The notes under the pieces are model-generated. The model was not told the origin of the DNA, ran no database searches, and worked only from the letters and a program-made list of their open reading frames with translations. From contig NZ_JAECMS010000003.1 in NCBI RefSeq assembly GCF_016827595.1, forward strand, positions 248,001-312,000: a stretch of DNA of 64,000 nucleotides. Reading direction: 5' to 3'. The position numbers were made by a program, and so were the translations under genes. Each line of letters opens with the position of its first letter. The first letter of the stretch is position 1. This DNA is from Luteirhabdus pelagi. GTDB lineage: Bacteria > Bacteroidota > Bacteroidia > Flavobacteriales > Flavobacteriaceae. Shown here one piece after another: positions 1-64,000 of this stretch.

Positions 1-930
1 AAAGTTTTCGGGCTTCTCCTTAATCTTTTTCCCACTAGCGGCTAACTGTACTCGAAACGTTACATCAGGATAGATTTTCTCCTCAACGGTTGCTATGGCT
101 TCATCTATCTCTTCCTCTTCCATCTTTGGCTCCTGCGCTTTAGGAGTAGCAATGGATAAACTGTTTTTGTAGCTAATAATGGCATCGGCAATCTCGTCGG
201 CCATTTCATTTTGGCCTTTTTTAGAATTGAGATAAGATCCTTCATTTTTATTTGTAAGAAATCCTGTCTCAATCAATACACTTGGCATGTAGGTATTGTG
301 CAATACCCAAAACCCAGCCTGTTTAACATCCCGGTTTTTTCGTTTTAATTTTTTGGTGAAGTTATTCTGAACCAAACTTGCTAGCAGTATACTTTGATCC
401 AAATACTCCTCCTGCATTAAGGTAAGTCCGATAAGCGATTCAGGGGAACTCGGGTCGAAACCGGCATAGTTTTCTTCATAATTTTCCTCTAGAAAAATAA
501 CCTCGTTCTCTTTTTTGGCTACCTCGAAATTTGCTTGTGTTTTATGAAGTCCCAAAACAAATGTTTCGGTACCATATGCCGCACTGCTATGGGCATTGCA
601 ATGCACCGAAACGAAAAGGTCGGCATCGGCCTGGTTAGCGATAGCTGCTCGTCCGCGCAACGTCACGAAGGTGTCGTCATTTCGTGTATAGATTACTTGA
701 ATATCGGGATTCTTCTCTAAAATAGCTCCGACTTTCAACACGATACTAAGTGCTATCTCTGCTTCTTCGTAGCCGTTACCGCGGTTTCCAGAGTCATGTC
801 CGCCATGTCCTGCATCCAACACCACAACAAAAGGTTTTCTGGTATCGTTATTGTGGTTGGCAACGGCAACGAAACCTACCAATAGTAGTAAAATTGAAAA
901 GGTGAAGAGGTGAAGCCCAGTTCGTTTCAT
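1..930 (-). CDS. N-acetylmuramoyl-L-alanine amidase (Amidase_3), C-terminus cut by the window edge
   Basis: This is a periplasmic zinc amidase that cleaves the bond between MurNAc and the stem peptide in peptidoglycan. The reading frame starts with ATG at 930 and runs off the left edge. An N-terminal hydrophobic stretch (about residues 5-24) is a signal peptide or anchor. The Amidase_3 motifs are present: VVLDAGHGGHDSG with the first zinc ligand, a YEEAEIAL segment with the glutamate, SVHCNAH, and the catalytic glutamate in LIETGFLTN. After about residue 250 the protein becomes acidic and linker-like (EPKMEEEEIDEAI), and the last visible part, TFRVQLAASGK, looks like the start of a SPOR-type peptidoglycan-binding domain. 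It is divergent from lptD, which suits an envelope locus. Confidence 0.93.
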   Translation of the reverse strand, partial: MKRTGLHLFTFSILLLLVGFVAVANHNNDTRKPFVVVLDAGHGGHDSGNRGNGYEEAEIALSIVLKVGAILEKNPDIQVIYTRNDDTFVTLRGRAAIANQADADLFVSVHCNAHSSAAYGTETFVLGLHKTQANFEVAKKENEVIFLEENYEENYAGFDPSSPESLIGLTLMQEEYLDQSILLASLVQNNFTKKLKRKNRDVKQAGFWVLHNTYMPSVLIETGFLTNKNEGSYLNSKKGQNEMADEIADAIISYKNSLSIATPKAQEPKMEEEEIDEAIATVEEKIYPDVTFRVQLAASGKKIKEKPENF

Positions 931-1140
931 ATAAATGGTAACGTTTTGAAGTATTCGTTATTTCAAAAATTCAGTCTAAAAAATTACAGCCCGAAAAATA
1001 TGCTTAATTTTGGGGTTTCAAAAACCAAGCCAAGAACGGTTCGTAGTTGGACTGAAAGATACAGCAAAGTTGAAAAAATTTAAATGAAATTCGTGTGACA
1101 CCGTCCCAAAATTTACGTCTGTTTTATAACACGGATATTC

Positions 1141-3867
1141 ATGCTTCAAAATAGCCTAAAAGCATTGCAAACTGCCATCCACCGCATACTTTTTTTCTGT
1201 ACGGTCCTGCTTTGGGGCAGCGTAACATTGCACGCACAGGACATTCCACCCAAAAATCAACCTGACTTACCAGCCGAGGAACAAGATTCTATTCCTTCAG
1301 AAGAGGAACCCATCGTGAATATTGCCGTTCAGGATTCGATAAAGAACGATAGCATTCAGCCAAAAAAAGAAATGTTGACTGATGTGGTAGACTATTACGG
1401 TGAAGATTACGTCTATATCGACCGTGAGGCAAAGAAGGTTTACATGTATAACAAAGCCTACGTTATTTATGGCGATATGCGAATTGACGCTGGACTCATC
1501 ATCTTGGATTATAATAAAAATGAAGTCTACGCGAAGGGGATCGATAGCGCCGGAACATATACACAGAAACCAATTTTTGTACAAGCGGCCAATGAGGTTC
1601 GTCCGGATAGTATCCGTTTCAATTTCGATTCCGAAAAGGCATTGGTATACAACTCTAGAACCAATCAGAATAATTTCAACGTTATTGCAGAGGTGACCAA
1701 AAAAGTGAACGATTCCGTTGTCTTCTTACGGAATGTGAAGTTTACCACTTCAAAAAATATCGATGATCCCGAGTATTACTTTTATACACGAAAGGCCAAA
1801 TTTGTACCGAAGAAAAAAATTGTGACAGGGCTTACCAATATGTATATCGCAGATGTACCGACGCCCATCGGATTACCTTTTGCCTATTTTCCGCTTACGG
1901 AAGACCGAACGTCAGGGTTTATAATCCCTACCATCGGTGAACAAAACAGACGTGGATTTTTCTTTCAGAATGGAGGATATTATTTTGCTTTAAGCGATTA
2001 TGTGGATTTAACCGTCTTAGGCGATTATTACACAAATGGTAGTTATGGGTTTAGAGTAGAATCATCCTATGCGCTTCGCTATAAATTTCGGGGAAATTTA
2101 AGTTTCAGGTATGAAAACCTAATCAATAGTGAAAGAGGGTTCCCAGAATTCAGTCAAAGTTCGGTGTATAACTTGCGGTGGAACCACACCCAGGATCAAA
2201 AGGCGAGTCCGAGTTCTCGCTTTTCAGCCTCGGTTAACTTAGGTAGTAGCCGCTATTACCAACAGTCGATTAACCAAACCAATAATGCAAGTGCCTTGGT
2301 GAACACCCTGAGCTCATCGGTTTCCTATTCCAAGACTTTTGAAGGTGAGCCGCAGGTTAATCTCTCAGTTGCTGCCACCCATTCCCAAAACACCAACACA
2401 CAGACCATCAATATGTCGCTGCCCAATTTCAACGGAAGCGTTTCAAGGATTTATCCGTTTGCTCCTGCCAACGGAGCGAAAAAGGGAATCATTCAAAATA
2501 TCAACTTCCAATATGATGTAGCCGCCGAGAATCGTATTCAAACAGTCGATTCATTATTCTTTAAGTCCGAAATGTTCGATAATGCCCAAATTGGCGCACG
2601 ACATACTATTCCTATTAATACGAATTTCAAAATCCTGAACTACATCAGTGCTTCCGCCAATACCCGACTTCAGGAAACATGGACGGCCCGTACTTTTGAA
2701 CGGCGCTACGACCCCAACATCAACGAAGGGTTAGGGGGTGAAGTAATCGACACCATAAACGGTTTCGATCGCTATGCCACGTATAATTTTTCCACTAGTT
2801 TGGGGACAACGATTTATGGAACCTTCAATTTTGGTGAAGACAAAAAAATTCAAGCATTACGGCACGTCGTACGACCCTCCATAAGTTATAATGTAAATCC
2901 TGGGTTTGATCAGTTCTACGATGAATATCGCGTTCCCAATACGGCAGATCCAGCTGTAGATGAGGACATCATCACCTATTCCCGTTTCCAGAATACACTA
3001 TATGGGGCGCCCGGACAGAATTATTCCAGCAGCATCGGGATGGCACTTAGCAATACACTAGAGGCCAAGGTTCGCGATCGCGATACTACTGCTACTGAAC
3101 CAAAGAAAGTGAAACTACTAAATAACTTGAATTTCTCCACCTCTTATAACCTTGCTGGGGATTCGCTTCAATGGAGCCCGCTTAATTTTACCGGTAGTAT
3201 TCCAATTGTAGAGAAACTGGATTTTAACTTCAATGGTCGTTTGGACCCATATGCATTGAATAACAGCAATCAGCGAATTGATGAATTCAACATCAACAAT
3301 GGCGGGAGTTTGTTTCGTTTAACAGGCGCGAATGTTAGTATTAACTATTCCTTCTCGAGCAGGGATTTTGAAGGAGAAGAGGAAACCACCAATCGGCTTG
3401 ATGATGAGACTTTTCGAAACGGTGGACGGCCCGATGATCTTTTCGGCGAGACAACCAATATAAACAGCGGTGCTATTTATGATGAAGATGATGATACCGA
3501 GTCGGTTACCAATAGCGATTGGTATAACTTCGATATTCCATGGGACTTGCGCTTAGCCTATACTATTACGTACTCGAACAATAGGCGCGAAGATGAAATT
3601 TCTTCACAATCCTTGATGTTTAGTAGTAATCTGGAGCTTTCACCGCGCTGGAAAGTAGGTGTTTCCTCTGGATATGACTTTAAGAATAAAGGCGTTACCT
3701 TAACACAGTTCCGGTTTCAACGCGATTTAGAAAGTTGGCAAATGAGTTTCAACTGGACACCTATAGGCAGTATTAACACTTCTTGGTATTTCTTTATCGG
3801 AATTAAATCTTCCGTTCTTAGCGATATCAAATACGATAAGCGACGCGAACCGGATCAACAACTATAA
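1141..3867 (+). CDS. lptD: LPS-assembly outer-membrane protein LptD (OstA family)
   Basis: The product of 908 residues is expected to be the outer-membrane barrel that inserts lipopolysaccharide into the outer leaflet. An N-terminal hydrophobic segment ending near residue 33 (TLHAQ) is a signal peptide. A proline- and acid-rich linker follows, then an OstA/LptA-like beta-jellyroll region (about 85-230, with repeated short beta strands such as KAYVIYGDMRIDAG). The remainder is rich in aromatic-ended beta strands typical of a large barrel. The length is somewhat above that of proteobacterial LptD but usual for Bacteroidota. The function is inferred from fold pattern and overall resemblance. It is divergent from the amidase and followed 25 bases later by ridA. 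Confidence 0.85.
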   Translation: MLQNSLKALQTAIHRILFFCTVLLWGSVTLHAQDIPPKNQPDLPAEEQDSIPSEEEPIVNIAVQDSIKNDSIQPKKEMLTDVVDYYGEDYVYIDREAKKVYMYNKAYVIYGDMRIDAGLIILDYNKNEVYAKGIDSAGTYTQKPIFVQAANEVRPDSIRFNFDSEKALVYNSRTNQNNFNVIAEVTKKVNDSVVFLRNVKFTTSKNIDDPEYYFYTRKAKFVPKKKIVTGLTNMYIADVPTPIGLPFAYFPLTEDRTSGFIIPTIGEQNRRGFFFQNGGYYFALSDYVDLTVLGDYYTNGSYGFRVESSYALRYKFRGNLSFRYENLINSERGFPEFSQSSVYNLRWNHTQDQKASPSSRFSASVNLGSSRYYQQSINQTNNASALVNTLSSSVSYSKTFEGEPQVNLSVAATHSQNTNTQTINMSLPNFNGSVSRIYPFAPANGAKKGIIQNINFQYDVAAENRIQTVDSLFFKSEMFDNAQIGARHTIPINTNFKILNYISASANTRLQETWTARTFERRYDPNINEGLGGEVIDTINGFDRYATYNFSTSLGTTIYGTFNFGEDKKIQALRHVVRPSISYNVNPGFDQFYDEYRVPNTADPAVDEDIITYSRFQNTLYGAPGQNYSSSIGMALSNTLEAKVRDRDTTATEPKKVKLLNNLNFSTSYNLAGDSLQWSPLNFTGSIPIVEKLDFNFNGRLDPYALNNSNQRIDEFNINNGGSLFRLTGANVSINYSFSSRDFEGEEETTNRLDDETFRNGGRPDDLFGETTNINSGAIYDEDDDTESVTNSDWYNFDIPWDLRLAYTITYSNNRREDEISSQSLMFSSNLELSPRWKVGVSSGYDFKNKGVTLTQFRFQRDLESWQMSFNWTPIGSINTSWYFFIGIKSSVLSDIKYDKRREPDQQL

Positions 3868-3892
3868 TGTTTCACAATACAATATTTATATC

Positions 3893-4273
3893 ATGAAAAA
3901 GATTATTCATACTCCCAATGCCCCAGCACCGATAGGACCGTATAATCAAGCCGTACAACTTGGCGATATGCTTTACACTTCTGGGCAGATTGCGATAAAT
4001 CCTGAAACTGGCGAATTGGAACTTGGCGATATCCAGCACGAGACAAAACTCGTAATGGAAAACTTAAAGGCTGTTTTGGCAGCGGCCCATATGGACTTTA
4101 GCCATGTTATTAAGAGTAGCATCTTCGTAAGCGATATGAATAATTTTGCCAGTATCAATGAAGTGTACGGGTCGTATTTTAATGATGAAGAAGCACCTGC
4201 AAGAGAAACCGTGGAAGTCGCCAATTTACCGAAGTTTGTGAACGTTGAAATCTCGATGATCGCTTCGTTATAA
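3893..4273 (+). CDS. ridA: RidA family reactive enamine/imine deaminase
   Basis: This 126-residue protein has the full length of the RidA/YjgF/UK114 family, trimeric cytosolic enzymes that hydrolyse reactive 2-aminoacrylate released by PLP enzymes. The N-terminal APAPIGPYNQAV motif, the central TSGQIAINPETGE motif, the substrate-binding arginine in PARETVEVANLP and the terminal VNVEISMIA are all conserved. It begins 25 bases after lptD and is probably read from the same transcript. Its stop lies 2 bases from the stop of the convergent tamB gene, with no terminator hairpin visible between them. Confidence 0.95.
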   Translation: MKKIIHTPNAPAPIGPYNQAVQLGDMLYTSGQIAINPETGELELGDIQHETKLVMENLKAVLAAAHMDFSHVIKSSIFVSDMNNFASINEVYGSYFNDEEAPARETVEVANLPKFVNVEISMIASL

Positions 4274-4275
4274 GC

Positions 4276-7200
4276 TTAATTTTCTTCTCGTAACGCCTCC
4301 GAATTGAAATCGACCGGAGTGTTTTCATTGTCAGTTGGCGAAACAGGATCGGCTTCACTTTCCAAGGATATTTTCGTACCAAATAGCTTATCGACCAATT
4401 CTTTAAAAGTATCGAAATCGACCGAATATGAAATTCCGGCGCCTTGTTCAAAAATCTGGTCTTCACCGATGAATTGAATGTCTGCTTGACGATTGAAGAA
4501 CTTCATCCGTAAGCTTCCGTCTTCGTTCACCAACCACTGTACTTCAATATCTCCCGCAACAGCGGTTTCACTCACGCCGCCTACTGGAACACCTACTTTA
4601 CCATTGATTAAGATTCGCTCATTGATCCGGGTTGAAAGTGTAACGCCGAACCGGTCTGCCGTTTCCTGATTAGGCGTTCTAATTCCAGTCTGATAATCAA
4701 GTCCTACGGCAAATTTTGAATCTTCGCTAGCAAAAAGTTCATTTACGAGACCCGACACCCGTTCCACCAACGTACCAGTTGCAAAAGCATCGGCCCCAGC
4801 GTAAGTGTCACTGATAAAGTCGCCAGAAGCAATTAGAAACAAGGCTTGCCGTTCGCGTTGGTCTTGATTCTGAAGCTTGTATTCCAATTCACTTTTTACA
4901 ATGGAACTCACCCTTGGGAAGTCGATACGAAAATTTATGTTCGGCTGAATCAATTCTCCTGTAAGGTCCACCAAAACCTCAACCGGAATTTGGCGGTTAA
5001 AGGTTGGGTTGTCTAGCAAAATAGAGGGGTTTGCCTGGGTTTGATATTTCGCAGTAAGATCTAATTGCGCCCGAGCTGGATTTCCATCCCAGTTGATACT
5101 TCCACCAGGAACCACACCAATATTTTTTTGAATGAAACCACCATACCGGAAATCGAAAATCCCTTCAATTACAAGGAAGTCACCCCACATCTTAAACTTT
5201 CCTAAGGTATTGATTTCAATTAATAAGGTCCCCACCCCACTTCCTGTGAGGGTTGAATTATTCTCTTGGTCTACTACCACCTCTACTTCGGCATCTTCCG
5301 TAATGTCCAATTCAAAATTAAGGGTAAGGCCTTTTACATCTTCGGTTTGCACCACCTCACCACTTATACGAGCTTCTTTTTCTTGGGGTGACAAAAAGTA
5401 GATGAAGGAATCGTCTCCAATCGAGGCTACATCGCTTAATGGAATCTTAAAATTGGTATTCTCTGCAGTGGTCGCAATTACATCAATGACAAGCTCATCT
5501 ACAGGACCATCAATTTCCGCGGTTCCGTCGATGAAACCGGTTCCATAATAGAGCGCATCCTCTTCGGGAGGTGTGTCCAATACCAAAAGATAATCCGACC
5601 CTATATCGAGGTCGAGACGCCAATCCTGAAAGTTTTGATGGTATGCCGTTCCAGAGAAAGTACCTTCGGTATCATATTTAGTATCGGTAATTTTGGTCGA
5701 TTCAATAGCGAGGCTATTTTTATTGGCCCTTAAGGTAGTCCCATCCTCCAGCAGATAATCTACATTTAAATAAGGAACTGTAAGTCCAGCCTTTTCCATT
5801 TGAAAGGAGCCATCGATGTCGGGCGATTTATAATTACCCGTAACATCGGCCCTACCACTTATCAATCCTCTAATGTTGGTGATTACTTCACCTCCGAAGG
5901 GACTAAGTGCCTGAAGGTTGAATTCATTTAGCCGAACTCCTAAATCGATTGTTGGGTTTTGGGGAGCAACATCGATTCCGCCTACGGCCGAAATGGAGGT
6001 CACTCCTTCCTTTACCAATTCGGTATTTATTGAATAGGCGGAAAGGTCTTCATTCCCCTTCACTTTAAGATCTAAATCGCCAAATTCGATATCATTGATT
6101 ACGATGTCATCAATAGTAATTTCTGAATTGGGGTAATAAGCACCATTCTTCTGAAGGAAATCGAGGCTTCCATTCATATTTCCATATAAACGAAGACTAT
6201 CCACTTCGGGAGTGATATTCCCAATATTTACATCGGTGAAGCGAAGCCTTAAATCTTTATAGGTAGAATCTCGTAATTCCCCTGCTAAACGGATAAATTC
6301 TTCATTATGATTCAACACCAGAGAATCTATACGAATGGTTTTAAAGTTATCATCGAAAACCACTTTGTTCAAATTGTTGTTTTCTTCATTGATGTACCAC
6401 GTATTATCCTTATACAGAATATCGGATTTTTTGAAGCCCACTACAGATTTCCCCTCCGGATTGATGGTGTGATACAGGGATAGATTATACACATCATTTT
6501 TTTCTTCACCTCCTGCAAATTCAGATCGAACGTATAAGGTATCGTTTAATGTCTTATTGATAACATTCACATCCTTAAGGTTATAGAAACCCGTATATAC
6601 CGAGTCTATATTTATATAGGTGTTGTACAGAGGGTTATCGTTATCTATCTGAATGTTTACTTTACCTAAATAATTATCGTACAACAATAGCTCCGGCGAC
6701 CTGAAATTTAGTTGGAATTTTGATTGATCGGAAGAAACGGATCCTTTTACACGCGTATTTTCCCCAAGCTTCAATTGCGGTACAAATACATCTACGATCT
6801 TGTTATATACTTCGAATTCATAATCGATGTATTGATCGGTTGTGACTTCTTGAGGAATATAATTTGCATAAATAGAACCGATTCCATTTTGAAAAAGGTA
6901 GGGAATATCGCGAATTAGGAATTCACCCCTTATTTCACCCGTAATAATATCAGGAGAATTGATTTCAATGGTACGAACATCGCCTTCAAAAGTGGATGTA
7001 ATTTGAAAATCGTCGAAGAAATAATCCTCACTTGCGGTCTGGTAGAATGTTTCATTAAACGATATGGTTCCTACTGCGTCATCGATAGTCGTTCCGTCCA
7101 TATCTACACGAATTCGTCCCGCAAAGACCGAAACACTATCCCGTTTTATCAAGTTCAGCTGATTTAATTCGGCATACTCCACATCCGCTTCAAAATCGTA

Positions 7201-8664
7201 CTGGTTGAAATCCTTCGAAACATCGACCAATCCTGTAAAATCAAGTTTTAAATTGGGGTCATCTATGCTCAATTCACCATTAAAAACAGGATCCTTCAAT
7301 GTTCCTGATACCTCGATATTAGTATACTTATACCCTTCAAAAGTGAAACTAGAAATGGTACCTTCCAATCGACTGCTCACCGTTTTTTGGGTGAAGCCCC
7401 TTCCATCGACCATCACATCGGCCGTTATGGTTCCGAGGCTTGAAGTGTTTAGCATTTTCCCCAGATTAAACTGCGTCAACACCAATTGACCATCATAGAA
7501 CGCATTGTCGAAGTCTGTGATATTACCAAGATCTAGATCTGCCTTAATTCGTCCAGCGCTTGTTTGGACGATACTATTCGTAGACAATTCAAATGAAGTG
7601 ATTGTACTATTCCCCTGAAAGGAAACGGATCCCAATGGCTTTAGTTCAGCTGGCAACACATCGCCAAGAATCCTGGGCATAAAACGTCGTAAATCGTAAT
7701 AGTCGGTGCGAATGCTATGGTTAGGAGAAGCGATACGGAAGTCCTTTTCAGCATCGAGAAGGTTTTCAAAGGTGAAGTCGCCTGTTAATCGACTATTATC
7801 AAAGGAAATATCAGCATTTTCCAGTTGGAAATCATTAAGTGTGCCCTTAAGATTTCCACTTAATATGATTTCTTGATAGTCGCCAAATTCATTATAAAAA
7901 TTATTGAGATCCTTGGTTGCGACAATGGCATCTTCAAAAGTAGCAGTGATTGTAACATCGTTTTCAAAATCTGCCATTCCCTTTTCCGCATAATCGAAGC
8001 GAAGATTTCCTTGAATATTCGAATTATCCGTTTTCAACACCAAGTCGTTGAAGACCATTGCTTCTGGAGTGTACGAAAAATCGGCTTGTAGATCGGTAAC
8101 GTTCAGTCCGTCGAAACCATCGAGCGAAAGCGATTGAATCTGTGCGGAGATATCGGGACCGAGAATTTCAAAATCCTCCGCCGTTAGGTTCACATCGTGA
8201 AAATCGATTACCTCTGGTTCCGAAAGGTTATAATTTCGAAACCGAACGCGGCCGTTGTTCATCTGAAGATCGTTCCCGATAAGACTAAAGGGTTTGGTAG
8301 GCTCCTGACCGGTATCGAACTTATTCGAAAAAATCGTCAGGTTGTCGGTCTCTTCGCCCTCATAGGTAATCACATTCAGATACGCATCCTGCAATTTAAT
8401 GTCGCCAAAGCCCAAATCGCCATTGATAAGGTTTCTGAAGTTCAGAATATTCGTTTGCAATTCCTGCGAAAAAATAAGCGTATCGTCGCGATGGTCTTTT
8501 ATCAGTACTTTCCGAATATCGACTTCGCCCTTCCAGTTTACCCCTATTTTATCTATGGATATCTGGGTGCCATAGGTTTCATTGAGGTTATCGGTGACCT
8601 TTTTAGCTACATAGGTTTGCACCGCCGGGATAGAAAGCACGATGAACAAAAGTACGATAAGCAA
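4276..8664 (-). CDS. tamB: Translocation and assembly module protein TamB (DUF490), start uncertain
   Basis: At 1462 residues this is a very large protein made of repeated short beta strands, the pattern of TamB/AsmA-like lipid-transfer and outer-membrane assembly factors. An N-terminal membrane anchor (LIVLLFIVLSIPAVQTYVAKK) is followed by a long beta-helical groove, and the C-terminal 450 residues match the TamB domain, including GVGTLLIEINTLGKF and DFRYGGFIQKNIGV. The only usual start codon in frame is TTG at 8664. The frame stays open upstream to a TAA at 8719-8721 and encodes a basic segment, IKKLRNIIVRTIIALL, that would complete a normal signal anchor, but no ATG, GTG or TTG occurs there. 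The true start may therefore be non-canonical or lie upstream of that TTG. No tamA-like gene is visible in the window. Confidence 0.87.
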   Translation of the reverse strand: MLIVLLFIVLSIPAVQTYVAKKVTDNLNETYGTQISIDKIGVNWKGEVDIRKVLIKDHRDDTLIFSQELQTNILNFRNLINGDLGFGDIKLQDAYLNVITYEGEETDNLTIFSNKFDTGQEPTKPFSLIGNDLQMNNGRVRFRNYNLSEPEVIDFHDVNLTAEDFEILGPDISAQIQSLSLDGFDGLNVTDLQADFSYTPEAMVFNDLVLKTDNSNIQGNLRFDYAEKGMADFENDVTITATFEDAIVATKDLNNFYNEFGDYQEIILSGNLKGTLNDFQLENADISFDNSRLTGDFTFENLLDAEKDFRIASPNHSIRTDYYDLRRFMPRILGDVLPAELKPLGSVSFQGNSTITSFELSTNSIVQTSAGRIKADLDLGNITDFDNAFYDGQLVLTQFNLGKMLNTSSLGTITADVMVDGRGFTQKTVSSRLEGTISSFTFEGYKYTNIEVSGTLKDPVFNGELSIDDPNLKLDFTGLVDVSKDFNQYDFEADVEYAELNQLNLIKRDSVSVFAGRIRVDMDGTTIDDAVGTISFNETFYQTASEDYFFDDFQITSTFEGDVRTIEINSPDIITGEIRGEFLIRDIPYLFQNGIGSIYANYIPQEVTTDQYIDYEFEVYNKIVDVFVPQLKLGENTRVKGSVSSDQSKFQLNFRSPELLLYDNYLGKVNIQIDNDNPLYNTYINIDSVYTGFYNLKDVNVINKTLNDTLYVRSEFAGGEEKNDVYNLSLYHTINPEGKSVVGFKKSDILYKDNTWYINEENNNLNKVVFDDNFKTIRIDSLVLNHNEEFIRLAGELRDSTYKDLRLRFTDVNIGNITPEVDSLRLYGNMNGSLDFLQKNGAYYPNSEITIDDIVINDIEFGDLDLKVKGNEDLSAYSINTELVKEGVTSISAVGGIDVAPQNPTIDLGVRLNEFNLQALSPFGGEVITNIRGLISGRADVTGNYKSPDIDGSFQMEKAGLTVPYLNVDYLLEDGTTLRANKNSLAIESTKITDTKYDTEGTFSGTAYHQNFQDWRLDLDIGSDYLLVLDTPPEEDALYYGTGFIDGTAEIDGPVDELVIDVIATTAENTNFKIPLSDVASIGDDSFIYFLSPQEKEARISGEVVQTEDVKGLTLNFELDITEDAEVEVVVDQENNSTLTGSGVGTLLIEINTLGKFKMWGDFLVIEGIFDFRYGGFIQKNIGVVPGGSINWDGNPARAQLDLTAKYQTQANPSILLDNPTFNRQIPVEVLVDLTGELIQPNINFRIDFPRVSSIVKSELEYKLQNQDQRERQALFLIASGDFISDTYAGADAFATGTLVERVSGLVNELFASEDSKFAVGLDYQTGIRTPNQETADRFGVTLSTRINERILINGKVGVPVGGVSETAVAGDIEVQWLVNEDGSLRMKFFNRQADIQFIGEDQIFEQGAGISYSVDFDTFKELVDKLFGTKISLESEADPVSPTDNENTPVDFNSEALREEN

Positions 8665-8762
8665 GAGCAGGGCAATGATCGTACGAACGATTATGTTCCG
8701 AAGTTTTTTGATACGCGCTTAAAGTTTTAATTTTACCCCCAATTATCAGGCCCTTTTTTGCT

Positions 8763-9794
8763 ATGAATTCTAAAGACATTTATATCCTTGGCATCGAGTC
8801 CTCTTGCGACGATACGGCAGCTGCTGTTATTCATAACGGAACCGTACTCTCTAATGTTGTCGCAACCCAGGAAATTCACCAGGAATACGGTGGTGTAGTA
8901 CCCGAACTCGCCTCAAGGGCGCATCAACAAAATATCGTCCCCGTCGTACATCAGGCGTTACACAAAGCAAATATCGATAAAAAACAACTAAGTGCCATAG
9001 CTTTTACGAGGGGTCCGGGACTGATGGGTTCTTTATTGGTAGGCACCTCATTTGCCAAGTCGTTGGCATTTGGATTGGACATCCCTTTAATCGATGTTAA
9101 CCATATGCAGGCGCATATTTTGGCGCATTTTATTAAGGCCGAAGGACAAACAGCACCAAATTTCCCGTTTTTAGCAATGACGATAAGTGGTGGTCATACG
9201 CAAATCGTAAAGGTGACCGATTATTTTGAAATGGAAGTCATAGGTCAAACCTTAGATGATGCTGTTGGTGAAGCCTTCGATAAATCGGCAAAAATTCTAG
9301 GCCTTCCCTATCCCGGGGGTCCTTTAATCGATAAATACGCTCAAGAGGGAAATCCAAAGGCGTTCAAGTTCCCAAAACCCAAGGTTGGGCCGTTAGATTT
9401 CAGTTTTAGTGGTCTGAAGACTTCAGTGTTGTATTTTGTTGAAAAGGAAACAAATCAGAATCCTAGCTTCGTTCAGGAGAATATGAAAGATATCTGCGCC
9501 AGCCTTCAACATACCATCGTTTCCTATTTGATGGACAAGTTGAAAAACGCAGTGAAACAGACTGGAATTACGGAAGTTGCCATCGGAGGCGGTGTTTCGG
9601 CCAATAGCGGTATTCGCAAAGCGTTGCAGCAAGCCCAAACAAACAAAGGCTGGAAAACGCATATTCCTAAATTTGAATATTGTACGGACAATGCCGCGAT
9701 GATTGCTATGGTGGGTGAATTAAAGTTCAAGAACCAACTTTATGCAAAGACAGATGTTACCGCACAAGCACGTATGGAACTCGGAAAATCCTAA
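8763..9794 (+). CDS. tsaD: tRNA N6-adenosine threonylcarbamoyltransferase TsaD
   Basis: The enzyme transfers the threonylcarbamoyl group to A37 of tRNAs that read ANN codons, working with TsaB, TsaE and TsaC, none of which is in this window. The 343-residue length is standard. Diagnostic features are the N-terminal LGIESSCDDTAAAV, the metal-binding histidines of HMQAH (H114 and H118), SGGHTQIV, the nucleotide-binding GEAFDKSAKILGL, and the C-terminal GGGVSANSGIR and CTDNAAMIA motifs. It is divergent from tamB and is followed, 4 bases after its stop, by rsmE, so a small RNA-modification operon is likely. Confidence 0.97.
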   Translation: MNSKDIYILGIESSCDDTAAAVIHNGTVLSNVVATQEIHQEYGGVVPELASRAHQQNIVPVVHQALHKANIDKKQLSAIAFTRGPGLMGSLLVGTSFAKSLAFGLDIPLIDVNHMQAHILAHFIKAEGQTAPNFPFLAMTISGGHTQIVKVTDYFEMEVIGQTLDDAVGEAFDKSAKILGLPYPGGPLIDKYAQEGNPKAFKFPKPKVGPLDFSFSGLKTSVLYFVEKETNQNPSFVQENMKDICASLQHTIVSYLMDKLKNAVKQTGITEVAIGGGVSANSGIRKALQQAQTNKGWKTHIPKFEYCTDNAAMIAMVGELKFKNQLYAKTDVTAQARMELGKS

Positions 9795-9798
9795 GCAC

Positions 9799-10506
9799 AT
9801 GAATCTTTTCTACCATCCTTCCATTTTACCAAACGATACCTCGGTGTCTTTCGACAAGGATGAAAGTCGACATATCGCTAAGGTATTGCGCAAACAAATT
9901 GGTGATATGCTTCATGTAACCGATGGCAAGGGCCATTTTTATAAAGTTGAATTGAGCAGTACCCATCAGAAGAAATGTGAAGCGGTGGTGAAAAAGGTCG
10001 AAAAGCAGGAGCCACTACCCTATCGACTTCATATGGCGGTGGCGCCTACCAAAACGAATGATCGTTTCGAAACCTTCTTGGAAAAAGCAACTGAAATCGG
10101 CATTACGGAAATTACGCCAATCCTTTGTGACCATAGCGAACGCACCAATGTGAAACCCGATCGCTACGAACGAATATTGGTCAGTGCCATGAAACAATCG
10201 CTAAAAGCATATTTACCGACCCTGCACCCTACTATGTCATTTAAGGATTTCTTAAATCAAGATCTTAATGCTTCAGTAAAAGGAATTGCGCATTGTGAAC
10301 AGGGCGAAAAGAAAAAATTGAAGGAAATCGTATCACCGGTAGCGGATGTCTTGTTGTTGGTTGGACCCGAAGGCGACTTTTCTTCCGAAGAAATTCAACT
10401 AGCTCAAGCGAAAGGGTTTTTGCCCATCACGTTGGGGAATACGCGTCTACGTACCGAAACAGCAGCGATTGTGGCCTGTCATAGCATTGCTTTTCTTAAT
10501 CTATAA
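9799..10506 (+). CDS. rsmE: 16S rRNA (uracil-1498 N3)-methyltransferase RsmE
   Basis: This 235-residue SPOUT-class methyltransferase methylates U1498 of 16S rRNA. The N-terminal PUA-like part (HPSILPNDTSVSFDKDESRH) and the C-terminal knotted SAM site are clear: LLVGPEGDFSSEEI followed by LGNTRLRTETAAI. I chose ATG at 9799 because the conserved N-terminus starts there (MNLFYHP). An upstream in-frame ATG inside tsaD would only add unrelated residues. It follows tsaD by 4 bases. Confidence 0.95.
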   Translation: MNLFYHPSILPNDTSVSFDKDESRHIAKVLRKQIGDMLHVTDGKGHFYKVELSSTHQKKCEAVVKKVEKQEPLPYRLHMAVAPTKTNDRFETFLEKATEIGITEITPILCDHSERTNVKPDRYERILVSAMKQSLKAYLPTLHPTMSFKDFLNQDLNASVKGIAHCEQGEKKKLKEIVSPVADVLLLVGPEGDFSSEEIQLAQAKGFLPITLGNTRLRTETAAIVACHSIAFLNL

Positions 10507-10648
10507 TGAAATGAACAAAACTGGTATTCATTTTGTTTCTTCTTCATTGTAAAAACGCATAATTTATAAGTGTATTACAAAGGATGTTCCCTGTAAATAA
10601 TAGCAACAGTTAGAAATTCCTTGCACCAAGAATGCTTATTTTTGATAT

Positions 10649-11293
10649 ATGAAATACCTTTTTTTCCTATTCTTGACACTCTTTTTTCTTACTACATCCA
10701 ATGGCCAAGAAATCGCAGTCTTGAAGTATGGTGGCGGTGGCGATTGGTACAGTAACCCTACGGCGCTTCCTAATTTAGCACGGTTTTGTAACGAGACTAT
10801 CGGAACGGCTTTAAAGGCAGACACCCAAACAGTTTCTCCGGGCAGCATCGATCTTTTCGATTATCCATTTGTACATATGACAGGTCATGGAAATGTATTT
10901 TTTACTGCAGAAGAGGCCGAAAACCTTCGTACCTATCTTTTGAGTGGCGGGTTTCTTCATATTGACGATAACTATGGAATGGACCAGTACATTCGAGAGG
11001 AGCTGAAAAAAGTTTTCCCGAACACTGAATTACGGGAATTACCGGCTTCGCATCCGATATTCAATCAGCATTTTGATTTCCCTGATGGCTTACCCAAGAT
11101 TCACGAACACGATCGCGGTCGTCCACAAGCCTTTGGCATCGAACATGAAGGAAGGTTGGTGCTTTTGTACACGTTCGAAAGCGATTTGGGTGATGGCTGG
11201 GAAAACCCTGAAATTCACAACGACCCGGAAGAGGTTCGAAGAATGGCGCTTCAAATGGGAGCCAATATTGTGGGCTACGTATTTCAAAACTAA
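10649..11293 (+). CDS. DUF4159 domain secreted protein
   Basis: The protein has 214 residues with a signal peptide (about residues 1-19, ending TTSNGQ). It matches the DUF4159 family, whose fold resembles glutamine amidotransferases or a Rossmann-like flavodoxin fold, but whose function is not established. Visible signatures are KYGGGGDWYSNPTALPNL, the VHMTGHGNVFF segment, GGFLHIDDNYG and the SHPIF motif. Its stop overlaps the start of the SpoU gene (TAATG), so the two are translationally coupled. A TATTTTTG element at 10637-10644 resembles a promoter but lies only 4 bases before the ATG, too close for a normal leader. Confidence 0.85.
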   Translation: MKYLFFLFLTLFFLTTSNGQEIAVLKYGGGGDWYSNPTALPNLARFCNETIGTALKADTQTVSPGSIDLFDYPFVHMTGHGNVFFTAEEAENLRTYLLSGGFLHIDDNYGMDQYIREELKKVFPNTELRELPASHPIFNQHFDFPDGLPKIHEHDRGRPQAFGIEHEGRLVLLYTFESDLGDGWENPEIHNDPEEVRRMALQMGANIVGYVFQN

Positions 11294-11796
11294 TGGCATT
11301 GCAGCAGTCGCATACCGATGTTTCCTTTGAAAGGAAAACTTTTCCATTAATACTTCTCTGTGATGGCGTTACCGGTCCTGCAAATTTTGGCGGACTGTTT
11401 CGATTGGCCGATGCTTTTGGAGTTGAAAAAATCATCTTTAGCAACACTGATTTTGATAGTTCATCACCACGATTAAAACGTACTGCAAGAAATACGGTAG
11501 AAAAGACGCCATTTGAAATAGTAGATGATACCCAAGAAATTCTTAACCTATACAAATACCAAGCTTATACTATCCTTTCACTGGAAATCACAACGGAGAG
11601 TATTCCTATCCAAGATTACAATACGAAACTTAAAAAATGCGTATTGGTCGTTGGAAGCGAACGAAACGGTGTTTCGGAAGCGGTACTAAATACTAGTGAC
11701 GTACATCTTCACATCCCTATGTTTGGCGAAAACAGCAGCATGAATGTAACACAGGCTACAGGAATCGCATTGCATGAGTTAACAAAACTTTTGTAA
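11293..11796 (+). CDS. TrmH/SpoU family RNA 2'-O-ribose methyltransferase
   Basis: This 167-residue protein is a minimal SPOUT methyltransferase of the SpoU branch without an N-terminal RNA-binding extension. The three class motifs are present: PANFGGLFRLADAFGV (motif 1), VVGSERNGVSE (motif 2) and IPMFGENSSMNVTQATGIAL (motif 3), which form the trefoil-knot SAM site. The target RNA cannot be told from sequence; tRNA is common for small members. The start overlaps the stop of the DUF4159 gene by one base, and the AI-2E-like permease begins 32 bases downstream. Confidence 0.93.
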   Translation: MALQQSHTDVSFERKTFPLILLCDGVTGPANFGGLFRLADAFGVEKIIFSNTDFDSSSPRLKRTARNTVEKTPFEIVDDTQEILNLYKYQAYTILSLEITTESIPIQDYNTKLKKCVLVVGSERNGVSEAVLNTSDVHLHIPMFGENSSMNVTQATGIALHELTKLL

Positions 11797-11828
11797 CGCT
11801 GCATCTATGATTATGGTATCTTAGCCAC

Positions 11829-12929
11829 ATGGAAAAGCGAGGAAGAGCCAAAGCTATATCAATTGGGATTCTTAGAGCCTTGGGCGTTTTGGCCGGTTTA
11901 GTCTTCCTTATCTGGTTTTTCTTTAGCATACAGTCACTCCTACTTTTTATTGGAATTGCCATTGTAATCTCCCTGATCGGACGACCGTTGATGCAATTCC
12001 TGAAGTATCGTCTTAAGTTTAGTAATACGCTAGCATCGTTTACAACATTGTTGTTGGTAATAGCTTCCATAGTGCTGCTATTACGAATTTTTGTTCCTAT
12101 CATTATTGAACAAAGTAAAAACATTTCGAATATCGATTTCGACTTGGTGAAGCAGGACCTTTATGAGCTAAATATACAGGCTAGCGATTATCTTGGGGTA
12201 GAACAGATCGATATTGTAGAGGGTATAAAACGCACCGAATATGTCCGAAATTTTGATTTAGAATTGATTCCCAGCTTTATCGATATCTTCTTTGGAAATA
12301 TAGGCTCTTTAATTGTTGGGCTATTTGCGGTACTCTTTATTTCCTTCTTTTTATTGAAAGATGAGAATCTTATTGCCAATGCGGTTACCACCTTCGCGCA
12401 ACCTGGTCGCGAAAAAAGATTTTTGGTGGTGTTGAATAAAATCAAGGAGTTATTGTCACGCTACTTTATCGGATTGGTACTTCAGATATTGATTCTAAGT
12501 GTTTTCTACACTGTTCTCTTGGTGTTTTTCGATATTAAGAATCCGGTAGCCATTGCATTAATCTGTGCCTTTTTGAATATTGTTCCTTACCTCGGTCCCA
12601 TCATTGCTGGAGCGTTAATGCTATTAGTGGTAGTCTCTAATAATTTAGGCGCTGATTTTTCAACTGAATTGTTGCCAAAATTACTTTACATACTTGGTGG
12701 CTATTCCTTGGCACAGGTATTCGATAATTTGATTACCCAACCAGTGGTTTTCGCCAAGAGTGTACACTCGCATCCACTGGAGATATTCCTTGTTATATTA
12801 ATCGGTGGATTTCTATTCGGAGTCGCCGGGATGATATTGGCAGTTCCTACTTACACCGCTCTAAAGGTTATTTCGAAAGAATTCCTATCTGAATATAAAA
12901 TCGTACAACGACTTACCAAAAACCTATAA
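11829..12929 (+). CDS. AI-2E family membrane permease
   Basis: The 366-residue protein has about eight hydrophobic segments in the pattern of the AI-2E exporter family (PF01594): three near the N-terminus, a soluble amphipathic region of about 100 residues, then helices including ISFFLLKDE and the long C-terminal block. The conserved FLNIVPYLGPIIAG and the terminal GGFLFGVAGMILAVPTYTALKV are hallmarks. Family members are described as transporters, mostly of unknown substrate; the AI-2 name does not prove quorum-signal export here. The next gene starts 5 bases after its stop. Confidence 0.93.
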   Translation: MEKRGRAKAISIGILRALGVLAGLVFLIWFFFSIQSLLLFIGIAIVISLIGRPLMQFLKYRLKFSNTLASFTTLLLVIASIVLLLRIFVPIIIEQSKNISNIDFDLVKQDLYELNIQASDYLGVEQIDIVEGIKRTEYVRNFDLELIPSFIDIFFGNIGSLIVGLFAVLFISFFLLKDENLIANAVTTFAQPGREKRFLVVLNKIKELLSRYFIGLVLQILILSVFYTVLLVFFDIKNPVAIALICAFLNIVPYLGPIIAGALMLLVVVSNNLGADFSTELLPKLLYILGGYSLAQVFDNLITQPVVFAKSVHSHPLEIFLVILIGGFLFGVAGMILAVPTYTALKVISKEFLSEYKIVQRLTKNL

Positions 12930-12934
12930 TCCTT

Positions 12935-14110
12935 TTGAACCAAAAATTGCTTCAAAAAGACGTACAAGAGTTCATCGCCGATTTTGATGGTGATATTTCC
13001 AGATTGGCTCTAAAAGGTAGTCCGTTTGAAGAAGTGGATACAAAAGAACTATTGGAACAACTTGAAAGCAGGCAAAAAGCTGAGAAAAAACTTCCCACTT
13101 GGTTTTATGCTGAAGGGATCTATTGGCCGCCCAAGGTTAGTATAGAGCAAACTTCTTCCGAAGAAACCGCTGCCTACAAAGCTTCCTTGATCAATGGAAA
13201 AACATTGGCCGATCTTACAGGTGGCTTTGGAGTCGATACTTTCTATTTCGCGAAACGATTTGCAACCGTTGTTTACTTTGAAAAAAATGAAGCACTCGCG
13301 AATATAGCTGAACATAACTTCAACCGGTTAGGATTGACCAATATTCAAGTAGAACCTAAAAATGGCGTTTATGGGATACAGAACCAATCTTTCGATTGGC
13401 TTTATATCGACCCAAGCAGAAGAAGCGATACGAAAGGAAAGGTTTTCCTTTTAGAAGATTGTGAACCAAATATTATTGAAGGTTTGCCAAGTTTGTTTGA
13501 GAGCAGTCCTAATATCATGGTGAAAACATCACCCATGCTTGATATCAGTATCGGGCTTGAAGCAATGCAAAACGTACGTGAAATTCATGTCGTAGCAGTA
13601 AATAATGAAGTGAAGGAGCTTTTATGGATTCTTTCGAAGGACTTTAATGAAAAGCCGAAAGTAGTAACCAAGAATCTTAGGGAGAATAGAAACGAAACAT
13701 ATTCTTTTTTTTGGGATGAAACAGTAGAAGCTGTATATGGCGAACCTAGCCGCTTTTTGTACGAGCCTAATGCTGCCATCATGAAGAGTGGCGCTTTTCA
13801 GTTGTTGACAAAAAGCTTTAAGGTTAAGAAACTCCATGAGCACTCCCATTTATATACGAGTGATGTATTACGTGAATTCCCTGGTCGTATCTTTTCTGTT
13901 GAACAAGTACTTCCCTATTCAAAGAAATCGATTCGGGAAAGCAACTTTTCAAAAGCCAATATCACTACCCGCAATTTCCCTGAATCTGTAGCCCAGCTAC
14001 GAAAGAAATGGAAGATTTCCGATGGTGGTGAATTGTATTTGTTTTTCACTACCCTTTTGAATGATAAAAAGATTGTTCTTGTTTGTAAAAAAATAGATTC
14101 GGGAAGGTGA
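12935..14110 (+). CDS. PG_1098-like class I SAM-dependent methyltransferase with THUMP-like C-terminal domain
   Basis: The 391-residue protein has a short N-terminal helical region and a Rossmann methyltransferase core (about 70-250). Motif I is LADLTGGFGVDTFYFAK and the catalytic loop is WLYIDPSRRSDTKG. The C-terminal part (about 280-390) fits the THUMP-like/ferredoxin-like domain found in PG_1098 relatives. The substrate is probably RNA but is not known. The start is a TTG at 12935, 5 bases after the permease stop; no in-frame ATG would preserve the conserved N-terminus. It closes the plus-strand cluster that begins with the DUF4159 gene. Confidence 0.88.
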   Translation: MNQKLLQKDVQEFIADFDGDISRLALKGSPFEEVDTKELLEQLESRQKAEKKLPTWFYAEGIYWPPKVSIEQTSSEETAAYKASLINGKTLADLTGGFGVDTFYFAKRFATVVYFEKNEALANIAEHNFNRLGLTNIQVEPKNGVYGIQNQSFDWLYIDPSRRSDTKGKVFLLEDCEPNIIEGLPSLFESSPNIMVKTSPMLDISIGLEAMQNVREIHVVAVNNEVKELLWILSKDFNEKPKVVTKNLRENRNETYSFFWDETVEAVYGEPSRFLYEPNAAIMKSGAFQLLTKSFKVKKLHEHSHLYTSDVLREFPGRIFSVEQVLPYSKKSIRESNFSKANITTRNFPESVAQLRKKWKISDGGELYLFFTTLLNDKKIVLVCKKIDSGR

Positions 14111-14174
14111 TTTTTATAATTTCAAACTGATTTATAAGGTATTAAAAATCGCTTCAAAAAAGGTTATATTTTTT

Positions 14175-14205
14175 TTGTGTAAAACGGAATGAAGCGTTAC
14201 ATTTG
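14175..14205 (+). promoter_or_regulatory. Bacteroidota-type promoter of the tRNA-Ser/tRNA-Pro unit
   Basis: A -33 TTG (14175-14177) is followed after 20 bases by the -7 element TACATTTG (14198-14205), a full match to TAnnTTTG. The start of transcription would fall near 14211, about 55 bases before tRNA-Ser. Confidence 0.7.
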
Positions 14206-14267
14206 CACCCGCCTACTAGATAATGTGGGACACGGCTTGAAGAAAGCAGACGATCATATAAGTTTTT

Positions 14268-14351
14268 GGAGAGGTGCCGGAGTGGTAACGGAGCAGATTG
14301 CTAATCTGTCAACGCGCAAGCGTTGCCCGGGTTCGAGTCCCGGTCTCTCCG
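14268..14351 (+). tRNA. tRNA-Ser (anticodon GCT)
   Basis: A complete class II cloverleaf can be folded. The acceptor stem GGAGAGG pairs with the 3' TCTCTCC (one G-U), the anticodon stem-loop holds TTGCTAA with anticodon GCT, the long variable arm is the hairpin CAACGC-GCAA-GCGTTG, and the T arm is CCGGG-TTCGAGT-CCCGG. The discriminator is G and CCA is not encoded. It reads AGC and AGU codons. Confidence 0.97.
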
Positions 14352-14438
14352 CATTTTTTTTGGAAATTGACCGACAATTTCCATGACAAGACTAGGTTTT
14401 TCTCACCTGCTTAAAGAAAGAGAGCTTTGACATTTTTT

Positions 14439-14513
14439 CGGGGTGTAGCGTAGCCCGGTTATCGCGCCTGCTTTGGGAGCAGGAGGTCGCAGGTTCGAAT
14501 CCTGCCACCCCGA
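14439..14513 (+). tRNA. tRNA-Pro (anticodon TGG)
   Basis: The acceptor stem CGGGGTG pairs with CACCCCG, the anticodon stem CCTGC/GCAGG carries loop TTTGGGA with anticodon TGG, and the T arm is GCAGG-TTCGAAT-CCTGC. The discriminator is A and CCA is not encoded. It lies 87 bases after tRNA-Ser, probably in the same transcript, and is followed directly by a terminator. Confidence 0.97.
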
Positions 14514-14519
14514 CATATA

Positions 14520-14546
14520 AAACCGGACATTTGTCCGGTTTTTTTG
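14520..14546 (+). terminator. Intrinsic terminator of the tRNA-Ser/Pro unit
   Basis: The inverted repeat AAACCGGAC-ATTT-GTCCGGTTT is followed by a run of T, seven bases after the end of tRNA-Pro. Confidence 0.9.
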
Positions 14547-14555
14547 TTTAAAAAA

Positions 14556-14650
14556 GTAATCGCTCAGCTGGATACCCACCCGTATCCAACGATACGGTCG
14601 TGCAAGGAGCATTCCGCTAAGGCGGTACGGTCGTGAGTTTACGACCTGAA
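14556..14650 (+). pseudogene. Degenerate tRNA-Arg-like copy 1
   Basis: This stretch shares with the functional tRNA-Arg at 14776 the D-arm segment CTCAGCTGGATA, the GAGCAT box and CGGTCGTGAGTT, in the same order, but it cannot fold as a tRNA. The 5' acceptor strand is lost. About 30 bases containing the 7-bp hairpin CCGTATC-CAAC-GATACGG sit in the D-arm/anticodon junction. The anticodon arm is replaced by CCGC-TAAG-GCGG, and the T arm and 3' acceptor strand are replaced by GGTCGTGA-GT-TTACGACC, which is self-complementary with one G-U. It is followed by the same 25-base linker that precedes the functional tRNA. Confidence 0.72.
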
Positions 14651-14670
14651 ACATAAAATATTGAAATACT

Positions 14671-14752
14671 GGTCCCGTAGCTCAGCTGGATACCTGCCAA
14701 GGTCAGGCAAGGAGCATCCCGCTAAAGCGGGACGGTCGTGAGTTCACGACCT
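14671..14752 (+). pseudogene. Degenerate tRNA-Arg-like copy 2
   Basis: The first 22 bases (GGTCCCGTAGCTCAGCTGGA plus TA) are identical to the 5' end of tRNA-Arg at 14776, but the copy then departs. About 20 extra bases (CCTGCCAAGGTCAGGCAAGG) occupy the D-arm, the anticodon arm is the tight hairpin TCCCGC-TAAA-GCGGGA with no anticodon loop, and the 3' end is the perfect hairpin GGTCGTGA-GT-TCACGACC in place of the T arm and acceptor strand. Linkers before and after this copy (ACATAnAATATTGAAATACT) match, showing a tandem duplication. It is not expected to make a functional tRNA. Confidence 0.77.
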
Positions 14753-14775
14753 AAAACATACAATATTGAAATACT

Positions 14776-14849
14776 GGTCCCGTAGCTCAGCTGGATAGAG
14801 CATCTGCCTTCTAAGCAGACGGTCGTGAGTTCGAATCTCGCCGGGATCA
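14776..14849 (+). tRNA. tRNA-Arg (anticodon TCT)
   Basis: A normal cloverleaf folds: acceptor GGTCCCG with CGGGATC (one G-U), D arm, anticodon stem TCTGC/GCAGA with loop CTTCTAA giving anticodon TCT, and a T arm with GTTCGAAT. The discriminator is A and CCA is not encoded. It reads AGA and AGG. It is the only intact copy of a three-unit tandem array and is followed by a terminator. Confidence 0.96.
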
Positions 14850-14857
14850 CATCAACT

Positions 14858-14883
14858 CCCCACAGTTTTTGTGGGGTTTTTTT
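14858..14883 (+). terminator. Intrinsic terminator of tRNA-Arg
   Basis: The stem CCCCAC-AGTTTTT-GTGGGG is followed by seven T, 9 bases after tRNA-Arg. It also separates the tRNA array from the convergent polymerase operon, whose last stop is at 14905. Confidence 0.9.
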
Positions 14884-14904
14884 GTTTATGGTGCGTACTA
14901 TTTT

Positions 14905-17900
14905 CTAGGCCTTTATTTCTTTTCGCTTTGCACCCTTATTCAAGGTTTCAAAGCTAGGTTCATCGGGAATTCTAGGATCGGGTTTCAACGATAGCTTTCG
15001 CGACCAGTGAATGTCCATACTATGATGACCAAATTCTTCCGTTATTTTTCCGTAACAAGCATACACGCCTCTTCCGTGAATTGGATACTTTTCAACTACT
15101 CGCGTAAAATGGACGGCATCAAAATAATGACCGTCGGCATCCACAAAGGTGCTTAGTCGCATGCGTTTGCCGTGTTTCGTGGTGTTGAAGCGCGTATTCA
15201 CCAAAACTCCATACAGCAACATTTCCCTATTGCAAAACCTACGCATATCGGCTGCCTTTAAATCATTTTCCAAGGGTTCTGAAATCAAATTGAAATAATC
15301 ACACAACGGAAACCCCAATAGTTCCATCTGGTCGTAGGCATCTTCCAACCAATTATGTTCTAAGGATGGTAACGTAAACCTCTTATGTTCTTGTTGAAAC
15401 AGTCGCGGGTGCGACACCTTCCGCTTTCCCGCTTCAATCTTGAACAAGGCAGCCCAAAGCAATTCTGTTTTTGGACTACCCGTAAACCGAAACGCTCCGA
15501 TCCGAACCAAAATCGTGAGTTGTTCCAACGAAATTGAAACCCTATCTATGAAATTGTCTAAAGATGAAAACGGTCCGTACAACTGACGCTCCGAAAGCAA
15601 TCGCTGAATGGTATTATGCTCTAAATTCTTCAAGTAGCCAAAACCTAAGAAAATCTTATCACCTTCAATCCTATTGGCATGGTCACTTTTATTGATACAC
15701 GGAGGGTACACGGTGCCGCCACACATCTTGATTTCATGGATATAATGTTCGGTACTGTAAAACCCTCCCCCGTTGTTCAGCACGGCCACCATAAATTCCA
15801 ATGGGAAGTAACACTTTAAGTATAGGCTTTGATAGCTCTCCACCGCATACGAAGCGGAGTGTCCCTTCGCAAAGGCATAACCCGCAAAACCGGCAATCTG
15901 TTCCCATATTTCAAAAATGACTGCATCGGGATAACCACGATCGCGACAGTTTCTGATGAACTTCTTTTCCACTTCCGCAAACTCGGCCCGTGATCGAAAC
16001 TTACCGCTCATTCCCCTTCGCAGTACGTCGGCTTCACCCAAATCGAGCCCTGCAAATTGGTGTGCCACCTTCAACACATCTTCCTGATATACCATGATTC
16101 CATACGTTTCCGGCATGATTTCAGCCAAAACGGGATGCGCTTCCTTTCGTCGCTCGGGTTCACGGTGCCTTCGAATGTATTCTTTTTTCATTCCAGAGGA
16201 AGAAACACCCGGACGAATTACCGAACTCGCTGCCACCAGGCCCAAGTAGTCCTTCACCTTCAACTTCTTCATTAATCCACGCATTGCAGGACTTTCCACA
16301 TAATAGGCACCTATTGCCTTTCCTTCACTTAGCAGGCGGTTGATATTTTCATCATTTTTGAAGGTTTCCACTTGGGAAATATCGATTGGCGGAAGTTCGG
16401 GTCGGTTTTCCTGAATGATTTCAACTGCATCCTTAATTTTTGCCAAACCACGTTGTCCCAGAATGTCGAACTTAAAAATACCGGCATCCTCCGCAATAAT
16501 CATATCGAACTGTACTGTTGGAAAGCCCTTGGGAGGCAGATCGGTCGCAGAATAGTAATGCATAGACCTATCGAGAATCAATATTCCTGCGGAATGTACG
16601 CTTAAGTGATTCGGAAAACCTTGGATCAACTTACCGTATTTTAACACCAACGTTCCCATTTCATCCAGGGCTGAAACCGTATAACGTCCTTCACTAAGCT
16701 TATCTATTTCTTCCTTGGGCAAGCCGAATACCTTCCCCAATTCACGCACCACCGCTCGATATTTAAAGGTATTGTAAGTAGCCAACAAAGCGGTGTTTTC
16801 GAAACGTTCAAAAATATAGGCGGTTATCGCCTCCCGATCGCGCCAATCGAAATCGATATCGAAATCGGGTGGCGAAGCACGGTAAGGATTGATAAAACGC
16901 TCAAAATACAGATCGAGTTCAATAGGATCTACATCCGTAATTCCGATAATATAGGCAACGATACTATTGGCACCGCTTCCACGACCGACATGAAAAAAGC
17001 CTTGCGATTTGGCATAGGAAACGATATCGTGATTGATCAAAAAGTAGGATACAAAATCCATCTTACGAATGGTCTTAAGCTCTGTCTTCAATCGCTTTTG
17101 AACTACTTCATCAGGATTTTGGTAGCGCTTTGGCAGTCCTTCTTCACACAATGCCTTTAACCTGTTGAAATCGTCTTCCTTGGAAATTCCGTATACCTGG
17201 AGGTTTTGCGACACCCGACTTTCACCAAATTGAAAATGAATGCTACACTCTTGAAGCAACCACTCCGTATTTTTGATGATATACGGAAAATCAATATATT
17301 TCTCCAATAGCGCTTCTTGGAGAAGCATCTTTTCTGAAAGAGACCCCTCCTCGGTAGTGGGAAGCTTGCTCAGCAAAATATTGTTATCGATAGCCCGTAA
17401 CAAGCGGTGCGCATTGAAATCGCGCTTGTTTCGGAAAGTAACAGGCTGTTGAATGACCAGTTTATCGGTGTAGGAGCGATAGGCTGAAAACGGTAAGCGA
17501 CGAAGGTTTTCGATAGAGATTCCGATGAATTCGTGTTCGGCAAAGTCCTTTTTTTCCAACTGTAAGACTTTTTCGAAAGGATAGATAACGAATACGTTGG
17601 AAAAGGAAGGTGCTTCTTCTGGAATCGCAAGCTGTTGATGTGAATGCTTCGATAAAAAGCTATTCAGTTCTTGAAAACCATCATTGTTCTTCGCCAAACC
17701 CACGAATTGCTGTTCGGCCCCGTTTCGGAAATCGATGCCAACAATCGGTCGGATGTTGAACTCGGGCGCTTTTCGGATAAAGTTCAAACAGGCCGAAGTA
17801 TTGTTGATATCGGTCAGCGCCAAGGTCTTCACTCCACATTCGGCAGCCAGTTCCAGCAAGGCTATTTCGGAAAAGGTGCCGAAGCGAAGCGAATAGTATG

Positions 17901-17919
17901 TATGGCAATTCAAATACAT
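14905..17919 (-). CDS. DNA polymerase III alpha subunit, DnaE2/ImuC-type translesion polymerase
   Basis: The 1004-residue protein is a C-family polymerase, much shorter than a replicative DnaE. The order is a PHP domain (1-210), the polymerase core (about 270-620), a helix-hairpin-helix region (about 740-830) and a C-terminal OB fold (about 890-960). The palm aspartates are visible in PPDFDIDFDWRDRE and in KFDILGQRGL. The PHP metal site looks degenerate: the usual H-x-H and TDHGN motifs read CHTYYS and TDINN, so proofreading by this domain is unlikely, as in DnaE2. It lies 2 bases after the Y-family polymerase gene, so the two are one operon comparable to ImuB-DnaE2 mutasome cassettes. No imuA-like gene is adjacent. 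Confidence 0.9.
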   Translation of the reverse strand: MYLNCHTYYSLRFGTFSEIALLELAAECGVKTLALTDINNTSACLNFIRKAPEFNIRPIVGIDFRNGAEQQFVGLAKNNDGFQELNSFLSKHSHQQLAIPEEAPSFSNVFVIYPFEKVLQLEKKDFAEHEFIGISIENLRRLPFSAYRSYTDKLVIQQPVTFRNKRDFNAHRLLRAIDNNILLSKLPTTEEGSLSEKMLLQEALLEKYIDFPYIIKNTEWLLQECSIHFQFGESRVSQNLQVYGISKEDDFNRLKALCEEGLPKRYQNPDEVVQKRLKTELKTIRKMDFVSYFLINHDIVSYAKSQGFFHVGRGSGANSIVAYIIGITDVDPIELDLYFERFINPYRASPPDFDIDFDWRDREAITAYIFERFENTALLATYNTFKYRAVVRELGKVFGLPKEEIDKLSEGRYTVSALDEMGTLVLKYGKLIQGFPNHLSVHSAGILILDRSMHYYSATDLPPKGFPTVQFDMIIAEDAGIFKFDILGQRGLAKIKDAVEIIQENRPELPPIDISQVETFKNDENINRLLSEGKAIGAYYVESPAMRGLMKKLKVKDYLGLVAASSVIRPGVSSSGMKKEYIRRHREPERRKEAHPVLAEIMPETYGIMVYQEDVLKVAHQFAGLDLGEADVLRRGMSGKFRSRAEFAEVEKKFIRNCRDRGYPDAVIFEIWEQIAGFAGYAFAKGHSASYAVESYQSLYLKCYFPLEFMVAVLNNGGGFYSTEHYIHEIKMCGGTVYPPCINKSDHANRIEGDKIFLGFGYLKNLEHNTIQRLLSERQLYGPFSSLDNFIDRVSISLEQLTILVRIGAFRFTGSPKTELLWAALFKIEAGKRKVSHPRLFQQEHKRFTLPSLEHNWLEDAYDQMELLGFPLCDYFNLISEPLENDLKAADMRRFCNREMLLYGVLVNTRFNTTKHGKRMRLSTFVDADGHYFDAVHFTRVVEKYPIHGRGVYACYGKITEEFGHHSMDIHWSRKLSLKPDPRIPDEPSFETLNKGAKRKEIKA

Positions 17920-17921
17920 AT

Positions 17922-19133
17922 TTATTGGGTTCTGTGGGCCAAGACCATCGGGGGTTCACCATCAAACGGATTTCGAAACCTGCCGATGGTTCGGGCTCCC
18001 ATGGAAGCTGCTCGCATCACCTTGTTTTCACCAAAGCGATTGCGGATATGATCCATGGCGTTGTAGAGGTTCAACATTTCCTCGGTATCCTCGAAAAGGT
18101 TGATTTGGTAGTTCCCAGACACCAAATCGCTTACCGAAACACCTACTAGTCTTACCAGCATTCGGCGTTCGTATAGTTTTTCGAACAGTTCCAACACCTT
18201 CGGAATAATGATATGATCGGCACTGGTGTAGGGAATCTTAGCCTGTTTTGAATAGGTGCTGAAATCGGCATATCGAATCTTGATCCCGACACAGGAAGTC
18301 AGTTTTTCACCTCTTCGAAGTTGAAAAGCCAGGTTTTCAGCCATGGCGGTAAGCATGTTTTTCAATTTTACCACATCAATCGTATCGTGAAACGTACGTT
18401 CGGTAGTAAGCGATTTGCGGGCGTGAAAGGGCACCAAAGGTGGACGATCGATTCCCTGGGCGCGTCGCCAGATCGTTCTGCCGTTGGCTCCGAGGGCACT
18501 GACCATCATTTCCAAAGGCATTTGCTGAATGGTTTCAACTTTTACAACGCCTAAATTTCGAAGGGTCTGATAGGTCTTCTTTCCCACCATGGGAATTTTC
18601 CGAATGGAAAGCGGTGCCAAGAACTGTTTTTCGAAGCCATAATCGACCTTCATTTGGTTATTCGGCTTTGCTTCACCCGTAGCTACCTTTGAAGTAACCT
18701 TATTGGAAGCCATTCCAAAAGAAATAGGCAAACCCGTTTCCTTGATGATGGTGTGCCGTAATTCCGTAGCGTATTTGTAGCAGCCAAAAAATTGATCCAT
18801 CCCGCTTAAATCGGCATAAAACTCATCGACACTCGCCTTTTCGAATACTGGAACTCTTTCCTTGATGATATCGGTAACCTGTTTGGAAAATTTGGTATAG
18901 GTGCCGGCATTTCCCTTGATGACGACAGCCTCCGGACATAGCTGTCGTGCTAGCTTCATGGGCATGCCCGAACGGATTCCAAAACGACGGGTTTCGTAGC
19001 TGCAGGCAGAAACCACGCCCCTATCCCCTGTTCCACCAACCAACAGGGGTCGCTTCTGCAATCGGGAATCGATCAACCGCTCACAGGATACAAAAAACGT
19101 ATCCAAATCGAGGTGCAAAATGGTTTCTTTCAT
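17922..19133 (-). CDS. Y-family DNA polymerase (DinB/Pol IV type)
   Basis: The 403-residue protein carries out lesion bypass or is the accessory subunit of the downstream C-family polymerase. The catalytic palm motifs are intact: HLDLDTFFVSCERL with the first aspartate and EKASVDEFYADLS with the Asp-Glu pair, so it should be active, unlike many ImuB proteins. A helix-hairpin-helix thumb (IPMVGKKTYQTLRNLG) and a little-finger domain (about 240-350) follow. A candidate beta-clamp motif, QINLFED, sits near residue 359. The gene starts 5 bases from a pair of palindromes that overlap the promoter, which suggests damage-dependent repression. It is the first gene of the operon with the DnaE2-type polymerase. 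Confidence 0.95.
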   Translation of the reverse strand: MKETILHLDLDTFFVSCERLIDSRLQKRPLLVGGTGDRGVVSACSYETRRFGIRSGMPMKLARQLCPEAVVIKGNAGTYTKFSKQVTDIIKERVPVFEKASVDEFYADLSGMDQFFGCYKYATELRHTIIKETGLPISFGMASNKVTSKVATGEAKPNNQMKVDYGFEKQFLAPLSIRKIPMVGKKTYQTLRNLGVVKVETIQQMPLEMMVSALGANGRTIWRRAQGIDRPPLVPFHARKSLTTERTFHDTIDVVKLKNMLTAMAENLAFQLRRGEKLTSCVGIKIRYADFSTYSKQAKIPYTSADHIIIPKVLELFEKLYERRMLVRLVGVSVSDLVSGNYQINLFEDTEEMLNLYNAMDHIRNRFGENKVMRAASMGARTIGRFRNPFDGEPPMVLAHRTQ

Positions 19134-19138
19134 GAGTA

Positions 19139-19171
19139 TTGGAATTTTTCCAAAATTATGGAATTATTCCA
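19139..19171 (-). promoter_or_regulatory. Promoter with two palindromic operators upstream of the translesion polymerase operon
   Basis: Two dyads lie 5-38 bases before the start codon: TTGGAA-TTT-TTCCAA (19139-19153) and TGGAAT-T-ATTCCA (19159-19171). Both have perfect 6-bp arms and share the core TGGAAtnnTTCCA; their centres are 19 bases apart, near two helical turns. On the minus strand TAATTTTG (19151-19158) matches the -7 consensus TAnnTTTG and sits between and partly inside the dyads. A repressor bound here would block the promoter. The repressor is not encoded nearby. Confidence 0.75.
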
Positions 19172-19221
19172 AATAATGAGGATCGAAAAGGTTAAAATAG
19201 CAACGCATGGATATACAAGAA

Positions 19222-19251
19222 ATAAAAAAGCCACCTAAAAAAGGTGGCTTT
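19222..19251 (-). terminator. Terminator of the acidic lipoprotein gene
   Basis: Read on the minus strand, AAAGCCACCT-TTTTT-AGGTGGCTTT is followed by further T. It lies about 22 bases after the stop of the gene at 19274. Confidence 0.85.
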
Positions 19252-19273
19252 AAATTCTAATATTTCAACTTAT

Positions 19274-19855
19274 TTACGAGCGCGTGTAAATTGTTTCCGC
19301 ATCGCGAACTCGTTCTGGTAAGTCACTCATAGAAGAAACATACATGTTTTGGTCGTTATAGACCCGTTTTGGTTTTTCTCCAACAATAATATACTTCACG
19401 TCAAGATCAGGTGCATTAAGGTTTACTTGATCTTGTACACGCATGGTTTTTCCGTCAAGATTCATTTCCATCGCTTCTAACATTGCAATTACATACAGTC
19501 TGTTTTGACTTGCACGAATTTCTCTAATTTCAAGATTGTGCTCTACATCATCAACTTCTGCTTCAACTACCAAACTACGTTCTTCTTTTTCTTCATCTGG
19601 CATATCCACATCGATGGTAGGCACTTCAACTTCTTCTTCTTCCATTACCACTACCACCTTTGGTACTTCTACCGTTTCGGTTTCAGTTGTAATATCAACG
19701 TCGGCCCAATCTACATCAAAGGCAGGTAATTGTCCTTCTTCAGTATCTACGTCAACGTCGACTTCGGGTAATTCTGCTTCTCTTGTTTTGTCTAAATCGC
19801 AACTCGTAAAAGTTAATAATGAGGTTGCGGTTAAAAGTAAAATAATCTTCTTCAT
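19274..19855 (-). CDS. Hypothetical acidic lipoprotein with valine-acidic repeats
   Basis: The 193-residue protein starts with a lipoprotein signal peptide whose lipobox is LTFTSC (cysteine near residue 19). Residues 20-100 are extremely acidic and repetitive, with spaced units such as VDVDVD, VEVPKVVVV, VEVPTIDVDMPDEE and VEVPT. The C-terminal third (about 105-193) is an ordinary mixed-composition region with LEIREIRASQNRLYVIAML. No known catalytic motif is visible. The acidic segment could bind cations or act as an extended spacer in the periplasm, but this is speculation. The small YqaE-like gene lies 50 bases upstream on the same strand, with its own terminator downstream of this gene. 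Confidence 0.75.
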   Translation of the reverse strand: MKKIILLLTATSLLTFTSCDLDKTREAELPEVDVDVDTEEGQLPAFDVDWADVDITTETETVEVPKVVVVMEEEEVEVPTIDVDMPDEEKEERSLVVEAEVDDVEHNLEIREIRASQNRLYVIAMLEAMEMNLDGKTMRVQDQVNLNAPDLDVKYIIVGEKPKRVYNDQNMYVSSMSDLPERVRDAETIYTRS

Positions 19856-19905
19856 AATAATCGTTTCAATTTTAAGGGTTATTGGTTTTTGTTATTCGTT
19901 TACAT

Positions 19906-20055
19906 TTAGTTTACCACGAAAGCATGTATCACACCTGGCAACCAAAAAATCATGGTTAACACTAGGTTGATTAAAAACACGGTACTTAGCCCATGTTCTA
20001 AGAATACTGCTAGGGGTGGCAATAAAATGTTCAATACAATAATAAGTAGTGACAT
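19906..20055 (-). CDS. YqaE/Pmp3 family small membrane protein
   Basis: This gene encodes only 49 residues. The protein begins MSLLIIVLNILLPPLAVFLE, continues with a glycine-turn, and ends LPGVIHAFVVN. It is two hydrophobic helices with the conserved PPLAVFLEHG and the WLPGxIHA motif of the Pmp3/YqaE family (PF01679), proteolipids often induced by salt, cold or membrane stress. The ATG is at 20055 and the TAA at 19906. It lies 50 bases upstream of the acidic lipoprotein gene in the same direction, so they may be cotranscribed. Confidence 0.88.
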   Translation of the reverse strand: MSLLIIVLNILLPPLAVFLEHGLSTVFLINLVLTMIFWLPGVIHAFVVN

Positions 20056-20179
20056 ATTTTTCGTTTTATAAAAAGATACCCTTTAAAACCCCTAAAAGCG
20101 TTAAGACCGCCTTAATTTACATAGGTTTAACAGGTGAAGCCACTTTAAAAAGAATGGATACTAAAAGAATTGAAGATTG

Positions 20180-22225
20180 TTATTCAGGGTATTCGACTCG
20201 TAAGTGATAAATATTGTTGAGTTTTTTCTTTAAAACCTTCTTAATAACTTGAATTTCCTTAAATGTGATATTCGCATTTAGGAATTGATTTTGGGTCATT
20301 TGCCCATCGATGATTTTTTCAACAAAATCATCAATTTTAGTTGAAGTCGGTTCCTTTAGGCTTTTACTAGCTGCTTCCACACTATCGGCCATCATCAAAA
20401 TGGCAGTTTCCTTTGAAAACGGCATTGGGCCTGGGTACCGGAAATCATCCTCGTTGATGGTTTCATCCAAGTCCTTTGCCTGCTTGTAGAAATAATATAC
20501 CAAGCTCGTTCCATGGTGCGTTCGAATAAAGTCGACAACCCGATCGGGCAAGTTATTCTTACGTGCTATTTCAATACCATCGATGACGTGATCGATAATA
20601 ATTTCGGCACTTTCCTGTGGATCCAGCTCGCTATGCGGATTTACGCCGCTTACTTGGTTTTCGGTGAAATAGGTCGGATTCTTCATCTTTCCGATATCAT
20701 GATAGAGTGCACCTACCCGTACTAACATAGCATTGGCTCCGATTTCATTCGCGGCAGCTTCACCTAAATTGGCAACATTCAAGGAATGGTGAAAGGTTCC
20801 CGGTGCCTTATTGGCCAGCTCCTTCAACAGTTTCGAGTTGGTATCGCTCAATTCCAAAAGCGAAACATCGCTCACCAAACCGAAGAGTTTTTCATATAAA
20901 TAAATCAATGGATGCGCAAAGAGTGTGGCGAGTCCGCAAATGATGAAATAGGCGAAGTTTTCCCATAAAATTCGTTGTAGGCTTCCCTCCTGAAGAATAA
21001 AAAAGGCAAAATACGCCACGATATAAATCAAGGTGATTTGCCCTACAGAAATAAAGAGATTCGCACGTCGATATAATTCGGAGACCGTTAGAATTGTTAC
21101 GATTCCTGCAATTATCTGAAGAAATAGATATTCGAAGCTATTCGGAACGATAAAACCGAGTAGCATCAGCGTCAGTACATGCACGAACAGTCCTAATCGT
21201 GGATCGAAAAATGCTTTTAGGATTAACGGTAGAATGCAGAGTGGGACGACATACACATATTTTGCTTCCCATTTCACTACGATGGTTGTAAGCAATACCA
21301 TGAGTACAATATTGAAAACGATAAAGGTAACCTTAGTATTGTCGCTGAATATGGTTTGGCGATACTTATTCAGAAAAAGGAAAAGCATCAAGAAGACAAG
21401 TGCCACTACAATCGTATAGCCTAAAATAAGCCAATAATAATTGGATTGGCTCCACACCTGGCTTTGATATTCCTCTTTCAGTGAATTCAGGATTTGATAG
21501 GTTTCACCTTCCACCACAACGCCTTTTTCTACCACACGCTCGCCTTTTTCCACCACGCCTCGTGTGGGACTAATGGCTTCTATTTCAGCAGCGATGGAGG
21601 CTTCCGTTCGTTTGGTATCCAGGGTAACGTTGGGTTCCATGGCCCTTTTCAAGGTTTTTTGAAGCAACAACTGAATTCCTTTGCTATAGGTGTCGCCTAA
21701 ACGTTTCGATACGATACCTGGTATATTTTCACGTTGGGTAAGTTGTGAATAGATACGTTCCTCGATACGGTCGCCTTTTTTCAGATAAATCAACGCTTCC
21801 GGTGAATACGAATAAATTTGATCGATAACACCATTTTCATACAACGATTCCAAAATTGTTAGGCCGGCCTCTCTAGCTTGTGATGCTGAAGTGGTGTAAA
21901 TAGAATCAACAAACGTTTCTTCTAGCAATTCGGAAAAACGTGCTCGGCTTTCGGTTATAACCTCATTGTCATATTCGAAATAGGGAACGCTATTCTCACG
22001 AATGGCAGCCTCCTCGTCGGCTATGGCCTCCTCGCCTTTTTTAATGGTAAAAGTGAAGGGGGCGTAGAGATTTTCGTATTGCCAGGGCTTTCCCTTTTGA
22101 AAATGATACTTGAATTGCCCGCCTTTTGGCATCAGGTAAATGACCAAGATTGTGGCGATAACAAACAAAAACCCTTTATAAATAAGGGACTGGTTTTTGG
22201 AAAGGACCGAAAAAAATTGGCTCAT
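20180..22225 (-). CDS. PgpH/YqfF-type membrane HD-domain phosphohydrolase
   Basis: The 681-residue protein has the architecture of PgpH-type 7TMR-HD proteins: an N-terminal membrane anchor, an extracytoplasmic domain of about 220 residues, seven membrane helices (about 270-450) and a cytoplasmic HD domain. The HD motif is visible in FHHSLNVANLG and YHDIGKM, with further ligands in IIDHVIDG and RTHHGTSLVYYFY. Characterised relatives hydrolyse cyclic di-AMP. I chose ATG at 22225 (MSQFFSVLSK), because the longer open frame up to 22372 adds no family-like sequence and would run into the divergent thiolase promoter region. Confidence 0.9.
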   Translation of the reverse strand: MSQFFSVLSKNQSLIYKGFLFVIATILVIYLMPKGGQFKYHFQKGKPWQYENLYAPFTFTIKKGEEAIADEEAAIRENSVPYFEYDNEVITESRARFSELLEETFVDSIYTTSASQAREAGLTILESLYENGVIDQIYSYSPEALIYLKKGDRIEERIYSQLTQRENIPGIVSKRLGDTYSKGIQLLLQKTLKRAMEPNVTLDTKRTEASIAAEIEAISPTRGVVEKGERVVEKGVVVEGETYQILNSLKEEYQSQVWSQSNYYWLILGYTIVVALVFLMLFLFLNKYRQTIFSDNTKVTFIVFNIVLMVLLTTIVVKWEAKYVYVVPLCILPLILKAFFDPRLGLFVHVLTLMLLGFIVPNSFEYLFLQIIAGIVTILTVSELYRRANLFISVGQITLIYIVAYFAFFILQEGSLQRILWENFAYFIICGLATLFAHPLIYLYEKLFGLVSDVSLLELSDTNSKLLKELANKAPGTFHHSLNVANLGEAAANEIGANAMLVRVGALYHDIGKMKNPTYFTENQVSGVNPHSELDPQESAEIIIDHVIDGIEIARKNNLPDRVVDFIRTHHGTSLVYYFYKQAKDLDETINEDDFRYPGPMPFSKETAILMMADSVEAASKSLKEPTSTKIDDFVEKIIDGQMTQNQFLNANITFKEIQVIKKVLKKKLNNIYHLRVEYPE

Positions 22226-22387
22226 AAGCAATATTGGAAAAGTAAAGGTATGAATAACCCGACAGTATTCCCAAAGCAGCTGCGATAACGATTGATATTT
22301 CAGTGTAAAATATGTAAATTCGCAAGCACAGAAATAGGCGATTTGCCTATAATTCCTAAGAAACAAATTCACAGTAAAAAATATATC

Positions 22388-23563
22388 ATGAAAGAAGTTG
22401 TCATCGTATCTGCCGCTAGAACCCCAATCGGAAGCTTTATGGGAAGTTTATCCTCTCTTACAGCAACGAAGTTAGGATCTACTGCCATTAAAGGCGCCTT
22501 GGATAAAATAAGCTTGGACCCAAATACAGTTCAAGAAGTATATATGGGAAATGTGGTACAGGCAGGTGTCGGACAAGCGCCAGCGCGTCAGGCCGCGTTG
22601 GGAGCCGGAATTCCGGATACGGTGCCTTGTACAACAGTTAATAAGGTATGTGCCAGTGGAATGAAAGCCGTGATGCAAGCGGCACAAAGCATTGCTTTGG
22701 GCGACACCGATATAGTAGTAGCTGGTGGAATGGAAAGCATGAGTAATATCCCACATTATGTACACATGCGAAATGGTAAAAAATTCGGTCCCGCTACTTT
22801 AGAAGACGGGATGCAGAAAGATGGATTGGTGGATGCTTACGACCATAATGCGATGGGTGTTTGCGCTGATTTATGTGCTACCGAATACAATTTCTCTCGT
22901 GAAGATCAAGACAATTTTGCCATCGAATCGTACAATCGTTCCAAAAAAGCTTGGGAAGAAGGTAGGTTTGATGATGAAGTAGTGCCAGTGGAGGTTCCTC
23001 AACGAAAAGGCGATCCTGTTATCGTGAAGGAGGATGAAGAATTCAAAAATGTACGAATGGATAAAATTCCTTCGCTTCGTCCAGCCTTCAGCAAAGATGG
23101 AACCGTTACAGCTGCAAATGCCTCTACGATCAATGATGGAGCGGGAGCAGTAGTGATGATGTCTGCTGAAAAAGCTGCAGAATTAGGGTTAACGCCCTTA
23201 GTCACCATAAGAAGCTATGCCGATGCTGCACAGGAACCGAAATGGTTTACGACCGCACCAGCAAAAGCACTTCCTAAAGCATTGGATAAAGCTGGTGTGA
23301 CAAAAGATGATGTGGATTTCTTTGAATTTAATGAAGCCTTCTCTGTGGTTGGTCTTGCCAATATGAAAATTATGGATTTGGATGGTGAAAAGGTAAACGT
23401 AAACGGTGGAGCGGTATCGTTAGGCCACCCACTAGGATGTAGTGGTGTTCGAATTCTTATTACTCTAATTAATGTATTGAAACAGAACAATGCGAAAATC
23501 GGTGCTGCCGCTATCTGTAATGGTGGTGGAGGTGCTTCAGCCATGGTAATAGAACGCAAGTAA
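22388..23563 (+). CDS. Acetyl-CoA C-acetyltransferase (thiolase)
   Basis: The 391-residue protein is a full-length type II thiolase, condensing two acetyl-CoA to acetoacetyl-CoA or acting in the reverse thiolytic direction. The nucleophilic cysteine is C88 in NKVCASGMKA, the catalytic histidine lies in GGAVSLGHPLGCSG and the second cysteine in AICNGGGGA. I chose ATG at 22388, where the conserved MKEVVIVSAARTPIGSF begins; the frame extends upstream without family similarity. It is divergent from the PgpH-type gene. No other fatty-acid or polyhydroxybutyrate gene adjoins it. Confidence 0.95.
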   Translation: MKEVVIVSAARTPIGSFMGSLSSLTATKLGSTAIKGALDKISLDPNTVQEVYMGNVVQAGVGQAPARQAALGAGIPDTVPCTTVNKVCASGMKAVMQAAQSIALGDTDIVVAGGMESMSNIPHYVHMRNGKKFGPATLEDGMQKDGLVDAYDHNAMGVCADLCATEYNFSREDQDNFAIESYNRSKKAWEEGRFDDEVVPVEVPQRKGDPVIVKEDEEFKNVRMDKIPSLRPAFSKDGTVTAANASTINDGAGAVVMMSAEKAAELGLTPLVTIRSYADAAQEPKWFTTAPAKALPKALDKAGVTKDDVDFFEFNEAFSVVGLANMKIMDLDGEKVNVNGGAVSLGHPLGCSGVRILITLINVLKQNNAKIGAAAICNGGGGASAMVIERK

Positions 23564-23585
23564 ATCCTCTCCCAAGTCTGCTTAG

Positions 23586-24335
23586 ATGAAATATGGTCTT
23601 TGTAATGTAAGCATTGCTCCTTTGCGTGCTGAAAAAGCTGATGCCAGTGAAATGGTTTCCCAGGTGTTATATGGGGAATTGTTTAAAATTTTGGATATGC
23701 AGAAGAAATGGAGTCGTATTCGTCTGCATCATGATGGGTATGAAGGTTGGTTGGACAATAAGCAACTTTTTGAAGTCGAAGAAAACGATTACAAAAAATA
23801 TGGCTCACTTCAACCAAAACTATCCTCCGAATTAGTGGATTTTGTAACAGAAAATCATGGGCAACTGATGCCTATTCCTTTGGGATGTGCTGTCGGTTCA
23901 GCGAAATTATTGCAACATAGGTTTGAAGGGCCAACGAAATCCAGTGTATTGAACAAGGATTATCTGGTCAGTACTGCGCTATTATATTTAAATGCGCCTT
24001 ATCTGTGGGGCGGAAGAACGCCTTTTGGAATAGACTGTAGCGGTTTTACACAAATGGTGTATCGACTGAATGGTCATTCATTGAAGCGAGACGCTAGTCA
24101 GCAGGCCACTCAAGGCGAACCCTTAAGTTTTATTGAGGAAAGTGAGCCAGGCGATTTAGCTTTTTTTGATAATGCGGAGGGCGATATAACCCATGTTGGC
24201 ATTATTATGAAAGATCATTATATTATTCATGCGCATGGAAAGGTTCGAATAGACCGCTTAGACCATACGGGCATCTTCAACTATGATAAGCGAACGCATA
24301 CTCATAAGCTTAGAGTCATTAAAAAGATTATCTAA
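23586..24335 (+). CDS. C40 family peptidase (NlpC/P60) with bacterial SH3-like domains
   Basis: The 249-residue protein contains an SH3-like region (about 1-120, including WSRIRLHHDGYEGWL) and a C-terminal NlpC/P60 cysteine peptidase domain. The catalytic cysteine is in GIDCSGFTQMVYRLNG, the histidine in DITHVGIIM and the third polar residue in YIIHAHG. Such enzymes cut gamma-D-Glu-meso-DAP bonds in stem peptides. No obvious signal peptide is present (MKYGLCNVSIAPLRAEK), so it may act on recycled muropeptides in the cytosol, as DipM/YkfC-like enzymes do; that location is an inference. It follows thiolase by 22 bases. Confidence 0.92.
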   Translation: MKYGLCNVSIAPLRAEKADASEMVSQVLYGELFKILDMQKKWSRIRLHHDGYEGWLDNKQLFEVEENDYKKYGSLQPKLSSELVDFVTENHGQLMPIPLGCAVGSAKLLQHRFEGPTKSSVLNKDYLVSTALLYLNAPYLWGGRTPFGIDCSGFTQMVYRLNGHSLKRDASQQATQGEPLSFIEESEPGDLAFFDNAEGDITHVGIIMKDHYIIHAHGKVRIDRLDHTGIFNYDKRTHTHKLRVIKKII

Positions 24336-24336
24336 T

Positions 24337-24366
24337 AAAAAAGCCGTCTACGAAGACGGCTTTTTT
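24337..24366. terminator. Bidirectional intrinsic terminator
   Basis: AAAAAAGCCGTCT-ACGA-AGACGGCTTTTTT is perfectly symmetrical and lies between the convergent NlpC/P60 and TPR genes, so it can serve both strands. Confidence 0.92.
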
Positions 24367-24389
24367 ATTATTTATTGAAACTGTATCAA

Positions 24390-25652
24390 TTAATTTTCCA
24401 TAGTTTCGACTTTCGCCTTCATTTCCTTGAATTGAGCATCCATTCCTAATTGGCTGTAAATATTCATCAGCGTTCTTTTAATCTCAACATCCTCAGGCTT
24501 TTGCTTCTCTGCTTTCTCTAAATAAGGTAAGGCATCACGATATAATTGTTCTCTTTTCTCCTTTAATTCATCATATTTTTCATTATCTGCCCTAGAATTG
24601 CCCAGAGAATTCATTTGATCAACTATCTCACGCTCTTTATTCAAAATTAGGACCGAGATGTTAATGAGCGCTGATGTATAGTCTGGTTTCAGCTCGAGGA
24701 CTCGATTATAATATTTTTTAGCTTTTTCAAAATCTCCAAGTTCTGCGGTAGCAACTCCTAAGTTATACATGATTTCGGGGTTGTCCGGTTGGCTTGCTGC
24801 CACCTGTTGCATCAATTCGTTGTACTTTTCTTTCTCACCCATTTTATAGGCCATATTAGCCTCTGCTTGCATCAACGAAATATCATCTGGGTTTTCGGCA
24901 CGTGCTTCTTTCATCAGAGCCTTAGCCTTCTCATCATCATCCTTCTCCATATAAATAAGAGTAAGGTTACGAAGTATTTCTCCTTTTTTGGAAGGCATCA
25001 TTCGCTCACTTGGTTTAATAACCTGACCTGCTTTCACCATTAAGTCTCGTTGCGACTTATCACCATATACAACTTCCTCTCCAGTTTCCTTATCGACTGC
25101 TACATATTGCATAACCTCACCGGTGTAACCTAAATCCATTAATTCATTATAGTACTCTAATGCTGTATCAAAATCTTGCGCATTAACCGCATTCCCAGCA
25201 GCAAAATAAAGATCGGATGTATCCTGTGGACTAACTCTGTAGCTATTATACAATTTTGTTGCCGCTACAGTATACTTTTTTGCATTTTGATCTTTAATAG
25301 CACTATTTACTAGTGTAATTCGAAGATTATCTTTTAATACTGTCATTCTTTCACCAAACTCATTCATGCCTCCTAAATCTTTTGCCTTCTCAAAAGACTT
25401 AATTGCCATTTCCATTTTTGAAAGGTCATCTCCGGCGCTTCCTTGATATGCTTCAGCCTTAACCAAGTAAAACTGAGCCTTCAAATCTTGATCAGCACTA
25501 CCAATTGAAGCTTCTGCTTCTTTAAGATAAGACATTGCTTCACTGTAGTCTTTATCTTCTACAGCATTTTCTGCTTTTCTAACTTCTCTTTTCTGTGCAA
25601 ATACAGCAATGGAAAACAATAATACCATCGCTGTTATAACCTGTTTTTTCAT
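24390..25652 (-). CDS. Secreted tetratricopeptide-repeat protein
   Basis: The 420-residue protein has a signal peptide (residues 1-19, ending AVFAQ) followed by TPR helices. Clear repeats are the segments around NAVEDKDYSEAMSYLKEAE, AGNAVNAQDFDTALEYYNEL, YNLGVATAELGDFEKAKKYY and LPYLEKAEKQKPEDVEIKRT. It is expected to be a periplasmic scaffold; no enzyme domain is seen. Its start lies 15 bases after the gyrA stop on the same strand, an arrangement that suggests read-through from gyrA, and a terminator follows. Confidence 0.88.
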   Translation of the reverse strand: MKKQVITAMVLLFSIAVFAQKREVRKAENAVEDKDYSEAMSYLKEAEASIGSADQDLKAQFYLVKAEAYQGSAGDDLSKMEMAIKSFEKAKDLGGMNEFGERMTVLKDNLRITLVNSAIKDQNAKKYTVAATKLYNSYRVSPQDTSDLYFAAGNAVNAQDFDTALEYYNELMDLGYTGEVMQYVAVDKETGEEVVYGDKSQRDLMVKAGQVIKPSERMMPSKKGEILRNLTLIYMEKDDDEKAKALMKEARAENPDDISLMQAEANMAYKMGEKEKYNELMQQVAASQPDNPEIMYNLGVATAELGDFEKAKKYYNRVLELKPDYTSALINISVLILNKEREIVDQMNSLGNSRADNEKYDELKEKREQLYRDALPYLEKAEKQKPEDVEIKRTLMNIYSQLGMDAQFKEMKAKVETMEN

Positions 25653-25667
25653 TTTAAGTGTTTTAAT

Positions 25668-28199
25668 TTATTCGTTGTTTTCGGTTTGTTCCGCACTATC
25701 ATCATCAAGAGTGGTGCCATGTTCTGTATTCTCTACCTCATCACCTTCTTCTATGTCATCTTCATCATGTTTCACTTTTGCGACTGCTGCAATAGCATCA
25801 TTATCACGAACCTTGATTAATCGAACTCCCTGAGTAGCGCGTCCCATCACTCTGAGATCCTCGACTGCCATCCGTATAGCGATACCCGATTTATTGATAA
25901 TCATAAGATCATCTTGATCGGTTACATTCTTGATTGCTACTAATTTACCGGTTTTTTCGGTAATATTTAGCGTTTTTACACCTTTTCCACCTCGATTCGT
26001 AATTCGATAATCGTCTAATGTTGAACGTTTTCCATAGCCTCCTTCAGAAACTACCAAAATATCCGATTCATCGTCATTAATAGCTACCATTCCTACTACT
26101 TCATCGTTATCGTTATCAAGTTTGATCCCGCGAACCCCTGAAGCATTTCGGCCCATCGGACGTGTTTTTTCTTCTTCGAAACGAATCGCTTTACCACTTC
26201 GAACTGCTAACATTACCTGACTATCGCCAGTAGTAAGTTTAGCCTCCAAAAGTTCATCGCCGTCCTTAATAGTAATGGCGTTAATTCCATTTGTTCTCGG
26301 ACGAGAGTATTGTTCTAATGAAGTTTTCTTTACCTGACCTTTCTTAGTTGCCATTATGACATATCGGCTATTGATATACTCTTCATCTTTTAAATCCTGA
26401 GTACAGATAAATGCCTTCAACTTATCATCTGGTTCAATATTGATAAGGTTTTGAATTGCTCTTCCTTTTGACGTACGACTTCCTTCCGGAATTTCGAAAA
26501 CCCGTAACCAGAAACATTTTCCTTTTTGAGTGAAGAAAAGCATGTATTGGTGATTCGTTCCTACGAACAAGTCTTCCAAGAAGTCTTCATTTCTAGTTGA
26601 AGAAGCTTTTTGACCAACCCCTCCTCTATTTTGCTTTTTATATTCGGTAAGTGATGTACGCTTTATATAACCAGCATGTGATATCGTAATAACCACCTTT
26701 TCATCGGCAATCAAGTCAGTAATACTAACATCGCCACCGGCATACTCGATTGTAGAGCGGCGCTCATCACCATACTTATCACGAACCTCAATCAATTCTT
26801 CCTTGATGATATCCATACGACGGTCTTTCTTCGCCAGGATATCTTTATAATCTTCGATGGTTTTCATCAATTCATCATACTCGCTACGAAGCTTATCCTG
26901 CTCTAGACCCGTCAACTGACGCAAACGCATTTCAACAATCGCCTTCGCTTGAATCTCGGTTAGCTCGAAAGTATCCATCAACTTTTGGCGTGCCTCCTCA
27001 GCATTCGCCGAAGCTCGAATCAAGGCGATTACTTCATCGATATTATCGGAAGCGATGATCAATCCTTCCAGGATGTGCGCTCGTTCTTCCGCTTTACGCA
27101 ATAAGTATTCCGTTCGACGGACCACCACTTCATGGCGATGTTCCACGAAATAATGAATCAAGTCCTTTAAGTTTAACAACTGTGGACGACCATTCACCAA
27201 TGCGATATTGTTCACGCTAAAGCTAGATTGAAGCGCCGTATACTTGAACAACATATTTAACACGATATTCGGTACCGCATCACGTTTAAGGATGTATACA
27301 ATGCGCATTCCCTTTCGGTCCGATTCGTCGCGGATATTAGAAATACCTTCTATTTTTTTATCGTTTACAAGGTCGGCTGTTTTCTTAATCATATCAGCCT
27401 TGTTCACCTGATATGGAATTTCAGTAACGATAATACATTCGCGTCCGTTTACTTCTTCAAAATGCGATTTTCCGCGCATAACGACACGTCCGCGACCTGT
27501 TTTAAATGCCTCCCTTACTCCTTCATATCCGTAGATAACTCCACCAGTAGGAAAATCAGGCGCTTTTACGTGCTGAATCAGCTCGTCAATTTCAATATCA
27601 TTATTATCGATATAAGCAATGGTACCGTCAATAACCTCTGTAAGGTTATGCGGAGGCATATTGGTTGCCATTCCAACTGCAATACCAGATGCACCGTTAA
27701 CCAATAACCCTGGAATACGGGTAGGTAAAACGGTTGGTTCTTCTATGGTATCGTCAAAATTGAGTTGATGGTCTACTGTTTCCTTATCGATATCGGCTAA
27801 CATTTCCTCAGAAATCTTGCGCATCCGTGCTTCTGTATATCGCATTGCCGCTGGACTATCGCCATCGATGGAACCAAAGTTTCCCTGTCCATCAACCAAC
27901 ATATACCGAAGACTCCATTCCTGAGCCATCCGAACCATTGCATCATAAACAGATGTATCGCCGTGCGGGTGATACTTACCCAATACTTCACCGACGATAC
28001 GCGCCGATTTTTTATGAGAACTACTGGAGCGCACTCCCAATTCGTGCATTCCAAATAACACTCTACGGTGTACTGGTTTCATACCGTCCCGTACATCTGG
28101 CAGCGCACGTGACACGATGACCGACATCGAATAATCGATGTAGGCCGATTTCATTTCATCTTCAATATTTATAGGAATCAGTTTTTCACCTTCAGCCAT
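25668..28199 (-). CDS. gyrA: DNA gyrase subunit A
   Basis: The 843-residue protein is the DNA-cleaving subunit of gyrase. The N-terminal DNA-binding and cleavage domain carries the active-site tyrosine Y121 in [10 protein letters not shown]. The quinolone-determining region reads [10 protein letters not shown], with threonine at the position of E. coli Ser83. A coiled coil follows, then a six-bladed C-terminal beta-pinwheel with repeats such as SKAGYIKRT-like strands. The GyrA box, usually QRRGGKG, appears as QNRGGVG (near residue 533), and the closely related RITNRGGKG occurs later. The tail is very acidic. gyrB is not in the window. It is divergent from clpC. Confidence 0.97.
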
Positions 28200-28458
28200 A
28201 AATTTTCGCTTTAAAAATAGTTGTTATACTAACGTAGCAATATACGGTATTTTGAGGGTTAAAAGGCGTATTTCACTAGGGTTTATTCACGATTTTATTA
28301 ACAAATTTAACAGGCTTTTTGGTTGATAACTAAACTATACACGGCTTTGAATTACCGTCTTTTTTTCGTCCTTTTACCTAAGCCCTTTCAATTCAGGTAC
28401 AATATTTGCCCTTTTGTAAGTAATTTTAGTATTTTTAGACGTATAGGAACTGAAGACT

Positions 28459-31014
28459 ATGGATGATAATTTTTCCCCAAGAGTAAAAGATGTAATCGCC
28501 TACAGTAAGGAAGAAGCCTTACGCTTAGGCCACGATTTTATAGGTACCGAACATTTGATGTTAGGATTGTTGCGTGATGGTAATGGAAAAGCTGTTTCTA
28601 TTTTGAATGCCCTGGATGTTGATTTGAATCACCTGCGCAGAAAAGTAGAAATTCTAAGCCCCGCCAATCCTAATTCCGATTCGGCTACTAACGATAAAAA
28701 GAACTTACACCTCACTCGACAAGCGGAACGCGCCTTAAAAACGACCTTTTTAGAGGCAAAGCTGTTCCAAAGCTCAAGTATCAATACCGCTCATTTATTG
28801 CTGTGCATTCTTAGGAATGAAAACGATCCGACCACAAAGTTGCTGATGAAGATGAAAGTAGATTATGATGGCGTGAAAGATCAATTTAAAGTGATGATGG
28901 CAAACGATGAAGACTATTTGGATTCACCTTCTGCGGAATCTTTCCCGAGCGATGATGATGCGGCGGCCGCCGATGGTGGTAAGGAAAACCTATTTACCGG
29001 AAATAGCGGTAAAAAAGGAAATAAAAAATCGAAAACGCCCGTATTAGACAATTTTGGTCGTGACCTAACGGCACTTGCCGAGGAAGGCAAGCTTGATCCA
29101 GTGGTGGGACGTGAGAGCGAAATACAGCGTGTATCGCAGATATTAAGTCGACGAAAGAAAAACAACCCACTTCTCATCGGAGAACCCGGTGTTGGTAAAT
29201 CGGCTATTGCCGAAGGCCTCGCCCTACGAATTGTACAGCGTAAAGTGTCACGTATTTTGTACGACAAGCGTGTGGTAACCTTAGACTTAGCTAGTTTGGT
29301 TGCTGGAACGAAATATCGTGGTCAGTTTGAGGAACGGATGAAAGCCGTGATGAACGAACTGGAGAAGAATGACGACATCATTCTGTTTATCGACGAGATT
29401 CATACCATCGTGGGCGCTGGAGGTGCTACCGGATCCCTGGATGCTTCCAATATGTTTAAGCCAGCATTGGCACGAGGTGAAATTCAATGTATTGGAGCGA
29501 CTACCTTAGATGAGTATCGACAGTATATCGAAAAAGACGGTGCACTCGAGCGACGTTTTCAAAAAGTATTAGTCGAACCTACTAGTATCGACGAGACGAT
29601 TGAAATCCTCAAAAATATCAAGGATAAATATGAATCGCACCACAACGTCTTGTATACCGATGATGCCTTAGAGGCTTGTGTGAAATTGACGAATCGATAT
29701 ATGACCGATCGTTTCCTTCCCGATAAAGCTATTGATGCTTTAGATGAAGCAGGTTCACGTGTACACATCACCAACATCAATGTACCTGAAAAGATTCTGA
29801 AAATCGAATCGAAATTGGAAGAGGTTCGCGAGTTGAAGAATTCTGTTGTGAAAAAACAGAAATATGAAGAAGCCGCGAAACTTCGTGATGATGAAAAGAA
29901 TTTAGAAAAGGAATTGGCCGATGCCCAGGAAGTTTGGGAAAAGGAATCCAAATTACATAAGGAAACCGTTGACGAGGAAAATGTAGCCGAAGTGGTTTCT
30001 ATGATGACTGGCGTTCCGGTAAGTCGAATTGCCCAAGCGGAAAGTGCAAAATTGGCTGAACTACCAAAACGTATCAAAGGGAAAGTAATCGGTCAGGATG
30101 AAGCCGTAGGAAAAGTGGTAAAAGCCATTCAGCGAAATCGCGCTGGATTGAAAGATCCGAATAAACCGATTGGTTCCTTTATTTTCTTGGGACAAACCGG
30201 TGTCGGTAAAACTCAGTTGGCGAAAGTGCTAGCACGTGAGTTATTCGATTCGGAAAACGCATTGGTTCGTATCGATATGAGTGAATACATGGAGAAATTC
30301 GCCGTATCACGGTTAATTGGAGCACCTCCAGGCTATGTTGGCTATGAAGAGGGTGGTCAATTAACTGAAAAAATCCGAAGAAAACCGTATGCGGTTGTAT
30401 TACTGGATGAGATTGAAAAAGCGCACCCCGATGTATTTAACATGTTATTACAGGTGTTAGATGATGGTTATATTACCGACAGTCTCGGACGTAAAATCGA
30501 TTTCCGAAATACAATAATCATAATGACCTCGAATATTGGTGCTAGAAAGCTTCAGGACTTTGGTCAAGGTGTTGGATTTGGAACTTCTGCAAAAAAGAAT
30601 CAGGCAGATAGTAATGCGCGAAGCATCATTGAAAATGCTTTGAAAAAAGCTTTTGCTCCAGAATTCCTGAACCGTGTTGATGATGTTATGGTATTCAATT
30701 CGTTGGATAGAGATGATATTCACAAAATTATCGATATCGAATTAGAGAAATTATTCGATCGTATCAAAGGCTTGGGTTATGAGCTAACGCTTTCGAAGAA
30801 AGCAAAAGACTTTATTGCCGATAAAGGTTTTGACAAAGAATATGGTGCGCGTCCATTAAAACGTGCTATTCAGAAATATATCGAAGATGCGCTAGCAGAG
30901 GAGATCATTAACTCCAAAATCGAAGAGGGTGATGCTATTGCTATGGATCTCGATGAAAAATCGAATGAATTAACCATCAAGGTTAAAAAGCAGAAAAAGA
31001 AAACCGAATCATAA
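28459..31014 (+). CDS. clpC: ATP-dependent Clp protease ATPase subunit ClpC
   Basis: The 851-residue AAA+ unfoldase delivers substrates to ClpP. The order is a double Clp-N domain (about 1-150), an acidic linker, the first ATPase with Walker A GEPGVGKSA and Walker B LFIDEIHT, a middle domain with a UVR-like coiled coil (YEEAAKLRDDEKNLEKEL), the second ATPase with GQTGVGKTQ and VVLLDEIEKAHPDVFNML, and a C-terminal ClpB-D2-small domain. The short UVR-containing middle domain distinguishes ClpC from ClpB. The 259 bases between gyrA and clpC are AT-rich and hold both divergent promoters; I see no further gene there. Confidence 0.95.
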   Translation: MDDNFSPRVKDVIAYSKEEALRLGHDFIGTEHLMLGLLRDGNGKAVSILNALDVDLNHLRRKVEILSPANPNSDSATNDKKNLHLTRQAERALKTTFLEAKLFQSSSINTAHLLLCILRNENDPTTKLLMKMKVDYDGVKDQFKVMMANDEDYLDSPSAESFPSDDDAAAADGGKENLFTGNSGKKGNKKSKTPVLDNFGRDLTALAEEGKLDPVVGRESEIQRVSQILSRRKKNNPLLIGEPGVGKSAIAEGLALRIVQRKVSRILYDKRVVTLDLASLVAGTKYRGQFEERMKAVMNELEKNDDIILFIDEIHTIVGAGGATGSLDASNMFKPALARGEIQCIGATTLDEYRQYIEKDGALERRFQKVLVEPTSIDETIEILKNIKDKYESHHNVLYTDDALEACVKLTNRYMTDRFLPDKAIDALDEAGSRVHITNINVPEKILKIESKLEEVRELKNSVVKKQKYEEAAKLRDDEKNLEKELADAQEVWEKESKLHKETVDEENVAEVVSMMTGVPVSRIAQAESAKLAELPKRIKGKVIGQDEAVGKVVKAIQRNRAGLKDPNKPIGSFIFLGQTGVGKTQLAKVLARELFDSENALVRIDMSEYMEKFAVSRLIGAPPGYVGYEEGGQLTEKIRRKPYAVVLLDEIEKAHPDVFNMLLQVLDDGYITDSLGRKIDFRNTIIIMTSNIGARKLQDFGQGVGFGTSAKKNQADSNARSIIENALKKAFAPEFLNRVDDVMVFNSLDRDDIHKIIDIELEKLFDRIKGLGYELTLSKKAKDFIADKGFDKEYGARPLKRAIQKYIEDALAEEIINSKIEEGDAIAMDLDEKSNELTIKVKKQKKKTES

Positions 31015-31032
31015 GGTTTTATATTAATAACT

Positions 31033-31070
31033 AAAAAAGCACTTGAAGATATATCAAGTGCTTTTTTTTT
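31033..31070. terminator. Bidirectional terminator after clpC
   Basis: AAAAAAGCACTTGA-loop-TCAAGTGCTTTTTTTTT forms a strong stem with a T run on both strands, between clpC and the convergent type IX cargo gene. Confidence 0.92.
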
Positions 31071-31102
31071 GGGAAATGCTTCGATTCGACTCGGGGCGGC
31101 GC

Positions 31103-31990
31103 TTACATCTTAATCAATTTTAATGTCCGTTCGGAGTTTCGAATTCCTTTTAGTTTCACAAAATAGATGCCGCTTGATATTGTTTCTGCTGAAATGCTAA
31201 TTGTGTTGCGACCTTCATTTTTAGCATGTATCAATTCATTTCCTCGAATATCGTACAGGAGCACTTCCTTTACTTTTTCAGTGTTGAACAGTACAATTTC
31301 ACCATTCTGAATCGGATTTTGTAGTCCGACCGAGTGTAATGAGTGAAATGTTCTATTCTCCAAAAACGTTGGAGTACATTCCGAAATAGAATCCAGATTG
31401 GAATAAAACAGCTCTCCATCTTTAAAGAAACAGCTTAAGGCCCCAACTTCATTTATATCGGGTGTTCCTCCTGCTGCATTGATTAGCGAAAGCGATCCTA
31501 CCCCCTCGATCCAAACGGGATCTTCATCAGTTTCAGTATTGCTTTCAGCAGGCGACAAATAGAAGTATCTATAGTCATTTCCGTCCACCAATGGCCTAGG
31601 AATAATACTATCTAAAACATAATACCCCCCATCTCTCGGAAAAGGCGTGATGGGATTAACAATATCGATAGAGTCGCCAACTTCCAGAGAGAAGTCATAT
31701 AGCAAATAGTCATCGACTCCTTGCGGGGTAATGGTCGTCAAGTAGATTTTTCGGTTTTCTATTTCTTCACGAAGTAAAAAACCTCTTGAGATATAATGAT
31801 AGCCATCCAAGATTTTATAATGCTGCCCGTCGACGATGGTATCCCCATCGGTATAATAAGCATCTGTAATACAGCCCGAAAAACAGGTGGTAACCTGCCA
31901 TTCGTTATAATTGTTCAGTAATGGTGTATAGTCTTGTGCGTACACCGTTTTTCCGATTAACATAAGCGCTAAATAGGGTAATAGTTTCAC
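31103..31990 (-). CDS. Secreted protein with type IX sorting domain
   Basis: The 295-residue protein starts with GTG and a signal peptide (to about residue 18, KTVYAQ). The middle part has no family I can name; it contains many tyrosine-rich beta strands. The last 75 residues form a typical type IX secretion sorting domain (Por_Secre_tail): NPIQNGEIVLFN, the VLLYDIRGNEL strand, a SSGIYFVKLKG strand and the basic end LKLIKM. It should be exported through the outer membrane and displayed or released. It stands alone with a terminator on its 3' side. Confidence 0.87.
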   Translation of the reverse strand: MKLLPYLALMLIGKTVYAQDYTPLLNNYNEWQVTTCFSGCITDAYYTDGDTIVDGQHYKILDGYHYISRGFLLREEIENRKIYLTTITPQGVDDYLLYDFSLEVGDSIDIVNPITPFPRDGGYYVLDSIIPRPLVDGNDYRYFYLSPAESNTETDEDPVWIEGVGSLSLINAAGGTPDINEVGALSCFFKDGELFYSNLDSISECTPTFLENRTFHSLHSVGLQNPIQNGEIVLFNTEKVKEVLLYDIRGNELIHAKNEGRNTISISAETISSGIYFVKLKGIRNSERTLKLIKM

Positions 31991-32030
31991 GAATACTAGA
32001 ATTTGAAGATCATAAAGTTAACCATATTTA

Positions 32031-32038
32031 TATATTTG
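32031..32038 (+). promoter_or_regulatory. Promoter -7 element for the small SpoIIAA-like gene
   Basis: TATATTTG matches TAnnTTTG exactly and lies 53 bases before the ATG at 32092. No -33 TTG at the usual distance is evident. Confidence 0.5.
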
Positions 32039-32091
32039 CGCATTCAACATAAACAAAGTGCCCCTTTACGCACTAATTTTGTCACCTCGCA

Positions 32092-32475
32092 ATGAACAGA
32101 CGATTACAAAAGCAATTGGACTTCTGTACTATCGATATTTATGATCGATATTTAATTACTCGAATGAATGAGGGAATAACAGTTACTCCCAAACACAATG
32201 CAGTATTGGTTGAATTGGCGGAAACGTACTTTAAAGGGGTTCCTTTTGGCTATATTACCCATAGGATAAATTCGTATTCCGTAAATCCTAGCGTTTACGT
32301 TGAAACTTCAAAGATTGAAAATCTTGCAGCTTTTGCTATAGTTGCTGGCACCACTTCCCAAATTTCTACTATTGAAATTGAAAAGCTATTTTTATCTAAG
32401 CCCGTGAAGCAATTTCCCTTGGTGGAAGAGGCTGTCGCCTGGGTGGAAGATAATGTGGCTTCCTACAAGTTATAA
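32092..32475 (+). CDS. Small SpoIIAA-like (STAS/SEC14-type) protein, paralogue 1
   Basis: The 127-residue protein is cytosolic with no signal peptide. It resembles the SpoIIAA-like STAS fold: strands YDRYLITRMNEGITV, then a helix with LVELAETYFKG, then the signature FGYITHRINSYSVNPSVY, and a C-terminal helix with AVAWVEDNV. Two further members are encoded at 49467 and 49973 with the shared motif F-x-x-I-x-[HN]-R-x-N-x-Y-[ST]-[VI]-[ND]-P. Function is unknown; STAS-like proteins often bind partner proteins or lipids. Its stop is 4 bases from the stop of convergent hutH. Confidence 0.7.
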   Translation: MNRRLQKQLDFCTIDIYDRYLITRMNEGITVTPKHNAVLVELAETYFKGVPFGYITHRINSYSVNPSVYVETSKIENLAAFAIVAGTTSQISTIEIEKLFLSKPVKQFPLVEEAVAWVEDNVASYKL

Positions 32476-32479
32476 TAGC

Positions 32480-33991
32480 CTATTCAAATAATAACGTTTC
32501 ATCTATTGAAAAATCCTGCAAGAAGGCTACCGACGCATGAATATCGTCAGCTAGAACCCTATCCTCAGAAACAAAAGAAACGGTTTCACGATATGTTTTC
32601 AAGAGCGTTTCCAGTAATGTTGAAGTTTTCTTGGGTCTTCTAAACTCAATTGCCTGCGAAGCATTCATAAGCTCTATGGCCAAAATAGTCTCGATATTAT
32701 CTACAACCCGCAAACATTTTGTGGCCGCATTTGCTCCCATACTAACATGATCTTCCTGACCATTGGAGGACACAATACTATCGACCGATGCGGGACACGC
32801 CAATTGCTTGTTCTGACTTACGATACTTGCTGTTGTATATTGTGGAATCATAAAGCCGCTGTTCAATCCGGGGTTATCGACCAAAAAGTCCGGCATCCCC
32901 CGGAGCCCAGAAACCAATTGATAAATTCGTCGTTCACTAATGTTTCCAAGTTCCGCCATGGCAATGGCTAGATAGTCCAATGCCAACGCAAGTGGTTGAC
33001 CATGGAAGTTACCGCCCGAGATAATCTTATCGTCTGAAATAAAGATATTTGGATTATCGGTAACAGAGTTGATTTCAGTTTTAAAGGTTTTCTCTACAAA
33101 TCGAAGCGTATCCTTAGTTGCTCCATGTACTTGTGGAATACATCGGAAAGAATAAGGATCCTGTACATTTTTCTTTTCGCTTTGTCCTAATTCGCTATCC
33201 TCCAACAACTCCCGAAAACGTTCTGCTGTTTTCACTTGTCCGCCGTGCGGCCGCACCATATGAACAAGTGCATCGAATGGACTCATATTACAATCGAAAG
33301 CGTCTACCGATAGTGCTGCAATAACATCTGCCAAATACGATAGCTTATAACATTTCATAAGCATGTGAACCCCATAGGCACTCATGAACTGCGTGCCGTT
33401 AAGCAGGGCTAATCCTTCTTTGGCCTGTAGGGTTATTGGGCTCCATCCCTTTTCCTCCAGCAATTTTTCGGAAGCAATTCTTTTGTTATTAAAGAAGACT
33501 TCACCTTTACCTATAAGTGGTAATGAAAGATGTGCCAGTGGAGCAAGGTCGCCACTAGCACCTAAACTTCCCTGCGTATAGACAACGGGTAATATGTCAT
33601 GATTGTAAAATTCTATAAGACGTTCTACCGTTTGTAATTGAACACCACTATATCCATAGCTTAACGATTGAATTTTCAACAATAACATCAGCTTTATAAT
33701 TTCCTTTGGAACATACTCACCCGTACCACAGGCATGCGACATTACCAAGTTTTCTTGTAGTTGCGATAAATTTTCAGCTGAAACCTTAACGTTACACAAA
33801 GAGCCAAAACCAGTATTAATACCATACACAGGCGTATCCTGCGTTTTCATTTTTTCATGAAGGTATGAATGCGATTTATTGATATTCGTCCTAGCTTCTT
33901 CAGATAATTCTAGTGATAAACGATTTTCAACAATACTCTTTATCGTAGAAAGGTCTAAGATAGCCGTACTGATATAATGGGTAGTTTCCAT
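32480..33991 (-). CDS. hutH: Histidine ammonia-lyase
   Basis: The 503-residue enzyme deaminates L-histidine to urocanate. The MIO prosthetic group forms from Ala145-Ser146-Gly147 in GSLGASGDLAPLAHL, and the catalytic tyrosine lies in PVYGINTGFG. Further conserved motifs are QDPYSFRCIPQVHG and SDNPNIF-like SVTDNPNIF. Length and motifs fit HutH better than phenylalanine or tyrosine ammonia-lyases, but the exact substrate is not certain from sequence. The other hut genes (hutU, hutI, hutG) are not adjacent, so the degradation pathway is either scattered or urocanate is the end product. Confidence 0.92.
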   Translation of the reverse strand: METTHYISTAILDLSTIKSIVENRLSLELSEEARTNINKSHSYLHEKMKTQDTPVYGINTGFGSLCNVKVSAENLSQLQENLVMSHACGTGEYVPKEIIKLMLLLKIQSLSYGYSGVQLQTVERLIEFYNHDILPVVYTQGSLGASGDLAPLAHLSLPLIGKGEVFFNNKRIASEKLLEEKGWSPITLQAKEGLALLNGTQFMSAYGVHMLMKCYKLSYLADVIAALSVDAFDCNMSPFDALVHMVRPHGGQVKTAERFRELLEDSELGQSEKKNVQDPYSFRCIPQVHGATKDTLRFVEKTFKTEINSVTDNPNIFISDDKIISGGNFHGQPLALALDYLAIAMAELGNISERRIYQLVSGLRGMPDFLVDNPGLNSGFMIPQYTTASIVSQNKQLACPASVDSIVSSNGQEDHVSMGANAATKCLRVVDNIETILAIELMNASQAIEFRRPKKTSTLLETLLKTYRETVSFVSEDRVLADDIHASVAFLQDFSIDETLLFE

Positions 33992-34050
33992 TTATGCTGT
34001 GTTTGGTAGAAGGTTGTTTACGAGGTCAAACTTACTTAGTTGAAGGGAAT

Positions 34051-34089
34051 AAAAAAAGCGCATTCCCGACAAGTTTTTCAGGAATGCGC
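34051..34089 (-). terminator. Terminator of the type IX cargo gene at 34111
   Basis: Read on the minus strand, GCGCATTCC-loop-GGAATGCGC is followed by seven T, 22 bases after the stop. Confidence 0.88.
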
Positions 34090-34110
34090 AATCTAAAATT
34101 TTTGAAAGAT

Positions 34111-34833
34111 TTATCGCTTTACTATCTTTTGGCTAAAACGATTTCCTTCAGCGTCGGTCAAGGTTACAATATATACGCTTGACGTTTTATCGCTCATAGG
34201 AATGGAATGCACTCCTACAGAAACATTATTTTGTTGCACCAATCTACCTTGAATGTCATAAACCTCCATATTTAAAGGCTCTTGTGCTTGAATACGAATA
34301 TTATTACTAACTACGGTTGTTAACAAATTAGCATCGATCTTGCTAGCTTCCTCGCTACTAAGATTTGGATCGTAACGATAGAATACGGTAAGTGGGTCGC
34401 CGATTTCGTTACCATCGCCATCTACCTCAAAAAATTTAAATTCGTATTCAATGATACTACTACCATCACCTGGGTCGGTATTCAAAAAGTGATCTTCAGT
34501 CGAAGTCTGCGTTTCTCCTGGTTGAATGGTAACCGTCTGATTGATAGGATATACTTGCCCTACGGAAACGCCATTATAGCATTCCAAATAACAAAGTTCC
34601 ATTTCGACACCATCGGTATTAGAAAAAGCCTCAACAGAAATATTTGTATCAATCGCTGCCGAACCGGTATTCCGTACAAAGAAATTCAAAAGTGCATCTG
34701 GATATTCTGCAGTTCCAAATGTATAAATACTTCCATCCTCTATAGGATCACCTTCAGGAGTCTCTACCTCAAATTGGGCATTTGCCGTACCTATAAGGCC
34801 GCAAAGCGCTAAGAATAGTAATGTTTTTTTCAA
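34111..34833 (-). CDS. Secreted protein with type IX sorting domain
   Basis: The 240-residue protein starts at TTG and has a signal peptide (to about residue 19, GTANAQ). Residues 20-160 look like a single immunoglobulin-like or CARDB-like beta domain (NFFVRNTGSAAIDTNISVE; four cysteines include two in CYLECY). The C-terminal sorting domain runs from about 165 and contains MEVYDIQGRLVQQ and the terminal FSQKIVKR. A role as a secreted or surface protein is inferred. It is divergent from the Omp28-like gene and may form a pair with it functionally, since both share this export route. Confidence 0.85.
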   Translation of the reverse strand: MKKTLLFLALCGLIGTANAQFEVETPEGDPIEDGSIYTFGTAEYPDALLNFFVRNTGSAAIDTNISVEAFSNTDGVEMELCYLECYNGVSVGQVYPINQTVTIQPGETQTSTEDHFLNTDPGDGSSIIEYEFKFFEVDGDGNEIGDPLTVFYRYDPNLSSEEASKIDANLLTTVVSNNIRIQAQEPLNMEVYDIQGRLVQQNNVSVGVHSIPMSDKTSSVYIVTLTDAEGNRFSQKIVKR

Positions 34834-35023
34834 AATGTAATTTTTAAGTTAATAAAGCGATTCATTCATAATCGATCGATAAAAATACCTATAATATTTT
34901 AATATTCATAATTATTCAGTGCATCATAAAACCCCATAAAGCCTAGTGTTCCTATAGGTAAATTATGTTTTCTGCAACGTATTATTTTTTGCGGAAATGC
35001 GAATTTTTTTTGCATAAAAAATC

Positions 35024-35031
35024 TATATTTG
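35024..35031 (+). promoter_or_regulatory. Promoter -7 element for the Omp28-like gene
   Basis: TATATTTG matches TAnnTTTG, 36 bases before the ATG at 35068, in a very AT-rich divergent intergenic region (34834-35067). Confidence 0.55.
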
Positions 35032-35067
35032 GATATATTTAACAAATAGTCACAAAAATTTTCATCT

Positions 35068-36749
35068 ATGTTTAAAAAATTACTATTCAGTTTATCGGTA
35101 ATAATGGTAGGAGCAGCAGCAACCGCTCAAACCATTGTAAATACCGACCCTGAAAACAAAAAGGTAATTCTTGAAGAATTTACAGGAATAAACTGCGTCT
35201 TTTGTCCACAAGGGCATGCTATTGCACAGGGTATTCAAGACAACAACCCAGGAAATGTATTCCTTATCAATGTACACGTGGGCGGATTTGCTACTCCAAA
35301 TGCTGGACAGCCTGATTTTAGAACACCATTCGGCTCTGCCTTGGCGAGCCAAAGTAACTTGGCGGGTTATCCTGCAGGAACAGTTAATAGACATGAGTTC
35401 CCAGGATTACAACAAAATGGTACAGGAACTGCTATGGGCCGTGGTAATTGGGCACAGGCAGCTAACCAAGTCCTAGGTGAATCCTCGTATGTGAATGTCG
35501 GTGTAGAAGCCGATTTGGATGTTCAATCTCGAGAACTTACGGTACACGTAGAAGTATATTACACGGGAGATAGTCCACAATCTACAAATAAGTTAAACAT
35601 TGCCTTGTTGCAAAACAACACCTTGGGGCCTCAAACTGGAGGTAATATGGGTGACGAGTATGTTCATATGCACCGATTAGTTCATTTCTTAACAGGACAG
35701 TGGGGCGAGGATATTACTACTACCACTAATGGAAGTTTTATAGACGAAACATATACCTATACCATTCCAGAAGACTACAACGATATTCCAGTTAACCTAG
35801 GTAACCTAGAGCTGGTAGCTTATGTAGCTGAAGGGCAACAGGAAGTTATTAGCGGAAATGGTGCGTATCCAACACTTATAAACTTCGAGTTTCAGGACGA
35901 CGCAGCCTTAGCGAATGTTAGTGAAATTTTAGATCAGTGTGCTACAAGTATTACTCCAGAGGTAACAATCGCTAATAATGGTGAGAACAATTTGACATCT
36001 GTTGATATTGAATATTCAATCAATGGTGGTACTGCCCAAAACTATTCTTGGACAGGCGACCTTAGTTCTTTTGAAACGGAAACGGTTGAACTTCCTGAGA
36101 TTTCATATACATTACAAGCTTCTAATACGCTTACCATTACTTTTAGTAGCGATGACAATAGCGCAAATAATACGAGTGACATTGCCTTCGATGAAGCAGT
36201 AGAGTCTATCAGTTCACTTTCGCTTGAAGTGAATACCGACAACTGGGGTGAGGAATGTACTTGGAGCTACTCGCTTCTGATGGTTCTGTAATTGCAGATG
36301 GAGGTCCGTATGCAGACAACCAAACATTCAATATTGAAATTGAAGCTCCAGAGGATTGCTACCAGTTTAATCTTTATGATTCCTATGGTGATGGTGGTGG
36401 TGCCGTAACTTTGGAAGATGGTGAAGGATTGGTAATTTATCAAACTAACGGTTCGTATGGATCTGGAGAGACCCGTAACTTTTCTACAAATGGTGTCCTT
36501 GGCCTTGGAGATAATACATTAACTGGTGTAAGCATCTATCCTAATCCAGCAAATACTGTTTTGAATATTCGTAATGCGGAAGACGCAACGATTCAAGTAT
36601 ATGATGTACTTGGAAAAGTAATCTTCACAAAGTCGAATATTGGTATGGAGGAAACGCTAGATGTAGCTTCATTCCAAACCGGAACTTACTTTGTAAAGGT
36701 TTCTACCAATGCTGGTAGTACTGTAGAACAAATTGTAATTGCTCGCTAA
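35068..36749 (+). pseudogene. Omp28-related secreted protein with type IX sorting domain, interrupted by a one-base frameshift
   Basis: Two overlapping frames, 35068-36291 and 36255-36749, together encode one protein of about 560 residues. The first begins with a signal peptide (to about residue 20, TATAQ) and an Omp28/thioredoxin-like domain with the CxxC motif GINCVFCPQGH. The second holds a calcium-type or lectin-like beta domain (LYDSYGDGGGAV) and the sorting domain (SIYPNPANTVLNIRNAED, VYDVLGKVIFT, terminal IVIAR). Joining them at 36263-36264 restores DNWGEECTW followed by ELLASDGSV, as expected if one G is missing from a G run (TTGGAGC for TTGGGAGC). As read, the first frame ends early without a sorting domain, so it would not be exported. 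A terminator follows. Confidence 0.82.
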
Positions 36750-36773
36750 GAGAAAAGGTTGTTAATACATGAT

Positions 36774-36806
36774 AAGCCGCTCCAATCGAGCGGCTTTTTT
36801 ATTTTT
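36774..36806 (+). terminator. Terminator of the Omp28-like gene
   Basis: AAGCCGCTC-CAATC-GAGCGGCTT is followed by a long T run; the T run overlaps the stop codon of the convergent nnr gene. Confidence 0.9.
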
Positions 36807-38337
36807 GGTCTTTTCCGTCCGCATCATCCTTCGAAAACAAATCGAGGTAGGCCTGACCAATTTTTTCAACTATATCGCCGGCCATGAGAGCTTCAAAGCC
36901 ATTTTCCTGGGCTGCTATGTTTCCTGCACTTCCATGTAGATAAACACCGAATACAGCTGCTAACAAAGGATCATAACCCTGTGATACCATCCCTGTTATA
37001 ACGCCAGTTAAAACATCGCCACTTCCAGCCGTAGCCATCCCAGGATTGCCTGTTGTATTGATATAGAGCTTATCCCCATACACCGTTATCGTATGCGACC
37101 CTTTAATCAATACTACCACATCATGTTTTTTCGAAAAAGCCTTTGCCTTTTCTAACTTATCATAATCATCCTTCCATTCCCCTACCAATCGTTTCAATTC
37201 TCCCGGATGTGGAGTCAAAATACTTTTCGGTGGAATGGCCTTTTGAAGCGTTTCACTTTTTGCTATACAATTTAAAGCATCCGCATCGATAACTAGCGGT
37301 GATTTTGTTGCATTGAAGAATTCTTGCAACGCTGAAATCGTTTCATCACGCGTACCCATGCCCATTCCCACACCAATAACGGTGGGTTCCAATTCGGTTG
37401 AAATATTTGTGATATATTCATCTCCACTATCTGTTTCTACCATTGCTTCAGGCAGTGCTGTTTGAACGATTTCATATCCGCATTTTGGCACGTACACCGA
37501 AACCAACCCAGCACCAATCCTAAAGGCTGCCTTTGCCGATAATATAGCAGCGCCTATTTTTCCATAGCTGCCAGCCACAATCAAACTATGACCATAGCTA
37601 TTCTTGTAACTGAATTTTTCCCTTTGCTTGTAAAACTGAGGCGCTTCATTTCTTCCAATAAGTTGCGCCAATGGTTCGGTTTCCTGTAAGTACTGTCGGT
37701 CCAATCCGATATCCAACACTTCAAAATAACGCACAAAATTTCCTGTTTCTGGTAAAAAGAACGAAAGTTTAGGTGCTTGGAACGTGAGGGTATGATTTGC
37801 ATGTACGACCGTCTCAGTATCATCCAATGGTTGGTTTGCATACAAGCCGCTGGGAATGTCAATTGCCAATGTGAAGGCGTTTGTTTTATTGATGTGCTGT
37901 ATCAAAGGTTTTAACCATCCTTCAGGAGCGCGATTCAAGCCTATCCCGAAGATGGCATCTATAACGATATCATTCGGATTAATGGCGGGAAAATCTTCTT
38001 CAGAAGTCATCAGCACCGGCCAATCCTTACTTATTTCCTTATATCGGTCATAATTTATCAGAAAACATTTAGACCGCTTATCGGTGAAATTTGCAACATA
38101 CATCTTCACCTGATAGCCTTGCTCCTTCAACTTTCGGCCAACTACCAGTCCATCGCCACCATTGTTTCCAATACCGCAAAAAATATGAACAGGTACTTGT
38201 GCACCTTGCATTCGTTGATGTAACCAATTAAAAATCTGTGTTCCGGCTCGCTCCATCAAATCGAGGGAACTAATATCATTTTTTTCGGTGGTGACCTTAT
38301 CGGCCTCGGCCAACTGTTCAGCAGAGAATATTTTCAA
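36799..38337 (-). CDS. nnr: Bifunctional NAD(P)H-hydrate epimerase/dehydratase
   Basis: The 512-residue protein fuses the two repair activities for hydrated NADH and NADPH. The N-terminal YjeF_N epimerase (about 1-215) shows [10 protein letters not shown] and the [18 protein letters not shown] loop. The C-terminal ADP/ATP-dependent dehydratase (about 225-500) shows the ribokinase-like motifs [12 protein letters not shown] and [17 protein letters not shown]. The start is a TTG at 38337, chosen because [16 protein letters not shown] is the conserved N-terminus. It is divergent from gcvT. Confidence 0.95.
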
Positions 38338-38429
38338 AATCCAGTCTTTTTAAAATGTGTCAAACTGCAAGGTAGCAAGGCTGTTGAAAACAATCAAGAA
38401 ATTACTTCGCAACCTTCGACAGATACCCG

Positions 38430-38437
38430 TACCTTTG
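38430..38437 (+). promoter_or_regulatory. Promoter -7 element for gcvT
   Basis: TACCTTTG matches TAnnTTTG and lies 20 bases before the ATG at 38458, giving a short leader of about 14 bases. Confidence 0.55.
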
Positions 38438-38457
38438 CCCAAAAGTTTTTAAAAAGG

Positions 38458-39540
38458 ATGAAAAATACCGCATTATCGCATATCCATGAGCAATTAGGCG
38501 CTAAAATGGTTCCTTTTGCTGGCTATAACATGCCTGTTTCGTATGAAGGTGTAAATGAAGAACACAAAACGGTTCGTAACGCCGTTGGTGTCTTCGATGT
38601 TTCCCATATGGGTGAATTCTTAATCACGGGACCAAAAGCGCTAGACCTTATTCAAAAAGTATGCAGTAACGATGCTTCCAAGCTTACCGACGGAAAAGCG
38701 CAATACAGTTGCTTTCCGAATGAAACGGGTGGTATTGTAGATGACCTTATTGTATATTGCCTAGAGGCTGAAAAATATCTATTGGTGGTAAACGCCAGCA
38801 ATATTGAAAAGGACTGGGAATGGATCAGCAAGCACAATACCATGGGTGCCGATATGCGTAACCTATCCGACGACTATTCGCTATTGGCCATTCAAGGACC
38901 AAAAGCCGTGGAAGCGATGCAATCGCTCACTTCTGAAGACCTTTCAGCTATAAAATTCTATAACTTCAAGGTAGCCGACTTCGCAGGAATCGAACATGTT
39001 ATTATTAGCGCTACCGGTTATACTGGGAGCGGCGGTTTTGAAATCTACTGTAAAAACTCTGAAGTAGAACAAGTATGGAAAAAAGTATTGGAAGCAGGCG
39101 CCAACTTCGGTATCAAACCGATCGGATTAGCGGCACGCGATACGCTTCGTCTTGAAATGGGCTACTGTCTATATGGTAATGATATCGATGATACCACCTC
39201 TCCTATCGAAGCAGGATTGGGATGGATTACCAAATTCACCAAAGATTTTATCAATAGTGAAAACTTACAAAAGGAAAAAGAAGAAGGCCCAAAACGGAAA
39301 TTAATCGCTTTCGAACTAACCGAGCGCGGCATTCCTAGACAAGGATATGATATCGTAGATGCTGACGGAAATACAATTGGGCACGTAACAAGTGGAACGA
39401 TGTCGCCATCGCTAAACAAAGGTATCGGACTTGGTTATGTACTTACCAAGCACAGCAGTGTCGACTCCGAGCTGTTTATTCAAATTCGAAAAAAAGCAGT
39501 CCCCGCGAAAGTGGTGAAGCTACCGTTCTATAAAGGATAA
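38458..39540 (+). CDS. gcvT: Glycine cleavage system T protein (aminomethyltransferase)
   Basis: The 360-residue folate enzyme transfers the methylene group from the H-protein aminomethyl-lipoyl arm to tetrahydrofolate and releases ammonia. Conserved parts are [28 protein letters not shown], the folate-site region [26 protein letters not shown] and the C-terminal [21 protein letters not shown]. gcvH and gcvP are not in the window. Its last base is the first base of the glutaminase ATG, so the two genes are translationally coupled. Confidence 0.97.
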
Positions 39541-40454
39541 TGATTGATTATCAAGAAATACTCGACGCTATTTATGTAAAGCTACAGAAACGTGTGGACA
39601 AGGGGAAAGTAGCCTCCTACATTCCAGAATTGGCCAACGTTCCAAAGGAAAAATTCGGGATTTACCTAAACCGAATTAAGGGCGAAAATTTTTGTGTAGG
39701 CGACTGGGACAAGCCGTTTTCCATTCAGAGTATTTCAAAGGTTTTGTCTTTTGCCATGGCTTTTGCTAGGTTAAAGAACCAAGTATTTCGGCGTTTAGAT
39801 GTAGAACCTTCGGGAAACCCATTTAATCATCTTTCACTATTAGAAATGGAAAATGGAATTCCCCGCAATCCATTTATAAACTCTGGAGCAATTGTTATCG
39901 CCGATATGTTGGTGACATTATTAGAGGAGCCAAAAGAAGAATTTCTTCAATTTGTACGCGATGTAACGGGCGACCAAACCATTCAATATAACATTAAAGT
40001 GGCGGCTAATGAAGCGGAAACGGGCTTTCGAAACTATGCCGCCGCAAATTTGCTAAAGTCTTTCGATAACCTTGAAAACGATGTAGAGCGCGTATTAGAC
40101 TTCTACTTCCACCAGTGTTCTATTGAAATGAACTGCAAACAACTTTCAGATGCCTTTTATCTGTTTGCCAATCGTGGTAAATGTATGCGGGGAAATTCTC
40201 AACTCACGCTCAATCAGGTAAAGCGTATCAATGCCATCATGCTTACCTGTGGCTTTTATGACGAAGCTGGGGAATTCGCCTTCGAAGTAGGCTTACCTGG
40301 AAAAAGTGGTGTAGGCGGAGGCATCGTTGCCTTACTTCCCAACGAATTCACCATTACGTGCTGGTCGCCAGGCCTAAATGAAAAAGGAAACAGTTACTTA
40401 GGTATGCTAGCGCTGGAAGAATTCACCACCCAAACCAATCTATCTATATTTTAA
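39540..40454 (+). CDS. glsA: Glutaminase A
   Basis: The 304-residue enzyme hydrolyses L-glutamine to glutamate and ammonia. It belongs to the serine-dependent beta-lactamase-like glutaminase family: the Ser-x-x-Lys nucleophile motif is FSIQSISKVLSF, with FINSGAIVIADM, the ANRGKCM segment and the C-terminal GLPGKSGVGGGIVALLP. It overlaps gcvT by one base, which couples two ammonia-releasing enzymes in one transcript. Confidence 0.96.
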   Translation: MIDYQEILDAIYVKLQKRVDKGKVASYIPELANVPKEKFGIYLNRIKGENFCVGDWDKPFSIQSISKVLSFAMAFARLKNQVFRRLDVEPSGNPFNHLSLLEMENGIPRNPFINSGAIVIADMLVTLLEEPKEEFLQFVRDVTGDQTIQYNIKVAANEAETGFRNYAAANLLKSFDNLENDVERVLDFYFHQCSIEMNCKQLSDAFYLFANRGKCMRGNSQLTLNQVKRINAIMLTCGFYDEAGEFAFEVGLPGKSGVGGGIVALLPNEFTITCWSPGLNEKGNSYLGMLALEEFTTQTNLSIF

Positions 40455-40467
40455 GCGTTAGTAAGAT

Positions 40468-41319
40468 ATGATTGGTAAGCATCGAATTTTAATCCTCGGG
40501 GGTAGTGGCTTTGTGGGCTCTTATTTGTACAGCGAATTACGGGCCTATTACGATAGCTATGGGACATATTGTGAGCAAAGCGGAAGATACGAGGAAAATC
40601 AAGCCTTTTTTCAATACTGCGCTGAAAAGGACTCTATTACTTCCCTCTTGGAGAAGGTGCAACCAAGTATCGTCATTTCCTGCTTCAATGCTACTACGGA
40701 AGCCGAATTACAGTCACATCGAGATATAAGTTCTTACGTCGCCCGATTTTCGGATGCTCGACTCATTTTCCTTTCTACCCATGAAGTGTTCAGTGCGCAA
40801 CGCGAACATCCATCTTATGAATATGATCCTACCCTGTCGGACACTTCACTAGGAAAGCGAAAAGCAGCCGTCGAGAAATTGGTAAACGATTTACTCCCAA
40901 ATCAGTCCTGTATTGCGCGACTACCCTATATCTTTGGAGTACACTCCCCTTCCATGATGCAATTACGGCAGGCCATTCGGCATCAGGCGACCTATGAGGT
41001 TTTTCCAAATAAAGCCATCAGTGTTACCATTCCGCAGAAGATAGCGCAACAACTTCACTACATCATCAACCAGGAATTGACCGGTTACTTTCATCTTGCG
41101 AGTTCAGATATGGTTCACCATGAGGACTTTTTAAGGGAAATTTGTGAGAAATTAGGTGACGAAATGCCTATTTTTAAAAGTGTCTTCACTAGAAATGAAG
41201 ATGAATACGATGCGATACTTCCCAAATATCAGCTGTTACCTGAAACCTACAGCATTACTGTTTCAGCGGTAGTAGAAGATTGTACATTGAAGGAAGCCAT
41301 CGAAACATTCAAACCCTAA
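40468..41319 (+). CDS. NAD(P)-dependent sugar epimerase/reductase-like protein (RmlD type)
   Basis: The 283-residue protein has an N-terminal Rossmann motif ILILGGSGFVGSYLYSEL and an RmlD-like layout: VQPSIVISCFNATTEAEL, the STHEVF strand, and LGKRKAAVEKLV in place of the usual YxxxK. The serine and tyrosine of the catalytic triad are not clearly in place, so activity cannot be assumed. RmlD relatives reduce dTDP-4-dehydrorhamnose; the substrate here is unknown. It starts 13 bases after glutaminase and is followed 10 bases later by the pterin dehydratase gene. Confidence 0.78.
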   Translation: MIGKHRILILGGSGFVGSYLYSELRAYYDSYGTYCEQSGRYEENQAFFQYCAEKDSITSLLEKVQPSIVISCFNATTEAELQSHRDISSYVARFSDARLIFLSTHEVFSAQREHPSYEYDPTLSDTSLGKRKAAVEKLVNDLLPNQSCIARLPYIFGVHSPSMMQLRQAIRHQATYEVFPNKAISVTIPQKIAQQLHYIINQELTGYFHLASSDMVHHEDFLREICEKLGDEMPIFKSVFTRNEDEYDAILPKYQLLPETYSITVSAVVEDCTLKEAIETFKP

Positions 41320-41329
41320 AAATAGTAGT

Positions 41330-41608
41330 ATGAAAGCGTTATCAGAATCTGAAATTCAAGATAAATTGAAAGATATGGACTGGGAATATTCCGAAGGTGC
41401 CATTCGAACAGCCTTTGAATTTGAAAATTTCAAGGAAGCTTTCTCCGCAATGACACGGATTGCCTTTGAAGCGGAAGCCCAGCAACACCACCCAGAATGG
41501 ACCAATGTTTACAACAACTTGGAAATTTCACTCTCCACACACGACGTTAACGGCGTCACCGATAAAGACTTTAAGCTCGCTAAAAAGATAGATGAATTAG
41601 TGGGGTAA
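41330..41608 (+). CDS. 4a-hydroxytetrahydrobiopterin dehydratase (PCD)
   Basis: The 92-residue protein is full length for pterin-4a-carbinolamine dehydratase, which recycles the cofactor of aromatic amino acid hydroxylases. The active-site motif is EAQQHHPEWTNVYNNLEI, followed by THDVNGVTDKDFKLAKKID. A phenylalanine hydroxylase gene is not present nearby. It is the last gene of the gcvT-glsA-reductase run. Confidence 0.95.
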   Translation: MKALSESEIQDKLKDMDWEYSEGAIRTAFEFENFKEAFSAMTRIAFEAEAQQHHPEWTNVYNNLEISLSTHDVNGVTDKDFKLAKKIDELVG

Positions 41609-41661
41609 GCATTCCAATTGCTCTTCTGATGATTATCATGCGGGCATAACGTAGGATTTTA

Positions 41662-41669
41662 TATATTTG
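41662..41669 (+). promoter_or_regulatory. Promoter -7 element for yebC
   Basis: TATATTTG matches TAnnTTTG and is 43 bases before the ATG at 41713. Confidence 0.5.
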
Positions 41670-41712
41670 ACGCCGGATTTTAGCCAATAGAATTGGCGTT
41701 TAAATAACAATT

Positions 41713-42423
41713 ATGGGAAGAGCATTTGAGTTCCGAAAGGCACGTAAGATGAAGCGTTGGGCAGCAATGTCGAAGGCTTTCACAAGAATTGGAAAAGATA
41801 TCGTAATGGCCGTTAAGGAAGGTGGTCCCGATCCTGATACGAACGCGCGACTTCGTGCTGTGATTCAAAATGCCAAATCGATGAACATGCCGAAAGATAA
41901 CATCGAACGTGCTATTAAACGCGCTTCCGATAAAAGTCAGGGTGATTTCAAGGAGGTTTTATTTGAAGGCTACGCACCCCATGGTATTGCCATACTGATT
42001 GAAACCGCTACCGATAACAACACCCGTACCGTCGCGAATATTCGCTCTTACTTCAACAAATGCGATGGTAGTATGGGAACTTCAGGTTCTGTATCCTTTA
42101 TGTTTGACCATACCTGTAACTTTAGGATTAATGGTGAAGGTATCGATCTGGAAGAATTGGAGTTAGAGTTAATTGATCATGGTGTAGAAGAAATCTTTAA
42201 AGATGAAGATGGTGTCATGATTTATGCTCCTTTTGAAAGTTTTGGAGCGATTCAAGCATATTTGGAAAGCAACAATATTGAAATCCTATCATCTGGATTT
42301 GAGCGTATTCCTCAAGTAACCAAAAAGCTATCGGAAGAGGAAGCGGCAGATGTTGAAAAGCTATTAGAAAAGATTGAAGAGGATGATGATGTACAAAACG
42401 TATATCATACGATGGAAGAATAA
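41713..42423 (+). CDS. yebC: YebC/PmpR (TACO1) family protein
   Basis: The 236-residue protein has the three-domain YebC form: a basic N-terminal helical domain (FEFRKARKMKRWAAMSKAF, FTRIGKDIVMAVKEGGPDP), the MPKDNIERAIKRA segment, and two alpha/beta domains with EGYAPHGIAILIETATDN and GSVSFMF. Members are described both as DNA-binding regulators and as ribosome-associated factors that help translation of difficult sequences such as polyproline. It appears monocistronic with its own promoter, followed after 43 bases by the small lipoprotein. Confidence 0.94.
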   Translation: MGRAFEFRKARKMKRWAAMSKAFTRIGKDIVMAVKEGGPDPDTNARLRAVIQNAKSMNMPKDNIERAIKRASDKSQGDFKEVLFEGYAPHGIAILIETATDNNTRTVANIRSYFNKCDGSMGTSGSVSFMFDHTCNFRINGEGIDLEELELELIDHGVEEIFKDEDGVMIYAPFESFGAIQAYLESNNIEILSSGFERIPQVTKKLSEEEAADVEKLLEKIEEDDDVQNVYHTMEE

Positions 42424-42466
42424 GAATACAGTATCACTACCTATTAACTATTAGTCACATTTAACC

Positions 42467-42901
42467 TTGAATTATAAATATTACCTATTGGGAATCGCTG
42501 CCATGGCATTGGTTTCCTGCACTACTTACACCATTCCCGTCGAAAGTTTTAAAAGCCAAATGGTCGATGCTACAGAAGAAACCATGCGACCTGCGGAAAT
42601 CAACAACCCACTTACGTATGGCAGCCTTTCCTATCCAGCGAACAATATCGACAGGCTGATTGTGATAAACAAAGATGGAAAAAGAACCTATCTAACTAAT
42701 TCTCCATCAATTGAAATGCGCGTTACCCACGTTAATGGAAAACGGTATAAGTTCTATTTTGATACTGTTTATTTGGAAAATGATACATTGAAAGCAGAAC
42801 GCTCTCGATTTATCGCAGGCCTTTCTAGGCAAATTCCCCTTGACAGCATCGTGAAAATCGAGGTTCAGGATGGTGGCAAAAAATTTAAGTACCAGAACTA
42901 A
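42467..42901 (+). CDS. Hypothetical lipoprotein
   Basis: The 144-residue protein starts with TTG at 42467 and carries a lipoprotein signal (YYLLGIAAMALVSC, cysteine at residue 18). The mature part is mostly beta, with VESFKSQMV, a strand pair around RVTHVNGKRYKFYFDTVYL and IPLDSIVKIEVQDGGKKFK. This resembles the carboxypeptidase-regulatory-like or membrane-associated small lipoproteins seen in Bacteroidota, but I cannot name a family. Its 3' end is 9 bases from the convergent acyltransferase stop. Confidence 0.78.
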   Translation: MNYKYYLLGIAAMALVSCTTYTIPVESFKSQMVDATEETMRPAEINNPLTYGSLSYPANNIDRLIVINKDGKRTYLTNSPSIEMRVTHVNGKRYKFYFDTVYLENDTLKAERSRFIAGLSRQIPLDSIVKIEVQDGGKKFKYQN

Positions 42902-42910
42902 CCTGAATTT

Positions 42911-43447
42911 TTAGGTGTATTTCGGAATTTTTCCTACCACCGATTCATAACATGTTCGAATTCGGTTTAGATCGGTATTCATATCTCCTGAAGGATAATA
43001 AGGTGCATGAATCGTAACCAATTTCTTGCCATAATCAAAGGAAACTGAATAAATGGGCACTTCAGCAGCAAGCGCAATATAATAGAATCCGGTTTTCCAT
43101 TGTTGCACTTTTTTACGCGTGCCCTCAGGGGCCAATGCCAATCGAAATTCGTCCTTTTCAGCAAACAATTTTGCAATTGCCTCTACTTTGTTTTGTCCCG
43201 GAGTACGATCTAAGGGCGATCCGCCCATCCATCGGAAATACCATCCGAAAGGAAATCGGAACAATTCCTTTTTAGCGATAAAGTGAATTTCTGTTTTTGA
43301 GATGTTTCTCGCAAATGCACCGATGTAAAAGTCATGCCAGCTTGTATGTGGTGCTACAATAACGACTGCTTTCTTTATAGCAGGATTGAAGGTGCCTTCC
43401 ATTTTCCACCCCAATACGTTATTGAAAATCCATTTGATAAACCCCAT
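42911..43447 (-). CDS. PlsC-type 1-acylglycerol-3-phosphate acyltransferase-like protein
   Basis: The 178-residue protein is a short LPLAT-family acyltransferase. Motif I, H-x4-D, is APHTSWHDFYIGA; motif III is LALAPEGTRKKVQQWKTGFY, with the EGTR loop. It lacks extended membrane segments, which is common in this small subgroup. The acyl acceptor cannot be told. Its ATG overlaps the stop of the KdsB-KdnB fusion by one base, so it is coupled to a lipid A core-sugar gene, which makes an envelope-lipid role plausible. Confidence 0.87.
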   Translation of the reverse strand: MGFIKWIFNNVLGWKMEGTFNPAIKKAVVIVAPHTSWHDFYIGAFARNISKTEIHFIAKKELFRFPFGWYFRWMGGSPLDRTPGQNKVEAIAKLFAEKDEFRLALAPEGTRKKVQQWKTGFYYIALAAEVPIYSVSFDYGKKLVTIHAPYYPSGDMNTDLNRIRTCYESVVGKIPKYT

Positions 43448-45276
43448 TACATTTTCCTGTAAAGCGTGTACAATGTCTCGCGATCGATTTTAGTCTCCCA
43501 ATCCTCGCCCAGTGCATTCTCCCATAACGGAGTTAATCCCAACGCAATGTCAATCATGGTATTGATTTCAGTTTCAGAACAGTCTGCACAAACACCTGAA
43601 GGAATATCGATACGGTGTTTTTTAACCATTTCCTTGAAAAGGGAAACATCTTTTGGGTAGTAGTCTTCAAGCTGGTTGAAAACAATACAATTTCCGATTC
43701 CATGCTTCGTTCCCAGTACGTAAGACAATCCATAGCTCATGGCATGTGCTACTCCAACCTGTGAATAGGCAATACTCATTCCGCCATGCCAAGAAGCCAT
43801 CATCAGTTTCGCCCTTGCTTCTGTTTTAGAAAGTTTTGTATCGTTGAAGATCTCTAAGCATAATTCGTAGGCCTTTTCACCATAACTCTCACTAAAAGCA
43901 TTTAAGAAAGTGCCGTTAAGCGATTCCACGCAGTGGATAAAACAATCCATTCCGGTATAAAACCATTGATTATTTGGGACGGTTTCTGTAAGATCTGGAT
44001 CGAGTATAACTTGGTCGAAGGGCGTATAATCGCTATTAATCCCGAGTTTTCGAACGGGACCTGTTAGGACGGCAGTCCGTGAAACTTCAGCGCCGGTTCC
44101 GGAAATAGTAGGCACTCCAACATGATATACGGCTTTTTTATAGACCAAATCCCAGCCTTGATAATCGGCGGCTTTTCCTGGATTTGTTAGCAAGATCGAA
44201 GTAGCTTTGGCAAGGTCTAAGATCGTTCCGCCACCAATTCCAATAACACCAGATACGCCTTTTTCAAACATTTCCTTAATTTGAGACACCAAGGCATCGA
44301 CTTGTTTTGTCTTTGGCTCTTCTTCAGAAGAAACAAAAATGAGTAGGTCGCTTTCATGTGAGGGAACGCGTGTGGTGAACTCTGCATTGTTTTCAAATAC
44401 ATCATCCACTAAAAAAACAAATGGTTTTTCATGCTTTCGTTTCTCGGCTAAGATAGTGCCCAATTGGTTGAAGCTCCCAGCACCAAAAACCACCTTTGGC
44501 ACCATAGGAAAGTTCTTAAACAGTTTTTTCTTATCGCTACCCTCCCCTTCTTGCAAAAGCTTATTTGCCTTCACCAAATCCTCTGGCGTATCAATCTCAA
44601 CGCTCTGCTCGGTAGTAACGGCCATTTTAATATTCTTTCCATATTCCAGATAGCGTAAACACTCAATTTTCTCGGCTGCTTCCAGTTCCCGCATCGGTAA
44701 CCGATAGAAATCCATTAAGGCATCTTTTCGGAAAGCATAAATACCCTTGTGCTTGTAATATTGTGTATTCGTCTTTTTGTCTCTAGGATATGGGATGGGA
44801 GATCGGGAAAAGTAAAGGGCAAACCGATTTTGATCTACAATCACTTTTACCGTATTGGGATCGCTAATTTCCTTCCAATCGTGAATGGGCGTCATTAAAG
44901 AGGCAAGGTCTATTTTTTCGGCATCTGACTCTTTAAATACTTGAAGGACTTTTTCCAAACCTGCTTTACTGGTAAAGGGTTCATCTCCTTGTACATTTAC
45001 TACGATATCGATGTCCATGTCCGCTACCGCTTCAGCAATACGATCGCTCCCACATTCGTGTTCCTTTTCACTCATAATGGCCTTCCCGCCTTTAGCTTCA
45101 ATTTCATTAAAGATAATATCGCTATCGGTAACAACATATACCGCATCGAATAGTTGGGTGTTCACAGCTGCTTCATACGTTCGAACGATCACGGGTTTTC
45201 CACCCAAATCCTGCATTAGTTTTCCTGGAAATCGAGAAGCCCCATATCGGGCGGGAATCATGGCTATTATTTTCAA
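43447..45276 (-). CDS. Fusion of CMP-Kdo synthetase (KdsB) and Kdo 8-oxidase (KdnB)
   Basis: One continuous frame of 609 residues holds two enzymes. Residues 1-241 are a full KdsB cytidylyltransferase: [49 protein letters not shown] and [11 protein letters not shown]. Residues about 252-609 are a full iron/zinc alcohol dehydrogenase closely resembling Shewanella Kdn[47 protein letters not shown] and metal ligands in [11 protein letters not shown] and GTKHGIGNC. KdnB oxidises C8 of Kdo so that KdnA can aminate it to 8-amino-Kdo, which a KdsB then activates. The fused protein thus combines a first and a last step. The linker is only about ten residues. The start is TTG at 45276. A KdnA gene is not in the window. 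Confidence 0.9.
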
Positions 45277-45316
45277 GAAATATAGGTTTACGGTTTACTC
45301 CCCAAAAATATAAAGA

Positions 45317-45895
45317 TTAGCGAGCTGACGGACGCTTTTTGCGAAGCTTTTTATAAAATCGAATAATGATCAACAAAAGTATCAAAGCCATTGCGGAAGC
45401 CAAGATGGGAACGAATACTGAAGCTGCAGAGAGAATAGTGGCAGTGCCTGTTTCGACCGTTGATACGATAGGATTACCAACACCTCCAGTAGTGGCGGTA
45501 CTTCCAGCCCTCACTACGGCCGCATTTCCTTTTACTATTGCTGCGGTCCCCCCTCCCGCAATGATTGCTAAAATCCATGTTAATGCCGGATCTACATCGC
45601 TAATAGTCGCCACCATAATAATAGTTCCTGCTAAGGTCGCCATGGGAAGGGCGATAGTATCCAGTAAATTATCGACCCAAGGAATATAGAAAGCTGCTGT
45701 TTCCACTATTGCCGCCACGCCAAAAGTGAGAATGGCTGTTAGGCTTCCAAGCCAGGCCCAGGAATCATTCAAGGCGATAAAATCGAAGTTGGCCGCCAGG
45801 CTCATGGCTAGCAATGGGAGAAAGATACGAAAGCCGGCTGCTGTAGCTAAGCCGACTCCTAAACAGATACTTACCAATGTAGTAGTTACCTCCAA
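45317..45895 (-). CDS. DUF4126 membrane protein
   Basis: The 192-residue protein has five or so hydrophobic helices rich in glycine and alanine. Typical family segments are CLGVGLATAAGFRIFLPLLA at the N-terminus, AAIVETAAFYIPWVDNLLD in the middle, and the AGGGTAAIVKGNAAVVRAG motif; the C-terminus is very basic (KLRKKRPSAR). Function is unknown. It lies 7 bases after the RecD-like helicase and 40 bases before the KdsB-KdnB gene on the same strand. The start is TTG at 45895. Confidence 0.85.
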   Translation of the reverse strand: MEVTTTLVSICLGVGLATAAGFRIFLPLLAMSLAANFDFIALNDSWAWLGSLTAILTFGVAAIVETAAFYIPWVDNLLDTIALPMATLAGTIIMVATISDVDPALTWILAIIAGGGTAAIVKGNAAVVRAGSTATTGGVGNPIVSTVETGTATILSAASVFVPILASAMALILLLIIIRFYKKLRKKRPSAR

Positions 45896-45902
45896 AGCAC
45901 TA

Positions 45903-47333
45903 CTAATCTACAAAAAACTCATTTTTAAAACCAATTAAGTATAGTTTTTTCTCTGCTCTAGTAATCGCTGTATAGAGCCATCGCAGATATTCTTTGCTAA
46001 CCCCTTCTGGCAAATAAGGTTGCTCTACAAAAACGGTATTCCATTGCCCACCTTGCGATTTATGACATGTAATGGCATATGAAAACTTGACCTGTAACGC
46101 ATTGAAATATCTGTTTTTCTTTATGGAAAGGAACTTTTTATAGTTTGATTTCTCATTAGCATAATCCTTTTTCACCTCTTGATACAGACGGTTGGATTCA
46201 TCATACGATAGCGAGGGTGATTCTGAGGTTAAGGTATCGAGTAGCAAAACGGTTTCGAGGGGTTTCATTTTTGGATAATCGACCATCTGTACCAATACTT
46301 CCGCAAAGCGGAAACCATACAGATCCTTAAAACCATATATTTCAAGCACCTTAATAATATCGCCGTTTGCAATAAAACCCGCTTCGGAATGTGGCTTCAC
46401 CCAGAAATAATTATTCTTTACCACCATCAGATAATCGCCAGCTGAAAGTTCCGACTCCTGAAATAGAATTCTACTTCTGATATTTTGATTGTATAAGTTT
46501 GCTCTTTTGTTGGAACGAACGATAATAACACTCTCCTCATTTCCAAGCTGCGTATACGCATCGTTGATGGCGTCCATTAATTCTTGTCCATCGAAAGGAC
46601 GTACCACATCTTTAAAGTTTTTGATATCGAACTTGAAGTCTTCATAAAAGCCATCTGCTAATCGTTCTCGAAGTTCGGTAGCATTCAACAAGATACCGCT
46701 ATCCTGCTGTTGACGAACCACTTCGTTCAATTCTACCTGTACTACGTTCTTGAAATAATGATTTTGTAGAAAGTTTTTATCGAGTGCCGGACTAATAGTC
46801 AGTCGCACCGGTGGAAGCTGTGCCGTATCACCAATCAATACCAACTTACAATTATGGCCACTATAAACGTACTCCATCAGGTCGTCTAGTAACGAGCCGT
46901 TTTCATACATTTTGGAATCCTGATTTACATCGGGAATCATAGAGGCTTCATCCACGATAAAAAGTACATTCCGATGTTTATTTTTCTGTAATCGAAATGA
47001 AACGCCTCCGCCTTTTTCAGACTTGGGCATATAAATTTTACGGTGGATGGTAAAAGCTTCCTTATTGGAATAATTACTGATCACCTTGGCTGCGCGTCCC
47101 GTCGGCGCCATCAACACACTGGACCGCTTAATTTTCCACAGGTTTTTAACCAAAGCACCAACAATCGTAGTTTTCCCTGTCCCCGCATATCCTTTCAAAA
47201 GAAAAATTTCCTCCTCTTGATCGTTGGTTGAAAATGTAGCTAACTGCTTCAATGCCACCTCTTGAGTCGGGGTTGGATCGAACGGAAAATCGTGCTTTAA
47301 CAGGCTATAAAACTGGGATGGCGACATGCTCAT
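45903..47333 (-). CDS. RecD/TraA-like ATP-dependent DNA helicase (SF1B)
   Basis: The 476-residue helicase resembles RecD2 without the long N-terminal extension. Walker A is LLKGYAGTGKTTIV, motif Ia MAPTGRAAKV, motif II VLFIVDEASMI, motif III GDTAQLPPV, and the C-terminal motifs V-VI are SYAITCHKSQGGQW and YTAITRAEKKLYLIG. It should unwind DNA 5' to 3' and is not attached to a RecBC complex here. It is the first gene of a minus-strand run helicase-DUF4126-KdsB/KdnB-acyltransferase and is divergent from the 47454 gene. Confidence 0.93.
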   Translation of the reverse strand: MSMSPSQFYSLLKHDFPFDPTPTQEVALKQLATFSTNDQEEEIFLLKGYAGTGKTTIVGALVKNLWKIKRSSVLMAPTGRAAKVISNYSNKEAFTIHRKIYMPKSEKGGGVSFRLQKNKHRNVLFIVDEASMIPDVNQDSKMYENGSLLDDLMEYVYSGHNCKLVLIGDTAQLPPVRLTISPALDKNFLQNHYFKNVVQVELNEVVRQQQDSGILLNATELRERLADGFYEDFKFDIKNFKDVVRPFDGQELMDAINDAYTQLGNEESVIIVRSNKRANLYNQNIRSRILFQESELSAGDYLMVVKNNYFWVKPHSEAGFIANGDIIKVLEIYGFKDLYGFRFAEVLVQMVDYPKMKPLETVLLLDTLTSESPSLSYDESNRLYQEVKKDYANEKSNYKKFLSIKKNRYFNALQVKFSYAITCHKSQGGQWNTVFVEQPYLPEGVSKEYLRWLYTAITRAEKKLYLIGFKNEFFVD

Positions 47334-47404
47334 GGTGCAAACTTACGGTTTTGCAGGCAGCTAGGATTTTTTCAGAATATAATTTTACAAACCAAAAAAA
47401 ATTG

Positions 47405-47412
47405 TAGCTTTG
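47405..47412 (+). promoter_or_regulatory. Promoter -7 element of the DUF3822/rsmD cluster
   Basis: TAGCTTTG matches TAnnTTTG, 42 bases before the ATG at 47454. It probably drives the next four plus-strand genes. Confidence 0.55.
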
Positions 47413-47453
47413 CGAGAGACCTAGTTACGATACATTAATAAAACTTCTACACA

Positions 47454-48122
47454 ATGAGAATTGTCATCCAATTAGTACTTTGGGCAATTATTATTTTCTT
47501 GGGTTATCAAGTATACAGTTCCATCAGTGGACCGTATGAATTCAATAATGAAAAGGAAAGACGCTATCGAAAAGTAATCGAAAATCTTAAGGATATCCGC
47601 GTTGCGGAATTGGCCCATAAGGAAATTACTGGACAATTTACCGGAAGTTTCGACAGCCTTGTTCGTTTTATCGATACAGCAGAATTTGCTATTACCCAAC
47701 GTCGCGATACTGTGTATGCCGATGTTGAAAAGAATAAAGCTTTCGGTATCGATGAAGGATATTTTATTGAAGAATCTCTGATCGACACCTTAGGTTTTAC
47801 GCCGGTTAGAGACTCCCTTTATCAAGGAACAGATCGTTATAAGCGTATGATGAACGTACCTATTGATGGTGTTGATGCTACTTTCGATCTCGAAGCGGGA
47901 ACTTTGATGAAAAATGATACCGAGTATTCAGTATTTGAGGCAAAAATCACAAAGGATGTTGTGTTAACAGGAATGGATAAGGACCTTATCTACCAGGAGA
48001 AGCAGGTAGTTTCTGTGGATGGTGTGAATGGTGAATATATCAAGGTAGGTTCCATGAATGAAATCAACACCAATGGAAACTGGCCGAAACTTTATGACTC
48101 AGCCGACGAGCAACAGCAATAA
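47454..48122 (+). CDS. Hypothetical membrane-anchored protein of the DUF3822/rsmD cluster
   Basis: The 222-residue protein has one N-terminal membrane helix (IQLVLWAIIIFLGYQVYSSI) and a large extracytoplasmic part rich in charged residues. The segment RRYRKVIENLKDIRVAELAH is alpha-helical, and the rest is mixed. The layout (short N-terminal anchor, helix, then beta domain) loosely recalls pseudopilin-like proteins, but I see no prepilin cleavage motif and do not assign a function. Its 3' end overlaps the start of the DUF3822 gene by 29 bases, and this order with rsmD appears typical of the family. Confidence 0.75.
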   Translation: MRIVIQLVLWAIIIFLGYQVYSSISGPYEFNNEKERRYRKVIENLKDIRVAELAHKEITGQFTGSFDSLVRFIDTAEFAITQRRDTVYADVEKNKAFGIDEGYFIEESLIDTLGFTPVRDSLYQGTDRYKRMMNVPIDGVDATFDLEAGTLMKNDTEYSVFEAKITKDVVLTGMDKDLIYQEKQVVSVDGVNGEYIKVGSMNEINTNGNWPKLYDSADEQQQ

Positions 48123-48924
48123 CAATACCCCAACCGGGAAAAGACTGTCCGTACAAGTATCCTTGTCCGGACTTTCTTTTTTAGTATCTAATGATAGAGG
48201 GCGCGAAGTGCTACTGTATGACACCAAAACCTATACAACTTCTCCTACTCCAGAGGATCTTCTATCGGATATAGAGTCCTTTCTTAAAAGCAACAATCTT
48301 TCGAAACATGATGTCGATGACGTCTGTGTTATTTATGCTACAAACATGTATGCATTGGTTCCTACTTCATTATTCGAACCAGAGAAGGCAAGCGAGTATC
48401 TGAAATTCAACAACAAAATTTTAGCGACAGATTACATCGCTTATGAGGCGCTTTCAGATCAAGACATAACAGTAGTATATATACCTTATGTAAACGTGAA
48501 CAACTACTTTTTCGATACTTTCGGTAGTTTTTCATACTTTCATTCAACAACATTATTATTAGATGCTTTATGGCCCATCGTACGCTTTTCCTCTCAAGCT
48601 GAAGTATATATTCATGTGCAAAAAGAAGCATTGGATTGTATTGCGATGAAGAATGGATCCCTTCAACTATGCAATACATTTCCTTATAAATCGCCGGAAG
48701 ATTTTGTTTACTATGTGTTGTTTCTATTAGAACAGCTTTCGTTGGACCCAAATACGGTGAAAGTGCGCGTTTTTGGAAGTATTTCAGAAACTTCTGACAC
48801 CTATACCCTGCTCTATCGATACGTAAACAACTTGAAGTTGTTGGACACAAGCAGGTTCTCGCTTCCCAAATTCCCCTCAGAAGAAAGTCCCCATCAAAAC
48901 TTTTTGTTGAAAACATCATTATAA
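48094..48924 (+). CDS. DUF3822 family protein
   Basis: The 276-residue protein matches DUF3822, a Bacteroidota-specific family with an actin/ASKHA-like look. Recognisable parts are LSVQVSLSGLSFLVSN, FNNKILATDYIAYEAL, DITVVYIPYVNVNNYFFDTF and TLLLDALWPI. I chose ATG at 48094, since the reading frame upstream adds only a poor N-terminus inside the previous gene. Its stop overlaps the rsmD ATG (TAATG), suggesting linked production with the rRNA methylase. Function unknown. Confidence 0.85.
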   Translation: MTQPTSNSNNNTPTGKRLSVQVSLSGLSFLVSNDRGREVLLYDTKTYTTSPTPEDLLSDIESFLKSNNLSKHDVDDVCVIYATNMYALVPTSLFEPEKASEYLKFNNKILATDYIAYEALSDQDITVVYIPYVNVNNYFFDTFGSFSYFHSTTLLLDALWPIVRFSSQAEVYIHVQKEALDCIAMKNGSLQLCNTFPYKSPEDFVYYVLFLLEQLSLDPNTVKVRVFGSISETSDTYTLLYRYVNNLKLLDTSRFSLPKFPSEESPHQNFLLKTSL

Positions 48925-49460
48925 TGCGAATCATTTCAGGTTTACATAAAGGAAAACGACTAATTGCACCTAAAACACTCCCGGTTCGCCCCACCACCGA
49001 TTTTGCCAAGGAAGGATTGTTCAATATCCTACGGCACCGTTTCTATTATGAAGATATTACAGTACTCGACTTATTTGCGGGTACCGGAAATATAAGCTAT
49101 GAGTTTGCCTCTAGGGGTACTCAAGCCATTACGGCCGTAGATATTCATGCCGGTTGTGTGCGATATATAAAGAAAACAGCCGATTCGCTTGAGCTACCCA
49201 TCGAAACGGTGAAAAGCGATGTCCTGAAATTTCTTGAAAAGCACCAGCAACAATACGATCTAGTCTTTGCCGACCCACCTTATGCTTGGACAGAAGAGGA
49301 ATTTCTTGAAATTCCAAAGAAGGTATTTGATGGAGCTATTTTGAAATCGAATGGATTGCTTATATTAGAGCACAGCAAGCATACCGATCTTTCTGGCGCA
49401 CAACATTTTTCGGAAGCGCGGAGATACGGAGGCTCTGTATTTTCGTTTTTCGAACAGTAA
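48924..49460 (+). CDS. rsmD: 16S rRNA (guanine-966 N2)-methyltransferase RsmD
   Basis: The 178-residue enzyme methylates G966 of 16S rRNA. Motifs are MRIISGLHKGKRLIAPK at the N-terminus, RPTTDFAKEGLFNIL, the SAM motif I VLDLFAGTGNISYEFA and the catalytic motif IV VFADPPYAW. It overlaps the DUF3822 stop by one base and is followed 6 bases later by a TTG-initiated SpoIIAA-like gene, so all are likely in one transcript. Confidence 0.95.
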   Translation: MRIISGLHKGKRLIAPKTLPVRPTTDFAKEGLFNILRHRFYYEDITVLDLFAGTGNISYEFASRGTQAITAVDIHAGCVRYIKKTADSLELPIETVKSDVLKFLEKHQQQYDLVFADPPYAWTEEEFLEIPKKVFDGAILKSNGLLILEHSKHTDLSGAQHFSEARRYGGSVFSFFEQ

Positions 49461-49466
49461 GAAGTA

Positions 49467-49841
49467 TTGGAACCAAATAACATCATTCGACTGCCATTTA
49501 TACATTTGGCATGCTACGACCATTATGTCGTTTCCGAAATCGGAGAAGGTATCACATTTGGGTTAAAGGAACTAAATACCGTTTTTGATATCCTTGAGAA
49601 AACCTACCCTTCGACGCCCTTTATTTCTATTGCACACCGCGTAAACGACTATACCATAGATCCTATTTGTTTCCTTCAGAAGCGAAAGGTGCCGAACCTT
49701 ATGGGCATAGCCGTGGTATATACTTCAGATTCTGCCTATCAGACAGCATTGTTCGAACGAAATTTTTATGATGGAACGTACGAACTATTCCAGAATTTAG
49801 AGAAAGCCATTAAATGGAGCGAGGATACCCTAGCTATTTAA
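49467..49841 (+). CDS. Small SpoIIAA-like (STAS/SEC14-type) protein, paralogue 2
   Basis: The 124-residue protein is a relative of the proteins at 32092 and 49973. Shared parts are a first strand pair (YDHYVVSEIGEGITFGL), a helix (FDILEKTYPS), the signature ISIAHRVNDYTIDPICF, a strand with LMGIAVVYTS and a terminal helix with AIKWSED. It starts with TTG at 49467, 6 bases after rsmD. It has no signal peptide and no catalytic motif. I infer a small cytosolic partner-binding protein. Confidence 0.72.
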   Translation: MEPNNIIRLPFIHLACYDHYVVSEIGEGITFGLKELNTVFDILEKTYPSTPFISIAHRVNDYTIDPICFLQKRKVPNLMGIAVVYTSDSAYQTALFERNFYDGTYELFQNLEKAIKWSEDTLAI

Positions 49842-49972
49842 CATTCAAACCATTACCCTCACTCTAAAAAATTTATATTCGAAATTGTTGTACAATTGCT
49901 ATAGGCTTGCTAATATTGAGTACAATTATATTTTAATACTAAATTTAAAGCTCCACTCTTACAAACCTATTT

Positions 49973-50356
49973 ATGATCTCCCCCCTTCTTACAAGTGTTA
50001 GACTTGATTTTGCTAGAGTTGAAATTTTTGAAGACTTTGTTATCGTTACCATCAATGAAGGTGTTGTAGTTAACTTACCGGAAAGAGAAAAACTGTTTCA
50101 CCTTTTTGAACACTATTTTGAAGGTAGGCCTTTCGCATACATCTCCAATCGAAAAAATGACTACACTGTAGACCCTACTAGCTATTTGCAGAAAGATGAG
50201 CAACTGAATTTATTGGGAATGGCGGTCATCTGTTATTCAAAGGATTCTGAACGAACGGCAAACTTTGAGAAAAGTTTTTACAAACGACCTTTTAAGGTTT
50301 TTGATAGTTTCTTGAATGCCAAGAAATGGATCGCTACGCTAGAATTTTCAAATTAA
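49973..50356 (+). CDS. Small SpoIIAA-like (STAS/SEC14-type) protein, paralogue 3
   Basis: The 127-residue protein is closest to paralogue 2, which ends 131 bases upstream; a tandem duplication is likely. It has the shared strand IVTINEGVVV, the helix LFHLFEHYFEG, the signature AYISNRKNDYTVDPTSYLQK, the strand LLGMAVICYS and the terminal helix AKKWIATLEF. The 131-base gap before it is AT-rich and may carry its own promoter. Its stop lies a few bases from the 3' end of convergent RNase P RNA. Confidence 0.72.
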   Translation: MISPLLTSVRLDFARVEIFEDFVIVTINEGVVVNLPEREKLFHLFEHYFEGRPFAYISNRKNDYTVDPTSYLQKDEQLNLLGMAVICYSKDSERTANFEKSFYKRPFKVFDSFLNAKKWIATLEFSN

Positions 50357-50360
50357 AAAA

Positions 50361-50668
50361 AGCAGGCCGATAAGCCGGATTCTGTCTCCGAAACTCGGAG
50401 CCCTATCATTTATCTAGACACTCCGTTGCCGAAGTGCTCTAACTGTCTACCCTCCTGTATCGGGCGGGGCGCCCTCAAGCACAGGTTTACGTGACATTTC
50501 ACCACATAGAGTTTACCTGATTTCACTACGGCATTACCCGTACATCCTTTCTGTTGCACTGGTCCGCATCCGCAAAGCGGAAGGACGGCTGTTAGCCGCT
50601 ATGCTCCCCTATGGTGTCCGGACTTTCCTCACTTCGTTACACAAAGCGCGATAAGGTGGCCTGCTAGT
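50361..50668 (-). ncRNA. rnpB: RNase P RNA component
   Basis: Read on the minus strand, this stretch contains the universally conserved GAGGAAAGTCCGGACACC core and the 3' block GATAAGCCGG. The outer helix P1 pairs GCAGGCC (5', 50658-50664) with GGCCTGC (3', 50362-50368). It is the catalytic RNA that removes 5' leaders from tRNA precursors. The 3' strand of P1 runs directly into a T-rich tract, which can serve as the terminator. The 5' end agrees with a promoter -7 element just upstream. Confidence 0.96.
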
Positions 50669-50670
50669 CG

Positions 50671-50678
50671 CAAAAATA
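50671..50678 (-). promoter_or_regulatory. Promoter -7 element of rnpB
   Basis: On the minus strand TATTTTTG matches TAnnTTTG; the predicted start of transcription, about six bases downstream, falls at the first bases of RNase P RNA. Confidence 0.65.
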
Positions 50679-50722
50679 CACCGAATGTTAATAAAAATGG
50701 TAAAATACCTAAACCGATTTTT

Positions 50723-50751
50723 TTGTCAAATCCCCAAGCTCTATATCTTTG
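50723..50751 (+). promoter_or_regulatory. Promoter of dnaX with an extremely short leader
   Basis: A -33 TTG (50723-50725) is followed after 18 bases by the -7 element TATCTTTG (50744-50751). The ATG of dnaX is at 50762, so the mRNA would start only about 4 bases before the initiation codon. Confidence 0.65.
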
Positions 50752-50761
50752 TTGACACGCT

Positions 50762-52573
50762 ATGGAACAGTTTATCGTATCGGCCCGAAAATACCGTCCT
50801 ACCCGCTTCTCTGAAGTGGTAGGCCAACAAGCTATTACCAATACGTTGAACAACGCCATCGAAAATAATCATTTGGCACAAGCCCTCCTTTTCACGGGGC
50901 CTCGTGGCGTAGGAAAAACCACCTGTGCTAGAATTCTTGCCAAAAAAATCAACCAACAGGCCACCGAAACAGATCCTGATGAGGATTTCGCCTTCAATAT
51001 CTTCGAATTGGATGCGGCTTCGAATAACTCGGTTGACGATATTCGAAATCTCACCGACCAGGTTCGTATTCCACCGCAAACTGGAAAATACAAGGTCTAT
51101 ATTATCGATGAGGTGCACATGCTTTCCTCTGCAGCCTTCAATGCATTTTTGAAGACCTTGGAAGAACCACCAAACCATGCGATCTTTATCTTGGCAACCA
51201 CCGAAAAGCACAAGATTATCCCAACCATTCTTTCCCGTTGTCAGATTTTTGACTTTAGAAGAATTACGGTTCAAGACATAAAAGGTCATCTAGCTGAAGT
51301 AGCCCAAAAAGAAGGTATTCAAGCAGAAGATGATGCCCTTCATATTATCGCTCAGAAAGCAGATGGAGCGTTACGGGATGCGCTTTCCATTTTTGATAGG
51401 GTCGTAAGTTTTTCTGGTAACAACCTCACACGTGAAGCAGTTACCGAAAACTTAAATGTACTTGACTATTCCTATTATTTTACCGTCACCGATCTGATAT
51501 TGGATAATGATATTCCCCAATTATTGGTTGCTTATAATGATATCCTAAGCAAAGGTTTTGACGGACATCATTTTATTATGGGATTGGCCTCCCATTTTCG
51601 TGATTTGCTAGTCTGTAAGGATGAACGAACCATCGATTTATTGGAAGTTGGCGAACAGGTGAAGACTATGTACTTCAAACAAGCACAGCGAACCACTCAT
51701 TCCTTCCTATTGGAAGCTATCGAGATTAGCAACGAATGCGATTTGAAATACAAAAGCAGTCGAAACCAGCGATTATTGGTTGAACTTTGCTTATTACAAT
51801 TGGCTTCTTTAACCGCAACGACGGACGGAAAAAAAAAGTCTAAGCGCAAACGCTACGTAATTCCGCCAAGTCATTTTAAGACCAAGTCTTCGGTTTCTGA
51901 ACCAGCCGCTACTACTGAAACTCAGAGGAAATCCGAAGAAGAAAAAGCACCTTCAAAAGAACCAGAAGAGGTTGCTACGATTTCCGCTTCAACCCAAGAG
52001 GAACATAGCAACAAAACCAGCAAACCAGAGTCTTCAGAAACTAACGCTAAAAAGAAGGAAGCTTCAGAAGATGCATCCAATGATCTTGGAAAGCGCCTTG
52101 CGGAACGAAACGCAAAGAAAGTTTCGGCCCTTTCACTTAAAAGTATTCAAAAGAAACAGCAATTAAAAAAAGAAAAGGTCGCCAATCAACCTGCTGCAGA
52201 AAATCTTCCAACGGACGATTTCACCGAAAAGGATATGCAAACAGCATGGGCAAAATATGCGAAACGTGTTGAGGCCGATGGGCAGTTTAACCTACTCTCC
52301 CACCTTACGATGGGCGTGCCGAGGCTAGAAGGAAGCCTGATCCACCTCGTATTTCCTAATCAAACGATTAAAGTTGAAGTAGAACGCGCCAAATACGAAT
52401 TGCTCGGTTTTCTGCGGAAGGAATTGAACAATTACGATGTCGATCTTTCCATAGAAGTGAACGAAACAGAGGTGAAACGCTACGCGTATACCCCACGGGA
52501 ACGTTTTGAAAAACTTAAGGAACGCAATCCGCTGATTGAAAAACTTCGAAAGGAATTCGATTTAGATGTATAA
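50762..52573 (+). CDS. dnaX: DNA polymerase III subunit gamma/tau
   Basis: The 603-residue clamp-loader ATPase carries the N-terminal AAA+ core: SARKYRPTRFSEVVGQQA, Walker A FTGPRGVGKTTCARIL, Walker B VYIIDEVHMLS, sensor LKTLEEPP and ILATTEKHKI, and the arginine finger in ILSRCQIFDF. The usual four-cysteine zinc module between Walker A and ELDAASNNSVDDIR is replaced by a short acidic loop, which I believe is common in Bacteroidota. Residues about 355-480 are a long charged, low-complexity linker; the C-terminal domain (about 490-603) is a tau-like domain. The stop overlaps the miaE ATG by one base. Confidence 0.95.
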   Translation: MEQFIVSARKYRPTRFSEVVGQQAITNTLNNAIENNHLAQALLFTGPRGVGKTTCARILAKKINQQATETDPDEDFAFNIFELDAASNNSVDDIRNLTDQVRIPPQTGKYKVYIIDEVHMLSSAAFNAFLKTLEEPPNHAIFILATTEKHKIIPTILSRCQIFDFRRITVQDIKGHLAEVAQKEGIQAEDDALHIIAQKADGALRDALSIFDRVVSFSGNNLTREAVTENLNVLDYSYYFTVTDLILDNDIPQLLVAYNDILSKGFDGHHFIMGLASHFRDLLVCKDERTIDLLEVGEQVKTMYFKQAQRTTHSFLLEAIEISNECDLKYKSSRNQRLLVELCLLQLASLTATTDGKKKSKRKRYVIPPSHFKTKSSVSEPAATTETQRKSEEEKAPSKEPEEVATISASTQEEHSNKTSKPESSETNAKKKEASEDASNDLGKRLAERNAKKVSALSLKSIQKKQQLKKEKVANQPAAENLPTDDFTEKDMQTAWAKYAKRVEADGQFNLLSHLTMGVPRLEGSLIHLVFPNQTIKVEVERAKYELLGFLRKELNNYDVDLSIEVNETEVKRYAYTPRERFEKLKERNPLIEKLRKEFDLDV

Positions 52574-53202
52574 TGAATAAGATGAAGGACAAGGAAAAAC
52601 AAACAAAAGCAGACATTAAAATGCTAGGGCTAAAATTGCCTACAGACCCGAGGTGGGTGAATATCGTTGAAAAAAACGTAGATGAAATCCTTACCGACCA
52701 TGCGTATTGTGAGCAAAAAGCTGCTAGTACTGCCATTAGCTTGATTATCGGGTATCCTGACAAGAAAGAGTTGGTCCATGAAATGAGCCTGCTCGCCCAA
52801 GAGGAAATGAGTCATTTCAAAATGGTTCACGATCGTATTACGGCACGTGGCGGACATTTGGGCCGCGAGCGAAAGGATTTGTACGTAAACAAATTAATGA
52901 AGTTTTTCCCTAAAGGCGGTAGCAGAAGCGATCAGTTGGTGCATCGCTTGCTATATGCTGCCTTGATTGAAGCCAGAAGCTGTGAGCGATTCCGATTGTT
53001 AAGTGAAGAATTGGAAGATCAAGACCTAGCGAAATTTTATCGCAATCTAATGGAAAGTGAAGCCGGCCATTACACCATGTTCCTAAGTTTCGCCAGAAAT
53101 TATGGCGACAGACAAGAAGTCGATAAAAAATGGCAAGACCTACTTGATTATGAGGCTGAAATCATGAGGGATTTAGGGAAAGAAGAAACGGTGCATGGCT
53201 AA
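52573..53202 (+). CDS. miaE: tRNA-(ms2io6A37)-hydroxylase MiaE
   Basis: The 209-residue protein is a diiron hydroxylase that acts on the modified adenosine at position 37 of tRNA. The four-helix bundle ligands are in AYCEQKAAS (helix 1), AQEEMSHFKMVHDRI (helix 2, E-x-x-H), ALIEARSCERFRLL (helix 3) and MESEAGHYTMFL (helix 4, E-x-x-H). It is coupled to dnaX by a TAATG overlap and ends 7 bases from the convergent ppx gene. The enzymes that supply its substrate, MiaA and MiaB, are outside the window. Confidence 0.94.
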   Translation: MNKMKDKEKQTKADIKMLGLKLPTDPRWVNIVEKNVDEILTDHAYCEQKAASTAISLIIGYPDKKELVHEMSLLAQEEMSHFKMVHDRITARGGHLGRERKDLYVNKLMKFFPKGGSRSDQLVHRLLYAALIEARSCERFRLLSEELEDQDLAKFYRNLMESEAGHYTMFLSFARNYGDRQEVDKKWQDLLDYEAEIMRDLGKEETVHG

Positions 53203-53209
53203 CGCTAGG

Positions 53210-54115
53210 CTAAGACACAGTTTCTGAAACCTTTTCGTTATATAAGCTTTTAATAATTCCGTCGCTCAATCCAATTTTTGGCACGTACACATTTTTCGCA
53301 CCACTCCATTTCATGGCGGATAGATAAATTCGAGTCGCCGGAACCACCACATCGGCACGGTCGGGATTCATGTTAAGCTCCACAATTCGCTCCTCGTAGC
53401 TCATAGACCGAATCTTATCGTAATACGATCCTAAATAGAAATAGCTTAACGGCTTTCCAATTTTCTTACCGCTATTCTTATAAATATGGTTGATATTTCC
53501 ACCACTTCCTATCAAGGATACTTTTTCATAGGGCTTGGTAACATCCTTAACCCAGGCTTCGGCCTCCTGCCAAAGCTCATCCTCCACAGCTTCATTGATT
53601 AAACGAACGGTTCCCAATTTAAACGAACGGGAAGTAACCGTTTTTCCATCAGCGAACAAGGTAAATTCTGTACTTCCGCCGCCTACATCCACATAAAGAA
53701 ATGTTTTATCGGTATCGATAAGCGATTTGAGATCGGTGGAAGCAATGATCGCTGCCTCATCGTTCCCGTCAATGATCTCGATTTCAATACCGGTAGCCTC
53801 CTTCAACTTAGCCGCGATTTCATGACCGTTGGAAGCTTCGCGCATAGCGGACGTCGCACACGCTCTCATACGATCTATGTCATGCGTTTTGATAAGCAGA
53901 TCGAAGGCCTTCATGGCATCTAGCATACGAAGGTAGTTTTCTTCTGAAATCTTCTTCTCCAAAAACACATCGGCGCCCAGACGAATAGGCACCCTAACAA
54001 GCGATCGCTTTTTGAAAATCGGGTCTTTTCCTTCTTCTATATAAACAAGTGAAATGAGCAATCGTATGGCGTTTGAACCAATATCGATAGCGGCATATTT
54101 CTCTATGGTAAGCAA
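53210..54115 (-). CDS. ppx: Exopolyphosphatase/guanosine pentaphosphatase family protein
   Basis: The 301-residue protein is a short Ppx/GppA enzyme with only the two ASKHA ATPase-like domains and no C-terminal helical extension. Phosphate-binding loops are KYAAIDIGSNAIRLLI at the N-terminus and LYVDVGGGSTEFTLF in the middle; catalytic glutamate lies near ACATSAMREASN. It should release terminal phosphate from polyphosphate or from pppGpp. The start is a TTG at 54115, one base after the ppk stop, so synthesis and breakdown of polyphosphate are encoded together. Confidence 0.93.
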   Translation of the reverse strand: MLTIEKYAAIDIGSNAIRLLISLVYIEEGKDPIFKKRSLVRVPIRLGADVFLEKKISEENYLRMLDAMKAFDLLIKTHDIDRMRACATSAMREASNGHEIAAKLKEATGIEIEIIDGNDEAAIIASTDLKSLIDTDKTFLYVDVGGGSTEFTLFADGKTVTSRSFKLGTVRLINEAVEDELWQEAEAWVKDVTKPYEKVSLIGSGGNINHIYKNSGKKIGKPLSYFYLGSYYDKIRSMSYEERIVELNMNPDRADVVVPATRIYLSAMKWSGAKNVYVPKIGLSDGIIKSLYNEKVSETVS

Positions 54116-54116
54116 A

Positions 54117-56210
54117 CTATTCTTTTAATTTTTGTTGATAATATTCATATAATTTAAACTGCGAACGCACTTTGGGCTTGTCGTTTCGACGGTGACGATT
54201 CAAGGCTTTTCCTGAAATGATTCGCGCCTTCACATTATCTTCCCAAGAAATAGTGAAGGTATCTATCAATTCTTCCTTGATGTCTTCGTCGTAAATCGGA
54301 CAAGAGATTTCTACCCTGTTATCAAGGTTTCGTCCCATAAAATCGGCAGAGGAAATGTAAATTTTCGGATCGCCACCATTTTCAAAAATAAACAATCGCG
54401 GATGTTCCAAAAACTTATCGACGATACTGATAACTTCAATATTCTCGCTCATTCCTTTCACTCCAGGAATTAAGCAACATATACCACGAATAATCAGTTG
54501 CACCTTCACGCCTGCCCTACTGGCTTCATAAAGCTTATCGATCATCTTAAAGTCGGACAAGCTATTCATCTTCAAACGAATGCCACTCGAATTCCCCTTT
54601 CGCTTATTTTCAATCTCCGCTTCAATCAAATTATACATCGCATTTCGTGTATAATGGGGCGAAACGATTAAGTGCCTGTATTTTTTGATCTTGTAGTTCA
54701 CCTCGAAGAAGTCGAAGACTTTATTGATTTCCTTGCCAATTTTTTGATTGGCGGTGAATAAGGTATAATCCGTATAAATCCTAGCCGTACTTTCGTTGAA
54801 ATTTCCGGTACTAACGAAGGAATAGCGTTTAATCTTATTCCCTTCCAAGCGTTCTACCGTGCAGGCTTTACAGTGAACCTTCAATCCAGATACGCCAAAA
54901 ATTAATCGCACCCCTTCTCCCTGCATCTGCTCCGCATACTGAATGTTGGCCGCTTCATCAAAACGTGCCTGTAATTCGATTTGTACGGTGACTTTCTTAC
55001 CATTTTTGGCAGCATTGATCAGCGAACTGGCAATATGGCTAATTTGTGCTAAGCGATAAATCGTAATCTTAATCGACTTCACATTCGGATCGAGAGCCGC
55101 TTCCCGGAGAAATTTCACTACATACGAAAATGATTGATATGGAGCATACAGTAGATAATCCTTTTCAGCGATGCTATTCAACAAACTCCCTTGAAGCGAT
55201 AAGCCTTTAATCGGTAAGGGAACTATTTTTTTATACAATAAATCGTCTCTTCCCAAGCTTGGAAAGCCCATATAATCGCGACGGTTATGGTAGCGCCCAC
55301 CGGGAATGATACTATCGGTGGTATCGATTCCCATTTTGTTCAATAAAAACTGAAGCGTTTGGGCATCGATACTTTTATCGTATACGAAGCGAACGGGATC
55401 GCCAGAACTCCGTTCTTTTACACTTTGTGAAATTTTTTCTAGAAAACTTCTACTCAAATCGCTATCCAAGTCCAATTCCGCATCGCGGGTAATCTTGATC
55501 ATGTGTGCAGAAATACTATCGTACTGGAAGATGCTGAAAATGTTATGTAAGCAATACCGAATAAGGTCATCAAGAATGATGATATATTGCTTTTCGCCAT
55601 CAGCAGGCAAGACCACAAAGCGGTCGATTACCTTTGGGATTTCAATAAGTGCGTAATTGTTTTTCTTCTGAAAGGTTTCATCTTCTTTTGGCATCACCAT
55701 CTTTATGGCCAAATAGGCTGCACTATCCTTTAAAGAAGGCATCTCGTCCAACTCGCTTAACATGATCGTTACTAAGGCCGGACTAACCTTTCGTACGAAA
55801 TAATCGGTAATAAAGGCACCTTGTTCTTTGGTGACTTCTTTTTCATCGATGATGAAAATGTTTTCCTTTTGAAGCTTTTTACGGATATCGCTCAGAATCT
55901 TAAGACTGTGCGACTGCTGATCGATTACAATTTGTGTGATTTCCTCGAGCAGTTCCTTTGCTGAAATACCGCCTAAAAAACTTCGTCCTCCTTTTCCAGC
56001 TTCCACGATCCGACGTACGGTAGCATACCGGACTTTAAAAAATTCATCCAGGTTATTGGAAAAAATCCCAAGAAAACGCAGCCGTTCAATCAAGGGAACA
56101 GTTTCATCTTCGGCTTCCTGTAGGACACGAGCATTGAACTGCAACCAACTAAGCTCTCGGTTGCGGTATCTATTTGCGGTTCGGACCGCTTTTTTTGTTT
56201 TTTGCTCCAT
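54117..56210 (-). CDS. ppk1: Polyphosphate kinase 1
   Basis: The 697-residue enzyme reversibly polymerises the gamma-phosphate of ATP. The N-terminal helical domain (about 15-115), head domain (about 120-315) and two phospholipase-D-like catalytic domains follow the standard order. The phospho-acceptor histidine is H446 in GLKVHCKAC and the acid/base histidine is H603 in KFLEHPRLFIFENGG; GRNLDNRVE closes the site. The second conserved histidine of E. coli (His454) is replaced by phenylalanine here (F465 in RYSFVSTGNF). It starts 2 bases after sixA, and ppx follows immediately. Confidence 0.96.
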   Translation of the reverse strand: MEQKTKKAVRTANRYRNRELSWLQFNARVLQEAEDETVPLIERLRFLGIFSNNLDEFFKVRYATVRRIVEAGKGGRSFLGGISAKELLEEITQIVIDQQSHSLKILSDIRKKLQKENIFIIDEKEVTKEQGAFITDYFVRKVSPALVTIMLSELDEMPSLKDSAAYLAIKMVMPKEDETFQKKNNYALIEIPKVIDRFVVLPADGEKQYIIILDDLIRYCLHNIFSIFQYDSISAHMIKITRDAELDLDSDLSRSFLEKISQSVKERSSGDPVRFVYDKSIDAQTLQFLLNKMGIDTTDSIIPGGRYHNRRDYMGFPSLGRDDLLYKKIVPLPIKGLSLQGSLLNSIAEKDYLLYAPYQSFSYVVKFLREAALDPNVKSIKITIYRLAQISHIASSLINAAKNGKKVTVQIELQARFDEAANIQYAEQMQGEGVRLIFGVSGLKVHCKACTVERLEGNKIKRYSFVSTGNFNESTARIYTDYTLFTANQKIGKEINKVFDFFEVNYKIKKYRHLIVSPHYTRNAMYNLIEAEIENKRKGNSSGIRLKMNSLSDFKMIDKLYEASRAGVKVQLIIRGICCLIPGVKGMSENIEVISIVDKFLEHPRLFIFENGGDPKIYISSADFMGRNLDNRVEISCPIYDEDIKEELIDTFTISWEDNVKARIISGKALNRHRRNDKPKVRSQFKLYEYYQQKLKE

Positions 56211-56212
56211 TC

Positions 56213-56698
56213 CTATTTTAGGTGTCTCGGGAATACCATTTTTACAGTTGTTCCAGTTGATATATCGGCCCAGGAGTTTTCTTCGAAATCGATCATGACA
56301 AAGCCACTGGTTGGCAAGTTTTCAATCTGTTCATTTCCTAGCATGTTGACAAGGCTGGTAAATGCATGATTATGACCAACGATCATAACACGATCCAACG
56401 AGTCGTCAAATCCTTTTATGGTTTGCATGACCGATTGACCGCTAAAATCGTACAGGTCATGATTTAATTCGTAGTTTTCTTCCGATATATCGAATGCCTC
56501 CTTAAAATATTCTGCAGTAGTGCGCGCACGATTGGCATCGCTACTCATAATTTTTTGCGGTGCTGCCACTTCGTTTTTAACCTTTTCTGAAACCAAGGTA
56601 GCATCGTTATGACCACGTTTTTTAAGCGGACGCATATGATCGTCTACATCGTATTTCCAAGAAGATTTCGCATGGCGAACCATATAGAGGGTTTTCAT
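56213..56698 (-). CDS. sixA: SixA-type histidine phosphatase
   Basis: The 161-residue protein belongs to the histidine phosphatase superfamily, with the nucleophile in YMVRHAKSSW, an arginine in RPLKKRGH and the second histidine in RVMIVGHNHAF. SixA dephosphorylates phosphohistidine, for instance in the nitrogen-phosphotransferase system. Polyphosphate kinase works through a phosphohistidine intermediate, and this gene is 2 bases from ppk1, which makes a functional link possible but unproven. Confidence 0.9.
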   Translation of the reverse strand: MKTLYMVRHAKSSWKYDVDDHMRPLKKRGHNDATLVSEKVKNEVAAPQKIMSSDANRARTTAEYFKEAFDISEENYELNHDLYDFSGQSVMQTIKGFDDSLDRVMIVGHNHAFTSLVNMLGNEQIENLPTSGFVMIDFEENSWADISTGTTVKMVFPRHLK

Positions 56699-56752
56699 AG
56701 TAATTCGTTAATTGTTGGTTAGTCAAAAATATCTAAAAAATCATTGGATTTA

Positions 56753-57397
56753 TCAAGGTTGAAGGCGACTCAATTGCCAATCGTAGGCTTTTAGCGTATA
56801 TACCAGTCGATCATGCAATCGGTTCGGTCGCCCTTGCCAGAACTCTATTTCAACAGGTTTCACCAAATAGCCTCCCCAATCCTCCGGTTTTGGAATTTCC
56901 TTTCCTTTGAATTCTTTTTCGAGTGAAGCCAATCGCTCCTCCATCGTCTTTCGATCTGCAATCGTTTCACTTTGATGGCTTACCAAAGCGCCTAACTGAC
57001 TGCCACGAGGTCGCGAATGGAAGTAGTTGGTGCTATCTTCTTCTGAAGTCTTCTCTGCTGTTCCCTTTATGATGATCTGTCGCTCCAATCCAGCCCAAAA
57101 AAAGGAGAGACACACCTTTGAATGATGTGCGATTGATTTTCCTTTTTCACTGCCATAATTGGTATAGAAGTAGAAACCATTTTCGTCGTATTTCTTCAAC
57201 AGTACCACTCGACCGCGTACAAATCCATCGGGATTGAGGGTTGAAAGCGTCATCGCGTTGGCCTCGTCGACTGTTTCATTATCGTTTGCCTCATGAAACC
57301 AGGTTCTGAATTGCTGCATCGGATTATCGCTTACACTATCGCGAACCAAGGCATCTTTCTCGTATGATTTCCGCTGATCGTGAAGGTTTTCGGCCAT
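56753..57397 (-). CDS. pdxH: Pyridoxamine 5'-phosphate oxidase
   Basis: The 214-residue FMN enzyme oxidises pyridoxine or pyridoxamine phosphate to pyridoxal phosphate. Conserved parts are ANAMTLSTLNPDGFVRGRVV, the FMN/PLP-binding FYFYTNYGSEKGKSI, FFWAGLERQIIIKG, the RPRGSQLGALVSHQSE segment and the C-terminal IEFWQGRPNRLHDR. It lies 54 bases upstream of sixA and 67 bases downstream of rnz in one direction. Confidence 0.97.
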   Translation of the reverse strand: MAENLHDQRKSYEKDALVRDSVSDNPMQQFRTWFHEANDNETVDEANAMTLSTLNPDGFVRGRVVLLKKYDENGFYFYTNYGSEKGKSIAHHSKVCLSFFWAGLERQIIIKGTAEKTSEEDSTNYFHSRPRGSQLGALVSHQSETIADRKTMEERLASLEKEFKGKEIPKPEDWGGYLVKPVEIEFWQGRPNRLHDRLVYTLKAYDWQLSRLQP

Positions 57398-57464
57398 ACC
57401 CTTGTTTTATATGCAAGGTACGAGTTTTGGAAAGGCTATAAAAGCTCGGAATTTTAAATATGTA

Positions 57465-58370
57465 TTAAAAGTCGAAGACTTTTCCGTCCTCGGCCAACTC
57501 CACTTTTGGGAAGACGATTTCCGCTTCTTTTTTAAAGAGGCTTCGGTCGCTATATCGACCTGAGTAATGTCCTAAAATTAGCGTTCCCACATTTGCCTTT
57601 TTCGCGATTACGCCGGCTTCTTTCGCCGTGCTATGTTTTGTAGGATCACAAAGATGGTGATGACTTTCCAAAAAAGTGGATTCGTGATACAAGACTGTTG
57701 CCTCCTTAATTTGAGGAACAATTTGCGGAAAATAGGCAGTATCGCTACAAAAGGCATAGCTCTTTATCGGTGGCGGATTATCGGTTACTGTCTCGAAAGG
57801 GATGGTTTCTCCCTTTTCATTTTCAACATCCTCCCCTTGCTTTAATTTTTGAAAGTACGTATGATGAATACCCGCTTTTTGGGCTGCTTGATAATCTAAA
57901 GTACGTTCTTTTGGCTTTTCCTTAAAAAGAAAGCCGTTGGTATAAACACGATGATCTAAGGGAATAGTTGTTACCGATACTTTATCGTCTTCAAAGATCA
58001 GTTCCGGCTCGATCGATTCCAATTCATGAAAGAAAAGTGAATAATTGGTCCATGATTTGGCAATTTTCAATTGAAAAACAACGGCTTGTTTGATTCCCTT
58101 AGGACCGTATACGTGAAGGTCGGCTTCCCTTCCCAATAGTCGAAAGGTTGAAATTAAACCGACTAGCCCAAAAAAATGGTCACCGTGTAGGTGTGAAATG
58201 AAAATGTGCTTGATTCGTGAAAATTTCACCTTATTCCGACGAAGTTGCATTTGCGTACCTTCCCCACAATCGACCAAAAACAGGTGGCCGCGCATTTCCA
58301 ATACTTGAGAAGTTGGATTAGCATCCCAGCGAGGGGTTGCTGAATGACATCCAAGTATGGTAAGCTTCAT
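57465..58370 (-). CDS. rnz: Ribonuclease Z
   Basis: The 301-residue metallo-beta-lactamase endonuclease trims the 3' ends of tRNA precursors, in line with the absence of encoded CCA in the tRNAs of this window. Metal-binding motifs are HIFISHLHGDHFFGL, the AFCSDTAYF segment with the bridging aspartate, HESTF and the C-terminal TLILGHYSGRYSD. The N-terminal GCHSATPRWDANPTSQVL is typical. It follows the small STAS-like gene by 79 bases. Confidence 0.96.
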   Translation of the reverse strand: MKLTILGCHSATPRWDANPTSQVLEMRGHLFLVDCGEGTQMQLRRNKVKFSRIKHIFISHLHGDHFFGLVGLISTFRLLGREADLHVYGPKGIKQAVVFQLKIAKSWTNYSLFFHELESIEPELIFEDDKVSVTTIPLDHRVYTNGFLFKEKPKERTLDYQAAQKAGIHHTYFQKLKQGEDVENEKGETIPFETVTDNPPPIKSYAFCSDTAYFPQIVPQIKEATVLYHESTFLESHHHLCDPTKHSTAKEAGVIAKKANVGTLILGHYSGRYSDRSLFKKEAEIVFPKVELAEDGKVFDF

Positions 58371-58449
58371 ATACGGTACGTTTAAGGTAGAAAAATAATT
58401 TCTATACTATGAACAAGTTTCCTGCCAAGGACGGCAGTACTTGAGATTT

Positions 58450-58785
58450 CTAAAACCCGAGGTCACGTTCAATCTCCTCCATTTCAATGATATCCTCTGC
58501 TTCCTGTACGGTAGGAACAACTATCATTTCCATCGGAATTTCATCGGGATTTAGGGCATCGTTTACTAAAACAAAGGATTGTTTGGTTTTTCGGTGAAGG
58601 TTAGACGTTTTCAAAAACAATAATAGGTCCTGTAAGGTCATGGAATCGTAACTCAATAGATTTACAATAACGTTTTGCCCTTTGTACTTATTTGGAATTT
58701 GATATTCTAGAAATGAAGCAAAATCGGCTATATCGTACTGTTCATCCTCGAGTACCACAAAGTTGTCGTGATTCTTAATTTTCAT
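58450..58785 (-). CDS. Small STAS-like hypothetical protein
   Basis: The 111-residue protein starts at ATG 58785, overlapping the 3' end of pyrB by 11 bases. It has the alternating strand-helix pattern of a STAS-like fold: FVVLEDEQYDIADFASFL, VIVNLLSYDSMTLQDLLLFL, KQSFVLVNDAL and VPTVQEAEDIIEMEEIERDL. It is acidic at its C-terminus. A role as a regulatory partner is only an inference. It is distinct from the SpoIIAA-like trio at 32092, 49467 and 49973, lacking the HRxNxY motif. It is expected to be translated with pyrB. Confidence 0.72.
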   Translation of the reverse strand: MKIKNHDNFVVLEDEQYDIADFASFLEYQIPNKYKGQNVIVNLLSYDSMTLQDLLLFLKTSNLHRKTKQSFVLVNDALNPDEIPMEMIVVPTVQEAEDIIEMEEIERDLGF

Positions 58786-59710
58786 TGCGTTCAATTTTTG
58801 AAGCCAACAAATATAGCACGGCCATTCGGACCGCAACACCATTCTGTACTTGATCTAAAATAATCGCTTGCTTGCTATCGGCCACATCGCTGGTTATTTC
58901 CACGCCTCTATTAATCGGACCCGGGTGCATAACTGTAATTTCCTTTGAAAGGGAATCCAATAATTTTTTATTCACTCCGTACTGTTGCACGTATTCACGT
59001 GTACTTGGGAAGTAGCTGCTATCCATACGTTCATTCTGCACGCGGAGCATGTTGGCAACATCGCACCATTCCAATGCTTTTTTCAGGTCGAGTTCCACCT
59101 CCACTCCTATTTTATCGATGTGCTTGGGTATAAGCGTCTTTGGTCCGCACACTTTTACGTCAGCACCGAGTTTCTGAAGTGCAAAGATATTGCTTAGCGC
59201 TACCCTTGAGTGAAGGATATCCCCCACGATAACCACCTTCTTTCCTGCCACATCGCCTAATCGTTCTCGAATAGAGTAGCAGTCCAATAACGCCTGGGTT
59301 GGGTGCTCATGGGCACCATCGCCTGCATTTACGATACTAGCATCGATATGTTTTGAAAGAAATACGCCTGCTCCTGGATTTGGGTGGCGCATAACCACCA
59401 TATCCACTTTCATGGAAAGGATGTTATTTACGGTATCGATTAGGGTTTCTCCTTTTTTAACCGAGGAAGAAGCCGCCGAAAAGTTAACAACATCTGCCGA
59501 AAGCCGCTTTTCCGCTAATTCGAAAGACAAGCGGGTTCTCGTACTATTTTCGAAGAATAGGTTGGCGATGGTTATGTCGCGAAGCGAGGGAACTTTTTTA
59601 ATGGGACGGTTGATGACCTCCTTAAAATGGTCTGCCGTCTCGAAAATCAACTGAATATCATCTTCGGTGATGTATTTGATGCCCAGTAAATGTTGTACGC
59701 TCAGTTCCAT
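58775..59710 (-). CDS. pyrB: Aspartate carbamoyltransferase catalytic subunit
   Basis: The 311-residue enzyme condenses carbamoyl phosphate with aspartate in pyrimidine synthesis. The carbamoyl phosphate site is FFENSTRTRLSFELAEKRL; other motifs are SSVKKGETLIDTVNNI, AGDGAHEHPTQALLD and the aspartate-binding VMHPGPINRGVEI. The length and motifs fit the form that works without a regulatory PyrI subunit. It follows pyrR by 10 bases, and its 3' end overlaps the start of the next small gene. Confidence 0.97.
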   Translation of the reverse strand: MELSVQHLLGIKYITEDDIQLIFETADHFKEVINRPIKKVPSLRDITIANLFFENSTRTRLSFELAEKRLSADVVNFSAASSSVKKGETLIDTVNNILSMKVDMVVMRHPNPGAGVFLSKHIDASIVNAGDGAHEHPTQALLDCYSIRERLGDVAGKKVVIVGDILHSRVALSNIFALQKLGADVKVCGPKTLIPKHIDKIGVEVELDLKKALEWCDVANMLRVQNERMDSSYFPSTREYVQQYGVNKKLLDSLSKEITVMHPGPINRGVEITSDVADSKQAIILDQVQNGVAVRMAVLYLLASKIERNEN

Positions 59711-59720
59711 TTGCGTTTCC

Positions 59721-60260
59721 TTATTTTTTAACTAGATATACGGCGTCTTCGCCATCGTTTTCTTTCCAGCACACCTTTACCTTTTCGTCGCCAATAGCAT
59801 CTACCTGTCTGCCGCGATAATCGGGCTGAATGGGCAGGTGACGACTAAACCTTCTATCGATTAAGGTTAAGAGCTCTATTTCGAGTGGTCGTCCGAAGGA
59901 TTGAATAGCGGTTAATGCTGATCGAATACTTCGTCCGGTGTACAGCACATCATCGATAAAGACTACTTTTTTGTCTTCTACCACAAAATTGATGTTGGTC
60001 TTGTTGGCCTCGAGTGGTTTCACACTTCTTCTGAAATCGTCTCGGTAGAAGGTGATGTCCAGGTATCCAAGTTGGACATTTTCTATTTCGTATTCCTCTT
60101 CTAGTAGTTTTTTCAGTCGTTCGGCTAAATAAATACCTCTCGGTTGAATTCCGATAAGGACTGTTTCTGAAAAAGTATCGTGATTTTCAATCAGTTGACA
60201 AGCCAGACGGTGAAGTGCGATGTGCATCTCGGTTGCGTTCAATAACACTTTTTGGCTCAT
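59721..60260 (-). CDS. pyrR: Bifunctional pyrimidine regulatory protein/uracil phosphoribosyltransferase PyrR
   Basis: The 179-residue protein has the PRPP-binding loop KKVVFIDDVLYTGRSIRSAL and the PyrR-type ends (VLIGIQPRGIYLAERL, PLEIELLTLIDRRFSRHLPI). In Firmicutes PyrR binds pyr mRNA and attenuates it in response to UMP; many Bacteroidota members may act only as the salvage enzyme. I chose ATG at 60260 (MSQKVLLNA), since the longer frame overlaps the promoter. It heads a minus-strand run with pyrB. A short hairpin lies just upstream of its start codon. Confidence 0.93.
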   Translation of the reverse strand: MSQKVLLNATEMHIALHRLACQLIENHDTFSETVLIGIQPRGIYLAERLKKLLEEEYEIENVQLGYLDITFYRDDFRRSVKPLEANKTNINFVVEDKKVVFIDDVLYTGRSIRSALTAIQSFGRPLEIELLTLIDRRFSRHLPIQPDYRGRQVDAIGDEKVKVCWKENDGEDAVYLVKK

Positions 60261-60267
60261 AGGTAGG

Positions 60268-60296
60268 TGCTGAAGCGTTTTCAGCATACAAAAGTA
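60268..60296 (-). promoter_or_regulatory. pyrR promoter -7 element and leader hairpin
   Basis: On the minus strand TACTTTTG (60289-60296) matches TAnnTTTG, predicting transcription from about 60283. The leader of about 23 bases then consists almost wholly of the hairpin TGCTGAA-AACGC-TTCAGCA (60268-60286), a perfect 7-bp stem that ends 7 bases before the ATG. It may affect translation or mRNA stability. It does not match the known PyrR-binding loop of Bacillus. Confidence 0.5.
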
Positions 60297-60332
60297 AGGT
60301 ATTTTTTTAGGATTAGGGCACGAAATGCGTTA

Positions 60333-60508
60333 GGGATTGAAGCGGCATCCTATTTTATTGGGCACTTCGTCCTGAGGCAGGCTCAGGAGGACAAACTCAG
60401 TACCCTTAGACTGTTCTGTGGTTTATATATGGGTTGCCTTAGGATAATGACCTCTGTGCCCAATAAAATAGATATAGCTGAATCCCCGACCCACGGCACT
60501 GGCGTGGG
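60333..60508. repeat. Large inverted-repeat structured element
   Basis: A perfect 16-bp inverted repeat, CTATTTTATTGGGCAC (60350-60365) and GTGCCCAATAAAATAG (60456-60471), encloses 90 bases containing the small hairpin CCTGAG-GCAGG-CTCAGG. Outside it GGGATT (60333-60338) pairs with AATCCC (60481-60486), leaving an internal loop with GAAGCGGCATC opposite ATATAGCTG. A further hairpin CCCACG-loop-CGTGGG follows (60490-60508). The framing words GGGATTGAAGCGGCATCC and GATATAGC recur in flavobacterial intergenic DNA as I recall, and may be related to a published conserved RNA motif. It lies upstream of the pyrR promoter, not in its leader. Confidence 0.65.
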
Positions 60509-60514
60509 GAACGC

Positions 60515-60548
60515 CCAAAAGAAAAAGCCCTTCGAAATGAAGGGCTTT
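60515..60548 (-). terminator. Intrinsic terminator of rpsA
   Basis: Read on the minus strand, AAAGCCCTTC mirrors GAAGGGCTTT with a 5-base loop, followed by TTTTTCTTTT. It lies 25 bases after the rpsA stop. Confidence 0.88.
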
Positions 60549-60572
60549 AGAATATTTAGAAAACTGAATGGT

Positions 60573-62450
60573 TTATTTCTTACCGTCCAATTTATCTTTC
60601 AGTTCTTGAAGCTTCTGATTGGCATCGCCAAGAGTCGTTTTAGAATCTTCGGCTTGCTGTGCTTGTTTCTTAGCAGCAGCTTTTACAATTTTCGCTTCTT
60701 CTTCCTTATGGATTGTCATGTGCGACGCTACCACCTTCTTGAATTCCTTATTGAACTCAATGATCTGGAATTCGGCTTCCTCCCCTTTCTTAAGGTCAGA
60801 TCCGTCTTCTTTCTCTAAGTGACGCTTCGGTACGAACGCAGTGATATCCTCGTTGAATTCGATAGTAGCACCTTTATCAACGATCTCGTCGATAGTAGCA
60901 GTGTGCTTGGTTCCTACTGCGAACTCATCGGAATACTTATCCCAAGGATTGTCTTCGATTTGCTTGTGACCAAGGCTTAACTTACGGCCTTCTACATCCA
61001 ATTCGAGTACTACAACCTCTAGCTTGTCGCCAATGTTACAGAATTCGCTTGGGTGCTTGATTTTCTTCGTCCAAGAAAGGTCGCTGATGTAGATAAGTCC
61101 ATCAATTCCCTCTTCCATTTCAACGAATACACCGAAGTTAGTGAAGTTACGAACGATTCCTTTGTGCTTAGAGCCTACAGGATACTTGCTCGTAATGTCG
61201 GTCCATGGGTCTGGCGTCAATTGCTTGATACCAAGGGACATCTTACGGTCTTCACGATCTAGGGTAAGGATTTGTGCTTCTACCTCATCGCCAACGTTTA
61301 CGAAGTCCTGAGCGCTACGCAAGTGTGTGCTCCAAGACATTTCGCTTACGTGGATAAGTCCTTCTACGCCTTCCGCAACTTCTACGAAAGCACCGTAGTC
61401 GGCAATAACCACAACTTTACCTTTTACTTTATCGCCAACCTTCAGCTCGTCTCCAAGCGCATCCCATGGATGTGCCTTCAATTGTTTTAGTCCAAGTTGG
61501 ATACGTGTCTTGTCTTCGTCGAAGTCCAAGATTACCACGTTCAACTTCTGGTCTAGGTCTACGATCTCGTTCGGGTGGTTGATACGCGACCAGCTTAGGT
61601 CGGTAATGTGTACCAATCCGTCTACACCTCCAAGATCTACGAATACACCGTAGGATGTAATGTTCTTCACGACACCTTCGAGTACTTGACCTTTTTCAAG
61701 TTGACTAATGATTTCTTTTTTCTGTTCTTCGATATCGGCTTCGATAAGCGCTTTATGCGATACCACAACGTTTTTGAATTCGTGGTTGATCTTCACCACT
61801 TTGAATTCCATTGTTTTACCTACATACGCATCATAATCGCGAATTGGCTTCACATCGATCTGTGAGCCTGGCAAGAATGCCTCGATTCCGAATACGTCTA
61901 CGATCATACCACCTTTCGTACGGCACTTTACGTAACCGTTTACGATAGTACCATCGTCGTATGCTTTGTTTACGCGCTCCCAAGCCTTGATAGTACGCGC
62001 TTTACGGTGAGAAAGAATCAATTGACCTGTACTGTCTTCACGCACGTCTATCAATACCTCTACCTTGTCGCCTACCTTTAAATCTGGGTTGTAACGGAAT
62101 TCGTTTAGGGAAATTACACCTTCACTTTTTGCGTTGATGTCGATAATCGCATCGCGCTCGGTCATGTGTACCACTTCACCTTCTACTACCTCATCGTCGA
62201 TCGTATCTACGAAGTTTTCGGCTACTAGTTTTTCGAATTCCTCAAGCTTTCCGTCATCGATAGGATCGATGCCTTCCTCGTAGTTGTGCCAGTTGAATTC
62301 CTCTAGGAATTTCTCTGGGTTCTGCTGCTTTAGGGAAAGCTCTTCTTTTGGTTGTTCTTGTTCTTCCTTCTTGCTTTCGGTAGCTTCGGAAGTTTTTGTT
62401 GCTGTTTCTTTTTCTGCTACAGCTTCTTCTTTGTTTGCTTTATCAGCCAT
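60573..62450 (-). CDS. rpsA: 30S ribosomal protein S1
   Basis: The 625-residue protein binds mRNA on the small subunit and is needed for initiation on mRNAs with weak ribosome binding sites, which are the rule in Bacteroidota. An acidic, lysine-glutamate-rich N-terminal extension (about 1-85) precedes six S1 repeats; clear ones begin at GQVLEGVVKNITSYGVFVDL, GDKVKGKVVVIADYGAFVEV, GSKHKGIVRNFTNFGVFVEM and GTKHTATIDEIVDKGATIEF. The C-terminus is a charged tail ending in KLQELKDKLDGKK. It appears monocistronic, with a terminator and a long leader. Confidence 0.97.
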   Translation of the reverse strand: MADKANKEEAVAEKETATKTSEATESKKEEQEQPKEELSLKQQNPEKFLEEFNWHNYEEGIDPIDDGKLEEFEKLVAENFVDTIDDEVVEGEVVHMTERDAIIDINAKSEGVISLNEFRYNPDLKVGDKVEVLIDVREDSTGQLILSHRKARTIKAWERVNKAYDDGTIVNGYVKCRTKGGMIVDVFGIEAFLPGSQIDVKPIRDYDAYVGKTMEFKVVKINHEFKNVVVSHKALIEADIEEQKKEIISQLEKGQVLEGVVKNITSYGVFVDLGGVDGLVHITDLSWSRINHPNEIVDLDQKLNVVILDFDEDKTRIQLGLKQLKAHPWDALGDELKVGDKVKGKVVVIADYGAFVEVAEGVEGLIHVSEMSWSTHLRSAQDFVNVGDEVEAQILTLDREDRKMSLGIKQLTPDPWTDITSKYPVGSKHKGIVRNFTNFGVFVEMEEGIDGLIYISDLSWTKKIKHPSEFCNIGDKLEVVVLELDVEGRKLSLGHKQIEDNPWDKYSDEFAVGTKHTATIDEIVDKGATIEFNEDITAFVPKRHLEKEDGSDLKKGEEAEFQIIEFNKEFKKVVASHMTIHKEEEAKIVKAAAKKQAQQAEDSKTTLGDANQKLQELKDKLDGKK

Positions 62451-62606
62451 TTAGTAAAAATTTGGTTTGTTTCGATTTGCTGAAACCAACCAAGGGTTTG
62501 TATTCTGTGTTCTTGTAAAGGCTACCGACGGACATCCTACAGAAGGATTATTTCAGTTTGATTTTCAAATAGTTCCTTTCGCCTTACTTAACCGTCAAAA
62601 GGAGCG

Positions 62607-62637
62607 CAAAAGTACCGCTTATTTTTTGAATATCAAA
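62607..62637 (-). promoter_or_regulatory. rpsA promoter with a leader of about 150 bases
   Basis: On the minus strand a -33 TTTG is followed after 19 bases by the -7 element TACTTTTG (62607-62614). Transcription would start near 62600, 150 bases before the ATG at 62450. The leader contains the hairpin ATCCT-TCTGT-AGGAT. Confidence 0.65.
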
Positions 62638-62689
62638 GGAAAGTGGGGAATTCGATTGAAGATATACGATTGACGATTTATGACTTGGG

Positions 62690-63085
62690 ATTTGATGCTA
62701 TGGATGCTATAGCTACTGTGGATGCTGTGAAAAATGAGTCAATTTGAAAATGAGGCAATTTGAAGATGTGTGGAGGAGTGGAGGAGTCTAGGAGTTGAGA
62801 AGTCTAGGAGAAAAAAGACATTTTAGTGACTATTCGTTTTTTGGAATTTGGAATTTGGGATTTGGGATTTGATACTGTGGATACTGTGGATACTGTGAAA
62901 AGTGAGTCAATTTGAAAATGAGGTAATTTGAAGATGTGTGGAGGAGTCTAGGAGTTGAGAAGTCTAGGAGTTGAGAAGTCTAGGAGAAAATGACATTTTA
63001 GTGACTATGCGTTTTTTGGAATTTGGGATTTGGGATTTGATGGTGTGGGTGTTGGGTGTTGGGTGTTGGGTGCCTAAGTAATACA
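62690..63085. repeat. Block of nested tandem repeats between cmk and rpsA
   Basis: This 681-base gene-free stretch (62451-63132) holds the rpsA leader and promoter and, from about 62690, a nested repeat block with no coding potential. A unit of about 168-175 bases is present twice (GAGTCAATTTGAAAATGAGG at 62736 and 62904; GACATTTTAGTGACTAT at 62817 and 62992). Inside it are a 16-base unit GTCTAGGAGTTGAGAA (1.5 copies at 62786, 2.5 copies at 62946), a 9-base unit GATACTGTG in three copies at 62871, ATTTGGA/ATTTGGG runs, and GGTGTTG in three copies near 63050. The pattern fits repeated slippage and duplication. Confidence 0.85.
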
Positions 63086-63132
63086 GTCACTATCGACTAT
63101 TCATCGTTCACCATTCACTGATCCCCGTTCAC

Positions 63133-63828
63133 TCAAACTCGTCCCGCCATTCGGTCTTTTGCCAATTGTAGAATAATGTGAAACTGATCATCAAGATTCA
63201 TTTCGCTATTATCGATTTCGATAGCGTCATCGGCTTTTTTTAAGGGAGAATCCTTTCGCGTCGTATCGATATGGTCGCGTTCCTTCACATTTGCCAAGAC
63301 CTCATCGTAGGAAACTTTATCGCCACGATCTATCAGTTCTAGATACCGTCGCTTAGCGCGTTCATCGGGTGAAGCATTCATGAAAATTTTTAATTCAGCA
63401 TAAGGAAATACGACCGTTCCAATATCGCGTCCGTCCATTACCACTCCTTTATCCTTTCCCATCTGCTGTTGCTGTTCAACCAATTTTTTGCGGACTTCAG
63501 ACACAGCGGCAATAGGGCTTACAAATTCAGAAACTTCAAGGGTCCGGATTTCTTTTTCAACATTTTTATCGTTCAGATAAATTTCTGCAATTCCTTTTTC
63601 CTCATCACGCGTAAAATGAAGTGATATTTCTCCTAACATTTCAATCAATGTCTCCTTATCGAAATGATTTTCTGAAATCAGTCCATTTTGCATCGCAAAT
63701 AAGGTAACCGCGCGGTACATAGCTCCCGAATCTACGTACACATATCCCAGCCAATCGGCCAACTGTTTGGCCACGGTACTTTTTCCTGTTGAAGAATAGC
63801 CGTCGATTGCAATGGTAATGTTGCGCAT
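63133..63828 (-). CDS. cmk: (d)CMP kinase
   Basis: The 231-residue enzyme phosphorylates CMP and dCMP. The P-loop is IAIDGYSSTGKSTVAKQLA, with the CMP-binding YVDSGAMYRAVTLFA and VVMDGRDIGTVVFPYA, and the lid arginines in DERAKRRYLELIDRG. It begins directly next to the stop of porQ on the same strand, so the two genes are cotranscribed. Downstream lies the repeat block. Confidence 0.96.
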   Translation of the reverse strand: MRNITIAIDGYSSTGKSTVAKQLADWLGYVYVDSGAMYRAVTLFAMQNGLISENHFDKETLIEMLGEISLHFTRDEEKGIAEIYLNDKNVEKEIRTLEVSEFVSPIAAVSEVRKKLVEQQQQMGKDKGVVMDGRDIGTVVFPYAELKIFMNASPDERAKRRYLELIDRGDKVSYDEVLANVKERDHIDTTRKDSPLKKADDAIEIDNSEMNLDDQFHIILQLAKDRMAGRV

Positions 63829-64000
63829 TTATTGAAGATTTATATTTAGCCCAAAGGTACTGGTTGAAGCGGCAAAATTATAACGTGCATACGAATAACT
63901 TAATCGAACTTTATTTAAACGTATTGAAAAACCAGCACTCAGACCAGCGAAAGAGCGCTGTTCAGCAATGCGCAATTCCTCCCCTCGGCGAAGGTTATAC
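63829..64000 (-). CDS. porQ: Type IX secretion system protein PorQ, C-terminal fragment
   Basis: Only the last 56 residues are inside the window, ending with TAA at 63829. The visible part, NLRRGEELRIAEQRSFAGLS and IRLNKVRLSYSYARYNF, with the terminal TFGLNINLQ, has the aromatic beta-strand pattern of an outer-membrane barrel and resembles the end of PorQ, a PorV-related partner of the type IX secretion system. The adjacency to cmk is a common arrangement in Bacteroidota. It would serve the type IX cargo proteins encoded at 31-36.7 kb. The N-terminus is outside the window. Confidence 0.75.
   Translation of the reverse strand, partial: YNLRRGEELRIAEQRSFAGLSAGFSIRLNKVRLSYSYARYNFAASTSTFGLNINLQ

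Follow-up and report, generated by a model that had tools for sequence, protein, structure and literature searches.

A kdsB-kdnB fusion gene in Luteirhabdus pelagi and a candidate Kdo8N-selecting residue in KdsB

The fusion gene and its genomic setting

The window, a stretch of 64,000 nucleotides from the genome of Luteirhabdus pelagi (Flavobacteriaceae), carries on its minus strand a gene in which the CMP-Kdo synthetase KdsB continues into the Kdo 8-oxidase KdnB. The frame, 609 amino acids long, is uninterrupted from 43447 to 45276, and its stop overlaps the start of a short acyltransferase gene in the motif TAATG. The features of the locus, with the basis of their assignment, are listed below.

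43447..45276, minus strand: kdsB-kdnB fusion gene, 609 codons, TTG start (open reading frame; Pfam, NCBIfam and PDB matches)
44548..45276, minus strand: KdsB (cytidylyltransferase) domain, residues 1-243 (Pfam, NCBIfam and PDB matches)
44524..44547, minus strand: linker, residues 244-251, variable among fused homologues
43450..44523, minus strand: KdnB domain (Kdo 8-oxidase, iron-type alcohol dehydrogenase), residues 252-609 (Pfam and PDB matches)
44596..44598, minus strand: codon of Glu227, candidate Kdo8N-selecting residue, corresponding to Gly233 of E. coli KdsB (residue comparisons)
44590..44592, minus strand: codon of Asp229, metal-binding by alignment with D219 of Aquifex KdsB
43702..43947, minus strand: span with Asp444, His448, His511 and His525 of the oxidase domain (30 fused homologues)
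42911..43447, minus strand: short acyltransferase gene (PF01553), downstream, its start overlapping the fusion stop
45317..45895, minus strand: DUF4126 membrane protein gene, upstream, in relatives often adjoining kdsB

Pfam places CTP_transf_3 at residues 4-216 and Fe-ADH at residues 261-427 and 440-542. The NCBIfam KdsB models span residues 1-243, and the score to TIGR00466, 191.8 bits, exceeds that model's cut-off of 155.2. Compared with the PDB, residues 2-242 match CMP-Kdo synthetases, with E. coli KdsB, KpsU and Aquifex KdsB aligned over the full length of the domain; residues 252-608 match KdnB (3rf7, 435.8 bits; 5k8c, 435.6 bits), and the next iron-type alcohol dehydrogenase reaches 89.2 bits. 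The KdsB domain scores above the cut-off of the curated KdsB model, retains the residues for metal and CTP, and shares Arg10, Arg15, Lys19, Gln96, Asp98 and Asp229 with E. coli KdsB. It differs from the five solved KdsB chains in the alignment by its C-terminal fusion and by Glu227, a position at which all five have Gly. In the oxidase domain, Asp444, His448, His511 and His525, which we take to be the expected metal ligands (an Asp and three His), do not vary among 30 fused homologues and are the same in the alignments with Shewanella. A preliminary description of this DNA had proposed a complete KdsB joined through about ten residues to a complete KdnB-type oxidase. Its reading stands: the linker measures about 8-10 residues, and chance cannot account for two full-length domains that both exceed the cut-offs of their families within a single conserved frame. 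An AlphaFold model of the fusion, built from 30 sequences, was too poor for statements on domain packing (mean pLDDT 71.2, residues ~111-260 mostly below 50).

The fusion had also been described as coupled to the acyltransferase. While the overlap is real, its specificity to the fused step did not hold up: the acyltransferase gene adjoins kdsB in 6 of 11 stretches from KdnB-less genomes (G021, G250, G286, G249, G077 and G059). As the gene so often lies beside kdsB without KdnB, the overlap is a poor guide to the Kdo8N pathway.

Nearly all Gram-negative bacteria use Kdo to join lipid A with the core. In Shewanella oneidensis, the pathway to its derivative 8-amino-Kdo (Kdo8N) reportedly consists of KdnB, KdnA and KdsB. 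Does the window's genome encode the same set? The assembly, of 57 contigs and 99.92% complete, contains one full KdsB match and one KdnB match, both of which are the fusion, and no second KdsB or KdnB was found in it. A search for kdnA, suggested by the preliminary description together with one for a second stand-alone kdsB, identified an orthologue of the DegT family (L006; 477.5 bits to S. oneidensis KdnA, 5k8b, and 179 to the next solved relative). This kdnA lies on a different contig from the fusion, among neighbours without a recognised tie to LPS. The other two CTP_transf_3 genes of the genome were rejected as a second KdsB: one is NeuA-like and the other SpsF-like beside a NeuB-like synthase, labels we assign by similarity, and both sit in nonulosonate-type neighbourhoods. 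The genome gives one WaaA-type match, and two KdsC-type matches exceed the cut-off, of which one lies close to the SpsF-like gene. A single KdsB together with KdnA fits an obligate Kdo8N route, and the organism may make little or no CMP-Kdo.

KdnB and KdnA of S. oneidensis are 54.9% and 51.5% identical to the proteins of the window's genome and belong to the same oxidase and aminotransferase families. Unlike in Shewanella, a gammaproteobacterium, kdsB and kdnB form one gene in this member of the Bacteroidota, and kdnA lies elsewhere. The comparison with Shewanella covers KdnB and KdnA, whereas the correlation of residue 227 with KdnB presented below concerns KdsBs of Bacteroidota. Kdo8N is placed in Shewanella in excerpts of PMC3210612 and PMC4052302 and is called a hallmark of Shewanella in an excerpt of PMC6357163. 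Excerpts from an open-licence collection that does not include the main papers on the Kdo8N enzymes contain no report of Kdo8N in Flavobacteriaceae or of a kdsB-kdnB fusion.

Distribution and history of the fusion

How widespread is the fused gene? We examined a family sample of 397 genomes, a phylum sample of 392 genomes and, separately, the best 80 KdnB loci from genome contigs, a set that shares organisms with the family sample. End-to-end matches without a stop occur in 38 of the 397 family genomes; 35 of them cover residues 1-609, and the other three cover 1-608 (G042), 2-609 (G350) and 1-607 (G177). A genome of the same genus carries the frame at 97% identity. No stop or frameshift thus separates the domains, a point on which the preliminary description had staked its reading, and a frame shared by 38 family genomes rules out sequencing error as the source of the fusion. 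In the phylum sample, only two genomes have an unbroken match: that of the window and G042, which belongs to the same family. KdnB is present in 256 family genomes, of which 218 are not among the unbroken matches (one, G202, is cut by a contig end); in G146 and G253, kdsB and kdnB are adjacent with stops between them.

Of the best 80 KdnB loci, 36 carry the fused gene and 4 carry kdsB and kdnB as separate neighbours; in the remaining 40 a HAD gene intervenes, accompanied in 11 cases by a CAT-like gene. The fused loci belong to Aequorivita, Altibacter, Ulvibacter, Gilvibacter, Aquimarina, Mesonia, one Flavobacterium and other relatives. Frame values of 838-890 amino acids hinted at larger fusions; seven of these were read directly and have KdnB frames of 360-378 amino acids, and the larger values were therefore set aside.

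A search of plasmids for KdnB gave no match. Three viral contigs (L113, L114 and L115) carry a KdnB-like gene (38-40% identity) beside a DegT-type aminotransferase (28-29% to KdnA). On L114, at 2483-11056, a terminase lies near the KdnB-like gene and a cytidylyltransferase-like gene farther on, a gene set that looks as if it served a phage-borne amino-ulosonate sugar.

Where did the fusion come from? The order kdnA-kdsB-kdnB is found in G581 and G747 (f33), in G697 (f8), and in G253 and G146 of the window's family; the matched stretches of kdsB and kdnB there lie 10-27 bases apart. These operons encode the same three families as the window's genome, including a KdsB with Glu227, but as three separate genes in a row, in contrast to the single kdsB-kdnB gene and distant kdnA of L. 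pelagi. In a tree rooted on f33 (in which G536 and G635 are labelled adjacent despite ~3 kb between the genes), the genomes with this operon are basal. Above them the family divides in two: in one clade kdsB and kdnB are separated by a further gene (support 91, not starred), and its sister clade holds all 40 fused and four adjacent rows (support 94, not starred). The unrooted tree recovers the same two clades with a starred support of 99. L039 and L090, whose KdsB is partial, were excluded from trees and residue counts.

The fewest changes amount to one fusion and one split; several fusions are also possible, since the linkers of Aquimarina and Mesonia differ from those of the remaining rows. 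KdnB starts with M(S/A)VNNEYRNFPMVP in the four unfused rows, and the linker of many fused rows is VNNKYRNFPMVP or near it. The resemblance indicates that the fused protein retains the old start region of KdnB. A route to fusion by loss of the intervening HAD gene was ruled out, as adjacency is basal in the rooted tree. That gene encodes a conserved hydrolase of ~233 amino acids (L037:9236-9934 and relatives) which separates kdsB from kdnB in the unfused sister clade and was not found near the fused genes. Of the 38 fused genomes, 20 encode a HAD homologue (E<=1e-20) at some locus; in the other 18, that of the window included, none was found.

The preliminary description had read the fusion as a sign of a channelled pathway. 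The evidence does not support this point. KdnB would take the first step and KdsB the third, which means that nothing could pass straight from one fused domain to the other unless KdnA intervened, and ancestral adjacency of the two genes suffices to explain why they fused. Could the fused domains instead recruit KdnA into an assembly, in which the 8-aldehyde passes to KdnA and Kdo8N on to KdsB? KdnB yields an aldehyde that would benefit from rapid consumption, and the fusion has been retained through a whole clade of 40 fused rows. Yet the joined steps are not consecutive, kdnA of the window's genome sits on another contig, many relatives retain separate proteins, and four rows within the fused clade itself are unfused. 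Nor does any KdnA orthologue flank the best 80 KdnB loci, where only three DegT relatives of 28-33% identity occur. We regard such an assembly as improbable. The simplest account is a fusion, neutral or favoured by co-dosage, that arose from a compact operon for a pathway ending in CMP-Kdo8N.

KdnA, KdnB and residue 227 of KdsB

The two enzymes that distinguish the Kdo8N pathway occur together. Taking a best E below ~1e-130 as presence of KdnB (no genome falls between 1e-125 and 1e-143) and E<=1e-100 as presence of KdnA, 249 of the 397 family genomes have both, 7 KdnB only, 4 KdnA only and 137 neither; the genomes are related, and these counts are not independent events. Ten of the 11 discordant genomes are less than 90% complete, the exception being G245. 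KdnA is found in 37 of the 38 fused genomes and is missing from G292, which is 76% complete. On these counts, the Kdo8N pathway is predicted in roughly two thirds of the genomes sampled from the family.

Does KdsB itself bear a mark of the pathway? When KdsBs from KdnB-bearing and KdnB-less genomes were compared, column 227 stood out, Glu in the window and Gly233 in E. coli. Genomes with a window-type KdnB (at least 57% identity to that of the window) have Glu227 in 92 of 92 KdsBs, the window being one of the 92. Glu was then predicted beforehand for 12 further KdnB-bearing genomes and is present in all 12; two of these (G339 and G001) are re-readings of L063 and L072, and the 10 new ones bring the total to 102 of 102. 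The 129 KdsBs from KdnB-less genomes have Gly (96), Ala (13), Glu (8), Ser (8), Pro (3) or Asn (1), absence of KdnB being judged from best E-values, so that some may possess a distant KdnB-like protein; G154 enters both sets, as L119 in the 129 and as L187 in the genomes with divergent KdnB. With the latter genomes placed in the group without KdnB, the frequency overlap at column 227 is 0.058, the lowest of all KdsB columns, followed by 0.209.

Within genera g131, g154 and g146 the residue changes in the expected direction. Glu227 of G131 contrasts with Gly in G319, which lacks KdnB, and Glu227 of G335 with Gly in G154, which has a 46% KdnB relative and no KdnA; both outcomes were predicted beforehand. 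A third contrast, Glu227 in G146 and Gly in its genus-mate G329, was known beforehand. All that is left of kdnB in G329 is a pair of short fragments, corresponding to query residues 8-61 and 321-340, close to the Gly227 kdsB (L300, G329:C16, ~4927-5188), and G146 has an intact kdnA-kdsB-kdnB row. In a tree built without column 227, well-supported branches offer 5 contrasts, of which a mean of 4.8 agree and none opposes (median p 0.0625). Residue 227 also differs within g76 (G286 and G076) and g21 (G249 and G020), where no member read has KdnB.

Asp229 aligns with D219 of 2y6p, which we take to be Aquifex KdsB, and Glu227 lies two residues before it. In an excerpt of PMC3149649, D219 and D95 of 2y6p hold Mg-A. 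We propose that Glu227, perhaps by facing the C8 amino group, helps to select Kdo8N, and that the KdsB half of the fusion is tuned to the amino sugar. Two other columns differ between the groups: column 142 (Thr, Cys or Tyr with KdnB, Asn or Val without) and column 177 (Lys with KdnB, Ile without). The latter was dropped as a second specificity residue, as it did not follow KdnB in independent pairs.

Alternatively, Glu227 could be a mere mark of common descent, belonging to one KdsB type that accompanies kdnA and kdnB but without influence on the choice of sugar. Independent contrasts are few, the five on starred branches, and the residue and the pathway come apart in both directions. Eight KdnB-less genomes keep Glu227 (G117, G021, G250, G196, G363, G286, G249 and G546); the 10-12 kb read on either side of and around their kdsB showed no KdnB, and there was no KdnA (E<=1e-100) in the seven of them present in the family sample. 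Conversely, genomes with a more distant kdnA-kdnB pair (G744, G631, G532 and G482) have Ser, Cys or Thr at position 227 in the KdsBs read; a search of the fifth such genome, G575, gave no KdsB at E<=1e-30. Their proteins are 51-55% (KdnB) and 48-50% (KdnA) identical to those of S. oneidensis; the window-type proteins are 53-57% and 52-58% identical. Two Shewanella KdnBs group with this distant set (L188-L192), their nearest neighbours in the tree, with support of 82, not starred. If the distant pairs make Kdo8N, Glu227 is not required in every KdsB. In G555 and G531, with KdnB relatives of ~41%, the KdsBs read also lack Glu227. Against mere descent stand the lowest overlap of any KdsB column, the position two residues from the metal-binding Asp and the concordant changes within three genera. 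Descent alone is a serious possibility, though one we hold to be the less probable reading.

A diverged KdnB relative occupies the locus of G154, in the order kdsB, HAD, kdnB-like, acyltransferase (L284, 6646-7719). Its KdsB has Gly227, no KdnA was found in this genome at E<=1e-100, and the KdnB relative may have a new substrate. Such a locus can evidently change its role. Might the KdnB domain of the window likewise act on another substrate, with KdsB still making ordinary CMP-Kdo and the fusion a neutral leftover? Iron-type alcohol dehydrogenases act on many alcohols, and the eight KdnB-less genomes suggest that a Glu-type KdsB may still accept Kdo. But the window's KdnB is 55% identical to that of S. 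oneidensis, its expected metal ligands are invariant in the fused homologues, and KdnB tightly co-occurs with KdnA. We therefore consider another substrate very unlikely.

A proposed pathway and its implications

Taken together, we think it likely that the fusion is a two-domain enzyme of the Kdo8N pathway with a KdsB marked by Glu227, born of a kdnA-kdsB-kdnB operon and serving co-dosage, not channelling. The C-terminal KdnB domain would oxidise C8 of Kdo, the separate KdnA would transaminate the product to Kdo8N, and the N-terminal KdsB domain would make CMP-Kdo8N for use by WaaA. The Glu227 form of KdsB would favour a sugar with an 8-ammonium group. In the older operon, the adjacent kdsB and kdnB would have fused either in a single event followed by one split or in a few separate events. 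The effect of the fusion is probably an equal dosage of the oxidase and the activating enzyme, with no direct channelling.

A broader proposition has, in our estimate, not quite an even chance of being correct: that a change from Gly to Glu before the metal-binding Asp makes a CMP-Kdo8N synthetase, that Kdo8N is a common core sugar in marine Flavobacteriaceae, and that in one clade the fusion ties activation to the amino pathway. Residue 227 provides a cheap sequence test for candidate Kdo8N-activating KdsBs of this lineage and an obvious position to mutate. An amino group at C8 of Kdo would place a positive charge at the junction of lipid A and core. If Kdo8N is common in marine Flavobacteriaceae, the published core structures of the family and its Kdo assays would need to be re-read.
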